Origin: Pelodictyon luteolum DSM 273
GTDB taxonomy: Bacteria; Bacteroidota; Chlorobiia; Chlorobiales; Chlorobiaceae
NCBI RefSeq assembly: GCF_000012485.1
Contig: NC_007512.1
Span: 435,001-499,000, forward strand
Direction: 5' to 3'
DNA: 64,000 nucleotides
Part shown: piece by piece, positions 1-64,000 of the stretch
Layout: each line of letters begins with the position of its first letter
Numbering within the stretch: position 1 is the stretch's first letter
Notes under the pieces: generated by a model
The model's database searches: none
Told to the model about the DNA's origin: nothing
The model's input: the letters and a program-made list of their open reading frames with translations, nothing else
Position numbers and translations under genes: made by a program

Positions 1-2
1 CC

Positions 3-3000
3 GTCGATGCTGACGGTGATGGATCGGGCGCAGCCCTGCAGGGCACGCTCGTCATCGACACCGATGCCGCTGCCAAGGATGTCCTGGTTCTTACCGGTGT
101 GGCGGCTACGACGATCAACACGCAGTCGTCTCTCGGCGGGACTGTTACTGTCGAAGCCGACAAGCTGGCTGACGACATCACGCTTGCGCTCAACGGAGCT
201 GCGGCAATTACGGTGAACGATCTGGTCGGTGATATCGATGCCGACGGCAACGGTACCACCACAGGCATGACCGCCGGTGACCTGATCGTCAAGACCGCCG
301 ACAACGGCGGCGGCTCGCTTGCCATTCATACCGGCGACACCTCGCTGTACCTCAATACGGCTGCCGACACGGATACAAAGGATGCGGTCACGGTCGACGC
401 AGACATGATGGCCCGCGACACCGACATGTACATCGGCGGTGCTTCGAATGTCACCATTACAGGCCTTATTACCGATCTCTACGCCTCGAGCGCCGCGACG
501 GACTATGCGACCCTGAGCGGGTCCCTCACCGTGACGACCGGTGCGTTGACCAATGGCGGCGGAACCGGCGGGGCAGTCCAGTTCGTGCTCGGTTCGGGTG
601 TAACGACCGTCGTTGCCAATGAGTCCGGAACCGATGCTACGACGACGGACCTCGTTATCGATGCTACGGCGCTCACCGCCAACACTCTGACGCTGCGGGG
701 TACCGCCGAGATTGAAGTCGATCATGTGAGCACCAATGTCGATGCAGGCGGCGATGCCGAGAGCTCACTGTCGCCGTTGAGCGGAATGCTGGATATCGAT
801 GCGGAGGCAGGATCGCATACATTCACGGTTACGACCGGTACCGGGCGTACCGCAGTCACGGCGGCAACCGGCAACACAATCACCATCGCTGCGGCGCTGC
901 TTGATGATATCAATGCAGTGGTGTCCGGCGCAAAGGCCGATGCGGAGCTGGTCCTCGACGGTACCGGTACGGTGAGGGTCAACGATCTCAACGGTGACCT
1001 GAATGCCGAAGATTTCAGCGGGGCTACGGGCACTTCCCTGACGGTCAATGTCTCCGACCTGTCTGGAACCGGAGACGGTGCGGACAGCCTTGCCGCCCTT
1101 GAAATCGTGACAGGCTCAACCGATACCAACATTACCGGTAACGACCTTTACGACGATGTCGATACGCTTGATATCCGGGTTGATGGTTCCGCTCTGGCCG
1201 GTCAAGCCGGTGAACGCCTGAAACTCAGCGGTACGGCCGAGTATGTTGTTGAGAACAATACGGACAATCAGAAGCTGACCCTCGATGTATACGATCTTCT
1301 CGACAACAATGAAGTGACCCTCCAGGGTGTCGGTGACTTCGAACTCACAGGCACCAGCGCCGATGTGGATGCCAGCGATCTTACTGGCGACATTACCGTC
1401 CGGACGAAAAACACTGATCCTGATGCTGCCGACGACATCATTGTCACCTCCGGATCGGGCATCACGACCGTGGACGCTGTGGAATCTGTCGACAAGATCA
1501 CCCTGAACGCGGCACTGATTCATGACGACCATCTGGATGCGGAACGCACCATAGAGACGGAAAAAACCGAAGTCAATGTTCTTGGCGCAGGTACCGTCGT
1601 TGTCACTAACCTCAAGGCTGACCTTGATGCTTCAAGCTTTACGGGTACTCTGGATGTGACCCGTACTGCTGTCGGTGTTGATGCGTCGGAAAACCCCTAC
1701 ATCGATGATGTCGACATCACGGTCGGCGTCAAGGGCGCTTCAATTGACGCGGGTGAAATCCGCAACAATACGACCTATGTCGATGCGCACCTGATGGATG
1801 CGGACGGCCTGCTTACGCTGGAAGGTGCAGACGCCACCTCGTTCCTTGTTGACCTTGTCAATGAAGGCGCAAAAATCGATGCCAGGGGCCTCGACGGTGC
1901 GCTTGATGTCTACACCATCGACGGTGTTGGCAAGACTTCGGTTGTCGAGGTCCTGACCGGTACGGCTGAGACTACGATTACTTCGAATGCCGGCGCGGTC
2001 GATGTCGATGCGACTGCACTGGACGATGAGACCCTCTATCTCATCGGCAGTTCGGAATACGAGGTCACACATCTGGGGTACAATCTCTTTGCAGAGAACT
2101 CCACGGGCGCCATTGCTGTGACGACGGATGCCATCAGCGGGTATTCTTCCACTTCACCCTTCCTGACGATCACGACCGGCACGGGCAACATGACGGTCAA
2201 CGGCGATGACAGCAATGACAGCGATACTGGTATTCTGGACATCACCGTCAAAGCCGACAAGATTGCCGACGCGAGCACGACTGAAGTCGATCTCTATCTG
2301 ACGGGAGATGCCGAATACCTCATCACCAGCAATACCACAACGGTTGGCGGTTCATACAGCGAGGTCACCATCGATGCGAGTGATCTCGGCGATACCGGCG
2401 GCCTTACGCTTTCGGGTGAGGGCAACTTCCGTCTGGTCAATACGACCCAGGATGTGCTTGCGCCGACCCTCGAGGGCAAGCTGACGGTCGAGACTGAAGG
2501 CCCGGTTGGTGGCACGGCAGTCGCCAATATCATCACCGTAACGGCAGGATCGGGTCAGCTTGGTGTCAAGGCCACTGATTCGATTGACAAGATCACGGTC
2601 GAGGCGGCGAACCTGGTTGATGATACGAACACATATTCTCCCGCTACCTACAATCCCGGGACATGGGAGCTGACGGCTGAGGGGGCCGGTACGGTTGTTG
2701 TCAATGGCCTGGCTGCCGACCTTGATGCTCACACTCTGGGCGGTGAGCTGACCGTCAGTCTGGGCGATGTGACCCCGGCAGATGTTGATATCTGGCTGAA
2801 TGATGGCGACTCAACCATCAATACCGACAGCTCGGGCGTCACCCTCAATGCCTCCCAGCTTGGTACGGACGATGTCGTTACCCTTACCGAGGCTGGTGCA
2901 GTCTACCTGTTCAATGCCGATGCTGGCATGAAGGTCGATGCCAAAACGGTTGTTTCCGGTCAGGAAACAAGCTACAGCGGCCTCCTGACCGTTGCTACGG

Positions 3001-6000
3001 CGGCACTCTCTACCGGGGAGAAGGTCTTTGTCGATACCGGTTCCAATGATACCAAGATCATCGGCAGCGGAGGTGGGGTCGATGTGGATGCAACGGTTCT
3101 GGCCGATAACAACGATCTCATCATCCAGGGTTCGTCCGTGGTGACGGTGACCGGTCTGCAGGCCGATGTCAAGGCCGGCGCCACCAGTGGCACCATCAGC
3201 ACCGGAGCTATCGATATCACGACCGTTTCAAACGCCAATCTCAGCGTGGAGACCGGTACGGGAGATATCGCAATCACGAGCGCAAGCGGCGTGGTGACTG
3301 TTGATGCAGCCTCCATGAGCCGCAGTGTGAAAGACGCAGATGCGGACATCACCGTGGACGGAAGTGCCAAATTCACCCTCAGCAGCGTCGGGACGAATGT
3401 GCTTGTCGATGCTGCGCAGCTCAGCACCGCAAATCATAGCACCGACGACGGCAAACTGACTGTCACTACCAAAGACGGGGCGACCGGAGTTGTCATCACC
3501 ACCGGCAATGCCCAGACGACGGTCAATACCGGAAGCTCTACTGCCGGCAGGGTTGAGGTTCAGGCGGACACAATGGATAACGATATTGTTCTTGACCTGA
3601 ACGGTTCGTCGCAGGTGAATGTGTTCGATGTCATCGGAGACATTGACGCTTCCGGTCTGAGCAATACGCTCTATGTCAAGACAGCTGACAACGAGGACGC
3701 TGTCGGAAGCAGCAGCCTTGAGGATGTGAAAGTAACCCTCGGCAACGCGAGCGCGGGCATCGTTGGCGTTGGCAGTGACGACCGCATCGATGTTGTTGCA
3801 AATGCCATGACTACCAACGGCAGGGTATTGAGCCTGGCTGGTGCTTCGGATGTCTATGTGACAGGCCTGTTCGAGAATCTGGATGCCAACGGAAGCAGCG
3901 TCAACGGCTACAGCATGGCAGCCCTGACGGGAGATCTGTTCGTCACGACCGGAGAATTGACGAGCGACAGTCAGTTGACGATGTACACTGGTACCGGCAA
4001 CACCTTCATCAATGCCGACAAGGTCGATACCGACACCAATGACCTGGAGGACCTGACTGTAGATGCCGGCGCCATGAGTTCTGGTGTCGCTGAAGCGACG
4101 CTGACCCTGACCGGCGATGCCGATATCTATGTCTACGGCGCAAGCCGCGATATCCTGGCCACGACATACAGCGGAGACTCTTCGGTCGATACCCAGCTGA
4201 CGGGTTCCCTGTGGGTACGTGCGAATAGTTCGAGCAACTTCGATATCGTGACGGGTACGCACAAAACGACCGTCACCATGGACTCCGCTTCCTCGACGGT
4301 GCATGTCGATGCCATGGCACTTGTCGAGGACGCTACACTGTCAAGTTCCTATGAGGAACTGAACATCACGGGTTCGGCCACGAGCTCAACGGCCTATGTG
4401 ACCAACCTCGTTGCCGATGTCAAGGCTGACCTGTTCTACGGCACGCTTGATGTGATTACAGCGGAAAATGCTTCGATTGCAGTGATTGCCGGTAACCGTA
4501 ACAACTTTATCAGCGCCAACGGAGCTGATGCAGCCGTGATGGTCAATGCCGGGGCCATTGATGCCAACTACAACCTCTATGCCCGCGGGGTGGGAGACTT
4601 CTCTGTTACGAGTGTCGGAAACAGCGTCGTCATCGATGCCGACGGCTCAAGTACCTATACCGATAAGCTGACCGGATCCCTGGATGTGACCACTGCCAGT
4701 GGTGCGACCAATGTTGCAGTATACACGGGTACTTATACGACAACGGTCGAGGGTAACCTGGGCAGCATTGCGGTCAATGCAAAGGAACTGCTTGATCGGG
4801 AAAGCACCTATGAGATGTTACTCGAGGGCAGTTCCGCCATGACGGTTACCAACCTGATTGCTGATGTGAACGCCACTGCATCGTCAGGAACGGTGAGTAT
4901 TACAACCGGTGACGCCGTTGACAACGGCATCAGCATCCTGACCGGTTCCGGGGCGATGAGCGTTACCGACAGTGCCGCCAGTGATACGGTGAGCATTGAT
5001 GCAACAAAGCTGAATGATAATACCCTGCTTACCTTGTCCGGTGATGCCAAGTTTACGGTGTCTTCCCTCAAGGGCGATGCGGTGGTCAATAGCGGTACCG
5101 GCCTCTTTACGGCAACGCTGGCTGACGCCCCGGATGTCACCATCGATACTGACCGTACCACGACAGTGAATGCGGCAGCTCTTGCTGCCGGTCATACGCT
5201 GGAGCTGACCGGTTCGGGCAATGTGACCCTCAGCGGCCTGATTGCGAACCTTGATGCCAATGGCGTCAGCGACTGGAACAGCGGATCGGAGCTGACCGGC
5301 ACCCTGAACATTACCACCTCGGTAAGGCAGACCGACGGAGAGGTGACCAGCGGCGGCGTGACCGGCGACGGTACGGATCCGGCACTGACCATCTGGACCG
5401 GCAGCAACTCGACGACGGTAACGGGCTATGATGCTACCGCCAACGAGTCCTCCATTCTTGACATTGTCGTTGATGCGACAAAACTTGCCGATACAAACAC
5501 CAGCACGGTTCTTTATCTCGGCGGTGATGCGGAGTACAAACTGGTCAACTCTGATACGACCTACTCGACGAGCCATAAGGAAGTGCAGGTCAACCTCGCC
5601 AATGCTGCTGGTTCCGGCAAGGTCATCCTTACCGGCACCGGTGCCTACAACCTGATTGAGACCTCGACCGATATTGATGCGGGTATTGCCGAGGGACCGC
5701 TGACAGTCACCACCAGAGTTGCGAGCGTTGACGACATCATCGTCACGGCCGGCACCAACATCCTCACCGTTGATGCGGTGAACGCCGGCGATACGGTGGC
5801 AATCGTGGCTGCGAACCTCACCGACGACATGGATGACAATGATCGCACTGGAACGGTTAGCAAGGATCCGGATAGTGACGGCGTTGATACATTCGAGCTG
5901 ACCACAAAGGGTGCGGGTGATATTACCGTCAGCGACCTGTCTGCCGATCTTGATGCGTCGCTTCTTTCCGGTGACCTCTATGTTTCGCTGAAGACGTTCT

Positions 6001-7700
6001 CGAGCTTTGATACTGTTGACGATGTCGACATCAAGCTCAACTCCGGTGATGCAACCATCAACACCCGAAGGCTCCAGTCGCGTGATGTTACCCTTGATGC
6101 GGATGCTATGGCTGAGGGTGATACCATCACCCTTGCAGGTGGCGGCAATATTGTTGCATACAAAGTTGATGCAGGCGTCACGGTCGATGCGAAAACCGGC
6201 GTCGTGGTCGGTGTGACGCAGGTTAACTCTACGGGTATCCTTGAAATCTATACCGATGTTCTGTCAACCGGTGAACAGGTCCAGGTGCTGACGGGTGAAG
6301 GTCCCACGACCATCGTGAGCACAGGTTCTGCGGCAGATTCGAAGATCACCGTCGATGCTGATTTCCTCAAGCAGGCAACGACTGGCGATTACCTGAAAAA
6401 AGACCTTATCCTGAACGGTTCGACTGCATTCTGGGTGACGGCCCTCGGCGCCAGTGTGTACGCGACTGCAGCTTCGGCTTTGGTCAACATTACGATGGAG
6501 GAGACCGATTCGGTTGCCGATACCCTCTGGGTGACGACCGGTACGGCCAACACCGTCATTACGGGCCTCGATGCCCTCGACACCATCCAGGTCGATGCCG
6601 CGGCGTCGGGTTCGGGCGACATCATCACCGTCGACGGATCCTCGGATGTCATCATATCCAATGTTTCTTCTTCAATGGATATCGATGCCAACGGCGATGC
6701 AAGCGATACCGGCAGCACCGCGCTCACCGGTGAGTTGACTGTGTCGCTTACCTCAACCGCTGATTCCGTCGATATCTGGACCGGCACGAAGAACACCACC
6801 GTCCATACCAACATTTCGAATGCGGGCCATGGTGTATCTATTGTCGCTGCCGCTCTCGAAGACAACCAGCAGTTGACTCTGGACGGTGCCGCCAATGTGG
6901 TGGTGACGGGCCTGGACGGCAACATCACAGCAACCAGCCTGACCGGCAGCCTGACGGTGACGACAGCCGGTGCGGCAGATGGCCAGATCTCTATCGCTTT
7001 GGGTTCCGGGACGACCACGGTGACTGCCGATGCCCTCGATACGGTGACGATCGATGCGACCCAGCAGGACGGCAATGCAGCCAGCACCGACGGAGCAGAC
7101 ATTATTACACTCAACGGCAACGGGGCCTTTGTGGTCAACAACCTGAAAGCCGACATCGATGCTGCGGCTGACGGGGATGCAACTGCGGGAGAAGTGTCGT
7201 TGACGGTCGATCTCCTCACTCCGGAGGACAACGCCATCACAATCGATACCGACAGGACAACGCTCGTCAAGGCCGGGGAGCTGGATGGAACCGATGATGT
7301 CCTGACCCTGAAGGGTGATGGCGACATCACTGTGGGTATCTACGACGAGTCGACCGGCGCTACGACTGAAGGACTTGGAGTGATTACACTCAATGCTGCG
7401 GAGACCACTGGATCCATCGAAGTCTACACTTCAGCGATTGCCGGTGCAACTTCGGGGACTACTCAGCACCTGACGGCAACAACCGGTTCAGGTGACTTCC
7501 TCATCTACGGTGATGACAGTACGAATGCAACATATGTGAGTGGTACAGTTGAGAGTGGCAGCGTCTACTCTGAGACCCGTGACATTCAGATTGATTCGTC
7601 TCTGATGACATCGGAAGACCGTCTGACTCTCGGCGGAGATGCCGAGTTCTACCTGACGGGTGTCGCCGCAATCGTCCAGGCATCTGAGGACGGCATCTGG
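3..7700 (+). repeat. Degenerate protein-coding repeats with higher-order duplication
   Basis: The coding sequence repeats a short beta-strand motif many times. Above this there is longer-range similarity. The block at about nt 177-900 (LNGAAAITVNDLVGDIDA ... KTADN) resembles the block from about nt 3584 (LNGSSQVNVFDVIGDIDA ... KTADN). The block from about nt 2175 (ILDITVKADKIAD ... YLTGDAEYL) resembles that from about nt 5400 (ILDIVVDATKLAD ... YLGGDAEYK). Both offsets are about 3.2-3.4 kb, and an older copy related to the second pair is visible near nt 1115. Copies are diverged, so these are old duplications rather than recent copies. Confidence 0.7.
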
Positions 7701-9560
7701 ACAGGGCACACCGACGACGGGTCTGTTGATGTGGCCAACATGCCGCTTGATTCGGCATCTATTTCTCCCGATACAGCTGAGGGACTTGGGCTGAATGGTA
7801 TCGATGCCAACCTCACATCACTTGCAACAGGCGACATCTACATCACAGGTACCGATGCCGCCAATACATTCCTGCTCGGTGGTGGCGATGACACCATCTA
7901 TGGCTACGGTGGAGATGACTACCTCCGCGGTGGCGATGGTGATGATATCATTTACGCCGGTATGGGTGACGACACCATCTATGGCGGTGACGGCGATGAC
8001 TTCCTCGTCGGCGGTTCCGGAAGGGACGGCAGCGACTTCATCAGCGGTGGCGACGGTGTCGATACGGCCTGCTTCTATTATTCAACCTATGACACAGCCG
8101 CAGCTCGCTATGTTCTCTATCTGGATAGTGACGGCAACATGCTGTCGAGCAATCTGGATATCATCGGTCAGGACGGGTTGGATACCGGTAATAATGCATC
8201 AGAAATAGCAGAGACATTCTACTACTCGTTCGACCGTACGACCAGCGGCACCTTGAATCAGGTTGAGGTCATCGTCAACCTCGAGTCTGCGACCGAGACC
8301 ATCACCGACAGGGTCCTGAGTGATGTTGAAAACCTGCAGTTCTGCAATATTTCCACTGGTGGTAGTGAGGTCCTGAACCCGGACGACTTTGTAGGTAAGG
8401 TCATCAATGTCAACACCGGTGAGAAGTTCTCTACCATTCAGGCAGCAATCGATGATTCCGACACCCGAGATGATGATGTGATCCTCGCCAAGAGCGCTGT
8501 TTACAACGAGGAGGCATTCGTCAGCAAGAACCTGACATTCTTCCTGCAGGATGGTGCCAGCGGTGTGACATTGACCCTTGCCAACGATTATCTCGATCAT
8601 ACCGAGTATGAACTGGCCATAAAGGTCATGAGTGAAGAGGATATCACAATCAACGGCAACGGTGGCGACAACACAATCACCATTCTTGATTACAGTGATC
8701 TGGCCAGCTGGACGCAATCAAATGAAGGTACCAACAGCGGCCTGCATGAGATCGACACCAATGAGGATGGATCCGCTGATACCGAGGCCTTCGAGCTGAT
8801 TGGCGGGTGGTCAACCGCCGTCCCCTCGGTTCGTGGCGATGGGGAGGAGATCTTCGGTTACCTTAGCGAATTCGATAACGCCAGCTATACCATCAACGGT
8901 CTTGACGGCGATGATGTCATCCGCATCAGTGAAACCTCCACCAAGATTCACTATCTCTACGGCGGATCGGGAGACGACTTCCTCTCTGCCGGCCAGGGTA
9001 CCGAGTGGCTTGACGGTGGATCGGGCAATGATATCCTTGTTTCGCTCGGCGGTGATGACCGCATGCTCGGAGGCAGCGGTGATGACCTGATTGTGCTGGC
9101 GACCTACAACGATGGTGATGCAGGCAGCGTACTTGATCCAAGTGGCGATGGCCGAACCCTTATCCTCCTTGGTGGCGGCGATGACCAGATTGTTGCGGCC
9201 GTTCTGGACCCCGATTACGGTATCGACATCGATGCATGGGTTCTTGACTTTGCCCGTGGCGATGATCGGATCAACCTTGAGAACCTGGTCGACAGCAAGG
9301 GTGGAACAGTCGATCTCTATGACATCATCAAAGATATCTCTGGATCTGAAATCGGCCTTGATAACTATACGGCCACATACGACGACGGGGATGCAGCTCA
9401 TACCGATGATGTGAATGTCAATGTGGAGGGTTCCATCTATCTGCTCGGCATCAATACTGCGCGCCTTACTTCTACAGATTTCGTCTACGATAGTGACGCT
9501 GCGTGGCTTGATCAGTTCCATGACCTCATCGGTCTGCAGGATGTTTTGCAGGCAGTATAG
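3..9560 (+). CDS. Giant repetitive RTX exoprotein (type I secretion substrate), 5' end outside window
   Basis: The open frame runs in from the window edge: codons from base 3 already encode the same repeat type, so the GTG at 99 is not the real start. At least 3185 residues are visible. Up to about nt 7700 the protein is built of degenerate repeats with the theme [L-T-V-x-T-x-x-G-x-x-x-T-x-V ... D-A-x-x-L ... L-x-G-x-x-x-V-x-x-L-x-A-D-x-D-A], rich in Asp, Thr, Val, Gly and Ala and almost free of Cys, as expected of a secreted beta-solenoid. Glycine/aspartate RTX nonapeptides (GGxGDDxL) occur at about nt 7875-8030 and 8955-9110. Between them lies a segment starting near nt 8400 that resembles the start of a pectin-lyase-like right-handed beta helix. 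The C-terminus is the expected site of the uncleaved type I secretion signal. Probable role is a calcium-dependent surface adhesin or matrix protein. That role is inferred; the RTX/type I assignment rests on visible repeats and on the exporter genes downstream. Confidence 0.85.
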   Translation, partial: VDADGDGSGAALQGTLVIDTDAAAKDVLVLTGVAATTINTQSSLGGTVTVEADKLADDITLALNGAAAITVNDLVGDIDADGNGTTTGMTAGDLIVKTADNGGGSLAIHTGDTSLYLNTAADTDTKDAVTVDADMMARDTDMYIGGASNVTITGLITDLYASSAATDYATLSGSLTVTTGALTNGGGTGGAVQFVLGSGVTTVVANESGTDATTTDLVIDATALTANTLTLRGTAEIEVDHVSTNVDAGGDAESSLSPLSGMLDIDAEAGSHTFTVTTGTGRTAVTAATGNTITIAAALLDDINAVVSGAKADAELVLDGTGTVRVNDLNGDLNAEDFSGATGTSLTVNVSDLSGTGDGADSLAALEIVTGSTDTNITGNDLYDDVDTLDIRVDGSALAGQAGERLKLSGTAEYVVENNTDNQKLTLDVYDLLDNNEVTLQGVGDFELTGTSADVDASDLTGDITVRTKNTDPDAADDIIVTSGSGITTVDAVESVDKITLNAALIHDDHLDAERTIETEKTEVNVLGAGTVVVTNLKADLDASSFTGTLDVTRTAVGVDASENPYIDDVDITVGVKGASIDAGEIRNNTTYVDAHLMDADGLLTLEGADATSFLVDLVNEGAKIDARGLDGALDVYTIDGVGKTSVVEVLTGTAETTITSNAGAVDVDATALDDETLYLIGSSEYEVTHLGYNLFAENSTGAIAVTTDAISGYSSTSPFLTITTGTGNMTVNGDDSNDSDTGILDITVKADKIADASTTEVDLYLTGDAEYLITSNTTTVGGSYSEVTIDASDLGDTGGLTLSGEGNFRLVNTTQDVLAPTLEGKLTVETEGPVGGTAVANIITVTAGSGQLGVKATDSIDKITVEAANLVDDTNTYSPATYNPGTWELTAEGAGTVVVNGLAADLDAHTLGGELTVSLGDVTPADVDIWLNDGDSTINTDSSGVTLNASQLGTDDVVTLTEAGAVYLFNADAGMKVDAKTVVSGQETSYSGLLTVATAALSTGEKVFVDTGSNDTKIIGSGGGVDVDATVLADNNDLIIQGSSVVTVTGLQADVKAGATSGTISTGAIDITTVSNANLSVETGTGDIAITSASGVVTVDAASMSRSVKDADADITVDGSAKFTLSSVGTNVLVDAAQLSTANHSTDDGKLTVTTKDGATGVVITTGNAQTTVNTGSSTAGRVEVQADTMDNDIVLDLNGSSQVNVFDVIGDIDASGLSNTLYVKTADNEDAVGSSSLEDVKVTLGNASAGIVGVGSDDRIDVVANAMTTNGRVLSLAGASDVYVTGLFENLDANGSSVNGYSMAALTGDLFVTTGELTSDSQLTMYTGTGNTFINADKVDTDTNDLEDLTVDAGAMSSGVAEATLTLTGDADIYVYGASRDILATTYSGDSSVDTQLTGSLWVRANSSSNFDIVTGTHKTTVTMDSASSTVHVDAMALVEDATLSSSYEELNITGSATSSTAYVTNLVADVKADLFYGTLDVITAENASIAVIAGNRNNFISANGADAAVMVNAGAIDANYNLYARGVGDFSVTSVGNSVVIDADGSSTYTDKLTGSLDVTTASGATNVAVYTGTYTTTVEGNLGSIAVNAKELLDRESTYEMLLEGSSAMTVTNLIADVNATASSGTVSITTGDAVDNGISILTGSGAMSVTDSAASDTVSIDATKLNDNTLLTLSGDAKFTVSSLKGDAVVNSGTGLFTATLADAPDVTIDTDRTTTVNAAALAAGHTLELTGSGNVTLSGLIANLDANGVSDWNSGSELTGTLNITTSVRQTDGEVTSGGVTGDGTDPALTIWTGSNSTTVTGYDATANESSILDIVVDATKLADTNTSTVLYLGGDAEYKLVNSDTTYSTSHKEVQVNLANAAGSGKVILTGTGAYNLIETSTDIDAGIAEGPLTVTTRVASVDDIIVTAGTNILTVDAVNAGDTVAIVAANLTDDMDDNDRTGTVSKDPDSDGVDTFELTTKGAGDITVSDLSADLDASLLSGDLYVSLKTFSSFDTVDDVDIKLNSGDATINTRRLQSRDVTLDADAMAEGDTITLAGGGNIVAYKVDAGVTVDAKTGVVVGVTQVNSTGILEIYTDVLSTGEQVQVLTGEGPTTIVSTGSAADSKITVDADFLKQATTGDYLKKDLILNGSTAFWVTALGASVYATAASALVNITMEETDSVADTLWVTTGTANTVITGLDALDTIQVDAAASGSGDIITVDGSSDVIISNVSSSMDIDANGDASDTGSTALTGELTVSLTSTADSVDIWTGTKNTTVHTNISNAGHGVSIVAAALEDNQQLTLDGAANVVVTGLDGNITATSLTGSLTVTTAGAADGQISIALGSGTTTVTADALDTVTIDATQQDGNAASTDGADIITLNGNGAFVVNNLKADIDAAADGDATAGEVSLTVDLLTPEDNAITIDTDRTTLVKAGELDGTDDVLTLKGDGDITVGIYDESTGATTEGLGVITLNAAETTGSIEVYTSAIAGATSGTTQHLTATTGSGDFLIYGDDSTNATYVSGTVESGSVYSETRDIQIDSSLMTSEDRLTLGGDAEFYLTGVAAIVQASEDGIWTGHTDDGSVDVANMPLDSASISPDTAEGLGLNGIDANLTSLATGDIYITGTDAANTFLLGGGDDTIYGYGGDDYLRGGDGDDIIYAGMGDDTIYGGDGDDFLVGGSGRDGSDFISGGDGVDTACFYYSTYDTAAARYVLYLDSDGNMLSSNLDIIGQDGLDTGNNASEIAETFYYSFDRTTSGTLNQVEVIVNLESATETITDRVLSDVENLQFCNISTGGSEVLNPDDFVGKVINVNTGEKFSTIQAAIDDSDTRDDDVILAKSAVYNEEAFVSKNLTFFLQDGASGVTLTLANDYLDHTEYELAIKVMSEEDITINGNGGDNTITILDYSDLASWTQSNEGTNSGLHEIDTNEDGSADTEAFELIGGWSTAVPSVRGDGEEIFGYLSEFDNASYTINGLDGDDVIRISETSTKIHYLYGGSGDDFLSAGQGTEWLDGGSGNDILVSLGGDDRMLGGSGDDLIVLATYNDGDAGSVLDPSGDGRTLILLGGGDDQIVAAVLDPDYGIDIDAWVLDFARGDDRINLENLVDSKGGTVDLYDIIKDISGSEIGLDNYTATYDDGDAAHTDDVNVNVEGSIYLLGINTARLTSTDFVYDSDAAWLDQFHDLIGLQDVLQAV

Positions 9561-9576
9561 TCTTCCAATGCCGTGA

Positions 9577-9608
9577 GGCAGGCGAGTCGGTCGCCTGCCC
9601 TCTTTTTT
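9577..9608 (+). terminator. Rho-independent terminator after the giant gene
   Basis: A perfect 9-bp stem (GGCAGGCGA / TCGCCTGCC) with a 5-base loop is followed by CTCTTTTTTG, 16 bases after the TAG stop. It separates the first exoprotein gene from the second. Confidence 0.85.
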
Positions 9609-9769
9609 GTCCGGGGTGCGTTTTCTCCGGGCCTCTCTTGATAATCGGCACTGCCTGGTTGTTTCTGGCTGTGCCCTAAAATCCATAAGCCTGCACGATC
9701 CTCAGGATCCGGTACGGCAGTATGGTACTCGGGATATCTCTGGATGCGTATTGATAAGCTTGTGGATAC

Positions 9770-12700
9770 ATGCGGCTGAAGCAGTGGGCCCGCCGGGCAG
9801 GCAAGCGCATAGCCCGGACCGTGAGTTCATGGCCATCCAATCTCGGCGTCGGCATCGGCCTCTATGTTTCCCATCTCTTTTATGAAAAGTGGGCGGCCTC
9901 GCACCTGGAGCTGCCGCAGGCGGAAGAGCCGGACGACGGGCTTACGCTGGATGTGAACGCCGCCCTTGGCGCCGCCATCCCCGATCCTCTTGACGAAACC
10001 TCCTCCGAACAGGAGGTGTTCACTGTCGCCGACCCGCTTCCTGAAAAACCCCCTGCCGATCCAGAAGAAGTTGTCGCACCTCCCGATTCCGAAGGCAGCT
10101 CCGTGATTATGGAGTTTGACGGCGGTGAGGACATCCTCAGCTATCTGGTTCCTTCTTCCGATACCGGCTATGCGCTCGTCGCCGACTACCAGGTCTACAC
10201 CCTAGAGTATGTTGAGCCGCAGGAGCCGATGTACTCTGTTCAGGAAGAGGATGACGACGACGACCGTGGGCTCTTCTGGCTGGATCCGGCAGCGGTGCTT
10301 GCCGTTGGCCTGGGTTTCTTTGCCGGGACGCAGTCCTTGTATGATTTCGATGAACTCCTTGTTGCTGACAACACGGCGCCTGTTGCCGCCGATGATGACG
10401 ATGCTGTCGATGAGGGGGATACGCTGACAGTAGGCGCTTCGGCTGGCGTGCTCTCCAACGACACCGACGGTGATGGCGATGTCCTGAGCGTGACGGCGCT
10501 GCGGACGGGTACGGAGTCGGGGTACGGCTCCATCGGCACGGTAGGGGAGGCGCTTACGGGCACCTACGGCACGCTGACGCTCGAGAGCGACGGCAGCTAC
10601 ACCTACTTGGCCGACCAGGCGGCGGCCGACGCACTGGGAGAGGGCGAGACGGCAACGGACAGCTTCACCTACCTGATCTCCGATGGCCATGGCGGCACGG
10701 ATATCGCTGAGCTGGACATCGTCGTCTCGGGCGTCAACGACGCCCCAACCTCTACCGACGACCTGGTGGCGTCGGACGATGGGGCAACGGTGGTGCTTGC
10801 GCTTGACGATTTCGGCACCTTCAACGATGTCGACGGCGACTCGTTTGCCGGTGTTCGGATCACGGCGCTCGAGAGCGCCGGCGACCTCGAGTACTACGAC
10901 GGTTCCCAGTGGGTCGATGTTGTTGCTGGCCAGCTTATCAGCGCCTCGGACATCGATGCCTGGAATCTCCGCTACACGCCTGCCGACGATGCATTCGGGA
11001 CCCCCTACGCAACGATTGGTTTCGATGTGTACGACGGCACCGACTACAGTGCCTCAGAGTACACGCTGAGCGTGAACGTTTCGGCGGTGAACGACATGCC
11101 GGCGGTTGATCTCAAGCCCTCAGACGCTACGGGCATTGACAACAGCGCTACTTTCGTCGAGGTCGCCGGAACGGATGATGGTTCGGCGGTTGTCGCATTT
11201 GCTGCTGAGGGGCTCAATCTTTCGGATATTGACAGTACGGATCTCGCCACCCTTAAGGTCTCGATTGACCCCTCGACGGTGGAGTCCGGAGACCGGCTGG
11301 TGCTCGGAAGCACAGTGATTGATCTGTCGGATACCTCGGACAATGTCGGTGAGGTGGTTTATGGCGGCACAGCTTTCAGTTACAGCGTGACCGATGCGGG
11401 TGAAGATCGGACGGTCGTCTTCACGAGCCTCGTAGAGTCTGGAGGAGAAGGAGCCCCTGCGGTGATCTCCAGCTATGAGTCACTGCTCGATGCGCTTAAA
11501 TTCAACAATACCGCCGACGATGTCACCAGCGGTGAGACGCGCACCTTCAGCGTCGTGGCTTCCGACGGGACGGATTCGAGCGCTGCGGCAGTGTTTACGG
11601 TCACGCTGCAGGGGACCGACGATCCTTCCGACCTCATTTTCGATATGTCGGCCGGGCCTTTTATCGACGACGGAGAGGTGGTCGTCAATGCGTATACCAG
11701 CGCGGGAGAGCTGCTCTTTTCGATTGAGAAGATCGATGGGGCGTACGAGATCGTCGGTGCAGATGCCGAGGATGTGCAGTTCATCGGGGAGGGGGCCATC
11801 ATCGACACGAAGATCATTTCCGGTACGGAGGTGGTGGTGGTCGAGGAGTTCCAGGTGAGGCTGTTCCATTACTTCGGCGATGTGTTCCTCAGCCTCGAAA
11901 GCGGCAGCTATGTCGACGAAGCGACCGGAGCTACCACGGCGCTCGATGTTGCGCTGCGCGCAGTGGTCGACGTGCCAGAAAACAGCGTCAGCGAGGTCAG
12001 CGTCACCCCCTACACCGAGAGCGCCGTCCGGCTGATTGAACTGGCCGCAGGTGTCGAAGAGCTCTCGTTTGACGTGGCAGCGGATGCCGAACTGATTTCG
12101 ACCTACTACGCCGCGGCCGCATCGGGAATCTCGGAGCTGGTCGGTATCGACATTGTCAGCACCAGGGCAACTCCTGTCAACGATACGGAAGATTTTCTTG
12201 CCGCTCTGGGGGCGGATGCCACTGTTGAGGATATCGAGAGCAACCAGTACGGCCTCAAGCTGGCAGCACTTTCCGAGCTGGTCTTCTCTGACGACCAGCT
12301 CGCCTCCAAGGTCGATTACGGGGTGTCGAGCATCGTTGGCGATCTTGAGGTGACTTTCAATGACGACGGCGGGCTGGACTTTGACCTGATTTCCTTCACC
12401 ACGACGCAGGTCGAGCTTACCGACTCGTTTACCGACTACAATTCAACATTCACCTATACTACGACTGATAACGAGGGCAATACAGTGACCAATCCGCTGG
12501 TCCCCCTCGATGACAACGGCAATCCCGTTGCCGGCAGTACCCTGGTGCGTGACGCGGTGGCTCCCGAGACGGCCTCCATCCGCCTCATCAATCCCGAGTC
12601 GGGTGCGTTCTTCATGCGCGGATACGTCGACCTTGTCGACAGCCTGAATGCCGCTGAGGAGTCTGAGTATCTGGAGTTCAAGCTGATCTTCGACAGTGTC

Positions 12701-14530
12701 CAGTATACGGCGACCTACAACGAAGAGCTCGGCCTGTGGCAGAGTTCTTCGTATGATGCGGATACCCGCCTGACGAATTCCTCTGATTCGACCTTCACCA
12801 TCACCTCCTTCGATGCCTCGACCGGCGAGGCTTCCTGGCAGTTCCTGCTCCCGGAGGTCGTCACCACCGGTACCTACGAGACGATTCTTGTCCTGACTGA
12901 CCGAGCCGAGAACGCGAGCCTCGTCGTCAAGTCGTTCACGATAACCGACGGCCCGCCCGAACTCTTTATCACCATTGCCGATCCGGTGCTGTACGAGGGC
13001 GGGACGACTACGGTCACCTTCGACTTCAGCGAGGAGGTGACGGGATTCGACCTGACGGATGTGTTCTGTTTCGACACCGTTTCAGGTCTTCAGCAGGATG
13101 CCCTCGATCCCACGCTGTGGACGGCCACGCTGGAGGTGAGCAGCTCGCAGGGCCTGGCGATGCCGATGGTGGTGAGCGTCGGTGACGGCGCCGTCCTTGA
13201 CCGGACCGGCAACGAAAACACGACGGGGGCGTCAGCCGTCTACACCGTCATGCCGTCGTCCCCGATTGTCGGCGACATCACCATGATTGACGATACGCTG
13301 TGGGGCACGGCATCGGCGGATGTGATTGACGGCCTGACGGGTGACGACATCCTCTACGGAGAGGGCGGTGACGACCTGCTGCTGGGTCATGAGCAGGACG
13401 ATGTGCTCATGGGCGGAGAGGGCGACGATACTTTCCTTGCAGGAGACGGCGACGACATCGTGAGTGGCGGATATGGCGACGACATCTACTACGCCGACGC
13501 GTTCGGCGATTTCACCTACACGCAGAACTATGTGGTCGGCGGTGAGGGTGAGGATACAGTCTATTTCCACTACGGTATGTCGGAGTACAAGATTGCGTTC
13601 GTCTCCGCTTCCCAGTTCGACTTCCTCAACACGCTGCTCGGCGACGAGGCGGGCTTCCGCGGCATCACCGAGTATGATCTCTCGTTCGAAGAGGATCTTC
13701 CTGTGCTCAGGATCGAGCGTGTCGACAATTTCTGGGAAGACCTGTCGGGACAGGTTGACTACGTGCAGGTTGAAGAATATGTTTTTGCGGATGCAATACT
13801 GCAGTTCACGGCAGTCACCGGCGATCTGGTTTTCGGCACCGGCTGGGTGCTGAATGTCGCTTCCGCCGACGGGGCGCTCCTCATGGACGGCGCTTACGAT
13901 CCGCTGCAGACTACCATCGGCATCAAGGTCGAGGGGAGTCTGTACGGTGACCGGCTGATCGGCGGGCTCGGCGACGATGTGCTTGCCGGAGGCGGGGGTG
14001 ACGATGTGATCGTCTCGCTCGGCGGCGACGATCATCTGTATGGCGGTACGGGAGACGATGTGCTTATCGCCACCACGGCATGGACCGGTGCGGATCCCGG
14101 CGAGGTCGTCCTGAACGGCGGCGAGGGGGCCGATACCTTCGTGTTCCTTCCGCAGGATCCGGAGCAGGGCGCGTCGCTCGTCATCGAGGACTTTTCAATC
14201 GATGAGAGGGATCTCATCGACATCACGGGATTCTATCATGAATCGACGGGCGGGCTCCAGGCGCTTACTGCCGCCGATCTTGTCAATACTGATTTCATGG
14301 ACGATTATTCCTCCTACCTGAACCTTGACGACGGTGCGGGTTATGCATCGCTGCACCTCGAAGGGTTCGTCGACGCCGGGGGCAACGCACTCGAGGACGT
14401 GGACGTCCGCATCGATTTCGATTCTGCGAATGTGCCCGACACCGTCTCTTCGGACTGGTTTGCTCCGGTCGACAGCGGGGTCCTCAGCGAGCACTGGTGG
14501 GATCAGCTCTATTCATCGCTCGCCAATTGA
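9770..14530 (+). CDS. Large VCBS/cadherin-like and RTX exoprotein
   Basis: This protein has 1586 residues and is probably a second substrate of the exporter encoded next. The N-terminus is basic with one hydrophobic stretch. A Pro/Glu-rich acidic region follows, then a hydrophobic segment near residues 178-200 that could act as a retention or membrane-proximal element. Residues about 200-325 form a VCBS/cadherin-like domain (acidic D-D-D-A-V-D-E-G start, S-D-G-H-G-G end), followed by further cadherin-like modules to about 620. Ig-like modules lie at about 920-1165, the second with the typical F-x-F-S-E-x-V-T-G-F-D-L motif. RTX nonapeptides lie at about 1177-1240 and 1387-1430, and the C-terminal tail fits a type I secretion signal. 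No convincing Shine-Dalgarno precedes the ATG, so the start is less certain than the frame. Function as surface adhesin is inferred. Confidence 0.85.
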   Translation: MRLKQWARRAGKRIARTVSSWPSNLGVGIGLYVSHLFYEKWAASHLELPQAEEPDDGLTLDVNAALGAAIPDPLDETSSEQEVFTVADPLPEKPPADPEEVVAPPDSEGSSVIMEFDGGEDILSYLVPSSDTGYALVADYQVYTLEYVEPQEPMYSVQEEDDDDDRGLFWLDPAAVLAVGLGFFAGTQSLYDFDELLVADNTAPVAADDDDAVDEGDTLTVGASAGVLSNDTDGDGDVLSVTALRTGTESGYGSIGTVGEALTGTYGTLTLESDGSYTYLADQAAADALGEGETATDSFTYLISDGHGGTDIAELDIVVSGVNDAPTSTDDLVASDDGATVVLALDDFGTFNDVDGDSFAGVRITALESAGDLEYYDGSQWVDVVAGQLISASDIDAWNLRYTPADDAFGTPYATIGFDVYDGTDYSASEYTLSVNVSAVNDMPAVDLKPSDATGIDNSATFVEVAGTDDGSAVVAFAAEGLNLSDIDSTDLATLKVSIDPSTVESGDRLVLGSTVIDLSDTSDNVGEVVYGGTAFSYSVTDAGEDRTVVFTSLVESGGEGAPAVISSYESLLDALKFNNTADDVTSGETRTFSVVASDGTDSSAAAVFTVTLQGTDDPSDLIFDMSAGPFIDDGEVVVNAYTSAGELLFSIEKIDGAYEIVGADAEDVQFIGEGAIIDTKIISGTEVVVVEEFQVRLFHYFGDVFLSLESGSYVDEATGATTALDVALRAVVDVPENSVSEVSVTPYTESAVRLIELAAGVEELSFDVAADAELISTYYAAAASGISELVGIDIVSTRATPVNDTEDFLAALGADATVEDIESNQYGLKLAALSELVFSDDQLASKVDYGVSSIVGDLEVTFNDDGGLDFDLISFTTTQVELTDSFTDYNSTFTYTTTDNEGNTVTNPLVPLDDNGNPVAGSTLVRDAVAPETASIRLINPESGAFFMRGYVDLVDSLNAAEESEYLEFKLIFDSVQYTATYNEELGLWQSSSYDADTRLTNSSDSTFTITSFDASTGEASWQFLLPEVVTTGTYETILVLTDRAENASLVVKSFTITDGPPELFITIADPVLYEGGTTTVTFDFSEEVTGFDLTDVFCFDTVSGLQQDALDPTLWTATLEVSSSQGLAMPMVVSVGDGAVLDRTGNENTTGASAVYTVMPSSPIVGDITMIDDTLWGTASADVIDGLTGDDILYGEGGDDLLLGHEQDDVLMGGEGDDTFLAGDGDDIVSGGYGDDIYYADAFGDFTYTQNYVVGGEGEDTVYFHYGMSEYKIAFVSASQFDFLNTLLGDEAGFRGITEYDLSFEEDLPVLRIERVDNFWEDLSGQVDYVQVEEYVFADAILQFTAVTGDLVFGTGWVLNVASADGALLMDGAYDPLQTTIGIKVEGSLYGDRLIGGLGDDVLAGGGGDDVIVSLGGDDHLYGGTGDDVLIATTAWTGADPGEVVLNGGEGADTFVFLPQDPEQGASLVIEDFSIDERDLIDITGFYHESTGGLQALTAADLVNTDFMDDYSSYLNLDDGAGYASLHLEGFVDAGGNALEDVDVRIDFDSANVPDTVSSDWFAPVDSGVLSEHWWDQLYSSLAN

Positions 14531-14551
14531 ACATTTACGGAGTGATTCCAT

Positions 14552-14557
14552 TATATT
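14552..14557 (+). promoter_or_regulatory. Possible -10 element (TATATT) just before the exporter gene
   Basis: TATATT ends six bases before the ATG at 14564. A weak -35-like TTGAAC lies at 14527-14532 with a long 19-base spacer. If used, transcription would start at about the start codon, giving a leaderless mRNA. The same TATATT word recurs before several other genes in the window. Weak support. Confidence 0.25.
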
Positions 14558-14563
14558 TTTGCC

Positions 14564-16720
14564 ATGACCCCCTATACTGACGAAGCTGACGTAGAGATCC
14601 TTGAGCCGAAACCGGTCAAGCTGGCCTCGAATTTCGAGAAGATCATTCTCGACTTCGCCCGCCAGTCCGGCAAGTCGCTGAGCCTGGATCTCATCCGCAG
14701 CGCCCTTCCCCAGGGTAAGGCGCAGGCGGAGATCGAGGACATCCAGGACGTAGCCCGTGTCTGCGGTCTGCGGATATATGAGCTGCCGAAGGATGTGACG
14801 CGCCTTGAGGATGAGGATGTTCCGGCGCTCGTGCAGCATAACGTCGACAAGTTCGTCGTCATCACCCGGCTTGCCGAGGGGGGACAGGCCGATGTGCTCG
14901 AGCCGGAGGGTTCGAAGGAGGGACTGAAACTCCAGGAACAGGCTTACTCCCGTAACATTGAGCGCGTCTACCGGATCGGCTTTGATTCGGCGAGCCTCTT
15001 CAGCCGCTGGAGCTGGCTGCTCCGTCCTCTTGAGGAGAGCAAGTGGGCTTACGGGCAGGTCTTCATTGCCGCCGTCATGACGAACCTGCTTGCCATGACC
15101 ACATCGATCTTCTCCATGGTGGTCTATAACCGTGTTCTGCCAAACAACGCGACCGAGTCGCTCGTCGCCCTCACCATCGGCGTGTTCATCGCCCTTGTTT
15201 TCGATTCACTCATCAAGATGCTCCGCTCCTGGTTCCTCGACGGGGCGGGTTCCCGGGCTGACGTGCGCATCGGCGAGAAGCTGTTCGAGCAGCTGGTGTC
15301 GATAGATCTTTCGGCCAAACGCGATTCGGTCGGAGGACTCAGCAGCGTCATGCGCGAGTTTGAAACCCTGCGCGACTTCCTCACCTCCGCCACCCTTGTC
15401 GCACTCATCGATCTTCCCTTCGTCATCGTCTTCCTCATTGCGATCTTTGTCATCGGCGGCCCGGTGGTTCTTGTTCCGGCGGTGCTGGTTATTGTGGTTG
15501 TCGCTTCCGGCCTCATCGCCCAGCCGTTCCTCAGCAAGCTGGCCCAGGAGTCGCTTGAAGAGGGAAAGTCGAAGCAGTCGATCCTTGTCGAGACCATCAG
15601 CGGGCTCGAGGTGATGAAGACCTCCATGGCGACGCGCGAAATGCGCAAGCGCTGGCGCGAGAGCCTGCTCGCCCAGTCGGGTTCAGCGGTCAAGTCCCGC
15701 CTCGTCTCCCAGATAGTCGTCAATTTCAGTGCGTTCGCCCAGCAGATCGCCCAGGTCATGATCATTGTGGTCGGAGCCTACGAGGCGGCGGTGGGCAACA
15801 TGACGATGGGTGCCCTCATCGCAGCAGTCATCCTTGCCGGTCGCGGCATGGCACCGCTCGGCCAGATTGCCGGCCTGCTCACGAGGCTCGTGCATGCGAA
15901 GGCTTCATTCCTTGCTCTCGACCGCTTCATGGCGCTGCCGCTCGACCGGCCGCCATCGACCCGATTCCTGAACAAGGAGAAAATGCTCGGCAAGCTGGAG
16001 TTCCGTCAGGTCAATTTCGCATACCCCGACCAGCAGCAGAACGCCCTGCAGGACGTGTCGTTCACGATCCAGCCGGGTGAGCGGGTCGCTCTTCTCGGCA
16101 AGATCGGTTCCGGCAAGAGCACGGCCGCACGGCTCATGCTCGGACTCTATGGGCCCTCTTCCGGTTCGGTGCTGATCGATGATACCGATGTCCGCCAGAT
16201 CGACCCTTTCGACATCCGCCGGCACGTTTCCTTCATTATGCAGGACAGCTGGCTCTTTTCGGGTTCGGTGCGCGACAACATCGCTTCGGGTGCCCTCGCC
16301 GTTTCCGACGAGGAGCTTCTTCGGGCGGCCGAGATTGCCGGTGTCCACGATTTTCTCGGCGACCACCCGAACGGCTACGACCTCATGCTCCGAGAGCGGG
16401 GTGAGGGGCTCTCAGGTGGCCAGAAACAGGCGATTTCGCTTGCCAGGGGCCTGGTCGGGAACCGCTCCGTTTTCATCATGGACGAGCCGACGAGCATGAT
16501 GGATATGGGCTCGGAAACGAAGTTCGTCGAGCGGCTCTCACAGGTGATCATCGGCAAGACGCTTGTCGTCATCACCCACCGCAGCGCCATGCTGAAGCTT
16601 GTCGACAGGGTGATCATCTTCGACAAGGGGCGCATTATCGCCGACGGCCCGAAATCGATCCTCGACCGGAAAAACCCGGCTCCGGGAGCTCCCCCCACTG
16701 CCATGGCGGTGAAAGGATGA
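14564..16720 (+). CDS. Type I secretion ABC transporter (LssB/LapB family)
   Basis: This 718-residue protein is the inner-membrane ATPase/permease of a type I secretion system. Residues about 20-140 form a C39-peptidase-like domain with no Cys at the position of the catalytic residue, as in the degenerate substrate-docking domains of RTX exporters. A transmembrane domain follows (about 160-440), then the ATPase domain with Walker A GKIGSGKST near 513, signature LSGGQ, Walker B ending in IMDEP, and the switch His in the ITHR motif. It sits directly after two RTX-tailed genes and before an HlyD-type gene, so it very probably exports those products. No Shine-Dalgarno is evident at suitable spacing. 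No outer-membrane TolC-type partner is present in the window. Confidence 0.93.
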   Translation: MTPYTDEADVEILEPKPVKLASNFEKIILDFARQSGKSLSLDLIRSALPQGKAQAEIEDIQDVARVCGLRIYELPKDVTRLEDEDVPALVQHNVDKFVVITRLAEGGQADVLEPEGSKEGLKLQEQAYSRNIERVYRIGFDSASLFSRWSWLLRPLEESKWAYGQVFIAAVMTNLLAMTTSIFSMVVYNRVLPNNATESLVALTIGVFIALVFDSLIKMLRSWFLDGAGSRADVRIGEKLFEQLVSIDLSAKRDSVGGLSSVMREFETLRDFLTSATLVALIDLPFVIVFLIAIFVIGGPVVLVPAVLVIVVVASGLIAQPFLSKLAQESLEEGKSKQSILVETISGLEVMKTSMATREMRKRWRESLLAQSGSAVKSRLVSQIVVNFSAFAQQIAQVMIIVVGAYEAAVGNMTMGALIAAVILAGRGMAPLGQIAGLLTRLVHAKASFLALDRFMALPLDRPPSTRFLNKEKMLGKLEFRQVNFAYPDQQQNALQDVSFTIQPGERVALLGKIGSGKSTAARLMLGLYGPSSGSVLIDDTDVRQIDPFDIRRHVSFIMQDSWLFSGSVRDNIASGALAVSDEELLRAAEIAGVHDFLGDHPNGYDLMLRERGEGLSGGQKQAISLARGLVGNRSVFIMDEPTSMMDMGSETKFVERLSQVIIGKTLVVITHRSAMLKLVDRVIIFDKGRIIADGPKSILDRKNPAPGAPPTAMAVKG

Positions 16721-16831
16721 GCCGGCGGCGGTGCCGACAATGCACTTGTCGCTATGCAATGGAAAACCTATTTTAATTGACGTTATTTACTGCAGTACCA
16801 ATCCCCAGAAACCCTCAACAGGAGAACACTT

Positions 16832-17110
16832 ATGGACCAGTTCATTGACGATATCGGCCTCATCCGCATCGGCGGCGGCCTTGTGCGCATTCAGACCCTC
16901 CGCAGGATGCAGGACGAAAAAGGCGAGCAGCGTGCACAGGAGAGAGGCGACCTCGTGCTGCCTATCGCTTCATTTCTCCGGATGCATACAGGCATCAATC
17001 GCGCCATCGAGGAGATGCTCGAGAAAGGTATACTGAAACGCCGTGAGGACGAGAAGATCGAAGGCGAAGGTGATGCTTCCGATGTCATCGACACACAGGT
17101 CAAGGAGTAA
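16832..17110 (+). CDS. Conserved-looking small protein of unknown function in the secretion locus
   Basis: This 92-residue protein starts at an ATG behind a good ribosome binding site (AGGAGA, 16819-16824). It has no signal peptide or membrane segment. The sequence is highly charged and mostly helical in character, with an Arg/Glu-rich middle and an acidic tail, so it is likely soluble and cytoplasmic. I recognise no family. It lies between the ABC exporter and the HlyD adaptor genes and is followed by a strong terminator, so it may be expressed with the exporter. A chaperone or regulator for the giant substrates is possible but unproven. Confidence 0.6.
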   Translation: MDQFIDDIGLIRIGGGLVRIQTLRRMQDEKGEQRAQERGDLVLPIASFLRMHTGINRAIEEMLEKGILKRREDEKIEGEGDASDVIDTQVKE

Positions 17111-17142
17111 GCTCCCCGTCTGTTGTCTCTGTGGTTTACAGT

Positions 17143-17181
17143 CAGGAACGAAGGCCCCCTCTGGGGGGCCATTCCTGCTTT
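17143..17181 (+). terminator. Strong hairpin between the small gene and hlyD-like gene
   Basis: Nested complementary arms CAGGAA...GGCCCCC and GGGGGCC...TTCCTG form a long hairpin with a 4-base loop, followed by CTTTT. The U-tract is short, so it may act as a partial terminator within the secretion locus. Confidence 0.6.
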
Positions 17182-17220
17182 TGAGTCTTTCATTTTCACT
17201 AATCAGGAGGGATCGGCTTC

Positions 17221-18627
17221 TTGAAGTTTCCGTTTCTAAAGGGCAGGTCTGCCGAAGAGATCCTTGCAGGGTTCCTCTCGCCGCACTCTGAGGGTGAGGA
17301 GGCGTCGCGTTTTGCCCGGTTCGTCTCTTCCAGCCTCGAGCGCATCGACCGCTTGAACCGTCTCTGGGGCGGGAAGCAGTCGACGCCGACTTTCCTTCTG
17401 CTCTCGATCACGGTGTTTCTGGCGGTCATGCTCATATGGGCGTCGTTTGCAGAGCTGGACCATGTCGTTACCGGGCAGGGCAAGGTGGTTACACCGAAAC
17501 AGACCCAGCTCATCCAGAGCCTCGAGGGGGGCATCATCGAGCACATCTATGCGCGTGAGGGTGATGTTGCAGAGGAGGGGAGTGTGCTGGTGAGTCTCGA
17601 TCCCACCCAGGCAAAGAGTCTTTACGGCCAGGCGCAGAAAGAGGAGCGGGCGATTGCGGTGCGCGTCGAGCGCCTTCTTGCTGAAAAAGAGGAGCGGGAT
17701 CCGGTTTTTCCTTTTGAGTTGATGCAGGAGGAGCCTGAGCTCATAGCCGCCGAACAGGCTCAGTACCGGGAACGGAAGGCCGTGCTCGACACGGAGTTCC
17801 AGCTGCTTGACGCGCAGGTAAGCCAGCGCAGGGAAGAGCGGATGCAGGCTGAAGCCGAGCTGCACCGGGCCACAAGGGAGCTTGAGCTCGCCAGGGCTGA
17901 ATACGGGCTTATCAAGGATCTTGTGGACCGCAGGCTCGAGGCGCGTCTTTCGCTGATCAATGTAGACCGGGAACGCAATGAGGCCCTGTCGCAGCTCAAT
18001 AAGGCGAAAGTATCCCTCAAACGGGCCGATGCGGCTCTTGCCGAAGGGCGTTTCCGTCTGGCCCAGTCGCGTATGAATTTCATGAGTCAGGTCGGAAACG
18101 AGTATGCAGAGGGTGTGGGGCGACTTGCCGAGGTTCGACAGAAACTGCAGGGTCTGAGTGATCGCCTGAACCGTACCCAGCTCGTTGCTCCGGTGAACGC
18201 AATCGTCAACAAGATCCACGTCCGCACCGAAGGCGGGGTGGTCCAGCCGGGTCAGCCGATTCTTGAGCTGACGCCGATCGACGGTAAAATCGAAATTGAA
18301 GCCGCCATCCAGCAGAAGGATATCGCTTTCGTCCATATCGGACAGACCGTCTCCGTCAAGCTTACGGCCTATGACTTCTCACGCTTCGGCGACATCAAGG
18401 GCAAAGTTACCGTCATCAGCCCTGATGCGCAGCAGCTCGAGGACGGCCGGGAGTTCTTCCAGGTCCGCGTTGAGCTCGATCAGTCCTATCTCGAGAACAA
18501 GGGCAGGCACTACCCCGTCACTCCCGGTATGGCGGCCAATGTCGATATGGTGATTGCCAAGAGGACTGTGATGGAGTATCTGATGGAGCCTGTATTCAAA
18601 CTCCAGGACCGGGCCTTCAGGGAGTGA
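17221..18627 (+). CDS. HlyD/LapC-type periplasmic adaptor (membrane fusion protein)
   Basis: The 468-residue product is the periplasmic adaptor that links a type I ABC exporter to an outer-membrane channel. A TTG start is chosen because AGGAGG at 17205-17210 sits ten bases upstream. After a cytoplasmic N-terminus comes one membrane segment (about 58-78). Then follow a lipoyl-like half (GGIIEHIYAREGDVAEEG), a long Glu/Arg-rich coiled coil (about 140-300), the second lipoyl half (LVAPVNAIVNKIHVRTEGG) and a C-terminal beta-barrel region with the family motif around VTPGMAANVDM. Length and order match HlyD/PrtE proteins. It pairs with the ABC exporter upstream. Confidence 0.93.
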   Translation: MKFPFLKGRSAEEILAGFLSPHSEGEEASRFARFVSSSLERIDRLNRLWGGKQSTPTFLLLSITVFLAVMLIWASFAELDHVVTGQGKVVTPKQTQLIQSLEGGIIEHIYAREGDVAEEGSVLVSLDPTQAKSLYGQAQKEERAIAVRVERLLAEKEERDPVFPFELMQEEPELIAAEQAQYRERKAVLDTEFQLLDAQVSQRREERMQAEAELHRATRELELARAEYGLIKDLVDRRLEARLSLINVDRERNEALSQLNKAKVSLKRADAALAEGRFRLAQSRMNFMSQVGNEYAEGVGRLAEVRQKLQGLSDRLNRTQLVAPVNAIVNKIHVRTEGGVVQPGQPILELTPIDGKIEIEAAIQQKDIAFVHIGQTVSVKLTAYDFSRFGDIKGKVTVISPDAQQLEDGREFFQVRVELDQSYLENKGRHYPVTPGMAANVDMVIAKRTVMEYLMEPVFKLQDRAFRE

Positions 18628-18633
18628 TGCCGC

Positions 18634-19389
18634 ATGCTGAAACGACTGATTCTTCTCATAACCCTTTCGGTATCTGTTCTCTCGCCATTTGCTGATGCGG
18701 CGCCGCCTGCGCCGCAATCCGTAAAGCGCGCCCTTACCCTCACCCCTGAAACCTCCGTTGCAACCGCGTTTCTTATCGCTCCAGGCTACCTCCTCACCGC
18801 CAACCACGCAGTCAGGGGTAAGCAGCGGCTCTACGTCGCCAAGGAGCGCGATCGGGTCTTCACGGCGGCAAAGGTCGTCGGATACAGCGACGAGCTCGAC
18901 ATCGCCATCATTGCTGCCTCCGTTCAGGGCCGACCGCTCGAGTTCGGTCAGTGGCAGACTTTTCCGAGGGGAGCGGAGACCTTCGTGCTCGGTTTTCCCA
19001 AAATCGGCAATTACGTTTCCGAAAAGCGCATCACTGCAGGCATCTTCAACGGCGACCAGAAATTCCGGGGCCGTGAGGACTGGTTCCAGCTGAGCGCTGA
19101 AATCCAGCGCGGCAATTCAGGCAGCCCGGTGATCGGTCCGGACGGCAGGGTATACGGCCTCATCAGTCACAAGCTGGACGCGCAGAAGGCGCTGCAGAAA
19201 TACGGGGACTTCCCGCAGAATGTCAATTTCGCCCTGAAAAGCTCCCTCATCCTGAATTTCCTGGAGGGGTACCACATCAAGGTGCGCAGCGCCGTTTTCG
19301 ATCCCGTCAAGGAGCTTCGCCCGTATCAGGTCTTTGCCGGCAATCAGGACAGCATCTTCCTGCTTCTGGGGACCAGCAAGGCTGATTGA
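18634..19389 (+). CDS. Secreted trypsin-like serine protease (S1/HtrA fold, no PDZ)
   Basis: This 251-residue protein begins with a signal peptide (cleavage probably after the ADA near residue 22). The chymotrypsin-fold triad is readable: His58 in LLTANHAV, Asp89 in ELDIAII and Ser162 in RGNSGSP. There is no PDZ domain, unlike DegP/DegS. The gene begins six bases after the hlyD-like stop codon, so the two are probably co-transcribed. By position it could trim or release the giant RTX proteins at the cell surface or in the periplasm. That is inference; a general periplasmic quality-control protease is the alternative. Confidence 0.85.
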   Translation: MLKRLILLITLSVSVLSPFADAAPPAPQSVKRALTLTPETSVATAFLIAPGYLLTANHAVRGKQRLYVAKERDRVFTAAKVVGYSDELDIAIIAASVQGRPLEFGQWQTFPRGAETFVLGFPKIGNYVSEKRITAGIFNGDQKFRGREDWFQLSAEIQRGNSGSPVIGPDGRVYGLISHKLDAQKALQKYGDFPQNVNFALKSSLILNFLEGYHIKVRSAVFDPVKELRPYQVFAGNQDSIFLLLGTSKAD

Positions 19390-19507
19390 GCCGGATGTGG
19401 TTGAAATCAGCTATAGCGGTCCGTGGCATTTCTTATCGCAGGAGCTCCTTCTGCACGGTATTTTTCCTCATGATGCTGAACATGTGCAACCCTTTTTCTG
19501 AATATTC

Positions 19508-19514
19508 TATATTG
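19508..19514 (+). promoter_or_regulatory. Putative -10 element upstream of the AbrB-like remnant
   Basis: TATATTG, with a weak -35-like TGCAAC 17 bases upstream (19485-19490), lies about 40 bases before a good ribosome binding site and the ATG at 19553. Confidence 0.35.
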
Positions 19515-19552
19515 GTAGCAAAGAGAGCTCTCATGAAGGAGGCGATAGACCT

Positions 19553-19627
19553 ATGGCACAGGTACGAGTACGCAGCGGTTACCAGATAACCATTCCAGGG
19601 CGCATTGCCCTCTCCTGCATCGATTGA
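19553..19627 (+). pseudogene. Truncated AbrB/MazE-type antitoxin remnant
   Basis: A strong ribosome binding site (AAGGAGG at 19536-19542) precedes an ATG that opens a frame of only 24 residues. Its start (MAQVRVRSGYQITIPGRI) looks like the N-terminal strand of AbrB/SpoVT DNA-binding antitoxins, whose family pattern is V-x-x-x-x-Q-I-T-I-P-x-x-x-R. The frame then stops at TGA where the family continues for 50 or more residues. No toxin gene follows. It is best read as the dead start of a toxin-antitoxin module. The rest of the 357-base gap between 19389 and 19746 holds no recognisable gene. Confidence 0.5.
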
Positions 19628-19745
19628 CACTTTTAGTGCGGCATTGCGGTTTCCGTTTCTACAGGATACTCAGTATCTTCCCTGACATGTGCTCCGGATG
19701 CTGGGGCCTTCTCGTTTTCATCGACCACTTACAGACCATACACAA

Positions 19746-20423
19746 ATGGCAAACATCAATTTCGGTTTCGAGCACCACGCCTCAAAGCTCTACTCGGGTG
19801 CGATAGAACAGGGTATCCAGAACTCGCTGGTGCCGATGGTCATCGAGACCTCAGGCCGCGGTGAGCGGGCCTTTGACATCTTTTCCCGTCTGCTCCGCGA
19901 GCGCATCATCTTCCTCGGCAGCGGCATCGACGAGCATGTCGCCGGACTCATCATGGCGCAGCTGATTTTCCTTGAGTCTGAAGATCCTGAGCGCGATATC
20001 TACATTTATGTAAACTCCCCCGGCGGCAGCGTATCGGCCGGCCTCGGCATCTACGATACCATGCAGTACATCCGCCCCGATGTGTCGACGGTATGCGTCG
20101 GCATGGCGGCAAGCATGGGCGCGTTCCTGCTTGCCAGCGGCGCAAAGGGCAAGCGGGCCTCGCTTCCCCATTCGCGCATCATGATCCACCAGCCCTCCGG
20201 CGGCGCACAGGGCCAGGAGAGCGACATCATCATCCAGGCGCGAGAGATCGAGAAGATCCGCCGCCTGCTTGAAGAGATCCTCGCCAGCCATACCGGCAAG
20301 GATGTACAGCAGGTGCGTGAGGACTCCGAGCGCGACCGCTGGATGAACGCAGAGGAAGCCCTCGACTACGGCATCATCGACCAGGTGTTCGCAAAACGCC
20401 CCGCCCCGGAAAAGAAAGACTGA
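19746..20423 (+). CDS. clpP: ATP-dependent Clp protease proteolytic subunit
   Basis: ClpP is the serine peptidase barrel that degrades proteins unfolded by ClpX/ClpA/ClpC in the cytoplasm. The ATG at 19746 gives 225 residues. An upstream in-frame start would add 19 residues with no family resemblance. The triad is Ser123 (GMAASMGAF), His148 (IMIHQPSGG) and Asp197 (ERDRWM), with the 25- and 49-residue spacings of E. coli ClpP. The oligomerisation and substrate-groove motif [13 protein letters not shown] is intact. Length is normal for the family. Confidence 0.97.
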
Positions 20424-20463
20424 CAACGGCCCTTTTCGGCCGCAACCGATTTACCTCCCTGCA

Positions 20464-23169
20464 ATGAGCGACCAGCAAGTCCCCTTCAACCTTGAGAAGA
20501 CCTATAACCACAGTGAAGTAGAGGACCGGTGGCGGAGCGCCCACTGGGAGGCGCTCGGCACCTTCCATGCCGAGCACTCCCGGGTCCATGGCGAGGGCCG
20601 CAAGCCTTACAGCGTACTCATGCCGCCGCCGAACGTGACCGGCAGCCTGACGCTCGGCCATGTGCTGAACCATACCCTCCAGGACATCTTCATCCGCTAC
20701 AGCCGCATGACGGGAAAGGAGGCGCTCTGGCTTCCGGGCACCGACCACGCCGGCATCGCCACCCAGACCGTGGTGGAGCGGAAGCTGCGCAAGGACGGCA
20801 TCAGCCGCCACGACCTCGGCCGCAAGGATTTCCTCACGCATGTCTGGCAGTGGAGGGAGGAATACGGTGGACTGATCCTCAAGCAGCTGCGGCGGCTCGG
20901 CATCTCCTGCGACTGGCGCCGGAACCTGTTCACCATGGACGAGCGGGCTTCCGAAGCGGTCATCAATGCCTTCATCGCCCTCTACCGCGACGGACTCATC
21001 TACCGCGGCAAACGCATCATCAACTGGTGTCCGGTGTCGCAGACTGCTCTCTCCGATGAAGAGGTGATCATGAAGCCGCGCCGTGACCAGCTGGTCTATG
21101 TGCGCTACGCGCTTGCCAAAGACCCTGCCCGTTTCATCACCATCGCCACCGTGCGGCCCGAGACCATCCTTGCCGACGTGGCCATTGCCGTGAACCCTCA
21201 GGACGAACGCTTCCGTGACCTTGTGGGCGAAATGGTGGTGGTGCCGATTGCAGGCCGCCACATCCCTGTCATCGCCGACGACTATGTCGATATCGAGTTC
21301 GGTACGGGCGCGCTGAAAATCACCCCTGCCCACGACCCCAACGACTATGCGGTTGCAGGCCGCCACAACCTGCCGGTGATCTCTGTCGTCGGCAAGGACG
21401 GCAGGATGACCGACGAATACGGCTACATGGGCATGGACCGGTTCGATGCCCGCAAAAAGATCATTGCGGACCTTGATGAGCTCGGAAATCTGGACCGTGT
21501 AGAGGACTACGAACACAACGTGGGATACTCTGAGCGCGCTGACGTGGTCGTCGAACCCTACCTTTCCGAGCAGTGGTTTGTGAAGATGCAGCCCCTTGCA
21601 GAAAAAGCGCTGCAGGTTGTCAACGATGGAGAAATCCGGTTCCACCCCCCGCACTGGATCAACACCTACCGCCACTGGATGGAGAACATCCAGGACTGGT
21701 GCATATCCCGCCAGCTCTGGTGGGGGCACCGCATCCCCGCATGGTACGGACCCGACGGTCAGGTATGGGTGGCGGATTCCTACGACGAGGCATGCCGCCT
21801 TGCCGGCACCGACAAACTGGTGCAGGATGAGGACGTGCTTGATACCTGGTTCTCATCCTGGCTCTGGCCCCTGACCACGCTCGGCTGGACCGGCCCGAAA
21901 AGCGACAACGAAGATCTCAGGGCGTTTTATCCAACCGACACGCTCGTTACGGGTCCCGACATCATCTTTTTCTGGGTTGCCCGCATGATCATGGCCGGCA
22001 TGTACTTCAAGGGCGACGTGCCGTTCCGGGACGTCTACTTCACAAGCATCATCCGTGACATGAAGGGCCGCAAGCTCTCCAAATCGCTCGGAAACTCCCC
22101 GGATCCCCTGAAGGTGATTGACACATACGGGACCGATGCCCTGCGCTTCACCATCATCTACATCGCCCCGCTTGGTCAGGACGTGTTGTTTGGTGAGGAG
22201 AAGTGCGAGCTCGGAAGGAACTTCGCCACAAAGATATGGAACGCGTCGCGCCTGGTATTCATGCAGCGCGAAAAGCATTTCGAGGGACCGGAGGACTTTG
22301 CCCGATACTATGAAGGGTTCGATCCCTCCTTGGAATCATTCGATATGGCGGGCCGCTGGATCCTCTCCTCCTACAACGCCATGCTGGAGCGTTACCATGC
22401 GGCGTTCGCACAGTTCCGGATGAACGACATCGTCAAAACGGTCTATGAGTTTTTCTGGGGCGACTACTGCGACTGGTACCTCGAAGCACTGAAGGTGACG
22501 CTTGCTGAGGGGTGTTCGCCCGTGGATGCACGAAAGGCGGTTGCGCTTGCCGTGCACGTGCTCGAAGGGAGCCTGAAGGCGCTGCATCCCGTGATGCCTT
22601 TCATCACCGATGAAATCTGGCATTCAGTTCTGCCGCGCCCCGCAACCCAAAGCATCGCATCGTCGGAGATGCCCGTGCCGGCAGCCGCTCCGGTTGCTGA
22701 GGAAGGCTTCGGGCTGGTGCAGAAGGTGGTGACGGAGATCCGGAGCCTTAAGGCGCTGTTCGGCGTGCCTCCGGGACTGCGCGCAGAGGTGCGCCTGAAG
22801 GGCGCCCGGAGCGCCGCCGGGGCATCGCTCGAAGGCGGCCTCTCCTTCATTGCCGCGCTTGGCCAATGCACCCCTTCGCTCCTAGAGGACGGCACCCGGC
22901 CGCCGCATGCTGCCGCTTCGGTGGTCGATGGGCATGAACTATTTGTGCTTCTGGAGGGTTTAATATCATTCGAGAAGGAACGCTCCCGCCTGCAAAAAGA
23001 GATACAGAACGTATCCAACTATGTCGCCCAGCTTCAGAAAAAACTATCCAATTCAGGATTTGCTGACCACGCACCTGAAGATGTGGTAATGAAGGAACGC
23101 GAAAAACTTGCTGACGCCGAAGCCAACCTCCTGAAACTGGAGGATAATCTGGCGGTGCTCAGCGACTGA
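20464..23169 (+). CDS. valS: Valyl-tRNA synthetase
   Basis: This class I aminoacyl-tRNA synthetase of 901 residues charges tRNA-Val in the cytoplasm. The N-terminus matches ValRS, with the HIGH-type motif in [18 protein letters not shown] (about 54-71). The editing domain follows (about 200-340, with the [13 protein letters not shown] stretch), then the KMSKS equivalent [10 protein letters not shown] near residue 536, an anticodon-binding domain and the C-terminal coiled coil (about 835-895) typical of ValRS. It starts 40 bases after clpP. The valS end is close to the rpoD promoter region. Confidence 0.98.
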
Positions 23170-23210
23170 TGTACTTCCTCGGAGGCAGACGGGTAGCCGA
23201 AAAATCGGCT

Positions 23211-23248
23211 TTTTGGATTACGTAAAGAGCGTTTATATTGTAACTTTG
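23211..23248 (+). promoter_or_regulatory. Putative rpoD promoter (TTTTGG, TATATTG, TAACTTTG)
   Basis: TTTTGG at 23211-23216 is followed after 17 bases by TATATTG (23234-23240), overlapping directly with TAACTTTG at 23241-23248. The last word matches the Bacteroidetes -7 consensus TAnnTTTG exactly. Either word could serve as the -10 region, leaving a leader of about 60 bases before the ATG at 23315. Spacing from TTTTGG fits the TATATTG reading better. Confidence 0.45.
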
Positions 23249-23314
23249 CCGGCTTCGAAAGGATGCCGGCCGCGCCGGTTCAACACACGTGAATATTTGA
23301 GGGGAATGGCACAT

Positions 23315-24214
23315 ATGAGGCAGCTTAAAATAAGCAAGCAGATCACCAACCGCGAGAGCCTGTCGCTTGACAGGTACCTGCAGGAAATCGGCAAGTACGA
23401 TCTTCTGACGGCTGATGACGAGGTGAGGCTGACGAAGGCCATCAAGGAAGGCTTCGACATGCCGGTGGATACGACCGAGTACAAGCGGGCTAAACGGGCG
23501 CTGGACAAACTGATCAAGGGCAACCTCCGCTTTGTGGTGTCCGTTGCAAAGCAGTACCAGAACCAGGGGCTTACGCTCGGTGACCTCATCAACGAAGGCA
23601 ACCTCGGCCTCATCAAGGCGGCTAAGCGCTTTGATGAAACGAGAGGGTTCAAGTTCATCTCCTATGCCGTGTGGTGGATCCGCCAGTCTATCCTCCAGGC
23701 GCTTGCAGAGCAGTCGAGGATCGTTCGCCTGCCGCTTAACCGCGTCGGCACCCTGAACAAGATCAGTAAGGCATACAGCCAGCTTGAGCAGGAGTTCGAG
23801 CGTGACCCGAACACCAAGGAGCTGGCCAACCTGCTTGACATGGACTCGCAGGATGTAGCAGATACATTGAAGATCGCCGGACGTCATGTCTCGGTTGATG
23901 CGCCGTTCGCCCAGGGCGACGACAACCGCCTGCTCGATGTGCTCCAGAACGACGGTCACCTGCCGGACCATGGCCTGAACCGTGATTCCCTCACCCTTGA
24001 AGTCGAGCGTTCGCTTTCTGTGCTTGCCCCGCGCGAGGCCGACGTGATCAAGTCATACTTTGGAATCGGCATGGACAACCCGCTCACCCTCGAGGAGATC
24101 GGTGAGAAGTTCAAGCTCACGCGCGAGCGCGTGCGCCAGATCAAAGAGAAAGCCATCCGCCGTCTCCGTACGTCGGCCTACTGTAAGGTGCTGAAGGAGT
24201 ATATCGGCAGCTGA
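23315..24214 (+). CDS. rpoD: Primary RNA polymerase sigma factor (short RpoD/SigA type)
   Basis: The ATG at 23315 is chosen because GAGGGG lies ten bases upstream and because the resulting start ([22 protein letters not shown]) matches the usual start of Bacteroidetes/Chlorobi primary sigma factors. The product has 299 residues. It lacks region 1.1 but has region 1.2 ([16 protein letters not shown]), region 2 with the RpoD box ([19 protein letters not shown], then [15 protein letters not shown]), region 3, and region 4 with the helix-turn-helix [24 protein letters not shown]. The family is the housekeeping sigma in this phylum. A perfect terminator follows. Confidence 0.96.
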
Positions 24215-24250
24215 GCCGTATCAGCGGACACTTTTTACATGGTTATGCAG

Positions 24251-24280
24251 AAGCCGCCCTTCCAGGGCGGCTTTTTTTTC
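24251..24280 (+). terminator. Rho-independent terminator of rpoD
   Basis: A perfect 10-bp stem (AAGCCGCCCT / AGGGCGGCTT) with a 3-base loop runs into a tract of T residues. It separates rpoD from the convergent DUF62 gene. The remaining bases to 24415 hold nothing recognisable. Confidence 0.93.
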
Positions 24281-24415
24281 GATCTGCGATCGGCAGTTTG
24301 GTGCAGGGCGTTGCCGGCAATCCCCTTTAGGTACGACGTTTCCTTCTGTTCCCGGAGCAGCTGTATCCCGTATAGGGGTATTGCTGAACTATCCACCCCA
24401 AGAGATGGCATGCAC

Positions 24416-25219
24416 TCAGAGGCGTTCAAGCCTGACCTTCTCACCCCGGTTAAGGCCGAAGCGCTCGAGGGCACTGGCATCGCGGACACCGACTTCCAGG
24501 GTGCCGAAGCTGCCCCGGTAGGCGAGTGGTTCGCCTTCCGGGACGTTGCCGTAGGTTTCCCGGACCGGGAGCGCAGTGCCGTCAGGCAGGACGAGACGCC
24601 ATTGGTCTTTTTCGGCAGCGAGGCTGCTGTCGATGGATGTGACGAGGTTGCCGAACCGGTCGGAAAAGATGACGCCCCCTTCCCATACCCCTATGCCGAG
24701 TGCCGTGCAGCCCGGCATAGGGAGCTTCATGCAGTCGGCCGGCTCAATTGCCGCACCAAGCGTGTTGAGCGCTATGCCGGTGGCAAGATGGGCCGCAGCC
24801 GGTGAAAAGATGTCCCTGCCATGGAATGTTCTGCTCCTCTCGGGGGCTATGTATCGCCGGTTTGTGACCTCGACGCATTGGACAGGGCCGTTTTTCAGGA
24901 GGATGGGGGTGAGCAGGCCGTTGTCCGGCGCGAGGAATCTCCGTCCTCCGGCTTCCACGGCGATGGCCCTTCGCCTGGTGCCGACTCCCGGGTCGATGAC
25001 GGCTATGACGATCGATTCCGGAGGGAGATAGGGGAGCGCACGCTCGAGCAGGAATGCGCCTTCAGTGACGTCCTGGGGTGTTACGGCGTGCGTGAGGTCT
25101 ATGATGCGGGTTTCGGGTGCGATGGTGAGGATGACCCCCTTCATCTGCCCGACATAGGTGTCGTCGGTGCCGAAGTCGGTCAGGAGTACGACGGCCGGTG
25201 GGTGGTTTACGGCAGCCAT
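24416..25219 (-). CDS. S-adenosylmethionine hydrolase (DUF62, SAM hydroxide adenosyltransferase)
   Basis: This 267-residue member of the DUF62 family (PF01887, related to fluorinase/chlorinase) is expected to split SAM with water into adenosine and methionine. Family motifs seen are LLTDFGTDDTYVGQMKG near the N-terminus, DLTH, VIDPGVGT and APDNGLLTP. The C-terminal domain contains FSDRFGNLVTSI. The halogenase-specific insertion is not evident, so the hydrolase activity is the more likely one. It begins four bases after the LptF/G-like gene on the same strand, so it is the last gene of a three-gene operon. Confidence 0.88.
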   Translation of the reverse strand: MAAVNHPPAVVLLTDFGTDDTYVGQMKGVILTIAPETRIIDLTHAVTPQDVTEGAFLLERALPYLPPESIVIAVIDPGVGTRRRAIAVEAGGRRFLAPDNGLLTPILLKNGPVQCVEVTNRRYIAPERSRTFHGRDIFSPAAAHLATGIALNTLGAAIEPADCMKLPMPGCTALGIGVWEGGVIFSDRFGNLVTSIDSSLAAEKDQWRLVLPDGTALPVRETYGNVPEGEPLAYRGSFGTLEVGVRDASALERFGLNRGEKVRLERL

Positions 25220-25223
25220 CGGC

Positions 25224-26306
25224 TCAGTCGGGGGAGTAGCGGTAGATGACGTAGCCGACGCCGAGGAACAGCAGATTCGGAAGCCAGGCCGCCAGCATCG
25301 GCGGCATTACACCGTTGTAGCCGAAGGTGGCGATGGTTTTCTGGAGGCCGAGGAAGAGGAATCCGGCAAACAGGCTGATGCCGATTTCAGCAGCCAGCCC
25401 GCCGCGCTTTTTCTTTGCCGAGAGAGGAACGCCGATGATGATGATGATGAGCGAGGCGAAGGGCAGCGAGAGCTTGGTGTGCAGCTTGACCGAGCTCCGC
25501 TCAAGGCCTGCGAACCCGGCGTGCTTCTTTTCCGACAGGTACTGCCAGTGGCGAGCGATGTTCATTTCATCAGGACGGAGGTTGAGCTCGGCCAGTGACT
25601 GGAGCGAGAGATGGAGTTGCACTGGCAGCATGGGTTCGGTCCAGAACCGCTCGCTGCCGTCTTCAAACATTCGCTCCGCAGCGTTCTCAAGTACCCACGC
25701 CTTTTTTTCGGGGTTGTAGCGCATGCCGTCCGCATCGGAGCGGGAGACGATGCCCTTTTGGCTGAACTGCTCGATAGAGACCTCCCGGGCGCTCGACATG
25801 TCCGGGTTGAGGGAGCCGAGGGTGATGATGCGGTTTCCGGGTTCAAGGATATGGAGGTTGCTGTTGCCGCCTTCCTCATCTCTTCGCTGGTGGCCAAGTT
25901 CGGTGAGCTCGAAGTTGTTGTTGCGCAGGGTGGCGGCCGGGGCGATCCAGAACGAGTTGGTAAGGTTGATGGTGCTGATGATCATGCCCCCGAGCAGGAA
26001 CGGGTAGAGAAGCTGGCCCATGCTGACGCCTGCCGACCGGATGGCGGGCAGTTCGCTTGAAACGGCCAGCTTGCCGGCCACAAGGATGGCGGCAAGGAGT
26101 GAACTGACCGGGGAGGTGATGAGGATGGTCTGTGGTATGGCGAACAGGTAGTACTGTGCGATTGCCTCGAATCCCTGGTTCTTGTCCATGAAATCGTCGA
26201 GGTTCTCGACCATGTGGATGAGCATGAAGAGTGCCACGAAGGCGAGGCTCGTGAAGATGAATGTCTTCACGAACTGCCTGAATATGTAGCGGTCAAGGAT
26301 TTTCAT
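25224..26306 (-). CDS. LPS export permease, LptF/LptG (YjgP/YjgQ) family
   Basis: The product (360 residues from the ATG at 26306) is a permease subunit of the LptB2FG ABC transporter that extracts lipopolysaccharide from the inner membrane. The start MKILDRYIFRQF is the classic family opening. Upstream in-frame codons lie inside the M16 peptidase gene and are excluded. Three membrane segments near the N-terminus, a periplasmic jellyroll-like middle and three C-terminal segments are readable, with a KKKRGG cytoplasmic loop. It starts ten bases after the M16 gene, so the two are probably co-transcribed. Whether it is LptF or LptG cannot be decided from sequence alone. Confidence 0.9.
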   Translation of the reverse strand: MKILDRYIFRQFVKTFIFTSLAFVALFMLIHMVENLDDFMDKNQGFEAIAQYYLFAIPQTILITSPVSSLLAAILVAGKLAVSSELPAIRSAGVSMGQLLYPFLLGGMIISTINLTNSFWIAPAATLRNNNFELTELGHQRRDEEGGNSNLHILEPGNRIITLGSLNPDMSSAREVSIEQFSQKGIVSRSDADGMRYNPEKKAWVLENAAERMFEDGSERFWTEPMLPVQLHLSLQSLAELNLRPDEMNIARHWQYLSEKKHAGFAGLERSSVKLHTKLSLPFASLIIIIIGVPLSAKKKRGGLAAEIGISLFAGFLFLGLQKTIATFGYNGVMPPMLAAWLPNLLFLGVGYVIYRYSPD

Positions 26307-26316
26307 TCGCTCTGGG

Positions 26317-29300
26317 TCAGTACCCGAATATGTTTTCAAGCGTGAGCTCACGGACAGCTCCGTATTTCCGGAGGGTATCCATGTCAAGCTCCTCCTTTTT
26401 GCCGAGCACCAGCATGACATGCTTCCGGTTCCTGAAATGGCTTTCGTGGAAACGCTGTACATCCTCCAGACCCATCTTCCGGGCCCCTTCGAAGATTTGA
26501 CGGCGAATGTCGCCTTCATGGCCTAAGCGTACGGCGTCTTCATAATTGAAGAGCACCTCGGTGCGTGTCAGCCGCTCACTGGAGATCTTCTGCAGGATTC
26601 CGTTCCGGGCAGAGGCGAAGAGTTCCGGCGACATCGGCAGTTCCTGCATCAGTTCGCTGATGCCTCCGAGCGCTTCGGGCAGCTTGTCCGACTGGGTCCC
26701 GATATAGCTGAAAATATAGTTATGTTTTTCTTTCTGTTTAGGGCTCCGGTACACGGAAAATACGGAATAGGCCAGAGCCTTGGCTTCACGGAGTTCCTGG
26801 AAGACCACGGATGACATCCCTCCTCCGTAATATTCGTTGAAGAGCGAAATGAGGGGCACTTCCGACGGGTTGTAGATGGCGTCACGCGTCAGCATGATCA
26901 CCTCCGCCTGTGTCATGTCGTAATCAACCACGAAGATGGTGTTCTCCGTCTGCTCCAGCTCCGGGAAAGGATCGGCTGCCGGCGGGGCTTCGGGCGCTGC
27001 CGGGTAGCGGCGTACCGTCTGGAGTTCCTGGATGATGGCATCGGCCGCATCGGGTCCGTAGTAAAGCACCCGGTGAGTGTAATGCATGATGTTCTGCACC
27101 TCCCCGAGGAGCTCTTCGGGTGTGAGGGCTTCGAGTTCATGGTCGGGGAGCACGTTGGTGAATGGCGACTTCGGGCCATACTTGCCGTAGCTCGACATGG
27201 CTTCGAAGAGGATTTTCCGCTTCGAAAGCTTGTCATCCGCCCGCTCTTTCCGGATGCCGGCCTTCAGTTTTTCAAGAGCATCCCGGTCGGGACGGGCATC
27301 CTGAAGGAGCGTTTCAAGCAGCCGGAGCGCACGGGGGAAGTTCTCCCTGAGTCCCGAGAGCTTCAGGTAGACGAAGTTCTCCGAGGTGAAGGCCGAGAAG
27401 CTGGTTCCGAGCCTGTAGAGCTCGCGGCTGAACTCCTCCGGAGGGAGTTCCTTTGTGCCGAGGTAGGAGAGGTAGTCGAGCGCCAGCTCGATTTTGCGGC
27501 TGTGGTTTTTTCCGGTGTCGAACACGTAGTAGAGCGAGTAAAGGTCGTTCTCCCGGTTCTTTACGTAGTGGAGCTTCACGCCGCTCTGGACCTCACGGAA
27601 CCCGATGTCCTTCCGGTAGTCGAGATAGACCGGCTCAGTGCCTTTCGAAGGCATGGCGAGCAGTTCGCCGGCAAACGATGAGAGGGTGTCGCGGTTGACC
27701 TTGAGCGGGGTGATCGGAGGTTTCTGTATTTTGGTCTCGCTTTCCGGCGTGCCGTGCTCTTTCTGGACTTCGACGTAGTTCGCTTTGTAGTGCTTCCGGG
27801 CGAATGCGGTGAGCTCCTCTTTCGAAATCGTGCGGAGGCGGTCAATCTGGGTGCTGTACTGCTGCCAGTCCATGCCCCAGATGAAGGAGTCTACATAGGC
27901 TTCGACTCTGCCGCGGTTGCTTTCGTAAAGCTTCAGCTGTTCGATTTTAAGATCGTTGACGGCAGCCTCGAGGAGCCAGTCGGGGTATTCCCCGTTTTTC
28001 ATGAGTTCGACCTGCTCCAGCAGGAGGCGGGAGACCTCCTCGAGGCTCTGGCCTTCGCGCGGCTTGGCGCTGAGGATATGTGCTGAGTAGTCTTTCATGA
28101 GCACCAGCATGGAGCCGGCGTCGAGCACCTTCTGCTTCTGGTTCAGGTTCAAATCGATAAGACCTGCCGTCTGGTTGTAGAGCACCTTGTCGAGCAGGGT
28201 AAGAAGGTCGGCATCCCGGGTGTTGACGCCCTGGAACCGGAACCCGATAACAACCTCTTCGGCTTCAGGGCCTTTCACCCGGATCACTTCTGGTTTGGTT
28301 ATGGGCTCTTCCAACGGTGGCACGAAGGCCGGCAGCGCCTTGGGTTCAAGAACCGAGAACTTCCTTTCAATCAGCCTGATGGTTTCGTCGGGGTCGAAAT
28401 CGCCTGCGATGCAGAGCGCCATGTTGTTCGGCACGTACCATGTGCGGTAGTAGTTCATGACGTTCCGTATGGACGGGTTCTTCAGATGCTCCGCTTTTCC
28501 AATGGTCGTCTGGGTGCCGTATGTGTGCTTTTTGAAGAGCCCGGCAAAGAGGTTTTCCCAGATTTTGCGGCTGTCACTGTCCATGGTCATGTTCTTCTCT
28601 TCATACACTGTTTCCAGTTCGGTATGGAAGAGGCGCATGACGGGGTTGCGGAACCGTTCGGCTTCAATGGTGAGCCACTGCTCCAGCTTGTCGGCAGGGA
28701 TGTCGTTGAGGTAGACGGTCTGCTCCACCCAGGTGTAGGCGTTGGTGCCCTGTGCACCGATGGAGTTCAGGAGCTTGTCGTACTCGTTGGGTACTGCGAA
28801 GCTTGCCGCGACGTTGGAGATGCTGTCGATGTCGCGGTATATGGCGGCACGTTTTTCAGGGTCCTCGGCCGCACGGTACTCTTCATACAGTTCGGAAATC
28901 TTCTCGAGTTCCAGATGCTCTTTTTCATAGTCGAGTGAGCCGATGGAATCGGTGCCCTTGAAGAGCATGTGCTCGAGGTAGTGAGCCAGACCGGTGGTTT
29001 CAGCCGGGTCGTTTTTGCTGCCGGCACGCACCGCGATGGATGTATAGATCCTCGGTTCGTCGCGGTAGGGGCTCATGTAGACGGTCAGGCCGTTTTTGAG
29101 GGTATATATCCTTGTGTGGAGGGAGTCTCCGGGGATGGTCCGGTACGGGTAGCTGCCGGCTTCGGCGGATGCATTCATCATGGGCTTGCAGGAGGTTACG
29201 GAGAGCAATAAGGTCCCGGCGGCAAGCATCGGGACGAAGATGTTCATGAAAGCCCGGAACGCCGCTTTTCCGGGTAAAAAATTAAAATGGGATTTAAGGG

Positions 29301-29325
29301 ACATACTTGCAACTGGGAGCGTCAT
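26317..29325 (-). CDS. M16 family zinc metallopeptidase, probable lipoprotein
   Basis: This 1002-residue protein has two M16 (pitrilysin/insulinase) halves. The zinc motif HxxEH is His115-Glu118-His119 in [13 protein letters not shown], with the downstream ligand region ETVYEEKN near residue 230. A hydrophobic segment ending in SVTSC (Cys46) suggests a lipoprotein or secreted form, so it likely acts in the periplasm or outer membrane on small proteins or peptides. The ATG at 29325 has a good AGGGG ribosome binding site, but starts at 29304 or 29247 would give a shorter, more typical signal peptide. It is the first gene of the operon with lptF/G and the DUF62 hydrolase. Confidence 0.92.
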
Positions 29326-29438
29326 GCTTTTCCCCTGTGAGCTGAGGCTTCCGGCCTGCAGCCGTCAGGGGCTGAATCATTATGATATCGCATATTACGA
29401 TGAAGAACTAACAATTGAAGGGAATAGTTCTTTAATTA

Positions 29439-29565
29439 AGGTATAAACAGCCGGGAGTCCCTTCAGCTATCAACATCCGGGGTCCTCTTCAGGTATAAAC
29501 AGCCAGGGTATCTCCAGGTATTAACAGCCCTGGTCCCGTTAGGTTGATACAGCCCGGGTCAGGGC
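29439..29565 (+). repeat. Five tandem 25-26 bp repeats upstream of uvrB
   Basis: Units begin at 29439, 29465, 29491, 29516 and 29541, with consensus AGGTATAAACAGCCxGGGTC followed by CCTTC or similar. Units 1 and 3 share the first 14 bases exactly; unit 2 is the most diverged. They fill the space between the divergent M16 and uvrB genes and are not part of a plausible coding frame. The remaining 29326-29603 sequence holds no gene. Confidence 0.85.
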
Positions 29566-29603
29566 ATGATTGGACGGTATTCAAAATAAGTATGTAGCAG
29601 GGA

Positions 29604-31697
29604 GTGTGTGTGCAGAGAGACCGCAAGGGGAAGGGGACGGAGACAGGAATATACCGGCTGGTGAGCCCGTACGAACCTGCAGGCGACCAGCCGAAGGCCA
29701 TTAAGGAACTCACTGAGGGGCTGAAGGCCGGCAGCCCGTTTCAGACGCTGCTCGGTGTGACCGGCTCGGGCAAGACTTTCACGATTTCCAATGTGATCGC
29801 ACAGGCCGGGCGGCCGGTGCTCGTGATGAGCCACAACAAGACGCTTGCCGCGCAGTTGTATGGAGAGCTCCGGCAGTTCTTTCCCGACAACGCGGTCGAG
29901 TATTTCATAAGCTACTACGATTTTTATCAGCCGGAGGCATACCTTCCCTCAATCGACAAGTACATCGCAAAGGACCTGCGAATCAACGACGAAATCGAAC
30001 GCCTCCGGCTGAAGGCCACGAGCGCACTGCTCAGCGGCCGGCGCGACGTGATTGTGGTCAGTTCTGTCAGCTGCATCTACGGCCTCGGCTCGCCGGAGGA
30101 GTGGAAGAGCCAGATCATTGAACTGCGCACCGGCATGCTCAAGGAGCGCAACAGTTTCCTGCAGGAACTCATCGCCCTCCACTACGTTCGCGACGACGTG
30201 GATCCCGGCTCCGGCAAGTTCCGGGTGCGAGGTGACATCATCGACCTCATCCCGGCTTACGACCAGCTGGCACTCCGTGTGGAGTTCTTCGGCGACGAGA
30301 TCGAAAGCCTGCAGACCTTCGACATGTCGAGCGGCGAAGTGCTCGGCAGCGATCCCTATGCGTTCATCTATCCCGCCCGCCAGTTTGTTGCCGGCGAAGA
30401 GCAGCTGCGGCAGGCCATGCTGCGGATTGAAAACGAGCTGGCCGGCCGGCTCAACGAGCTCCGCTCGGCCGAGCGGTTTGTGGAGGCGGGGCGGCTTGAG
30501 GAGCGGACCCGCTACGACCTTGAAATGATGAAGGAGCTCGGCTACTGCTCCGGTATCGAGAACTACTCGCGCCACATCTCAGGACGCAACCCCGGCGAGC
30601 GGCCGCACTGTCTGCTCGACTATTTCCCCGAGGACTATCTGGTGGTAGTCGACGAGTCGCATGTGACCCTGCCGCAGATCCGCGGCATGTACGGCGGCGA
30701 CCGTTCACGAAAGTCCATTCTCGTCGAGCACGGTTTCCGCCTGCCCTCTGCCCTCGACAACCGGCCGCTCCGATTCGATGAGTTCATGGATATGGTGCCC
30801 GAAGTCATCTGCATCAGCGCCACTCCTGGAGATCTCGAGCTTGAGCGCTCGGGCGGGGTGGTCGTCGAACAGGTGGTGCGTCCGACCGGCCTGCTCGATC
30901 CCCCGGTTGAGGTCCGGCCCGTGAAGGGGCAGATCGACAACCTTCTCATGGAAATCCGCCGCCATACCGCCGGCGGCCACAAGGTGCTGGTGATGACCCT
31001 GACGAAGCGGATGAGCGAAGACCTGCACGACTTTCTCCGCAAGGCAGGGGTCCGATCCCGCTACCTCCATTCCGAGATCAAGAGCCTCGAGCGGATGCAG
31101 ATCCTGCGCGAGCTCCGGACGGGGGAGATCGATGTCCTTGTCGGCGTCAACCTCCTGCGCGAAGGGCTCGATCTGCCGGAGGTGTCGCTGGTGGCGATCC
31201 TTGATGCCGACAAGGAGGGGTTTCTGCGCAACACCCGCTCGCTCATGCAGATCGCCGGCCGGGCAGCGAGGAATGTTGAGGGGTTCGTGGTGCTCTATGC
31301 CGATACCATCACGCGCTCGATCAGGGAGGTGCTCGACGAGACGGCCCGCCGGCGCGAGATCCAGCACCGGTACAACGAGGAGCACGGCATCACGCCCCGC
31401 TCCATTACGAAGTCGGTCGAGGAAATCCTCGATACCACGAGCGTCGCCGATGCCGAGGAGCGCTACCGACGCAGGCGGTTCGGCCTGGAACCGCGTCCCG
31501 AACGCCTGCTTTCAGGCGTGCTCGAGTCCATGACCCCCGAAGAGGGCTTTGCGATGGCGGCTGAACTGCGCGCCGAGATGCAGCAGGCTGCGCTTGCCAT
31601 GGAATATGAGAAAGCCGCATACCTGCGCGACGAGATCGCACGCCTCGAAGATCGACTTGGCGGAGCAGCGCGGGTGGACAAGGAGGATCAGGCATGA
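29604..31697 (+). CDS. uvrB: Excinuclease ABC subunit B
   Basis: UvrB is the damage-verifying helicase-like subunit of nucleotide excision repair. The 697-residue product shows Walker A ([10 protein letters not shown]), the beta-hairpin region ([12 protein letters not shown]), the [16 protein letters not shown] motif, helicase motifs V/VI ([22 protein letters not shown]) and the C-terminal UVR motif (about 655-690) that binds UvrC. Starts are GTG at 29604 or GTG at 29610; the latter is better spaced from AGGGAG. The tandem repeats lie about 40 bases upstream. Confidence 0.98.
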
Positions 31698-31727
31698 GGG
31701 GGGAGCTGTTTTTCTTTGTGCATTGTT

Positions 31728-31755
31728 TTGTTATGGTGAAATAAAGTTTTATAGA
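31728..31755 (+). promoter_or_regulatory. Putative promoter of the rel gene
   Basis: TTGTTA (31728-31733), a 16-base spacer and TATAGA (31750-31755) fit a sigma-70-like promoter. Transcription would start about 70 bases before the ATG at 31832. Confidence 0.45.
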
Positions 31756-31831
31756 GAATAGACGGGAGTCCCCGAAGCGGTGCCCCCGTACTAACCTCTA
31801 CCACGTATTTTCAAGGGGAGCAGAATCGGCT

Positions 31832-34033
31832 ATGTTGGCCCAGATAGAAAAGGAGCACTACCAGAAACTCCATGAGATCCTGCGTCTTGCACGCCAGAAC
31901 CTCAAACAGGTCGATGAATCTCTTATCCAGCGCGCATTCTTCATGTGCTACCGGGCGCATGAGGGTGAAAAACGTGCATCGGGGGAGCCCTATTTCTACC
32001 ATCCGGTGGAAGTTGCCACCATTCTGCTCAACGAGCTGCCGCTCGATGGCGTGTCGGTCGCTGCCGCGCTTCTGCACGATGTGATCGAGGATAGTGGCTA
32101 TACCTATGAGGATATCTCCGCCGAACTCGGCCCGGAGGTCGCCGACATTGTCGAGGGCCTGACGAAGATATCGGGGATAATGATCAACCGCGAGACCACG
32201 CAGGCTGAAGGATTCCGGAAGATGCTGCTCTCGATGGTGAAGGACATTCGGGTGATTCTCATCAAGTTCTGCGACCGGTTGCACAACATGCGTACCCTTG
32301 AGTCGCTCCCGGAGCATCGCCGTCTGAAGATTGCCCTTGAGACCCGCGACATTTACGCCCCGCTCGCACACCGGTTCGGTCTCGGAAAGATGAAGGTGGA
32401 GTTCGAGAATCTCGCACTGAAGTACATCGACCCCGAGATGTTCGATTTCCTGCAGCAGAAAGTCCGCCTGACGAGGGGAGAGCGGGTCGCGTACCTCAAC
32501 AAGATGATCGACCCCATCAAGGATGACCTTGAAAAGCAGGGGTTCGCGGTCGAGGTGCAGGGACGGGCGAAGCACCTGTTTTCGATCTACAACAAGATGC
32601 GCAACAAGAACAAGAACTACGAGGACATCCATGACCTTTACGGCATCCGGGTGATCATCGACACGGAGCGCATTGCCGACTGTTTTGCCGTCTACGGCTT
32701 CATCACCCAGAAGTACCCGCCCGTCCCGCAGCATTTCAAGGACTATATATCCATCCCGAAGCACAACGGATACCAGTCGCTCCATTCAGCCATCATTGGC
32801 CCGAAGGGCAACATGGTGGAGTTGCAGATCCGTACCCGGCGCATGCATGAGTTCGCCGAGCTCGGCGTTGCGGCCCACTGGCGCTACAAGGAGAAGATCA
32901 GCAAGGACGATGCCAGCATCGACTCATTCCTTCGCTGGGCACGGGAACTCATCAAGGACGCCGATTCGGCAGCCGCCTTCATGGAGGGGTTCAAGCTCAA
33001 TCTCTACCATGAGGAGATCTATGTCTTCACGCCGAAGGGCGATATGAAGACCATGCCGGCAGGGGCTACCCCGATTGACTTCGCATACTCCATCCATACC
33101 GAAATCGGTAACAGCTGCATCGGCGCAAAGGTCAACGGCCGCATCGTCAGGCTGAACGCCGAACTCAAGTCGGGCGACCGTGTCGAAATCATCACATCAA
33201 AGAACCAGCAGCCCAGAGCAGACTGGCTGAAGCTGGTGGTGACCCACCGGGCGAAACTGAAGATCCGTTCCGCCATCAACGAGGAGCGCCGTCTGCAGAT
33301 CGAAAAGGGTCGCGGCATGTGGGAGAAAATGCTTTCCGGAACGAAGAAGCTCCTTTCGGACAATGATATCGTCCGCTACGCCCGACGCTACGGGGTGAAG
33401 ACCCCTGCGGACTTCTTCAGCGCCCTGGCCAGCCAGCAGATCAATGGCGAGGAGGTCATCAAGCGCGTCAACAGCGAACAGCGGGAGCCGGAAGCACTGG
33501 AGATCAGGGAGGATCCGAATCAGTTTGCAGAGTACCTCCGCACGGCCCGCCAGGGCGAGGATGACCGGAAGGAACACTCGAAAAAGAAGGATGATGTAAC
33601 AATCGCCGGGATGAATAACATTGCCTACGCTTACGCGAAATGCTGCCAGCCTGTGCCGGGCGACGATGTCATCGGGTTCGTGACGGCTGAAGGCGTGGTG
33701 AAGATCCACCGGAAGAACTGCGTCAACGTGAGCAACGAGAACCTGCAGAAAAGCGAGCGTGTGGTATCGGTGTCGTGGAACCGGAAGGTCGAGACCGACT
33801 TCCTCGCCGGCATCCGCATCGTCGGCGAAGACCGCATCGGCATCACCAACCAGCTCACCCTCGTCATGTCGAAGTTCGATACCAACATCCGCAGCATTTC
33901 GCTCCATGCCCGCGACGGGATGTTCGTCGGCACCGTCATGGTCTACGTTCGCAACACCGAAAAGCTGAGCGCTCTTATGGACAAGCTGAAAAAGGTTGCC
34001 GGCGTGTTCACCGTGGAGCGGCTCATCAGTTGA
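31832..34033 (+). CDS. Bifunctional (p)ppGpp synthetase/hydrolase
   Basis: This 733-residue long-form Rel/SpoT protein controls the stringent response. Domains in order: the HD hydrolase domain with the HPVEVA His and ALLHDVIED motif intact (about 35-190); the synthetase domain with DLYGIRVII and HNGYQSLHS (about 240-370); TGS (about 395-455, YVFTPKGDMKTMPAGATPIDFAY); a Cys-containing conserved region (AYAKCCQPVPGD); and a C-terminal ACT domain (about 660-733). Because both catalytic centres look intact, it should both make and break (p)ppGpp. GGGGAG precedes the start. It is likely the only long RSH in the genome, but that cannot be seen here, so no rel/spoT symbol is assigned. Confidence 0.96.
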   Translation: MLAQIEKEHYQKLHEILRLARQNLKQVDESLIQRAFFMCYRAHEGEKRASGEPYFYHPVEVATILLNELPLDGVSVAAALLHDVIEDSGYTYEDISAELGPEVADIVEGLTKISGIMINRETTQAEGFRKMLLSMVKDIRVILIKFCDRLHNMRTLESLPEHRRLKIALETRDIYAPLAHRFGLGKMKVEFENLALKYIDPEMFDFLQQKVRLTRGERVAYLNKMIDPIKDDLEKQGFAVEVQGRAKHLFSIYNKMRNKNKNYEDIHDLYGIRVIIDTERIADCFAVYGFITQKYPPVPQHFKDYISIPKHNGYQSLHSAIIGPKGNMVELQIRTRRMHEFAELGVAAHWRYKEKISKDDASIDSFLRWARELIKDADSAAAFMEGFKLNLYHEEIYVFTPKGDMKTMPAGATPIDFAYSIHTEIGNSCIGAKVNGRIVRLNAELKSGDRVEIITSKNQQPRADWLKLVVTHRAKLKIRSAINEERRLQIEKGRGMWEKMLSGTKKLLSDNDIVRYARRYGVKTPADFFSALASQQINGEEVIKRVNSEQREPEALEIREDPNQFAEYLRTARQGEDDRKEHSKKKDDVTIAGMNNIAYAYAKCCQPVPGDDVIGFVTAEGVVKIHRKNCVNVSNENLQKSERVVSVSWNRKVETDFLAGIRIVGEDRIGITNQLTLVMSKFDTNIRSISLHARDGMFVGTVMVYVRNTEKLSALMDKLKKVAGVFTVERLIS

Positions 34034-34102
34034 TCGGAACACTTTTTCTGAATTGTTTGTATGTTTACCATTGAACCCCTTGAACAACCAACACCATACC
34101 CC

Positions 34103-34714
34103 ATGAGCACTACCGCCAGCAAACCGATTACCATCCGTGTCCTGAAGATATTTACGCTCCTTTTGTTTTTCAGCTCCCTTTCGGGATGCGGCTACAACAG
34201 CATCCAGCAGAACGACGAAGCCGTGAACCGCGCCTGGGGTGATCTCGAGTCGCAGCTGCAGCGTCGCGGCGACCTCGTGCCGAACCTTGTCGCTACGGTG
34301 AAGGGTGCGGCGGATTTCGAAAAGGAGACCCTGACGGCAGTTGTCGAGGCCCGCGCAAAAGCATCGTCGGTGACGATGACGCCCGGGATGCTCAGCGACC
34401 CTCAGGCCATGCAGCGTTTCCAGAGTGCACAGGGAGCACTTTCCTCGAGCCTCTCCCGTCTCCTCGTGACGGTTGAGCGATACCCCGAAATCAAGGCCAA
34501 CCAGAACTTCCGCGACCTGCAGAACCAGCTCGAAGGCACGGAGAACCGCATTGCCGTCGCCCGCCAGCGTTACAACGGCGCGGTCGAAACCCTCAATTTC
34601 TCGATCCGCCAGTTCCCGAACTCCATGACCAACTCGCTGCTTCTGAAACTCAAGCCGAGAGAGTATTTCAAGGCCGATGAAACTTCGAAGGCCCTGCCGG
34701 AGGTGAAATTCTGA
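34103..34714 (+). CDS. LemA family lipoprotein
   Basis: This is a LemA-domain protein of 203 residues from the ATG at 34103 (an ATG at 34061 would add 14 residues). A signal peptide ends in the lipobox LSGC, so the mature protein is probably a membrane-anchored lipoprotein. The LemA core follows: [21 protein letters not shown] is split here as the region near residues 40-60, then [14 protein letters not shown] near 165. LemA proteins are long helical hairpins of unclear role. As here, they are often encoded beside TPM-domain proteins, suggesting a shared envelope function. Confidence 0.88.
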
Positions 34715-34716
34715 GG

Positions 34717-35496
34717 ATGGTTTGCACCTTCTTCAGAGAGAGAGTGCACGACGCCGGGGCCCTGCCTGTAAGGGCCCTCGGCGTGTTTGTGCTGCTGGCT
34801 GCGCTCCTTGCGGCCCAGCCCTCGGCCCTCTTCGCCCTCGATGTGCCCGCGCTTTCCGGCAGGGTGAACGACTACGGAGGCATGATCTCTCCTGCTGCCC
34901 GGGCCTCAATAGATCGCGCCCTTTCGAACCTTGAAAGGGAGGAGTCGACGCAGGTTGTTGTGCTGACGGTTCCATCGCTCGAGGGCGACGCAATCGAGGA
35001 TTTCTCCATGCGTGTAGCCGAGGCCTGGAAAATAGGCCGGAAAGGCAAGGACAACGGAGCGCTGCTCATCGCTTCGCGCGATGACCGGAAGCTCCGCATC
35101 GAGGTCGGCTACGGCCTTGAAGGGAGTTTGACCGACCTTACGGCCGGGCGCATCGTCCAGAATGAAATGGTGCCGCTGTTCCGTGCAGGCAGGGTCGATG
35201 AAGGGTTCCAGCAGGGAGTCATATCCATCATCGCAGCCGTACACGGGGAGTACCGGGCCGAGCCCGGGGAAAAGAAGAAAGGCGGCAGGGTGTCGCTGCC
35301 GATGCTTATGCTGCTGCTCTTTTTCATTTACTTCAGCGGGTTTTTCAACCGTCGTAGCGGTACTGGAGGAGGTCCCTTCATCTCCGGTGGCCACGGAGGA
35401 GGCTTTTATGGCGGAGGCGGAGGCTTTGGTGGCGGAGGCGGCTTTGGGGGAGGCGGCGGCGGATTCGGGGGCGGTGGCGCTTCGGGGAACTGGTGA
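34717..35496 (+). CDS. TPM-domain (YgcG family) membrane protein with Gly-rich tail
   Basis: This 259-residue protein has an N-terminal signal peptide (cleavage near the ALFA region) and a TPM domain (PF04536, about 45-170) with the motifs VNDYGGMIS, QVVVLTVPSLEG, GKDNGALLIASRDDRKLRIEVGYGLEG and the phosphatase-fold-like Asp cluster. A single membrane segment follows (about 197-212). The C-terminus is almost pure Gly/Phe repeats, a common but unexplained ending in this family. It starts two bases after lemA, so the pair is translationally linked. Role is unknown, though TPM proteins have been linked to membrane-protein turnover or repair. Confidence 0.88.
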   Translation: MVCTFFRERVHDAGALPVRALGVFVLLAALLAAQPSALFALDVPALSGRVNDYGGMISPAARASIDRALSNLEREESTQVVVLTVPSLEGDAIEDFSMRVAEAWKIGRKGKDNGALLIASRDDRKLRIEVGYGLEGSLTDLTAGRIVQNEMVPLFRAGRVDEGFQQGVISIIAAVHGEYRAEPGEKKKGGRVSLPMLMLLLFFIYFSGFFNRRSGTGGGPFISGGHGGGFYGGGGGFGGGGGFGGGGGGFGGGGASGNW

Positions 35497-35531
35497 GGGC
35501 GAACGGTCCTACAACAATGCAGGAGGAGAAA

Positions 35532-36167
35532 ATGGAACATAGTCCGGTTCGCAAGCTGCTTACTGAAGCCGGGCAGCGTCAGGTAGAGGCGCGGATAAAG
35601 GCGGCCGAGGCCGGCACTTCAGGGGAGATCGTCGTGATGGTGGTCGAGGAGAGTTCCCGCTATCGCCACGCTTCGGTGGTCGGGGCCTTGTTTTCTTCAA
35701 TGATCGTCGCTGTGGCGGTGGGGCATTTTCAGGGCGGAGACGGCATGTGGCATTTTCTCGGTGTCTTCGTTCCGCTTTTCATCGTTTTCCATGAACTGCT
35801 GGTGCGTTTTGCGCCCCTGCGCCGGTTGTTTGCCCGCAAAGGGGATATGGCGGATGCCGTCGGGAAAGCCTCCCTTGCCGCGTTTTATGCGAAGGGGATC
35901 AACGGCACCGAGGCGGCGACGGGCGTACTCATCTATATCTCGCTTTTCGAGCATATGGTCAGGGTTGTGGCCGACAAAGGCATCAACGAGAAAGTGGACC
36001 CTGATGCATGGCCGGAGCTTGTCGGCGGCATCGTCCAGGGCATCCGTAGCGGAGAGGCTGCTGCTGCCCTTTCCGAGGCCATCGACCGTTGCGGCGAGCT
36101 TCTTTCCCGGCATTTTCCGATCCGGGAGGGCGACAGGAATGAGCTCAGTAACCAAATCCGTTACTGA
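35532..36167 (+). CDS. Second TPM-domain membrane protein
   Basis: The product (211 residues) starts at the ATG at 35532, preceded by GGAGGAG; earlier in-frame starts (GTG 35493, ATG 35517) are less well placed. A short TPM-like N-terminal half (VEARIKAAEAGTSGEIVVMVVE) is followed by two membrane segments (about 48-65 and 75-95). The remaining TPM half (KGINGTEAATGVLIYISLFEHMVRVVADKGI) lies after the membrane hairpin. This split arrangement is known for Bacteroidetes/Chlorobi TPM proteins. It completes a lemA-TPM-TPM gene cluster. Confidence 0.82.
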   Translation: MEHSPVRKLLTEAGQRQVEARIKAAEAGTSGEIVVMVVEESSRYRHASVVGALFSSMIVAVAVGHFQGGDGMWHFLGVFVPLFIVFHELLVRFAPLRRLFARKGDMADAVGKASLAAFYAKGINGTEAATGVLIYISLFEHMVRVVADKGINEKVDPDAWPELVGGIVQGIRSGEAAAALSEAIDRCGELLSRHFPIREGDRNELSNQIRY

Positions 36168-36177
36168 GGCCTGTTTG

Positions 36178-36351
36178 ATGAAAAAGATCTGCCGGCTCGA
36201 GGAAAAGGATGCGCTGCGCCATGCCGGGCGCGTGGCCGAGGAGGGCGGGGCGCGCCATATATGCCGCAGGTGTGCCCGTGTAGCCAGAAAGAAAGATGCG
36301 CTCTGCAAGCCGCAGAAGATCAAGCGCGACAAGCAGAAAGGCCGCCACTGA
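36178..36351 (+). CDS. Small Cys-motif protein (possible zinc-binding)
   Basis: The 57-residue product starts ten bases after the second TPM gene. It carries Cys5, a CRRC pair and a later Cys within the pattern H-I-C-R-R-C-A-R-V-A ... L-C-K-P, ending in a Lys/Arg-rich tail. From memory, very short proteins with C-x-x-C-x-R-V-A ... L-C-x-P occur in Chlorobi and deltaproteobacteria, usually annotated hypothetical. The Cys arrangement suggests a zinc knuckle, and the basic tail suggests nucleic-acid contact; both are inference. A longer frame through this region is mostly a shadow of the TPM gene. Confidence 0.6.
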   Translation: MKKICRLEEKDALRHAGRVAEEGGARHICRRCARVARKKDALCKPQKIKRDKQKGRH

Positions 36352-36486
36352 AAAGTGCGCCGACCTCTTCAGCAAGCGTCGTGGATTCGTATATTGAAGA
36401 ACAGGAGACCTGCGGAAGGGCCACCTTCGCCCGCCCGCAGCCTGAAGAGTCCAGTTCCGTAAGGCCAACACCAGAAGAGTGAGTAC

Positions 36487-37584
36487 ATGAAAAAAACAGC
36501 ATTGTATCCCTGGCACGAGAAGGCCGGGGCGAGGATCATCGATTTCGGCGGCTGGCTCATGCCGGTTCAGTATTCAGGCATCATTGCCGAACATCGGGCT
36601 GTCCGCAGTGCAGCGGGCCTTTTCGATGTCTCGCACATGGGGAATTTCTATGTGAAGGGGCCCCGTGCGGAGGAGTTCCTCCAGCATATGACCACCAATG
36701 ATCTCAGCCGCGCTAAAAACGGTCAGGCGCAGTACAACGTGATGCTCTACCCCAATGGCGGTATCGTTGACGATCTCATCATCTACCGCATCGACGCCCA
36801 AACCTTTTTCATCATCGTCAACGCAGGCAACTGCGAAAAAGATTACCAGTGGCTCCAGGAGCATGCGGCAGAATATGATGGTGTCGTGCTTGAAGACCAT
36901 TCCTCCGCGATGTCGCTGATCGCCCTCCAGGGTCCGAAGGCCTTCGATATCCTGAAAAAGGTGCTGCCTTCCCTCGATGCCCCGTCACTCGGCTCGTTCC
37001 ACTTCTGCACGCTGGAGTACAGCGGTGCGGAACTGATGGTGGCAAGAACCGGGTACACAGGCGAGATCGGTGTGGAGATCTGCATGCCGAATGAGATGGC
37101 GCTCCCGCTCTGGGAGGACCTGCTCGAGGCCGGCCGGCCCGAGGGGATCCTGCCGATCGGTCTCGGCGCCCGCGACACCCTCCGCCTTGAAATGGGATAC
37201 TCGCTCTACGGTCACGAAATCGACCAGGATACCAATCCGCTTGAAGCCCGCCTGAAATGGGTGGTGAAATTGGACAAAGGGCACTTTATCGGCCGGGAGG
37301 CCTGTCTTCAGGTGGAACTGAATCCGAAACGTTCGGTTGCAGGATTTGTGCTTGAGGGGCGCGCACTTCCGCGCCAGGGCTGCAAGCTCTTCAACAGCGA
37401 TCATCAGGAGATCGGACGGGTGTGCAGCGGCACCCTCTCGCCGACCCTTCAGGAGCCGGTGGGCACCTGCAGCCTCCTTCGCGAGTACCAGAAGCCGGGC
37501 ACGAGGGTTTTCGTCGAGATCCGCGGTACCATGCAGCCGGGTACTATACGGCCCCTGCCGTTCGTGAAAACCTCCCTCTCCTAA
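36487..37584 (+). CDS. gcvT: Glycine cleavage system T protein (aminomethyltransferase)
   Basis: GcvT (365 residues) transfers the methylene group from the aminomethyl-lipoyl H protein to tetrahydrofolate, releasing ammonia. Typical segments are the N-terminal LYPWHEKAGARIIDFGGW, FDVSHMGNF, TNDLSRAKNGQAQYNVML, the folate-region residues around ARTGYTGEIGVEI, and GLGARDTLRLEMGYSLYGHEI. Length is normal. No other glycine-cleavage genes are adjacent, so the system is dispersed in this genome. A TATATTG word lies at 36390-36396, about 90 bases upstream, and could be its -10 element. Confidence 0.97.
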   Translation: MKKTALYPWHEKAGARIIDFGGWLMPVQYSGIIAEHRAVRSAAGLFDVSHMGNFYVKGPRAEEFLQHMTTNDLSRAKNGQAQYNVMLYPNGGIVDDLIIYRIDAQTFFIIVNAGNCEKDYQWLQEHAAEYDGVVLEDHSSAMSLIALQGPKAFDILKKVLPSLDAPSLGSFHFCTLEYSGAELMVARTGYTGEIGVEICMPNEMALPLWEDLLEAGRPEGILPIGLGARDTLRLEMGYSLYGHEIDQDTNPLEARLKWVVKLDKGHFIGREACLQVELNPKRSVAGFVLEGRALPRQGCKLFNSDHQEIGRVCSGTLSPTLQEPVGTCSLLREYQKPGTRVFVEIRGTMQPGTIRPLPFVKTSLS

Positions 37585-37622
37585 GGGGGAGGGTTAAACC
37601 AGTCAACCACAGAAACTCAAGG

Positions 37623-40019
37623 GTGAAGAGGAAAAAGGACAACAGCGCGGATACCGGGAAAACCTCGGGGCACGGGGCTCTTAAACGGGAGATCGGAGGG
37701 ATTGTCCTGATGCTTTCCGCCCTTTTCCTTGCCGGTTCGACCATCACCTTCCATCCCGGTGACCAGGCGGTCTATATCCAGTTGCCTTGGTATGACATTT
37801 TGGGCCCTGCAGCACGTGATGCTGTAGCCCACATCCAGACCCCCTTCGGGTTGCTTGGCGCAAGGGTGGGCTCCTTTTTCGTCCGCTCTTTCCTTGGCTT
37901 CCCCTCGCTGCTGCTCTTTTCAGCAGTTTTCTACTGGGGCCTGTCGCTGTTCCGTTCAAAAAGCCTGAAGTCGGCCCTGATCTTTTTCCTGTACAGCGTG
38001 CTGATGTCGCTGGATCTGGCGGCAATGGGAGGGCTGACACCGTTCGCATTCAGCGACCTTCTGGCAGGATATGTCGGCAGGATGCTTGCCGAGATGTTCT
38101 CTACATTGCTTGGCGCAACGGGAGCGTGGGCGCTTTTGCTGGCTATTGCTGCTGTCCCGTCGTTCTATCTCGGCCGCACCATGTTCTCGCGTGTCTCGGC
38201 TGGTGTCGCTCCGGCCGCGGCTTTGCCCTCCCGTCTGTTTTCACGGATCGGGAACGTGTTCCGGGCTCTCGGTAAAAAAAAAAATGAACCCGCTGCCGTA
38301 CCGGCGGCCATAGCAAGGCCCGCTGAGGCTTCCGTAGTTCCTCCCCCCGCACCAGAACGCCTCGAGGGCAACGCCCATTTACCCTATAGTACGCCTGCTC
38401 TCTTCTCTTCTCCCTCCGGCGTAAGTCGGGATGACGGTGTGGAGCTTGTCGTTCAGCAGGCCACCCATGAAACGGAGGCCGATCTTGATGATCGAAAGCT
38501 TAAGGTAAAGACGAAAGATCGCGACACTTACCGCATACCCTCCATCGACCTGCTTGAAAAGGGGCCGGAGGGCGATGGAGTGATTGATGAGGTGCATCTG
38601 GCCGAAAGCAAGCGCCGCCTGCTTGAAAAACTTTCCATCTACAAGATCGAGGTAAAGAGGATACAGGCGACGGTGGGGCCGAGGGTAACGCTGTTTGAGA
38701 TGGAACTTGCTCCCGATGTGAAGGTCAGCCGGGTGACGGCGCTGGAAAACGATCTTGCCATGGCCCTGGCCGCCAGAGGCATCCGCATCATCGCGCCGAT
38801 TCCCGGCAAGAACGCCGTCGGCGTCGAAATCCCCAACAGCCGCCCAGAGACCGTCATGCTCCGCAGCGTGCTGCAGGTCGAGAAGTTCAAGAACAGCCCC
38901 TACACTCTGCCGATCGTGCTTGGCAAGACCATCTCCAACGAGGTCTATATCGATGACTTGACTGCCATGCCGCACCTGCTTATCGCCGGTTCAACCGGTT
39001 CGGGCAAGTCGGTCGGCATCAACGTCATCCTCTCAAGCCTCCTCTACTCCTGTACCCCCGACAAGGTAAAGTTCGTCTTGATTGATCCGAAGCGGGTCGA
39101 GCTGTTTCACTACCAGCATTTAAAAAACCACTTCCTCCTTCGCTTCCCCGGCTTCGACGAACAGATCGTCACGGAGCCGCAGAAAGCGGTCTACGCCCTG
39201 AAGTGCGTTGAGAAGGAGATGGAGCTCCGCTACATACGCCTCGAGCAGGCCGGAGTGCGCAACATCGGGGACTTTAACCGCTCAAACCCCATTGATGCGA
39301 TGTACTACATCGTCGTGGTCATCGACGAGCTCGCCGATCTCATGATCACCGCGGGCCGTGATGTCGAGGAGCCTATCACGCGCCTTGCCCAGCTGGCCCG
39401 CGCGGTGGGCATCCACCTGATCGTCGCGACCCAGCGTCCTTCGGTCGACATCATCACCGGCATCATCAAGGCGAACTTCCCCTCCCGCATCGCCTTCCAG
39501 GTGGCAAGCAAGGTGGACTCGAGAACCATCCTTGACGGGTCCGGTGCCGAACAGCTTCTGGGCGACGGCGACATGCTCTACCAGCCGTCTTCACTCCCGA
39601 AGGCCATCCGCCTCCAGGGGCCATATGTCTCGGCCAAAGAGGTCGAGGCAGTGACGCGCTATATCGGAAGCCAGCATGCCCTGACGGACGTCCATGACGT
39701 TCTTCTGCCGAAGGGTGAGATGCGGAAACGGGGAAGCTCTGAGAATGGTGCCCCACAGTCTTTTGGTGCAGAAGATGAGGAGCGGGACCCGGCGTTCGAC
39801 GAGGCAGCAAGGCTTGTCGTGATGAGCCAGCAGGGCAGCACTTCACTGCTCCAGCGGCGGCTCCGGCTCGGCTTCAGCCGTGCGGGAAGGGTTATGGACC
39901 AGCTGGAGAAAGAGGGGATCGTCGGGCCGCAGGATGGAAGCCGTGCACGCGATGTGCTCATTGCCGACCTGAGTGAACTTGAAGTGAGGCTGAATGCGCC
40001 TCCAGAAGAGGACTATTAG
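37623..40019 (+). CDS. ftsK: DNA translocase FtsK
   Basis: FtsK links cell division to chromosome segregation by pumping DNA at the septum. From the GTG at 37623 the product has 798 residues. The open frame extends upstream into gcvT, but that part has no FtsK-like sequence. No ideal ribosome binding site is seen, so the start is uncertain. An N-terminal domain with about four membrane segments (to about residue 200) is followed by a Pro/Ala linker containing an A11 run. The motor domain has Walker A AGSTGSGKS, Walker B VVIDELADLM and RLAQLARAVGIHLIVATQRP. The C-terminal winged-helix gamma domain (STSLLQRRLRLGFSRAGRVMD) recognises KOPS-like DNA signals. Confidence 0.95.
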   Translation: MKRKKDNSADTGKTSGHGALKREIGGIVLMLSALFLAGSTITFHPGDQAVYIQLPWYDILGPAARDAVAHIQTPFGLLGARVGSFFVRSFLGFPSLLLFSAVFYWGLSLFRSKSLKSALIFFLYSVLMSLDLAAMGGLTPFAFSDLLAGYVGRMLAEMFSTLLGATGAWALLLAIAAVPSFYLGRTMFSRVSAGVAPAAALPSRLFSRIGNVFRALGKKKNEPAAVPAAIARPAEASVVPPPAPERLEGNAHLPYSTPALFSSPSGVSRDDGVELVVQQATHETEADLDDRKLKVKTKDRDTYRIPSIDLLEKGPEGDGVIDEVHLAESKRRLLEKLSIYKIEVKRIQATVGPRVTLFEMELAPDVKVSRVTALENDLAMALAARGIRIIAPIPGKNAVGVEIPNSRPETVMLRSVLQVEKFKNSPYTLPIVLGKTISNEVYIDDLTAMPHLLIAGSTGSGKSVGINVILSSLLYSCTPDKVKFVLIDPKRVELFHYQHLKNHFLLRFPGFDEQIVTEPQKAVYALKCVEKEMELRYIRLEQAGVRNIGDFNRSNPIDAMYYIVVVIDELADLMITAGRDVEEPITRLAQLARAVGIHLIVATQRPSVDIITGIIKANFPSRIAFQVASKVDSRTILDGSGAEQLLGDGDMLYQPSSLPKAIRLQGPYVSAKEVEAVTRYIGSQHALTDVHDVLLPKGEMRKRGSSENGAPQSFGAEDEERDPAFDEAARLVVMSQQGSTSLLQRRLRLGFSRAGRVMDQLEKEGIVGPQDGSRARDVLIADLSELEVRLNAPPEEDY
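38274..38284 (+). other. A11 homopolymer inside ftsK (possible slippage site)
   Basis: Eleven consecutive A residues lie in the linker between the membrane and motor domains. Loss of one A leads to a stop at 38311-38313; gain of one A gives an immediate TGA at 38285-38287. Either slip would yield about a 220-230-residue membrane domain without the motor. Confidence 0.6.
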
Positions 40020-40104
40020 GAGAGGGGAGCAGAGGCTTTTCCTGTCAAACCGGCTCCCGGACCTCAGCGGGCCCGGGTCGATTTCTCTCCTTGCGGTCAG
40101 CCGC

Positions 40105-40374
40105 TTAGACTGATTCCACGCGGACGATTTCCGGAATGGCTTTCTTGATGGCCTGCTCGACGCCCGCCCGAAGGGTCAGGGTGCTCATGGGGCAGCTGCC
40201 GCATGCTCCAAGCAGTTTCACATCCACAACCATATCCTTGGTGATGCCGACAAGCTGGCAGTCCCCGCCGTCAACCTGGAGGTAGGGGCGTACGGTTTCA
40301 AGTGCGGCGATCACACGGTCGTAGAGTGCATCGCTGTTAGGCAGGTAGTCTTTGCTTGTGCTCATGGCATACAT
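40105..40374 (-). CDS. NifU C-terminal (NFU) domain Fe-S scaffold protein
   Basis: This 89-residue protein is a stand-alone NFU domain that carries and delivers Fe-S clusters. The family signature is complete: RPYLQVDGGDCQLV near residue 33 and GACGSCPMSTLTLRAGVE with the cluster-binding CxxC near residue 58. It starts at the ATG at 40374 or, three codons later, at 40365. It lies downstream of the Mrp-type Fe-S carrier on the same strand with a 78-base gap, so the two probably share a cluster-trafficking role. Confidence 0.92.
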   Translation of the reverse strand: MYAMSTSKDYLPNSDALYDRVIAALETVRPYLQVDGGDCQLVGITKDMVVDVKLLGACGSCPMSTLTLRAGVEQAIKKAIPEIVRVESV

Positions 40375-40452
40375 CTTTTAGTAATTGGAAATACAGGTGA
40401 ACCTCCTCGGAGGAACAGGGTAATATCTACCCCGGTTCTCAAAAAAACAACT

Positions 40453-41640
40453 CTAAACCGTTTCATCGTTCCCGCATCCGCATCCGCTGCCGCAACCGGT
40501 GTTCTCGTCCCTCGATGAGGCGTTGGTGATGGATATCCTGCGGGCGGTTTCCATGGCGGTTGCCTTCAGAGCTTTGGCTGATGTGGAGTTGGGTTTACCT
40601 ATGACATAGGGCACGCCGCTGTCGCTTCCTTCTCCCACGCCGCGTTCAATCGGAATGGCACCGAGGAATGAGAGTCCCTGGGCTTTGGCGAAGCGCTCAC
40701 CGCCTTTCTGGCCGAAGATGTAGTCTCTTGAACCGTCCGGCAGCTCGTACCAGCTCATGTTCTCCACAAGGCCGAGGATGGGGACATTGACCTTGTGGAA
40801 CATGCTGACTGCTTTGGATACATCGGCAAGTGCTACATCCTGCGGGGTGGTGACGATGAGGGCGCCGGTGACGGGGACGGTCTGCACGAGTGTCAGCTGA
40901 ATATCTCCGGTTCCGGGAGGAAGGTCGAAGACCAGATAGTCGAGCTCGCCCCAGTCGACGTCGGTGATGAACTGTTTGATGGCGCTGGAAGCCATGGGCC
41001 CGCGCCAGATGACGGCGGTGTCGGTTTCGATGAGGAAGCCGATCGACATCAGCTTTACTCCGTATTTTTCAAGCGGCTGTATTTTTTTGCCGGACATTTC
41101 AGGCTTCTCCGAGTGGAGCCCGAACATGGTGGGAATGCTTGGTCCATAGAGGTCGGCATCGATGAGTCCGACCTTCGCACCGCTTTCTGCAAGGCTGACG
41201 GCAAGGTTGACGGCGATGGTCGATTTGCCAACGCCGCCCTTTCCAGATGCGACGGCGATGATGTTCTTCACGCCCTGGAGCGGCTGGTCATGCCCGCCGC
41301 ACTGCCCGCTTGAGCACTGGTGACCGTTTTCATGGCTGTGCCCGTCTCCGGGCTGGTGGCCGTGGCTGCAGCTGGAAGCGGAGGTCACCGTTGCCTCCAT
41401 GCTTACCTTAACCGTTCCGACTCCGGGTACAGCGGCCTTTACCGCTTTGACGCAGGCCGTTTTTATCTCTTCTTTCAGGGGGCATGCCGGTGTGGTGAGC
41501 ACCACGCTGAACGACACATCGCCGGCATCGCTGACGGCTACGTCGCGGATCATGCCGAGTGTTACAAGGTCTTTTTTGAGGTCGGGTTCCTGCACGGTTG
41601 AGAGTGCATGGAGAATCTGCTGCTGGTCTATTGCGGGCAT
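40453..41640 (-). CDS. Mrp/ApbC/NBP35-type Fe-S cluster carrier ATPase with His/Cys-rich linker
   Basis: This 395-residue cytoplasmic P-loop protein is predicted to carry Fe-S clusters to apo-enzymes. Residues 5-85 form a MIP18/DUF59 domain (VTLGMIRDVAVSD; LTTPACPLKEEI). Residues 91-118 form a linker with six His and three Cys. The MRP ATPase follows with the deviant Walker A GKGGVGKST (133-141), VGLIDADLYGPSIP and the LPPGTGD motif. The region after VENMSWY, where many homologues have a CPxC pair, reads ELPDGS instead. The last residues contain a CGSGCGCG cluster. The extra Cys/His may bind metal or a cluster. It lies between der and nfu. Confidence 0.93.
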   Translation of the reverse strand: MPAIDQQQILHALSTVQEPDLKKDLVTLGMIRDVAVSDAGDVSFSVVLTTPACPLKEEIKTACVKAVKAAVPGVGTVKVSMEATVTSASSCSHGHQPGDGHSHENGHQCSSGQCGGHDQPLQGVKNIIAVASGKGGVGKSTIAVNLAVSLAESGAKVGLIDADLYGPSIPTMFGLHSEKPEMSGKKIQPLEKYGVKLMSIGFLIETDTAVIWRGPMASSAIKQFITDVDWGELDYLVFDLPPGTGDIQLTLVQTVPVTGALIVTTPQDVALADVSKAVSMFHKVNVPILGLVENMSWYELPDGSRDYIFGQKGGERFAKAQGLSFLGAIPIERGVGEGSDSGVPYVIGKPNSTSAKALKATAMETARRISITNASSRDENTGCGSGCGCGNDETV

Positions 41641-41673
41641 GGCTATTTCCGGTGGGTTAAATGATTGCGGCGT

Positions 41674-42984
41674 TCACTTCTGCATGAAGCGAAGTGAGAT
41701 TGTGACGCCCTCTAAACTGAACTTCTCTCGCAGCTTGTTTTCAAGGAATTTCCTGAAATTGGTCTGGACAAGCTCCGGATTATTGCAGAAAAATGCAAAT
41801 ACCGGCCACGGCGCCTCGATCTGGGTCATGTACTTGATCTTCAGCTCCTTGCCTGTCCGGGTGGAGGGGTGGTTTGCGGCAAGCGCCTCTTCGAGGAAAC
41901 GGTTGAGGGCACTTGTGCTGATTTTCCTCGAGCGGTTCTGGCTGATCTCTTTTGCGGTGTCGATGGCGCGGTAGAGGTTCTTTTTCGTGAGGGCCGAGGT
42001 GAAGATGACGGGAATGTATGAGAGGTTCCCCATGTGCGAGCGGAGGCTCTCTTCGTACTGTTTGCTCGTCTTTGAGTCCTTTTCGACGAGATCCCACTTG
42101 TTGACGAGGAGGAGGACGCCGCGTTTGCGCTCGGCGGCGATGTTGATGATCTTCAGGTCCTGCTTCTCGATGCCCGGCGTGGCGTCGAGCATGACGATGG
42201 CCACTTCACAGCGCTCGATGGCACGTTCGCTGCGCAGCGAGCTGTAATATTCAATGCCGGCGCTGATCTTGGTCCGCTTGCGCAGGCCTGCCGTATCGAT
42301 CAGCATGAACTCCTGCTGTTTGCGGGTGAAACGGGTGTCGATGGCGTCGCGCGTGGTGCCGGGAATGCTGGATACGATCTGGCGGTTGCTGCCGAGGAGG
42401 GCATTGACGAAGCTGGATTTGCCGACATTCGGGCGGCCGATGACGGCAAGCCTTATCGCACCGTCCTCTTCCGGGGGGCCATCGGACTCGGGGAAGGTGA
42501 GGAGGATCTCGTCGAGCAGGTCGGCTACGCCGCTGCCGTCACGTGCCGATATAGCCCAGGGCTCGGTAAACCCTGTGCTGACGAATGAAGCCGCCTCGAT
42601 GGCGAGCTGCGGCGACTCCGCCTTGTTGACTGCAAGGAAGATCGGCTTATCGGAAAAGTCCCTTTTAAGGATCTTCGCGAGTTCAAGGTCGTCGTAGGAG
42701 ACGCCAGAGCGCACATCGGCGAGAAAAATGATGATGTCGGCGTCCTGGATGGCCATCATGGTCTGTTCGAGCATGGCCGTGCTGATGACGCCGTCCTCAG
42801 GAGCGTACCCGCCGGTATCCATCAGGCGGAACTCGCGGCCCTGCCAGTGCCCTTCTGCGATGTGGCGGTCGCGGGTGACTCCGGGCGTGGGGTCGACGAT
42901 TGCGGCCTTCTCTCGGAGGATTCGGTTGAAGAGGGTTGATTTGCCGACATTGGGTCGGCCGACCAGAGCGATTAAAGGCTTCAT
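41674..42984 (-). CDS. der: Ribosome-assembly GTPase Der (EngA)
   Basis: Der (436 residues) helps assemble the 50S ribosomal subunit. Two tandem GTPase domains are complete. The first has [14 protein letters not shown] near residue 8, DTGGY and NKAE. The second has [24 protein letters not shown] and NKWD. The C-terminal KH-like domain (about 350-436) ends in [11 protein letters not shown], close to the usual ending. The gene is first in a minus-strand der-mrp-nfu run and is divergent from rplM. Confidence 0.98.
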
Positions 42985-43127
42985 CTAGGGCGTGCTGCTA
43001 AGGGTTCGTCCCCCCCGGAGTTCCTGTGAAAAGGAGAACGGTATAATTTGTAGAATTAAGTGAAATAATTTACATTGATAAACTTTATTTTTCGGAAAAG
43101 TCCTGTTAAAACCATTGTACACACAGC

Positions 43128-43577
43128 ATGAGCAAGACGCTAAGTTTTAAAACATATTCGGCGAAGCCTGCCGATGTCGAACGGAAGTGGTATGTCATAG
43201 ATGCCGAAGGCCAGGTTCTGGGCAGGATGGCGGCTGAAATCGCCAGAGTTCTCAGGGGCAAACACAAACCCCAGTTCACGCCGCACGTCGATACCGGTGA
43301 CTTCATCGTGGTCACCAATGCAGAGAAAGTCGCTCTCAGCGGAAACAAAGAGAATCTGAAGACCTACTTCTCTCACTCGCACTACCCGGGTGGCGTCAGG
43401 GTCGACTCCGTGAAAGACCTGCTCCGCAAGAAGCCGGAAAAGATCATCGAGCACGCCGTATGGGGCATGCTTCCGCACAACAATCTCGGCCGCCAGCTCT
43501 TCAGGAAACTGAAGGTCTACGCAGGCACTCAGCATCCGCATGAGGCCCAGGCTCCGACTGAAATGAAAATACACTAA
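43128..43577 (+). CDS. rplM: 50S ribosomal protein L13
   Basis: L13 (149 residues) is an early 23S rRNA-binding protein. Typical segments are [20 protein letters not shown] near residue 22, [21 protein letters not shown] and the C-terminal [24 protein letters not shown]. It is the first gene of the rplM-rpsI pair found in most bacteria. Upstream AT-rich sequence contains TATAAT at 43042-43047, a possible -10 element without a good -35. Confidence 0.98.
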
Positions 43578-43595
43578 ACAATAAAGCGAGAGGGA

Positions 43596-43985
43596 ATGAA
43601 AGAGGTTATCGATACCGTTGGACGCCGCAAAACCTCCGTTGCACGGGTTTTCATGACTCCGGGCAAGGGCAGGGTCATCATCAACAAGCTGCCGGTCGAA
43701 GAATATTTCAGGGACGAGGTCAAGCGTCTGCATGCACTCCGTCCGCTGGTGCTTACCGAGAAGACTGAAGACTTCGATATCAAGGTCAACGTGAAAGGCG
43801 GCGGACTCAGCGGCCAGTCGGGAGCTGTCAGCCTCGGCATTGCCCGTGCCCTCACCGAGTTCGACGAAGCTGCCCGTGCTGTCCTGAAGCAGGAACGCCT
43901 CCTCACCAGGGATCCCCGCATGGTGGAGCGCAAGAAGTTCGGCCGCAAAAAAGCGCGCAAGAGCTTCCAGTTCTCCAAACGTTGA
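43596..43985 (+). CDS. rpsI: 30S ribosomal protein S9
   Basis: S9 (129 residues) binds 16S rRNA in the subunit head, and its basic tail reaches the P-site tRNA. The N-terminal [20 protein letters not shown], the central [19 protein letters not shown] and the invariant C-terminal SFQFSKR are all present. It starts 18 bases after rplM. Confidence 0.98.
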
Positions 43986-44033
43986 TATTTCCAGATCACT
44001 TTTTTCCGTACAACATCCCACATACCGCGCCGT

Positions 44034-44089
44034 TCCGGGGGCCTTCCCCGGATGGAGCATTCCGGCAGTGTCCGGCGCTGTTGCGCCGG
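44034..44089 (+). promoter_or_regulatory. Two stable hairpins in the rpsB leader
   Basis: The 159-base gap between rpsI and rpsB contains two perfect 7-bp stems: TCCGGGG/CCCCGGA (44034-44052) and CCGGCGC/GCGCCGG (44072-44089). A T-tract (TTTTTT, near 44000) precedes rather than follows them, so they are not simple terminators. They could be part of an autoregulatory S2 leader RNA. Confidence 0.45.
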
Positions 44090-44144
44090 GTTCCGGCATA
44101 CGGGCAGCGGTAGAGGCAACAACTAAACACAAGGACACGACACA

Positions 44145-44906
44145 ATGTCACACTTTCAGCTTGAAGAGATGCTCCGCGCAGGAGTCCACTTCGGTCACCT
44201 CGCCCGCCGCTGGTGCCCGAAAATGAAGCCGTATATCTTCATGGAGAAGAACGGCGTCCACATCATCGACCTTCAGAAGACCCTCGTTCTCGCCGATGAC
44301 GCCCTCAACGCCCTCGACGCCATTGCCCAGACCGGCAGGGAGATCATGTTCGTCGGCACCAAGAAGCAGGCCAAGCAGATCATCGCAGCCGAGGCCACGC
44401 GCGCCGGCATGCCTTTCGTCTGTGAGCGCTGGCTCGGCGGCATGCTCACCAACTTCTCCACCATCCGCCAGAGCATCAGGCGCATGAACTCCATCGAGCG
44501 GATGGAGACGGACGGTACCTTCGATATGATCACCAAGAAAGAGCGTCTCATGCTTGCCCGCGAGCGTGAGAAACTCATGCGGATCCTCGGCGGTATCGCC
44601 ACGATGACCCGTCTGCCTGCAGCGCTCTTCATCGTCGATATTAAAAAAGAGCACATTGCCATCAAGGAGGCCCGTTCGCTCGGCATCCCGATTTTCGCTA
44701 TGGTCGACACCAACTGTGACCCCGAGCAGGTTGACTACGTCATCCCTGCCAACGACGATGCAATCCGTTCCATCCAGCTTATGGTGAAAGCCGTAGCTGA
44801 CACCGTTGTCAACGCCCGTGCCATGAAAGTCGAGCAGGAAGTGCTTGCTGAAATGGATGCACCGGAAGTGGACGCGGCCGAGGACGCAGCGCAGAGCGCA
44901 GAGTAA
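44145..44906 (+). CDS. rpsB: 30S ribosomal protein S2
   Basis: S2 has 253 residues and the family start [18 protein letters not shown], followed by [21 protein letters not shown]-like [12 protein letters not shown] and [16 protein letters not shown], and [24 protein letters not shown]. The acidic tail is a normal extension. AAGGAC precedes the start. It is followed after 38 bases by tsf, the usual partner. Confidence 0.98.
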
Positions 44907-44944
44907 TAAGCACAACAAGAATTACAAGACAACAGCCTAGAGAC

Positions 44945-45811
44945 ATGAGCCAGATTTCAGCAAAAGATGTAAAGGACCTCCGCGATACGACAGGTATCGG
45001 CATGATGGACTGCAAAAAGGCCCTTGAAGAGACCGGCGGCGACATGGAGAAGGCCATCGAATACCTTCGCAAGAAAGGAGCCGCTCTTGCCGCCAAGCGT
45101 GCAGAGAAGGATGCCAGCGAAGGCATGATCTGCATCAGGGTGTCGGCTGACCGCAAGTCGGGCGTGATCCTCGAGCTCAACTGCGAGACCGATTTCGTAG
45201 CCCGCGGAGAGGTGTTCACCGGCTTTGCCGGAGCGCTCGGCGACCTTGCCCTTGAGAACCGCACTGTTTCAACCGATGCACTCCTGAAGCTCCGGATGGC
45301 GGATGCGATGGGCGGCGAACTCGTCGACGATGCCATCAAGACCATGACAGGAAAGCTTGGAGAGAAGATCGACCTCAAGCGTCTCTTTTTCTTTGACGCT
45401 GCTGACGGTCTCGTCGAGTCCTATGTTCACCCCGGAGCCCAGCTCGGAGCCATCATTCATTTGGCGACCGACAAGCCCGAAGCAGTTGCGCCCCTTGCCA
45501 AGGACCTCGCCATGCAGGTTGCAGCGGCAGCACCGATTGAAGTTGATCGTTCCGCCGTGCCGCAGGAGCTGATTGCCAAGGAATCCGAGATCTATCGCCA
45601 GCAGGCGCTCGGTCAGGGCAAGAAAGAGGAGTTCGTTGACAAGATCGTTCTCGGCCGTCTCGACAAGTACTACCAGGAGGTGGTGCTCCTTGAACAGTCT
45701 TTCATCAAGTCGAATAACATGAAAGTGTCTGCCGTGCTTGATGAGTTCCGCAAGCTGCTGCAGGCCGCAGTGGATGTAAAGGAATTTGTCCGCTATCAGC
45801 TCGGCGAATGA
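44945..45811 (+). CDS. tsf: Elongation factor Ts
   Basis: EF-Ts (288 residues) exchanges GDP for GTP on EF-Tu. The UBA-like N-terminal domain ([21 protein letters not shown]), the TDFVAR motif that contacts EF-Tu and the C-terminal coiled region are present. A terminator follows within 40 bases, ending the rpsB-tsf unit. Confidence 0.98.
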
Positions 45812-45818
45812 ATCAGGA

Positions 45819-45847
45819 AAAAGCCTCGGTATCGGGGCTTTTTTTTT
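45819..45847 (+). terminator. Rho-independent terminator after tsf
   Basis: The arms AAAAGCCTCG and CGGGGCTTTT (one G-T wobble) around a GTAT loop are followed by a run of T residues. Confidence 0.9.
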
Positions 45848-45929
45848 GAGCGTTTTTTTTGTGCAGATTTAAAGGTGTCGGCTTTCTTCAGGGTACCCCT
45901 CTTAACTACTTTCCCGGAGGATAATGACT

Positions 45930-46637
45930 ATGCAATACAGGCGCATCCTGTTGAAACTGAGCGGCGAGGCTCTTGCGGGCAAAGACGGATACGGCATCAA
46001 TGCCGAAATGCTTGAGCGTTTCGCCGAAGAGGTGAAAGAAGCCCGAGACATGGGGGCCGAGATTGCTCTGGTCATCGGCGGCGGCAACATCTTCCGCGGT
46101 GTGTCCGATGCCGCAAAAAACATGGACAGGGTGCAGGCCGACTACATGGGTATGCTTGCCACAGTAATCAACTCTATTGCTTTCCAGGACGCACTTGAAC
46201 GACTCGGGGTTTATACCCGGCTGCAGACTGCAATCAAGATGGAACAGATGGCTGAGCCGTTCATCCGCCGCCGTGCAATCCGACACCTTGAAAAGGGGAG
46301 GGTCGTGATTTTCGGTGCCGGAACCGGCAACCCCTACTTCACCACCGATACGGCTGCCTCGCTTCGGGCCATTGAGATCGAAGCCGATGTCATCGTCAAG
46401 GGCACCCGCGTTGACGGAGTCTACGATTCCGATCCGGAAACCAACCCCTCTGCGGAATTCTTTCCGAAAATCTCCTATCTCGACGTCATCCGCAAGAACC
46501 TCCGGGTGATGGATATGACGGCCATTACGCTCTGCAGGGAGAATACGCTGCCGATCGTGGTGATGAACATGAACGAGAAAGGGAATCTCTCAAGGCTGAT
46601 CCGCGGCGAGCATGTCGGCTCGCTCGTTCACGCCTAG
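45930..46637 (+). CDS. pyrH: Uridylate kinase
   Basis: UMP kinase phosphorylates UMP to UDP for pyrimidine nucleotide synthesis. The second of two nearby ATGs (45930) is chosen because GGAGG (45916-45920) is nine bases away; the first ATG (45924) is only three bases away. The product has 235 residues. Motifs are the N-terminal [32 protein letters not shown] and [14 protein letters not shown]. Its stop overlaps the end of the convergent recX gene by four bases. Confidence 0.97.
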
Positions 46638-47170
46638 ACTTCTTCTTCATTGTCCGGAAGGGGGCTTCGGCCCCCGCTACCGGGCATGAGTACCTGCAGT
46701 GTCTCCCGGATCTCCTCCCACATGAACCCCCTTCCCTGCAGGAACCGCACCAGTTTCTCCTTCTCCCTCACCCCCGGTGAGCTCCCAAGTGCTCGCATCT
46801 TTTTTTTTGCTGCTTCCAGACACGGCGCGGAAGTGTCGTGACTCTTGAGCAGCACGTCGATGATGGCGTCACTGATGCCTCGTTTGCGGAGTTCCATCCT
46901 GAGCTTCATCCGCCCGGCCTGTTTCATGCGGCTGCGACTTCTGAGGAACTCTTCGGCAAACGCACGGTCGTCAATGAGCTTCAGCTCCTTGAGCCGCTCA
47001 ATCGCACCTGCGATGTGCGCGCCCTCAAATCCTTTTTTCTTGAGTTTCGTCTCAAGTTCCATCTGGCTGTGACTGCGGAGCCCGAGGAGTTTGAATGCGT
47101 GGGCCGAGGCGAGGCTCTGGGAACTTTCCAGTGCGGCCTGTCCCCGTGGAGCATTCCTCCTACTGTACAT
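46634..47170 (-). CDS. recX: RecX regulatory protein
   Basis: RecX (178 residues from the ATG at 47170) modulates RecA filaments. The three helical repeats are visible: [41 protein letters not shown] with a preceding helix, and the final [21 protein letters not shown] longer in-frame start exists but would lie within bchQ. At 47170 the gene overlaps the bchQ end by 11 bases, so its translation is probably coupled to bchQ. The pairing of a DNA-repair modulator with a pigment gene looks accidental but may affect expression. Confidence 0.85.
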
Positions 47171-48560
47171 TCTGGAGACTTTCGGGGGTAACGTTGTGTG
47201 TTGCCTCGAAGGCATTGAGCTCCGAGTTGAGGTGGTGGCGGAAGGCGAGGTTTGTGATGAGGTTGATCACTTTTTTCGGGTTGTGCCAGATCCTGCCGAT
47301 GATATGGCGCCATGAGTAGATGGCGGCGTAGCTGGAGAGCACCTTGTACTGGAACAGCACGGGGTCGTAGCGCTCGGACTTGATGACGAGGTGCAGGGCG
47401 TTGTATTTCTCCCAGTCCTCGATGGTGATGAGTCCGTCGCGCTTGTAGTCCAGATACATCTGCGTTCCCGGGTAGGGGGTGATGATCTGGAAGATGGGCA
47501 TGAAGATGTGGTTTTTCTCGACAAACCGGACCAGTTCGTCGATATCCTCGAAAGTGTCGATAGCGGGGTTGAAGAGAAAGTTGCCCTGGATGTTCAGTCC
47601 CGCTCTGCGGCAGTCCTCAATGATTTTAGAATACTTCTCGGCTGAGTTGACGTGCCCTTTGTTGTATGCCTCCAGAGTGCTCTGCTTGATGGACTCAAGC
47701 CCGGCAAGCACGAAGTTGCAGCCTGCATCGACCAGCTTTTTGACGGTCTGCGGGTCTTCGAGAAAGTTGATGGAGAGAAAGACGCTGAATGTGATGTCGC
47801 ACTCTTTGAGAAGGTCGAGGGCTTCCCAGAGCTTTTTCTGGTTGATGCCGAGGTTTTCATCGGTGAGCATGAACCAGGGCTTTTTGGAACTGCTGCTGGC
47901 TTTGAAAAAGTATTTCTTCGCCTCCTCGACCTGCGATTTCAGCGACTCGGCTTTCTGGGCGCGGTACTGTTTGCCGGTGAAATTGGGGGTTACGCAGAAT
48001 GAGCAGTTGAACGGGCAGCCCCGGGTGACGTAGATCGGGATCGACTTGGTGCCGTCGACTTTCCCCCGCTTCGAGGAACGCGAGATGCGGGCGTAGTCTA
48101 TCGGCACGATCTCCTTCACGGGAGGATATTGCTTGGAGTCATAGAGCGGTTTGAGTGCTCCGTTTCCGACATCGTCAATGAGCGATGCCCAGAGGTTGTC
48201 AGCCTCCCCGACGACGATGCTGTCAGCGTGGATTGCGGCTTCTTCGGGGTTGAACGAGATGTGCAGTCCACCGAGCACGACCTTCTTTCCATGGGCACGG
48301 AAGGTATCGGCTATCTCATAGGCACGGGTTGCCTCAAGGGTGCGCGAGGTGATGCCGACGAGGTCGTAGTCTCCGTCGTAGTCGATGGAGTCGTGGAAGT
48401 GCTCATCGACCATTTCGATGTCGTGCTGCGGGGGCGTGAGGCTCACGAGCACGGCAAGCGCCATGTGGAAGAGCGGTTTCTGGTTGCTGTCGTCGTCCAT
48501 TTTCCCCTGGGGCGAGACCAGAAGGATCTTCAGGGGGCGGGTTGTGATTGTTGCTGGCAT
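47160..48560 (-). CDS. bchQ: Radical SAM/B12-domain methyltransferase, probable bacteriochlorophyllide C-8 side-chain methylase
   Basis: This 466-residue protein has an N-terminal cobalamin-binding-like domain (about 10-125; [34 protein letters not shown]). A radical SAM domain follows, with the [4Fe-4S] motif CxxxCxxC at Cys182, Cys186 and Cys189 in [12 protein letters not shown], and later ENLGIN and [10 protein letters not shown]. This is the BchE-like class that includes BchQ (C-8 side chain) and BchR (C-12) methylases of green sulfur bacteria. BchQ is preferred because the gene is back to back with a BchV-type hydratase and near a RuBisCO-like gene, as I recall for C. tepidum CT1777/CT1776/CT1772. 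BchR remains possible on sequence alone. Confidence 0.78.
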
Positions 48561-48774
48561 CTGGTCCTGTTGGGAATCTCAGCGTTGAAGAAACTGTGCG
48601 ATATCCGGGGAAGCCGGTGCCGGATCTCCCCTCAGGATGCACCCTGACAGAGGATGGCTTGAACATTTAATTTAGGTGAATTTTCTAAAAAAAAAAGTGG
48701 GAGGGGGCTCTTGGAGCCGTAATTTATTTCCCCCTCTGGGAGGTATCGCCATTCTTTTTCCCTAGGGGGGATTT

Positions 48775-48784
48775 TGCTATATTC
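48775..48784 (+). promoter_or_regulatory. Extended -10 element upstream of the bchV-like gene
   Basis: TGCTATATTC contains the extended -10 form TG-n-TATATT, about 45 bases before the ATG at 48829. No good -35 is seen. The rest of the 268-base gap between the divergent bchQ and bchV genes is G- and T-rich, with an A10 run near 48688; no gene is visible there. Confidence 0.4.
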
Positions 48785-48828
48785 CTTGCTTTGAGTTTTG
48801 CCGCCACCAGTCACCACTCTATTATTTT

Positions 48829-49299
48829 ATGCCTCGTTACACTCCGGAGCAGCTGGCCAAGAGGAACGCCTCGATATGGACCGACATACAGATCATTCTT
48901 GCGCCCATCCAGTTCATCATTTTCCTTACCGGCGTCTCGGTGACGGCGCTTTACCTCAACGGGATCATCACCTCTTTCTACTGGGTGAGCCTTGCAATCC
49001 TCTTCAAGACCCTCTTTTTTGCCCTGCTCTTCGTGACGGGGATGTTCTTCGAGAAAGAGATTTTCGACAAGTGGGTCTACTCGAAAGAGTTTCTCTGGGA
49101 GGACGTCGGCAGCACCATCGCTGCGGCATTCCATCTGCTCTACTTTGTCATGGCGTGGATGGGTTACCCCGAGGAAGTGCTGGTGTGGGAGGCGTTTCTG
49201 GCCTACTTCACCTACGTCATCAACGCCCTGCAGTATCTGGTGCGCATCATCCTTGAGAAGCACAACGAACGCAAACTCCGCATGGGCGGCCATATCTGA
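48829..49299 (+). CDS. bchV: 3-vinyl bacteriochlorophyllide hydratase, BchF/BchV family
   Basis: This 156-residue membrane protein hydrates the C-3 vinyl group of chlorophyllide intermediates to a hydroxyethyl group. The family start [17 protein letters not shown] and the motifs [25 protein letters not shown] and FLWEDV are present, with about four membrane segments. Green sulfur bacteria have two paralogues, BchF and BchV, with different stereochemical preferences on methylated substrates. I choose BchV because the gene is adjacent to bchQ, as recalled for C. tepidum CT1776; sequence alone would not exclude BchF. Confidence 0.8.
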
Positions 49300-49304
49300 T
49301 TATC

Positions 49305-49529
49305 ATGATGCAATACAGTTTCACGAAGCTCTGGAACCTTACGTTTCTTTTTGTCGCGCCCTTCTGGTTCACCCTGGTCTGGATGATCTGGTCCTCGGGC
49401 CAGCTCGCAACGGACGCTGATCGGGCGGTCTTCGCCCTGTTCGTGGTGCCGGGGTTCCTCGTCATCTACCTTTCAGGTTTTCTCATTGAGGGCTGGCACA
49501 AAAAGAAAAAATCGCAGTCTGCCCGGTGA
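49305..49529 (+). CDS. Small two-span membrane protein of unknown function
   Basis: The 74-residue product (ATG 49305 or 49308) starts six bases after bchV. It has two hydrophobic segments (about 10-30 and 40-60) and a Lys-rich C-terminus (HKKKKSQS), giving a hairpin with a probable cytoplasmic tail. No family is recognised. Tight spacing to bchV suggests co-expression, so a role near pigment enzymes in the membrane is possible. Confidence 0.6.
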   Translation: MMQYSFTKLWNLTFLFVAPFWFTLVWMIWSSGQLATDADRAVFALFVVPGFLVIYLSGFLIEGWHKKKKSQSAR

Positions 49530-49568
49530 GGGGGCGCTGCCATCCACTTAAATTAAGCGGGAGTCTCC

Positions 49569-51674
49569 ATGCAGAACCTCTGGAATGACAGCGATGTATT
49601 GAACCCGGCAGTCGGGCAGGAGATGCCCCGGGAGCTTTCGGAACTGGTTTACGCTTCCCGACTGCTCGGCCGTGAGAGCTCTCTGGTGATGCACGGCGGC
49701 GGGAATACCTCGGTCAAATCCCAGCTGCACGACTTCATCGGCAATGGGGTCAATGTGATTTTTATCAAGGGAAGCGGAGTCGATTTGGCCGACGTCCAGG
49801 CGCACGACTTCACCCCGGTACGCATCGACCCTCTCCAGAAACTCCAGCATCTCTACGCCACCGGTGAACGGAAGAGCGATGAGGATATCCAGAGGTTTTC
49901 AACCAGGGAGTTCAAGCATTTTCTCTATCTGAACCTGTTTCACCTGACCGACCACATGGTGAGCAACGCCCTCACTCCCTCGATCGAGACGCTGCTCCAC
50001 GCGTTCCTTCCGCATCGCTTCATTTTTCATACCCACTCGCTCGCCTTTCTGACACTCTCGAACCAGCCGGAGGGAGAGAAGCTCTGCGGGGAGGTGCTCG
50101 GCGACGGGTTCGGTTCCGTGCCATATATCAAGCCCGGCCTTGGCCTGGCCCGCCATGCAGCAAAGGCTTTCGCGGCTGATCCGGCCATCCGGGGCCTGGC
50201 GTTGCACAAGCACGGCCTTGTCACCTTCGGCGACACCGCCCGCGAGGCCTATGACCGCATGATAGAGGCTGTCAGCGTCCTTGAATCAAGAATCGCCGCG
50301 AAGCCGCGGGGCGTGTTTCCAGCGGCGCCGCTTCCAGCATCCCTTCCTCCGGTTGAGGATGTCGCGCCAATCATCCGCGGTGCCTGCGTCGAGGAGAAAG
50401 AGCCGGGCACGAAGGACTATGACCAGTTCATTCTGGACTTCAGGAGCTCCGGCCGGGTCCTTGAATATGTCAACAGCAGGAATCTTTCGGAAATGAGCCG
50501 CAAGGGTGCGATGACCCCCGACTTCATCGTCCGGACAAAGAACCGTCCGCTTGTCCTTCCGGCTCCCGATGCCGTTGACATGGATGGATTCAAAACGGCG
50601 GTCCACGAGGCCGTCCGGCAGTACCGTGCGGACTACGAAGCATACTTTACGGAGCAGAAGGCCGCTTCCGGCAGCGAAGCCGGGATGCTCGACTCACTTC
50701 CTCGCGTCGCCCTCGTGCCGGGCATCGGCCTCTTCGGCCTCGGCCGGACGGCGAAGGCGGCCCGCGTCAACGCAGACATCGCCGCCGGCAGCGCCGCTGC
50801 CATCCTTGATGCCGAGTCGATTGGCACGTTCCGCTCGATTACCGACCGGGAGGCATTCGACATCGAGTACTGGGAAATGGAGCAGGCCAAGATGCAGAAA
50901 GTCCGCCATCTTGCGTTTGCCGGCAAGGTCGCCATGGTCACCGGCGGAGCCGGCGGCATAGGGCTTGCCACCGCGAAGGCGTTCAAACAGAAGGGCGCGG
51001 AAATCGTGCTGCTCGACCTCCATATGGATGCGCTCGAACGGGCGGCCGAAGAGCTCGGAGGAGACGTGCTCGCAATGGCGTGCGACGTCACCGACCGCAA
51101 TGCGGTGCGTGCGGCTTTTCATGCGGCATGCCGCCGGTTCGGCGGTGTGGACATCATCGTCTCCAATGTGGGTGCCGCACTGCAGGGCCGCATCGGCGAG
51201 GTTCCCGACGAGGTGCTCCGCAAGAGTTTCGAGTTGAATTTCTTCTCCCATCAGTCGATCGCCCAGGAGGCGGTAAGGGTGATGAAGCTCCAGGGAACCG
51301 GCGGAGTCCTGCTCTTCAATGTCTCGAAGCAGGCGGTCAACCCGGGCCCCGATTTCGGCCCGTACGGCCTGCCGAAAGCTGCAACCATGTTTCTGGTCCG
51401 CCAATATGCGCTTGACCACGGCCGCGACGGCATCCGGGCCAACGGCATCAACGCCGACCGCATCCGCAGCGGCCTTCTCACGCCCGAGATGATCAAGGCT
51501 CGCTCGGCGGCCCGCGGGCTCAGTGAGCGGGAATACATGGCCGGCAACCTCCTCCAGCTGGAGGTAACGGCCGAGGATGTCGCCGAAGCGTTCGTCCATC
51601 TTGCGCTTGAAAAGCGCACCACCGGTTCGATTACGACGGTCGACGGAGGCAATATCGCAGCGGCGCTCCGCTGA
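49569..51674 (+). CDS. Bifunctional class II aldolase / short-chain dehydrogenase (RhaD-RhaE-like)
   Basis: This 701-residue fusion has an N-terminal class II (zinc) aldolase domain and a C-terminal SDR domain. Aldolase features are the phosphate-binding HGGGNTSVK (His42), Glu140, the metal pair His154/His156 in FHTHS and a further His215 in HKHGLVTFG. SDR features are the NAD-binding TGGAGGIGLA near residue 458 and YGLPK (YxxxK) near 599. Relatives cleave a ketose 1-phosphate such as rhamnulose-1-P to DHAP plus lactaldehyde and then oxidise the aldehyde. CGGGAG precedes the start. It heads a run with a second aldolase, the RuBisCO-like protein and another SDR. The true substrate in Chlorobi is unknown. 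Confidence 0.88.
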   Translation: MQNLWNDSDVLNPAVGQEMPRELSELVYASRLLGRESSLVMHGGGNTSVKSQLHDFIGNGVNVIFIKGSGVDLADVQAHDFTPVRIDPLQKLQHLYATGERKSDEDIQRFSTREFKHFLYLNLFHLTDHMVSNALTPSIETLLHAFLPHRFIFHTHSLAFLTLSNQPEGEKLCGEVLGDGFGSVPYIKPGLGLARHAAKAFAADPAIRGLALHKHGLVTFGDTAREAYDRMIEAVSVLESRIAAKPRGVFPAAPLPASLPPVEDVAPIIRGACVEEKEPGTKDYDQFILDFRSSGRVLEYVNSRNLSEMSRKGAMTPDFIVRTKNRPLVLPAPDAVDMDGFKTAVHEAVRQYRADYEAYFTEQKAASGSEAGMLDSLPRVALVPGIGLFGLGRTAKAARVNADIAAGSAAAILDAESIGTFRSITDREAFDIEYWEMEQAKMQKVRHLAFAGKVAMVTGGAGGIGLATAKAFKQKGAEIVLLDLHMDALERAAEELGGDVLAMACDVTDRNAVRAAFHAACRRFGGVDIIVSNVGAALQGRIGEVPDEVLRKSFELNFFSHQSIAQEAVRVMKLQGTGGVLLFNVSKQAVNPGPDFGPYGLPKAATMFLVRQYALDHGRDGIRANGINADRIRSGLLTPEMIKARSAARGLSEREYMAGNLLQLEVTAEDVAEAFVHLALEKRTTGSITTVDGGNIAAALR

Positions 51675-51722
51675 ACCCAGTTCCAGCACCACCATACCAA
51701 CTGCAAACAGGAGACCACCATC

Positions 51723-52604
51723 ATGGCTGAATACGATAAGGACAAGCAGGCCAAAGAGTATTACACCGACATTCCGGTGAACAACTACGGCTTTTTCCTC
51801 AAGGGTGCGCACTCGCTCGACTGGGGCATGAAAAACCGCCTGTCGCGCATTTTCCGTCCCGATACCGGCAAGACCGTGATGTTCGCCATCGACCACGGCT
51901 ACTTCCAGGGCCCGACCACCGGCCTTGAGCGTCCTGACGTCAACATCGTTCCCCTGATGCCGCATGCCGATGCCATCATGCTTACCCGCGGGATTCTGCG
52001 CACAACCGTGCCCCCGTCCCTTACGAAGGCAGTCGTCATGCGCTGCAGCGGCGGACCGAGCATCCTGAAGGAGCTTTCCGACGAGGAGCTGGCTGTAGAC
52101 ATTGAGGACGCCATCCGCATGAACGTTGCCTGCATCACCCTGCAGGTCTTCATCGGCGGCGAGTACGAGACCCGCTCCATCAAGAACATGACCCGGCTCG
52201 TCGACATGGGCCTGCGCTACGGCATCCCCACGATGGCGGTCACCGCCGTCGGCAAGGACATGGTCCGCGACGCCAAGTACTTCCGGCTCGCCACCCGCAT
52301 TTGCGCCGAACTCGGCGCTCAGGTTGTCAAGACCTACTATGTCGAGGAGGACTTTGATACCATTGTCGCCTCCTGCCCGGTGCCTATCGTCATGGCCGGC
52401 GGCAAGAAGCTGCCCGAAAAGGATGCCCTCGCCATGTCGTACCGTGCCATTCAGGAAGGCGCTTCCGGCGTGGACATGGGTCGCAACATCTTCCAGAGCG
52501 ACTATCCGCTTGCTATGATGAAGTCGGTCAACCGGGTTGTGCATGAGGGGCTCACTCCCGACGAGGCATTCGAATACTTCAACTCGATCAAAGGCGAGGG
52601 CTGA
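51723..52604 (+). CDS. DhnA/LsrF-type class I aldolase family protein
   Basis: This 293-residue TIM-barrel protein resembles DhnA-type class I aldolases and LsrF, which processes the phosphorylated AI-2 breakdown product. Features are [11 protein letters not shown] near residue 45, the probable Schiff-base Lys near 204 in [22 protein letters not shown] and the phosphate-binding end [18 protein letters not shown] lies well placed before the ATG. It follows the aldolase-SDR fusion by 48 bases and precedes the RuBisCO-like gene, with a hairpin between. True thiolase versus aldolase chemistry cannot be decided here. Confidence 0.87.
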
Positions 52605-52626
52605 GCCTTTTTGCCTCTTGGCTGCG

Positions 52627-52652
52627 CGGGGCTGATGCCCCGGCATTTTTTT
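52627..52652 (+). terminator. Hairpin between the aldolase and RuBisCO-like genes
   Basis: A 6-bp stem CGGGGC/GCCCCG with a TGAT loop is followed by GCATTTTTTT. The short stem suggests partial termination, so the RuBisCO-like gene may be expressed at a different level from the aldolases. Confidence 0.6.
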
Positions 52653-52696
52653 AACGGGAACCCCCGGGGATGCGAGAGGGGGATGAAGCTTTGCTA

Positions 52697-53998
52697 ATGA
52701 ATACTGATGACATCAGGGGCTTTTTCGCCTCCAGAGAGCAGCTCGACATGGCTGATTACCTGACGCTCGAGTACTATGTCGAGTGTGTGGGGGACATCGA
52801 AACGGCGCTCGCTCATTTCTGCAGCGAGCAGTCGACTGCTCAGTGGCGCAGGGTGGGCCATGACGAGGATTTCCGGCCGAGGTTCGGGGCCAAGGTCATC
52901 GGACTCCAAATCGAAGGTGAGCTCGAGCAGCTGAGCTATCCCGTCCAGCATTCAGAAACGGGGCCCATCCATGCATGCCGGGTCACCATTGCCCATCCCC
53001 ACCGCAATTTCGGCCCGAAACTGCCTAACCTGCTTACCGCGGTCTGCGGGGAAGGGGTGTTCTTCACTCCCGGTATCCCGGTGGTGAAACTGCTTGACAT
53101 CACGTTTCCCGAACCCTATCTCAACGCGTTTGATGGACCGAAGTTCGGCATTGAGGGGATCCGCGACCTTCTGAAGGCTTATGACCGACCGATCTTTTTC
53201 GGCGTCGTCAAGCCGAACATCGGGCTCAGCCCGGCACATTTCGCCGAGATTGCCATGGAGAGCTGGCTCGGGGGGCTTGACATCGCCAAGGACGACGAGA
53301 TGCTTGCCGATGTCGAATGGTCGACCCTTGCCGAGCGTTCACGTGAGCTCGGACTTGCCCGCATAAGGGCCGAGAAGGAGACTGGCGAGCCGAAAGTCTA
53401 TCTGGCCAACATAACTGACGAGGTCGGTTCCCTGAAGGAGCAGCACGATGTGGCGGTCCGTAACGGCGCCAATGCGCTGCTCATCAACGCCCTTCCCGTG
53501 GGACTCAGCGCCGTGCGCATGCTGGCCGCCTACACCAAGGTTCCGCTGATCGGTCATTTTCCCTTCATCGCGGCCTTCAGCAGGATGGAGAAGTACGGCA
53601 TCCACTCGCGGGTGATGACCAAGCTGCAGCGGCTTGCGGGTCTTGATTCCATCATCATGCCCGGCTTCGGCAGCCGGATGATGACGCCCGAAGAGGAGGT
53701 GAAGGAGAACATCGCCGAGTGCCTTCAGGACTTCGGACACATCCGTCGCTCCCTGCCGGTTCCCGGTGGCAGCGATTCCGCCCTTACGCTTGAAACCGTT
53801 TACCGGAAGGTCGGCAGCGTTGACTTCGGCTTTGTTCCCGGCCGCGGCATCTTCGGCCATCCCATGGGCCCGAAAGCCGGGGCGGCCAGCATCCGACAGG
53901 CCTGGGATGCCATTGAAAAGGGGGTGTCGCTTGAACGTTACGCTGAAGGCCATCCGGAACTTGGTGCCATGGTTGCCGGTGCCCGCCGGAGTCATTGA
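52697..53998 (+). CDS. RuBisCO-like protein (form IV, Chlorobi type)
   Basis: The product (433 residues from the ATG at 52697; an in-frame ATG at 52670 would add nine) is a RuBisCO-fold protein of the photosynthetic Chlorobi RLP group. Lys172 in [10 protein letters not shown] corresponds to RuBisCO Lys175, but the next Lys (177) is Asn. The carbamylation and metal-site motif is kept as [10 protein letters not shown] (Lys198, Asp200, Glu201). Loop 6 lacks its catalytic Lys and reads PGFGSRM. The SGG phosphate site reads PGGSDS, and GGGTLGHP reads PGRGIFGHP. It therefore should not fix CO2; an enolase- or isomerase-type reaction is more likely. In C. tepidum, loss of RLP is reported to disturb sulfur metabolism and cause oxidative stress. 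Confidence 0.95.
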
Positions 53999-54015
53999 TT
54001 TTTTAGGGGGGGCTG

Positions 54016-54840
54016 ATGCAGAAGCTTGATGGCAGGGTCACGGTCATCACCGGATCGACAAAAGGAATCGGCAATGCCATTGCGCATGCGTTCGTCCGTG
54101 AGGGGGCTAAGGTTGTCATCACCTCTTCATCCGAGCCGAATGTCCGCCATGCTCTTGATGCTTTTCCTGAGGGTACGGCATTGGGTTTCCGCTGCGACGT
54201 CACCTCACCGGCGGAGGTGGAGCGCCTCCTGGAGGCTGCTGTAGAGCGTTTCGGCCGCATCGACTGCTTCATCAACAATGCGGGGATTTCCGATCCATTC
54301 CAGAGCCTTGCCGAAAGCGACCCCGATCTCTGGGGCCGCGTGATCGACACCAACATCAAGGGGACATACTACGCAAGCCGTGCCGCCATCCGCTATTTTC
54401 TCCAATTCAACCCGAACGGCAAGCTCATCAACATGGCAGGTTCGGGGACCGATCCTCAGTCGAACACCCCGTGGATAAGTGCCTATGGCTCCACCAAAGC
54501 CGCCATAGCCCGCTTCACCCGTTCGGTAGCCGCCGAATACAGGCACACCGGCATGTCAATCATGCTGCTCCATCCGGGCCTCGTGCGCACAGCGATGGTG
54601 AGTCCTTCTGAGCCTACTGCCGAACTGCTGAAACAGCTCCATACCTTCAATACGGTGCTTGATATCTTCGCCCAGCCACCCTCTGTTGCCGCCCGACTGG
54701 CCGTGAAGATGGCTTCGGAGTGGAGTGACGGCCGGACCGGGATATACCTTTCAGCCCTTGGCAACTGGAGAAAAAAAAGGTTGCTCCTGAGCTTTCCCTT
54801 CCGTAAAATGTTCAACAGGATTGATCGAAGAACTTATTAA
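54016..54840 (+). CDS. Short-chain dehydrogenase/reductase downstream of RLP
   Basis: This 274-residue SDR has the cofactor motif TGSTKGIG near residue 12, NNAG near 93 and the catalytic YGSTK (YxxxK) near 157, with PGLVRTAM following. AGGGGGG precedes the ATG, 17 bases after the RLP stop, so the two are surely co-transcribed. Its C-terminal 25 residues are strongly basic with hydrophobic positions (WRKKRLLLSFPFRKMFNRI), which could give peripheral membrane contact. Substrate is unknown; it probably acts on the product of the RLP/aldolase pathway. Confidence 0.88.
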   Translation: MQKLDGRVTVITGSTKGIGNAIAHAFVREGAKVVITSSSEPNVRHALDAFPEGTALGFRCDVTSPAEVERLLEAAVERFGRIDCFINNAGISDPFQSLAESDPDLWGRVIDTNIKGTYYASRAAIRYFLQFNPNGKLINMAGSGTDPQSNTPWISAYGSTKAAIARFTRSVAAEYRHTGMSIMLLHPGLVRTAMVSPSEPTAELLKQLHTFNTVLDIFAQPPSVAARLAVKMASEWSDGRTGIYLSALGNWRKKRLLLSFPFRKMFNRIDRRTY

Positions 54841-54857
54841 CCCGAAGGGACTGTGCC

Positions 54858-55358
54858 ATGCTGAAGATCGCTGTCGCGAGGGTGCTTTTCCTCCCGCTTC
54901 TCTTCCTGCTCCTCTTCATCGGGGGGTGCTACAGCCTGACAGGCGGTTCCATACCGCCGCATCTCAAAACGGTTGCCGTTCCCGTATTTGCCGGCGGCAG
55001 CGAGTACAGGGCCGACCTTACCCGGGCGTTGAGCGGGAAGATCGAATCTGAAAGCAGTCTCCAGGTCGTCAATTCCATCGCCCGCGCCGACGCGCTCATC
55101 GAGGGAAGCATCACATCCTGGTCCGATACCGCCAACCAGCTCTCAGCCACTACCGAGCGCGCCGCCACCAACCGGATCACCATCGTCGTCCAGGTGAATA
55201 TGGACGACAGGGTGGAGAAGCGGTCGGTGTTTGCAGAGCAGTTTGTCGGTTTTGCCGATTACACCACCGGTGATTACCTCGGCCAGCAGCGGGCTCTTCG
55301 TTCCTGCATGCAGCAGATCGTCGATGAGGCTTTTGACCGGATTGTATCCGGCTGGTAA
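54858..55358 (+). CDS. LptE-type LPS-assembly lipoprotein
   Basis: This 166-residue lipoprotein has a signal peptide ending in the lipobox IGGC (Cys24). The mature part resembles the Bacteroidetes/Chlorobi LptE family (YSLTGGSIPPHLKTVAVPVF; LTRALSGKIESES; ADALIEGSITSW). LptE plugs the LptD outer-membrane channel that inserts lipopolysaccharide. It starts 17 bases after the SDR gene and may be read from the same message. Confidence 0.82.
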   Translation: MLKIAVARVLFLPLLFLLLFIGGCYSLTGGSIPPHLKTVAVPVFAGGSEYRADLTRALSGKIESESSLQVVNSIARADALIEGSITSWSDTANQLSATTERAATNRITIVVQVNMDDRVEKRSVFAEQFVGFADYTTGDYLGQQRALRSCMQQIVDEAFDRIVSGW

Positions 55359-55432
55359 AGGGGATTTTTTCAATTTCAATCAACGGGCCGGAGAGAGGGT
55401 GCATCATCACTCCTGCGGCCGGGGAGGATAGA

Positions 55433-55879
55433 ATGGGTTTGCATGAAGATGTAGGTTACCGTCTCAATCTTGCCGGAGGGTTCCTGAAAGAGGCGGAACA
55501 GGATTTCGGGCTCAGCCGCTGGCGCTCATGCACCGCCGGCTCGGTGCTGGTCGTTGAAAACGCCGGCATTGCGGTGCTTATGCTCTTCGGCGTGTCACCT
55601 TCGACCCACAAGCCGGGCATGCACCTCTCGCAGCTGCTCTCGGAAGGAACCCTAGAGCGCAAGGCCGCCGAGCTGATCGAAGAGCTGCTTCCGATGTTCG
55701 AGCAGCATGACTCGCATGAAAAGATGCTGGCCAAGTACGGCGATGAGGCCGGATGCCGCCTTCCCTGGGAGATTTTCGGTGAGCCGGAGGCATCGGCTGC
55801 ACTCGATGCCGCCCGGAAAGCCGTTCGGATCGCGAGTGACCTTGCAGCCATCGTGCTGCCAAAAGACATGAAGAAGTGA
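55433..55879 (+). CDS. HEPN-like helical protein of unknown function
   Basis: The 148-residue product follows a clear GGGGAGG ribosome binding site. The first 60 residues ([16 protein letters not shown] ... [22 protein letters not shown]) have the helix pattern of HEPN domains, with the rest also helical. I do not see the R-x4-6-H RNase motif of toxic HEPN proteins, and no MNT nucleotidyltransferase partner is adjacent. It lies between lptE and rfbA, five bases before rfbA. A structural or binding role is as likely as a toxin role. Confidence 0.6.
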
Positions 55880-55883
55880 TTTG

Positions 55884-64000: not shown

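Follow-up and report, generated by a model that had tools for sequence, protein, structure and literature searches.

MtnW, the diketo-methylthiopentyl-phosphate enolase of methionine salvage, carries a metal triad and takes a ligand with a single phosphate; the RuBisCO-like protein (RLP) described here has the same triad and is predicted to bind a ligand of this type. Two RLPs of the Photo clade of type IV, which occurs in anaerobic phototrophs, have solved structures, that of C. tepidum (1TEL, 1YKW) and RLP2 of R. palustris (2QYG). The superfamily also includes the DeepYkr RLPs, represented by R. rubrum RLP and R. palustris RLP1, which act in the MTA-isoprenoid shunt and convert 5-methylthioribulose-1-phosphate to 1-methylthioxylulose-5-phosphate (PMC5893883, available text); their substrate is a methylthio sugar, and a cupin has to take off the thiol. 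On the same sugar no activity of R. palustris RLP2 could be detected, according to the available text of PMC5893883. The same text states that deletion of RLP2 lacks the pleiotropic phenotypes of the C. tepidum mutant, and this 2018 paper calls for further experiments (PMC5893883, available text).

The window considered here is a whole stretch of 64,000 nucleotides from Pelodictyon luteolum DSM 273 (contig NC_007512.1, positions 435,001 to 499,000), and it contains an RLP gene (Table 1) that is the only match in the source genome (2,364,842 bases, one contig). The translated frame has its sole stop at its end; an ATG at 52670 is a possible earlier start, and the start was set at Met 52697 because the C. 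tepidum RLP chain aligns from there. Over the aligned length the protein is 78% identical to the C. tepidum RLP (773.6 bits for 1TEL, 771.8 bits for 1YKW) and 69% identical to R. palustris RLP2 (664.7 bits for 2QYG). Given 773.6 bits to 1TEL and a single match in the genome, the similarity is not due to chance. The host is a chlorophototroph, as judged by BchF, the sole marker searched, whose family is found both in the window and in the genome. By sequence it is a straightforward ortholog of the C. tepidum RLP and R. palustris RLP2 within the known Photo clade: its identity to both is high over the full length, the carbamate lysine and metal ligands are kept, and the columns of RuBisCO K177, R295, H327, and K334 are changed. 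Ordinary sequence divergence is the only difference seen from these two proteins, which have the same fold and the same unusual active-site features; these features belong to the clade, and nothing in them is special to the source genome.

The first-pass annotation had pointed to a superposition on the C. tepidum RLP and the MtnW enolases as a check, and a model predicted from 23 aligned sequences fits both. The best model has a mean pLDDT of 86.5 and a pTM of 0.87 (the other four have mean pLDDT values of 73 to 83), with pLDDT below 50 at residues 202-204, directly after the metal triad. As a superposition of folds, it fits 1ykw with a Z score of 52.7 (rmsd 1.6 over 411 residues), 2qyg with a Z score of 51.6, and the MtnW enolase 2oem with a Z score of 42.2 (rmsd 2.6 over 397 residues, ~27% identity).

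Residues of the RLP were mapped by alignment onto form I RuBisCO (L113) and other RuBisCOs, using spinach numbering and a list of 19 active-site residues. Nine of the 19 are kept: E60, W66, K175, K201, D203, E204, H294, G380, and G403 of RuBisCO are E44, W50, K172, K198, D200, E201, H287, G358, and G382 in the RLP. The other ten are changed (T65 to Q49, K177 to N174, R295 to F288, H327 to I320, K334 to R327, L335 to M328, S379 to G357, G381 to S359, G404 to R383, and N123 to E119, the last with an adjoining gap that makes its placement uncertain). None of the 19 positions varies across the 82 ortholog rows, apart from I320 (81 Ile, one Val). These rows comprise the window protein (P0001) and 81 of 83 loci; L019, whose match contains a stop, and the partial L066 were left out, and L067 and L112 are the same gene, counted twice. 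Within the motifs singled out by the first-pass annotation, other residues (S326, S361, and I385) vary among the orthologs.

As that annotation had stated, Lys198, Asp200, and Glu201 match the RuBisCO activation site, Lys172 is retained, and the lysine following it is replaced by asparagine, N174 lying in the K177 column; the segment GGLDIA-K198-D199-D200-E201 is present in the translation, so that the metal/carbamate triad is intact at the level of sequence. Its remark that loop 6 has no lysine is right as well, but it missed that the K334 column holds an invariant arginine, Arg327. The two phosphate loops are altered in the way it described; they are not newly rewritten here, being fixed across the orthologs and present already in the solved structures, and the description overlooked the change of G404 to Arg383 and the loss of the second-phosphate site. 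In RuBisCO the second phosphate of RuBP is bound by R295, H327, and S379, whose columns contain F288, I320, and G357 in the RLP. On the first-phosphate side W50 and G382 are kept and two arginines are gained. Because the second-phosphate site is lost, the ligand of the RLP is likely a mono-phosphate with an uncharged far end. Thus, the observations of the first-pass annotation hold, and its interpretation, enolisation without carboxylation in an altered phosphate pocket, is partly right but is already embodied in known proteins. OiaX (3-oxo-isoapionate-4-phosphate decarboxylase) also aligns at the metal triad; however, the RLP scores 208.4 bits against a cut-off of 700 for the OiaX model NF042437, and the OiaX of L115 still has Arg and Lys in the two columns (R295 and K334) that are F288 and R327 in the RLP.

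Table 1. Features of the RLP gene and its surroundings, in window coordinates.
Feature	Position	Strand	Basis
B12-binding radical SAM protein, divergent from the bchF-family gene	47160..48560	-	Pfam Radical_SAM over cut-off; B12-binding just below
BchF-family 2-vinyl bacteriochlorophyllide hydratase	48829..49299	+	TIGR02020, 204.6 over cut-off 101.35
Bifunctional class II aldolase / short-chain dehydrogenase	49569..51674	+	NF006193, 1383.6 over cut-off 1213; Aldolase_II and adh_short
LsrF-type class I aldolase/thiolase	51723..52604	+	NF006081, 517.4 bits over cut-off 297; LsrF structures, E 2.8e-121
Terminator-like hairpin and T run, between lsrF-like gene and RLP	52627..52642	+	Pattern match only
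RLP, Photo clade of type IV (433 aa)	52697..53998	+	
K172-P173-N174 (RuBisCO K175-P-K177)	53210..53218	+	Alignment
Carbamate Lys198 and metal ligands Asp200, Glu201	53270..53299	+	Translation, alignment
R327, invariant Arg at RuBisCO K334 (loop 6) column	53675..53677	+	Alignment
G357-G358-S359-D360 (RuBisCO S379-G380-G381 loop)	53765..53776	+	Alignment
G382-R383-G384 (RuBisCO G403-G404-G405 loop)	53840..53848	+	Alignment
Short-chain dehydrogenase (SDR), 17 nt after RLP	54016..54840	+	
LptE-like outer-membrane protein	54858..55358	+	

The arrangement of genes around the RLP is conserved in Chlorobiaceae. Among 66 loci of this family (L002-L066 and L068, from the best 80 of 199 relatives), the SDR gene lies 3' of the RLP in all 66, and an LsrF-like gene and the aldolase-SDR fusion lie 5' of it in 65 and 60, respectively; where either is missing, the contig ends at most 655 nt upstream of the RLP. 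The median gaps are 121 nt between lsrF and RLP (62 loci), 55 nt between aldolase and lsrF (58 loci), and 27 nt between RLP and SDR (65 loci). The hairpin in the lsrF-RLP gap of the window (CGGGGC-TGAT-GCCCCG followed by a T run) is of a kind found at 8 sites in the region, little in excess of the 6.6 found in shuffles. By a strict test, such hairpins occur in the lsrF-RLP gap of 21 of 62 loci (mean 9.2 and maximum 15 in 20 shuffles) and in 0 of 58 and 1 of 41 for the other two gaps, which are shorter; by a loose test, for which there is no control, they occur in 45 of 62. As a family-wide feature, a terminator between lsrF and the RLP is suggestive only. Given that the widest gap and the terminator-like hairpin precede it, the RLP may start its own transcription unit. 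No tandem repeats were found at 47000-58000.

The neighbouring aldolases, which had been put forward as a guide to the substrate, are weakened in this role, since they adjoin the RLP only in Chlorobiaceae among the loci examined and since the terminator-like hairpin in the window separates lsrF from the RLP. Neither a homolog of LsrF (E<=0.001) nor the aldolase fusion (E<=1e-30) was detected in any of the eight proteobacterial RLP genomes searched or in G005. The aldolase-SDR and lsrF pair lies on a contig other than that of the RLP in G083 (L110), and in G060 a second copy of the pair lies near a bchF copy (L111).

A different neighbour marks the RLP outside this family. In all 16 distinct non-Chlorobiaceae loci examined, a YjbQ/UPF0047 gene ends between -4 and 180 nt before the RLP; these loci are 14 among the best 80 of 199 relatives (one from Chloroherpetonaceae and 13 proteobacterial), that of G005, and one on a Thiodictyon plasmid, L112 repeating L067. 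In Chlorobiaceae the two genes stand apart, by about 41 kb in the source genome and by more than 1 Mb in G052, G063, and G102. The YjbQ gene of the source genome (G000:C1:529101-529499) scores 113.3 with TIGR00149, over a cut-off of 67.75. In a tree of 50 rows from 52 loci (L145 and L147 had no match and were left out), the 22 RLP-adjacent rows, which are 16 genes with six counted twice, fall on one side of a branch with support 88/79, and together with nine Chlorobiaceae copies they form a 31-row group with support 83/94; both branches are below the level that the tool stars, and the tree carries a long-branch warning. Members of the group reach, at best, 50-66% identity to the Chloroherpetonaceae YjbQ, and the YjbQ paralogs that matched have about 29-38% identity to either query. 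An occurrence of the YjbQ group on plasmids was considered and set aside: of 63 matching plasmid records, 62 have less than 60% identity, and the gene neighbours considered were those of one of the eight best matches.

The Chlorobiaceae copies of YjbQ are next to an isoprenoid gene. In all nine Chlorobiaceae examined, one of which (G056) has no RLP, dxs is the next gene downstream on the same strand, with a gap of up to about 590 nt, and an amylase-like gene lies upstream, so that the three genes make up a conserved block (L154-L158, L169-L172); the Dxs of the source genome scores 771.1 bits over a cut-off of 465.95. In both Chloroherpetonaceae seen, the order is YjbQ, RLP, and then a distant relative of the amylase-like gene (1.8e-35 and 1.8e-33). 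In both Chromatiaceae seen, idi flanks the YjbQ-RLP pair beside puf genes, after the RLP in Thiorhodococcus (L074) and before YjbQ in Thiodictyon (L114). Queries with dxs, idi, puf, bchZ, and crt gave no match in the Rhodopseudomonas or Ectothiorhodospira loci.

Across the 98 genomes of the order, the RLP is found in 82, in a few of them as fragments or with a stop (G163, G166, G169, G175), LsrF (E<=1e-60) in 78, and BchF in 94. In G169 (C47:198801-200091) the RLP match falls into two overlapping parts and contains a TGA, which may reflect a pseudogene or a faulty assembly. When only genomes with a completeness of 90% or more and a contamination of 5% or less are counted, the RLP is present in 66 of 74; the eight that lack it are G056, six genomes of family f3, and G212, all of which have BchF. 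Family f3 lacks both RLP and LsrF in 9 of 9 genomes at the thresholds used and has no YjbQ of any kind in the four genomes tested; we presume that this family may be the aerobic Thermochlorobacter line. That line is described as the one aerobic chlorophototroph of its phylum in the available text of PMC5972617. The 99%-complete Chlorobium genome G056 lacks the RLP, LsrF, and the aldolase fusion and keeps the YjbQ beside dxs. One of its bchF-family copies, on contig C7 (L108, 2975-3435), matches in two pieces, and the aldolase-lsrF-RLP block is not beside it. A linkage of the RLP to sulfur (dsr) metabolism was also considered and rejected: G005 and G083 have the RLP and no DsrA match, G056 has DsrA and no RLP, and within the order the RLP does not track DsrA. 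MtnA, present in all 25 genomes tested, every RLP-less one among them, is for that reason uninformative as a discriminating partner.

Taking the active site and the YjbQ partner together, the RLP would be an enolase-isomerase that works with Mg2+ and a carbamylated lysine on a ketose carrying one phosphate, and would not carboxylate. As our preferred reading, though one that falls well short of probable, we tentatively put forward that it converts 5-deoxyribulose-1-phosphate to 1-deoxyxylulose-5-phosphate (DXP) for isoprenoids. The proposed source of the sugar would be 5'-deoxyadenosine, which radical SAM enzymes, among them the anaerobic cyclase BchE and the B12-radical-SAM methylases, release as a by-product; anaerobic phototrophs should form much of it through these enzymes. 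A B12-radical-SAM gene borders the RLP cluster in the window; it scores above the cut-off of no NCBIfam model and is, we presume, perhaps the bacteriochlorophyllide methylase BchQ. The same first enzymes that serve the methylthio route would turn 5'-deoxyadenosine into 5-deoxyribulose-1-phosphate, a compound made by MtnA (PMC10986504, available text). The RLP would then move the carbonyl from C2 to C4 through two enolisations and so yield DXP, the first isoprenoid precursor. This would be a methylthio-free version of the R. rubrum RLP reaction, with the same carbonyl migration as in the DeepYkr route and the same end at DXP. YjbQ would act as a partner, perhaps sorting epimers or removing an inhibitory product.

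The neighbouring genes of Chlorobiaceae would provide alternative outlets for the same sugar, one through the class II aldolase to DHAP and acetaldehyde, the other through a dehydrogenase and LsrF to DHAP and acetyl-CoA. The second outlet is suggested by the LsrF substrate, 3-hydroxy-5-phosphonooxypentane-2,4-dione: judged by its chemical name, it corresponds to 5-deoxyribulose-1-phosphate, and equally to DXP, in the 4-dehydro form; this relation would explain why LsrF is found in genomes without LuxS (0 of 13 searched). The LsrF-type thiolase of the window gives a strong match although its genome has no LuxS match. Every step from substrate to product in this scheme is one that we infer.

Several findings speak against the conversion to DXP. 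RLP2 reportedly does not act on the methylthio analogue and its loss does not reproduce the phenotypes of the C. tepidum mutant, G056 breaks the pairing of YjbQ and RLP, the two genes are far apart in Chlorobiaceae, and dxs and idi have no match in the Rhodopseudomonas and Ectothiorhodospira loci. In addition, idi beside photosynthesis genes may reflect only the company of a pigment cluster, without a shared reaction.

Of the competing explanations, the one that fares best gives the RLP a different ketose with one phosphate as its substrate; the enzyme might, for instance, work with YjbQ in chemistry related to the thiazole of thiamine or to vitamin B6, or else take part in sulfur metabolism. 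That thiazole is built from DXP, and YjbQ owes its name to a secondary activity as thiamine-phosphate synthase; the few neighbours that were identified, however, include no named thiamine gene, and the independence of the RLP from dsrA (G005 and G083 versus G056) opposes the sulfur variant. This broader reading is quite possible, if still short of an even chance. A role in methionine salvage, either as an enolase like MtnW or as a 5-methylthioribulose-1-phosphate isomerase of the DeepYkr kind, has the shared fold (2oem), the presence of MtnA, and older in vitro work with a small conversion by RLP2 (as cited in the available text of PMC5893883) in its favor. Yet the RLP scores far below the MtnW cut-offs (NF007095, 196.5 against 409; TIGR03332, 153 against 513.6), and the available text of PMC5893883 assigns to RLP2 neither detectable methylthioribulose-1-phosphate activity nor a role in MTA metabolism, which makes such a role unlikely. 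Slightly less credible still is a phospho-DPD-type isomerase that would replace LsrG, converting 4-hydroxy-2,3-pentanedione-5-phosphate to the LsrF substrate, with the Chlorobiaceae cluster degrading AI-2-like sugars. Moving the carbonyl in this way would be RuBisCO-like enediol chemistry, and an LsrF-type thiolase adjoins the RLP and is conserved with it in Chlorobiaceae; but an AI-2/LsrG-like role is weakened by the absence of LuxS from all 13 genomes, by the RLPs that occur without an LsrF homolog in G005 and the eight proteobacterial genomes, and by the aldolase-lsrF pairs that lack an adjoining RLP, namely the one of G083 and the second copy of G060. That the RLP is a carboxylating RuBisCO is next to inconceivable, since, despite a match to the RuBisCO_large Pfam family and the intact carbamate/metal triad, the K177, R295, H327, and K334 columns are changed in 82 of 82 ortholog rows, ten of 19 active-site residues (the loops included) differ, and the curated cut-offs for RuBisCO forms I-III lie far above its scores (TIGR03326, 220.6 against 497.45; NF003252, 203.2 against 438; NF010002, 131.4 against 489).

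To return to the conversion of 5-deoxyribulose-1-phosphate to DXP by the RLP, keyword searches of CC-licensed texts, which are no proof of absence, found neither a proposal of this step nor a link of the YjbQ-RLP pair to isoprenoid genes. The deoxy sugar is not mentioned in the main text of PMC5893883, and the step is not proposed in the available text of that paper or of PMC10663253, PMC10986504, PMC4958253, PMC6079011, PMC8102628, and PMC12632272. In their available text, PMC6302742 names aldolase and dioxygenase fates only, and PMC13142503, on BchE, mentions deoxyadenosine only in passing.

In its fullest form, which is rather doubtful as a whole, the RLP and a dedicated YjbQ subfamily would constitute a second, Dxs-independent entry to isoprenoids that salvages the 5'-deoxyadenosine of pigment synthesis to DXP, with the aldolase and dehydrogenase-LsrF genes of Chlorobiaceae serving as an overflow to DHAP, acetaldehyde, and acetyl-CoA. 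What the present analysis adds to the known clade is the link of YjbQ to dxs and idi and the single assay that this link suggests: the pairing of YjbQ with the RLP in two phyla, and the position of the same YjbQ group on dxs, replace a blind ligand screen by one assay. The gene neighbours that the RLP has in other species suggest a testable job for it, recycling a discarded sugar phosphate into the precursor from which carotenoids and the tails of pigments are made. If true, this would give a function to the RLP, to its YjbQ clade, and to LsrF in organisms that lack LuxS; it would tie the handling of radical-SAM waste to isoprenoid supply in anaerobic phototrophs, such that waste from making the pigment ring would feed the isoprenoid tail of the same pigment.
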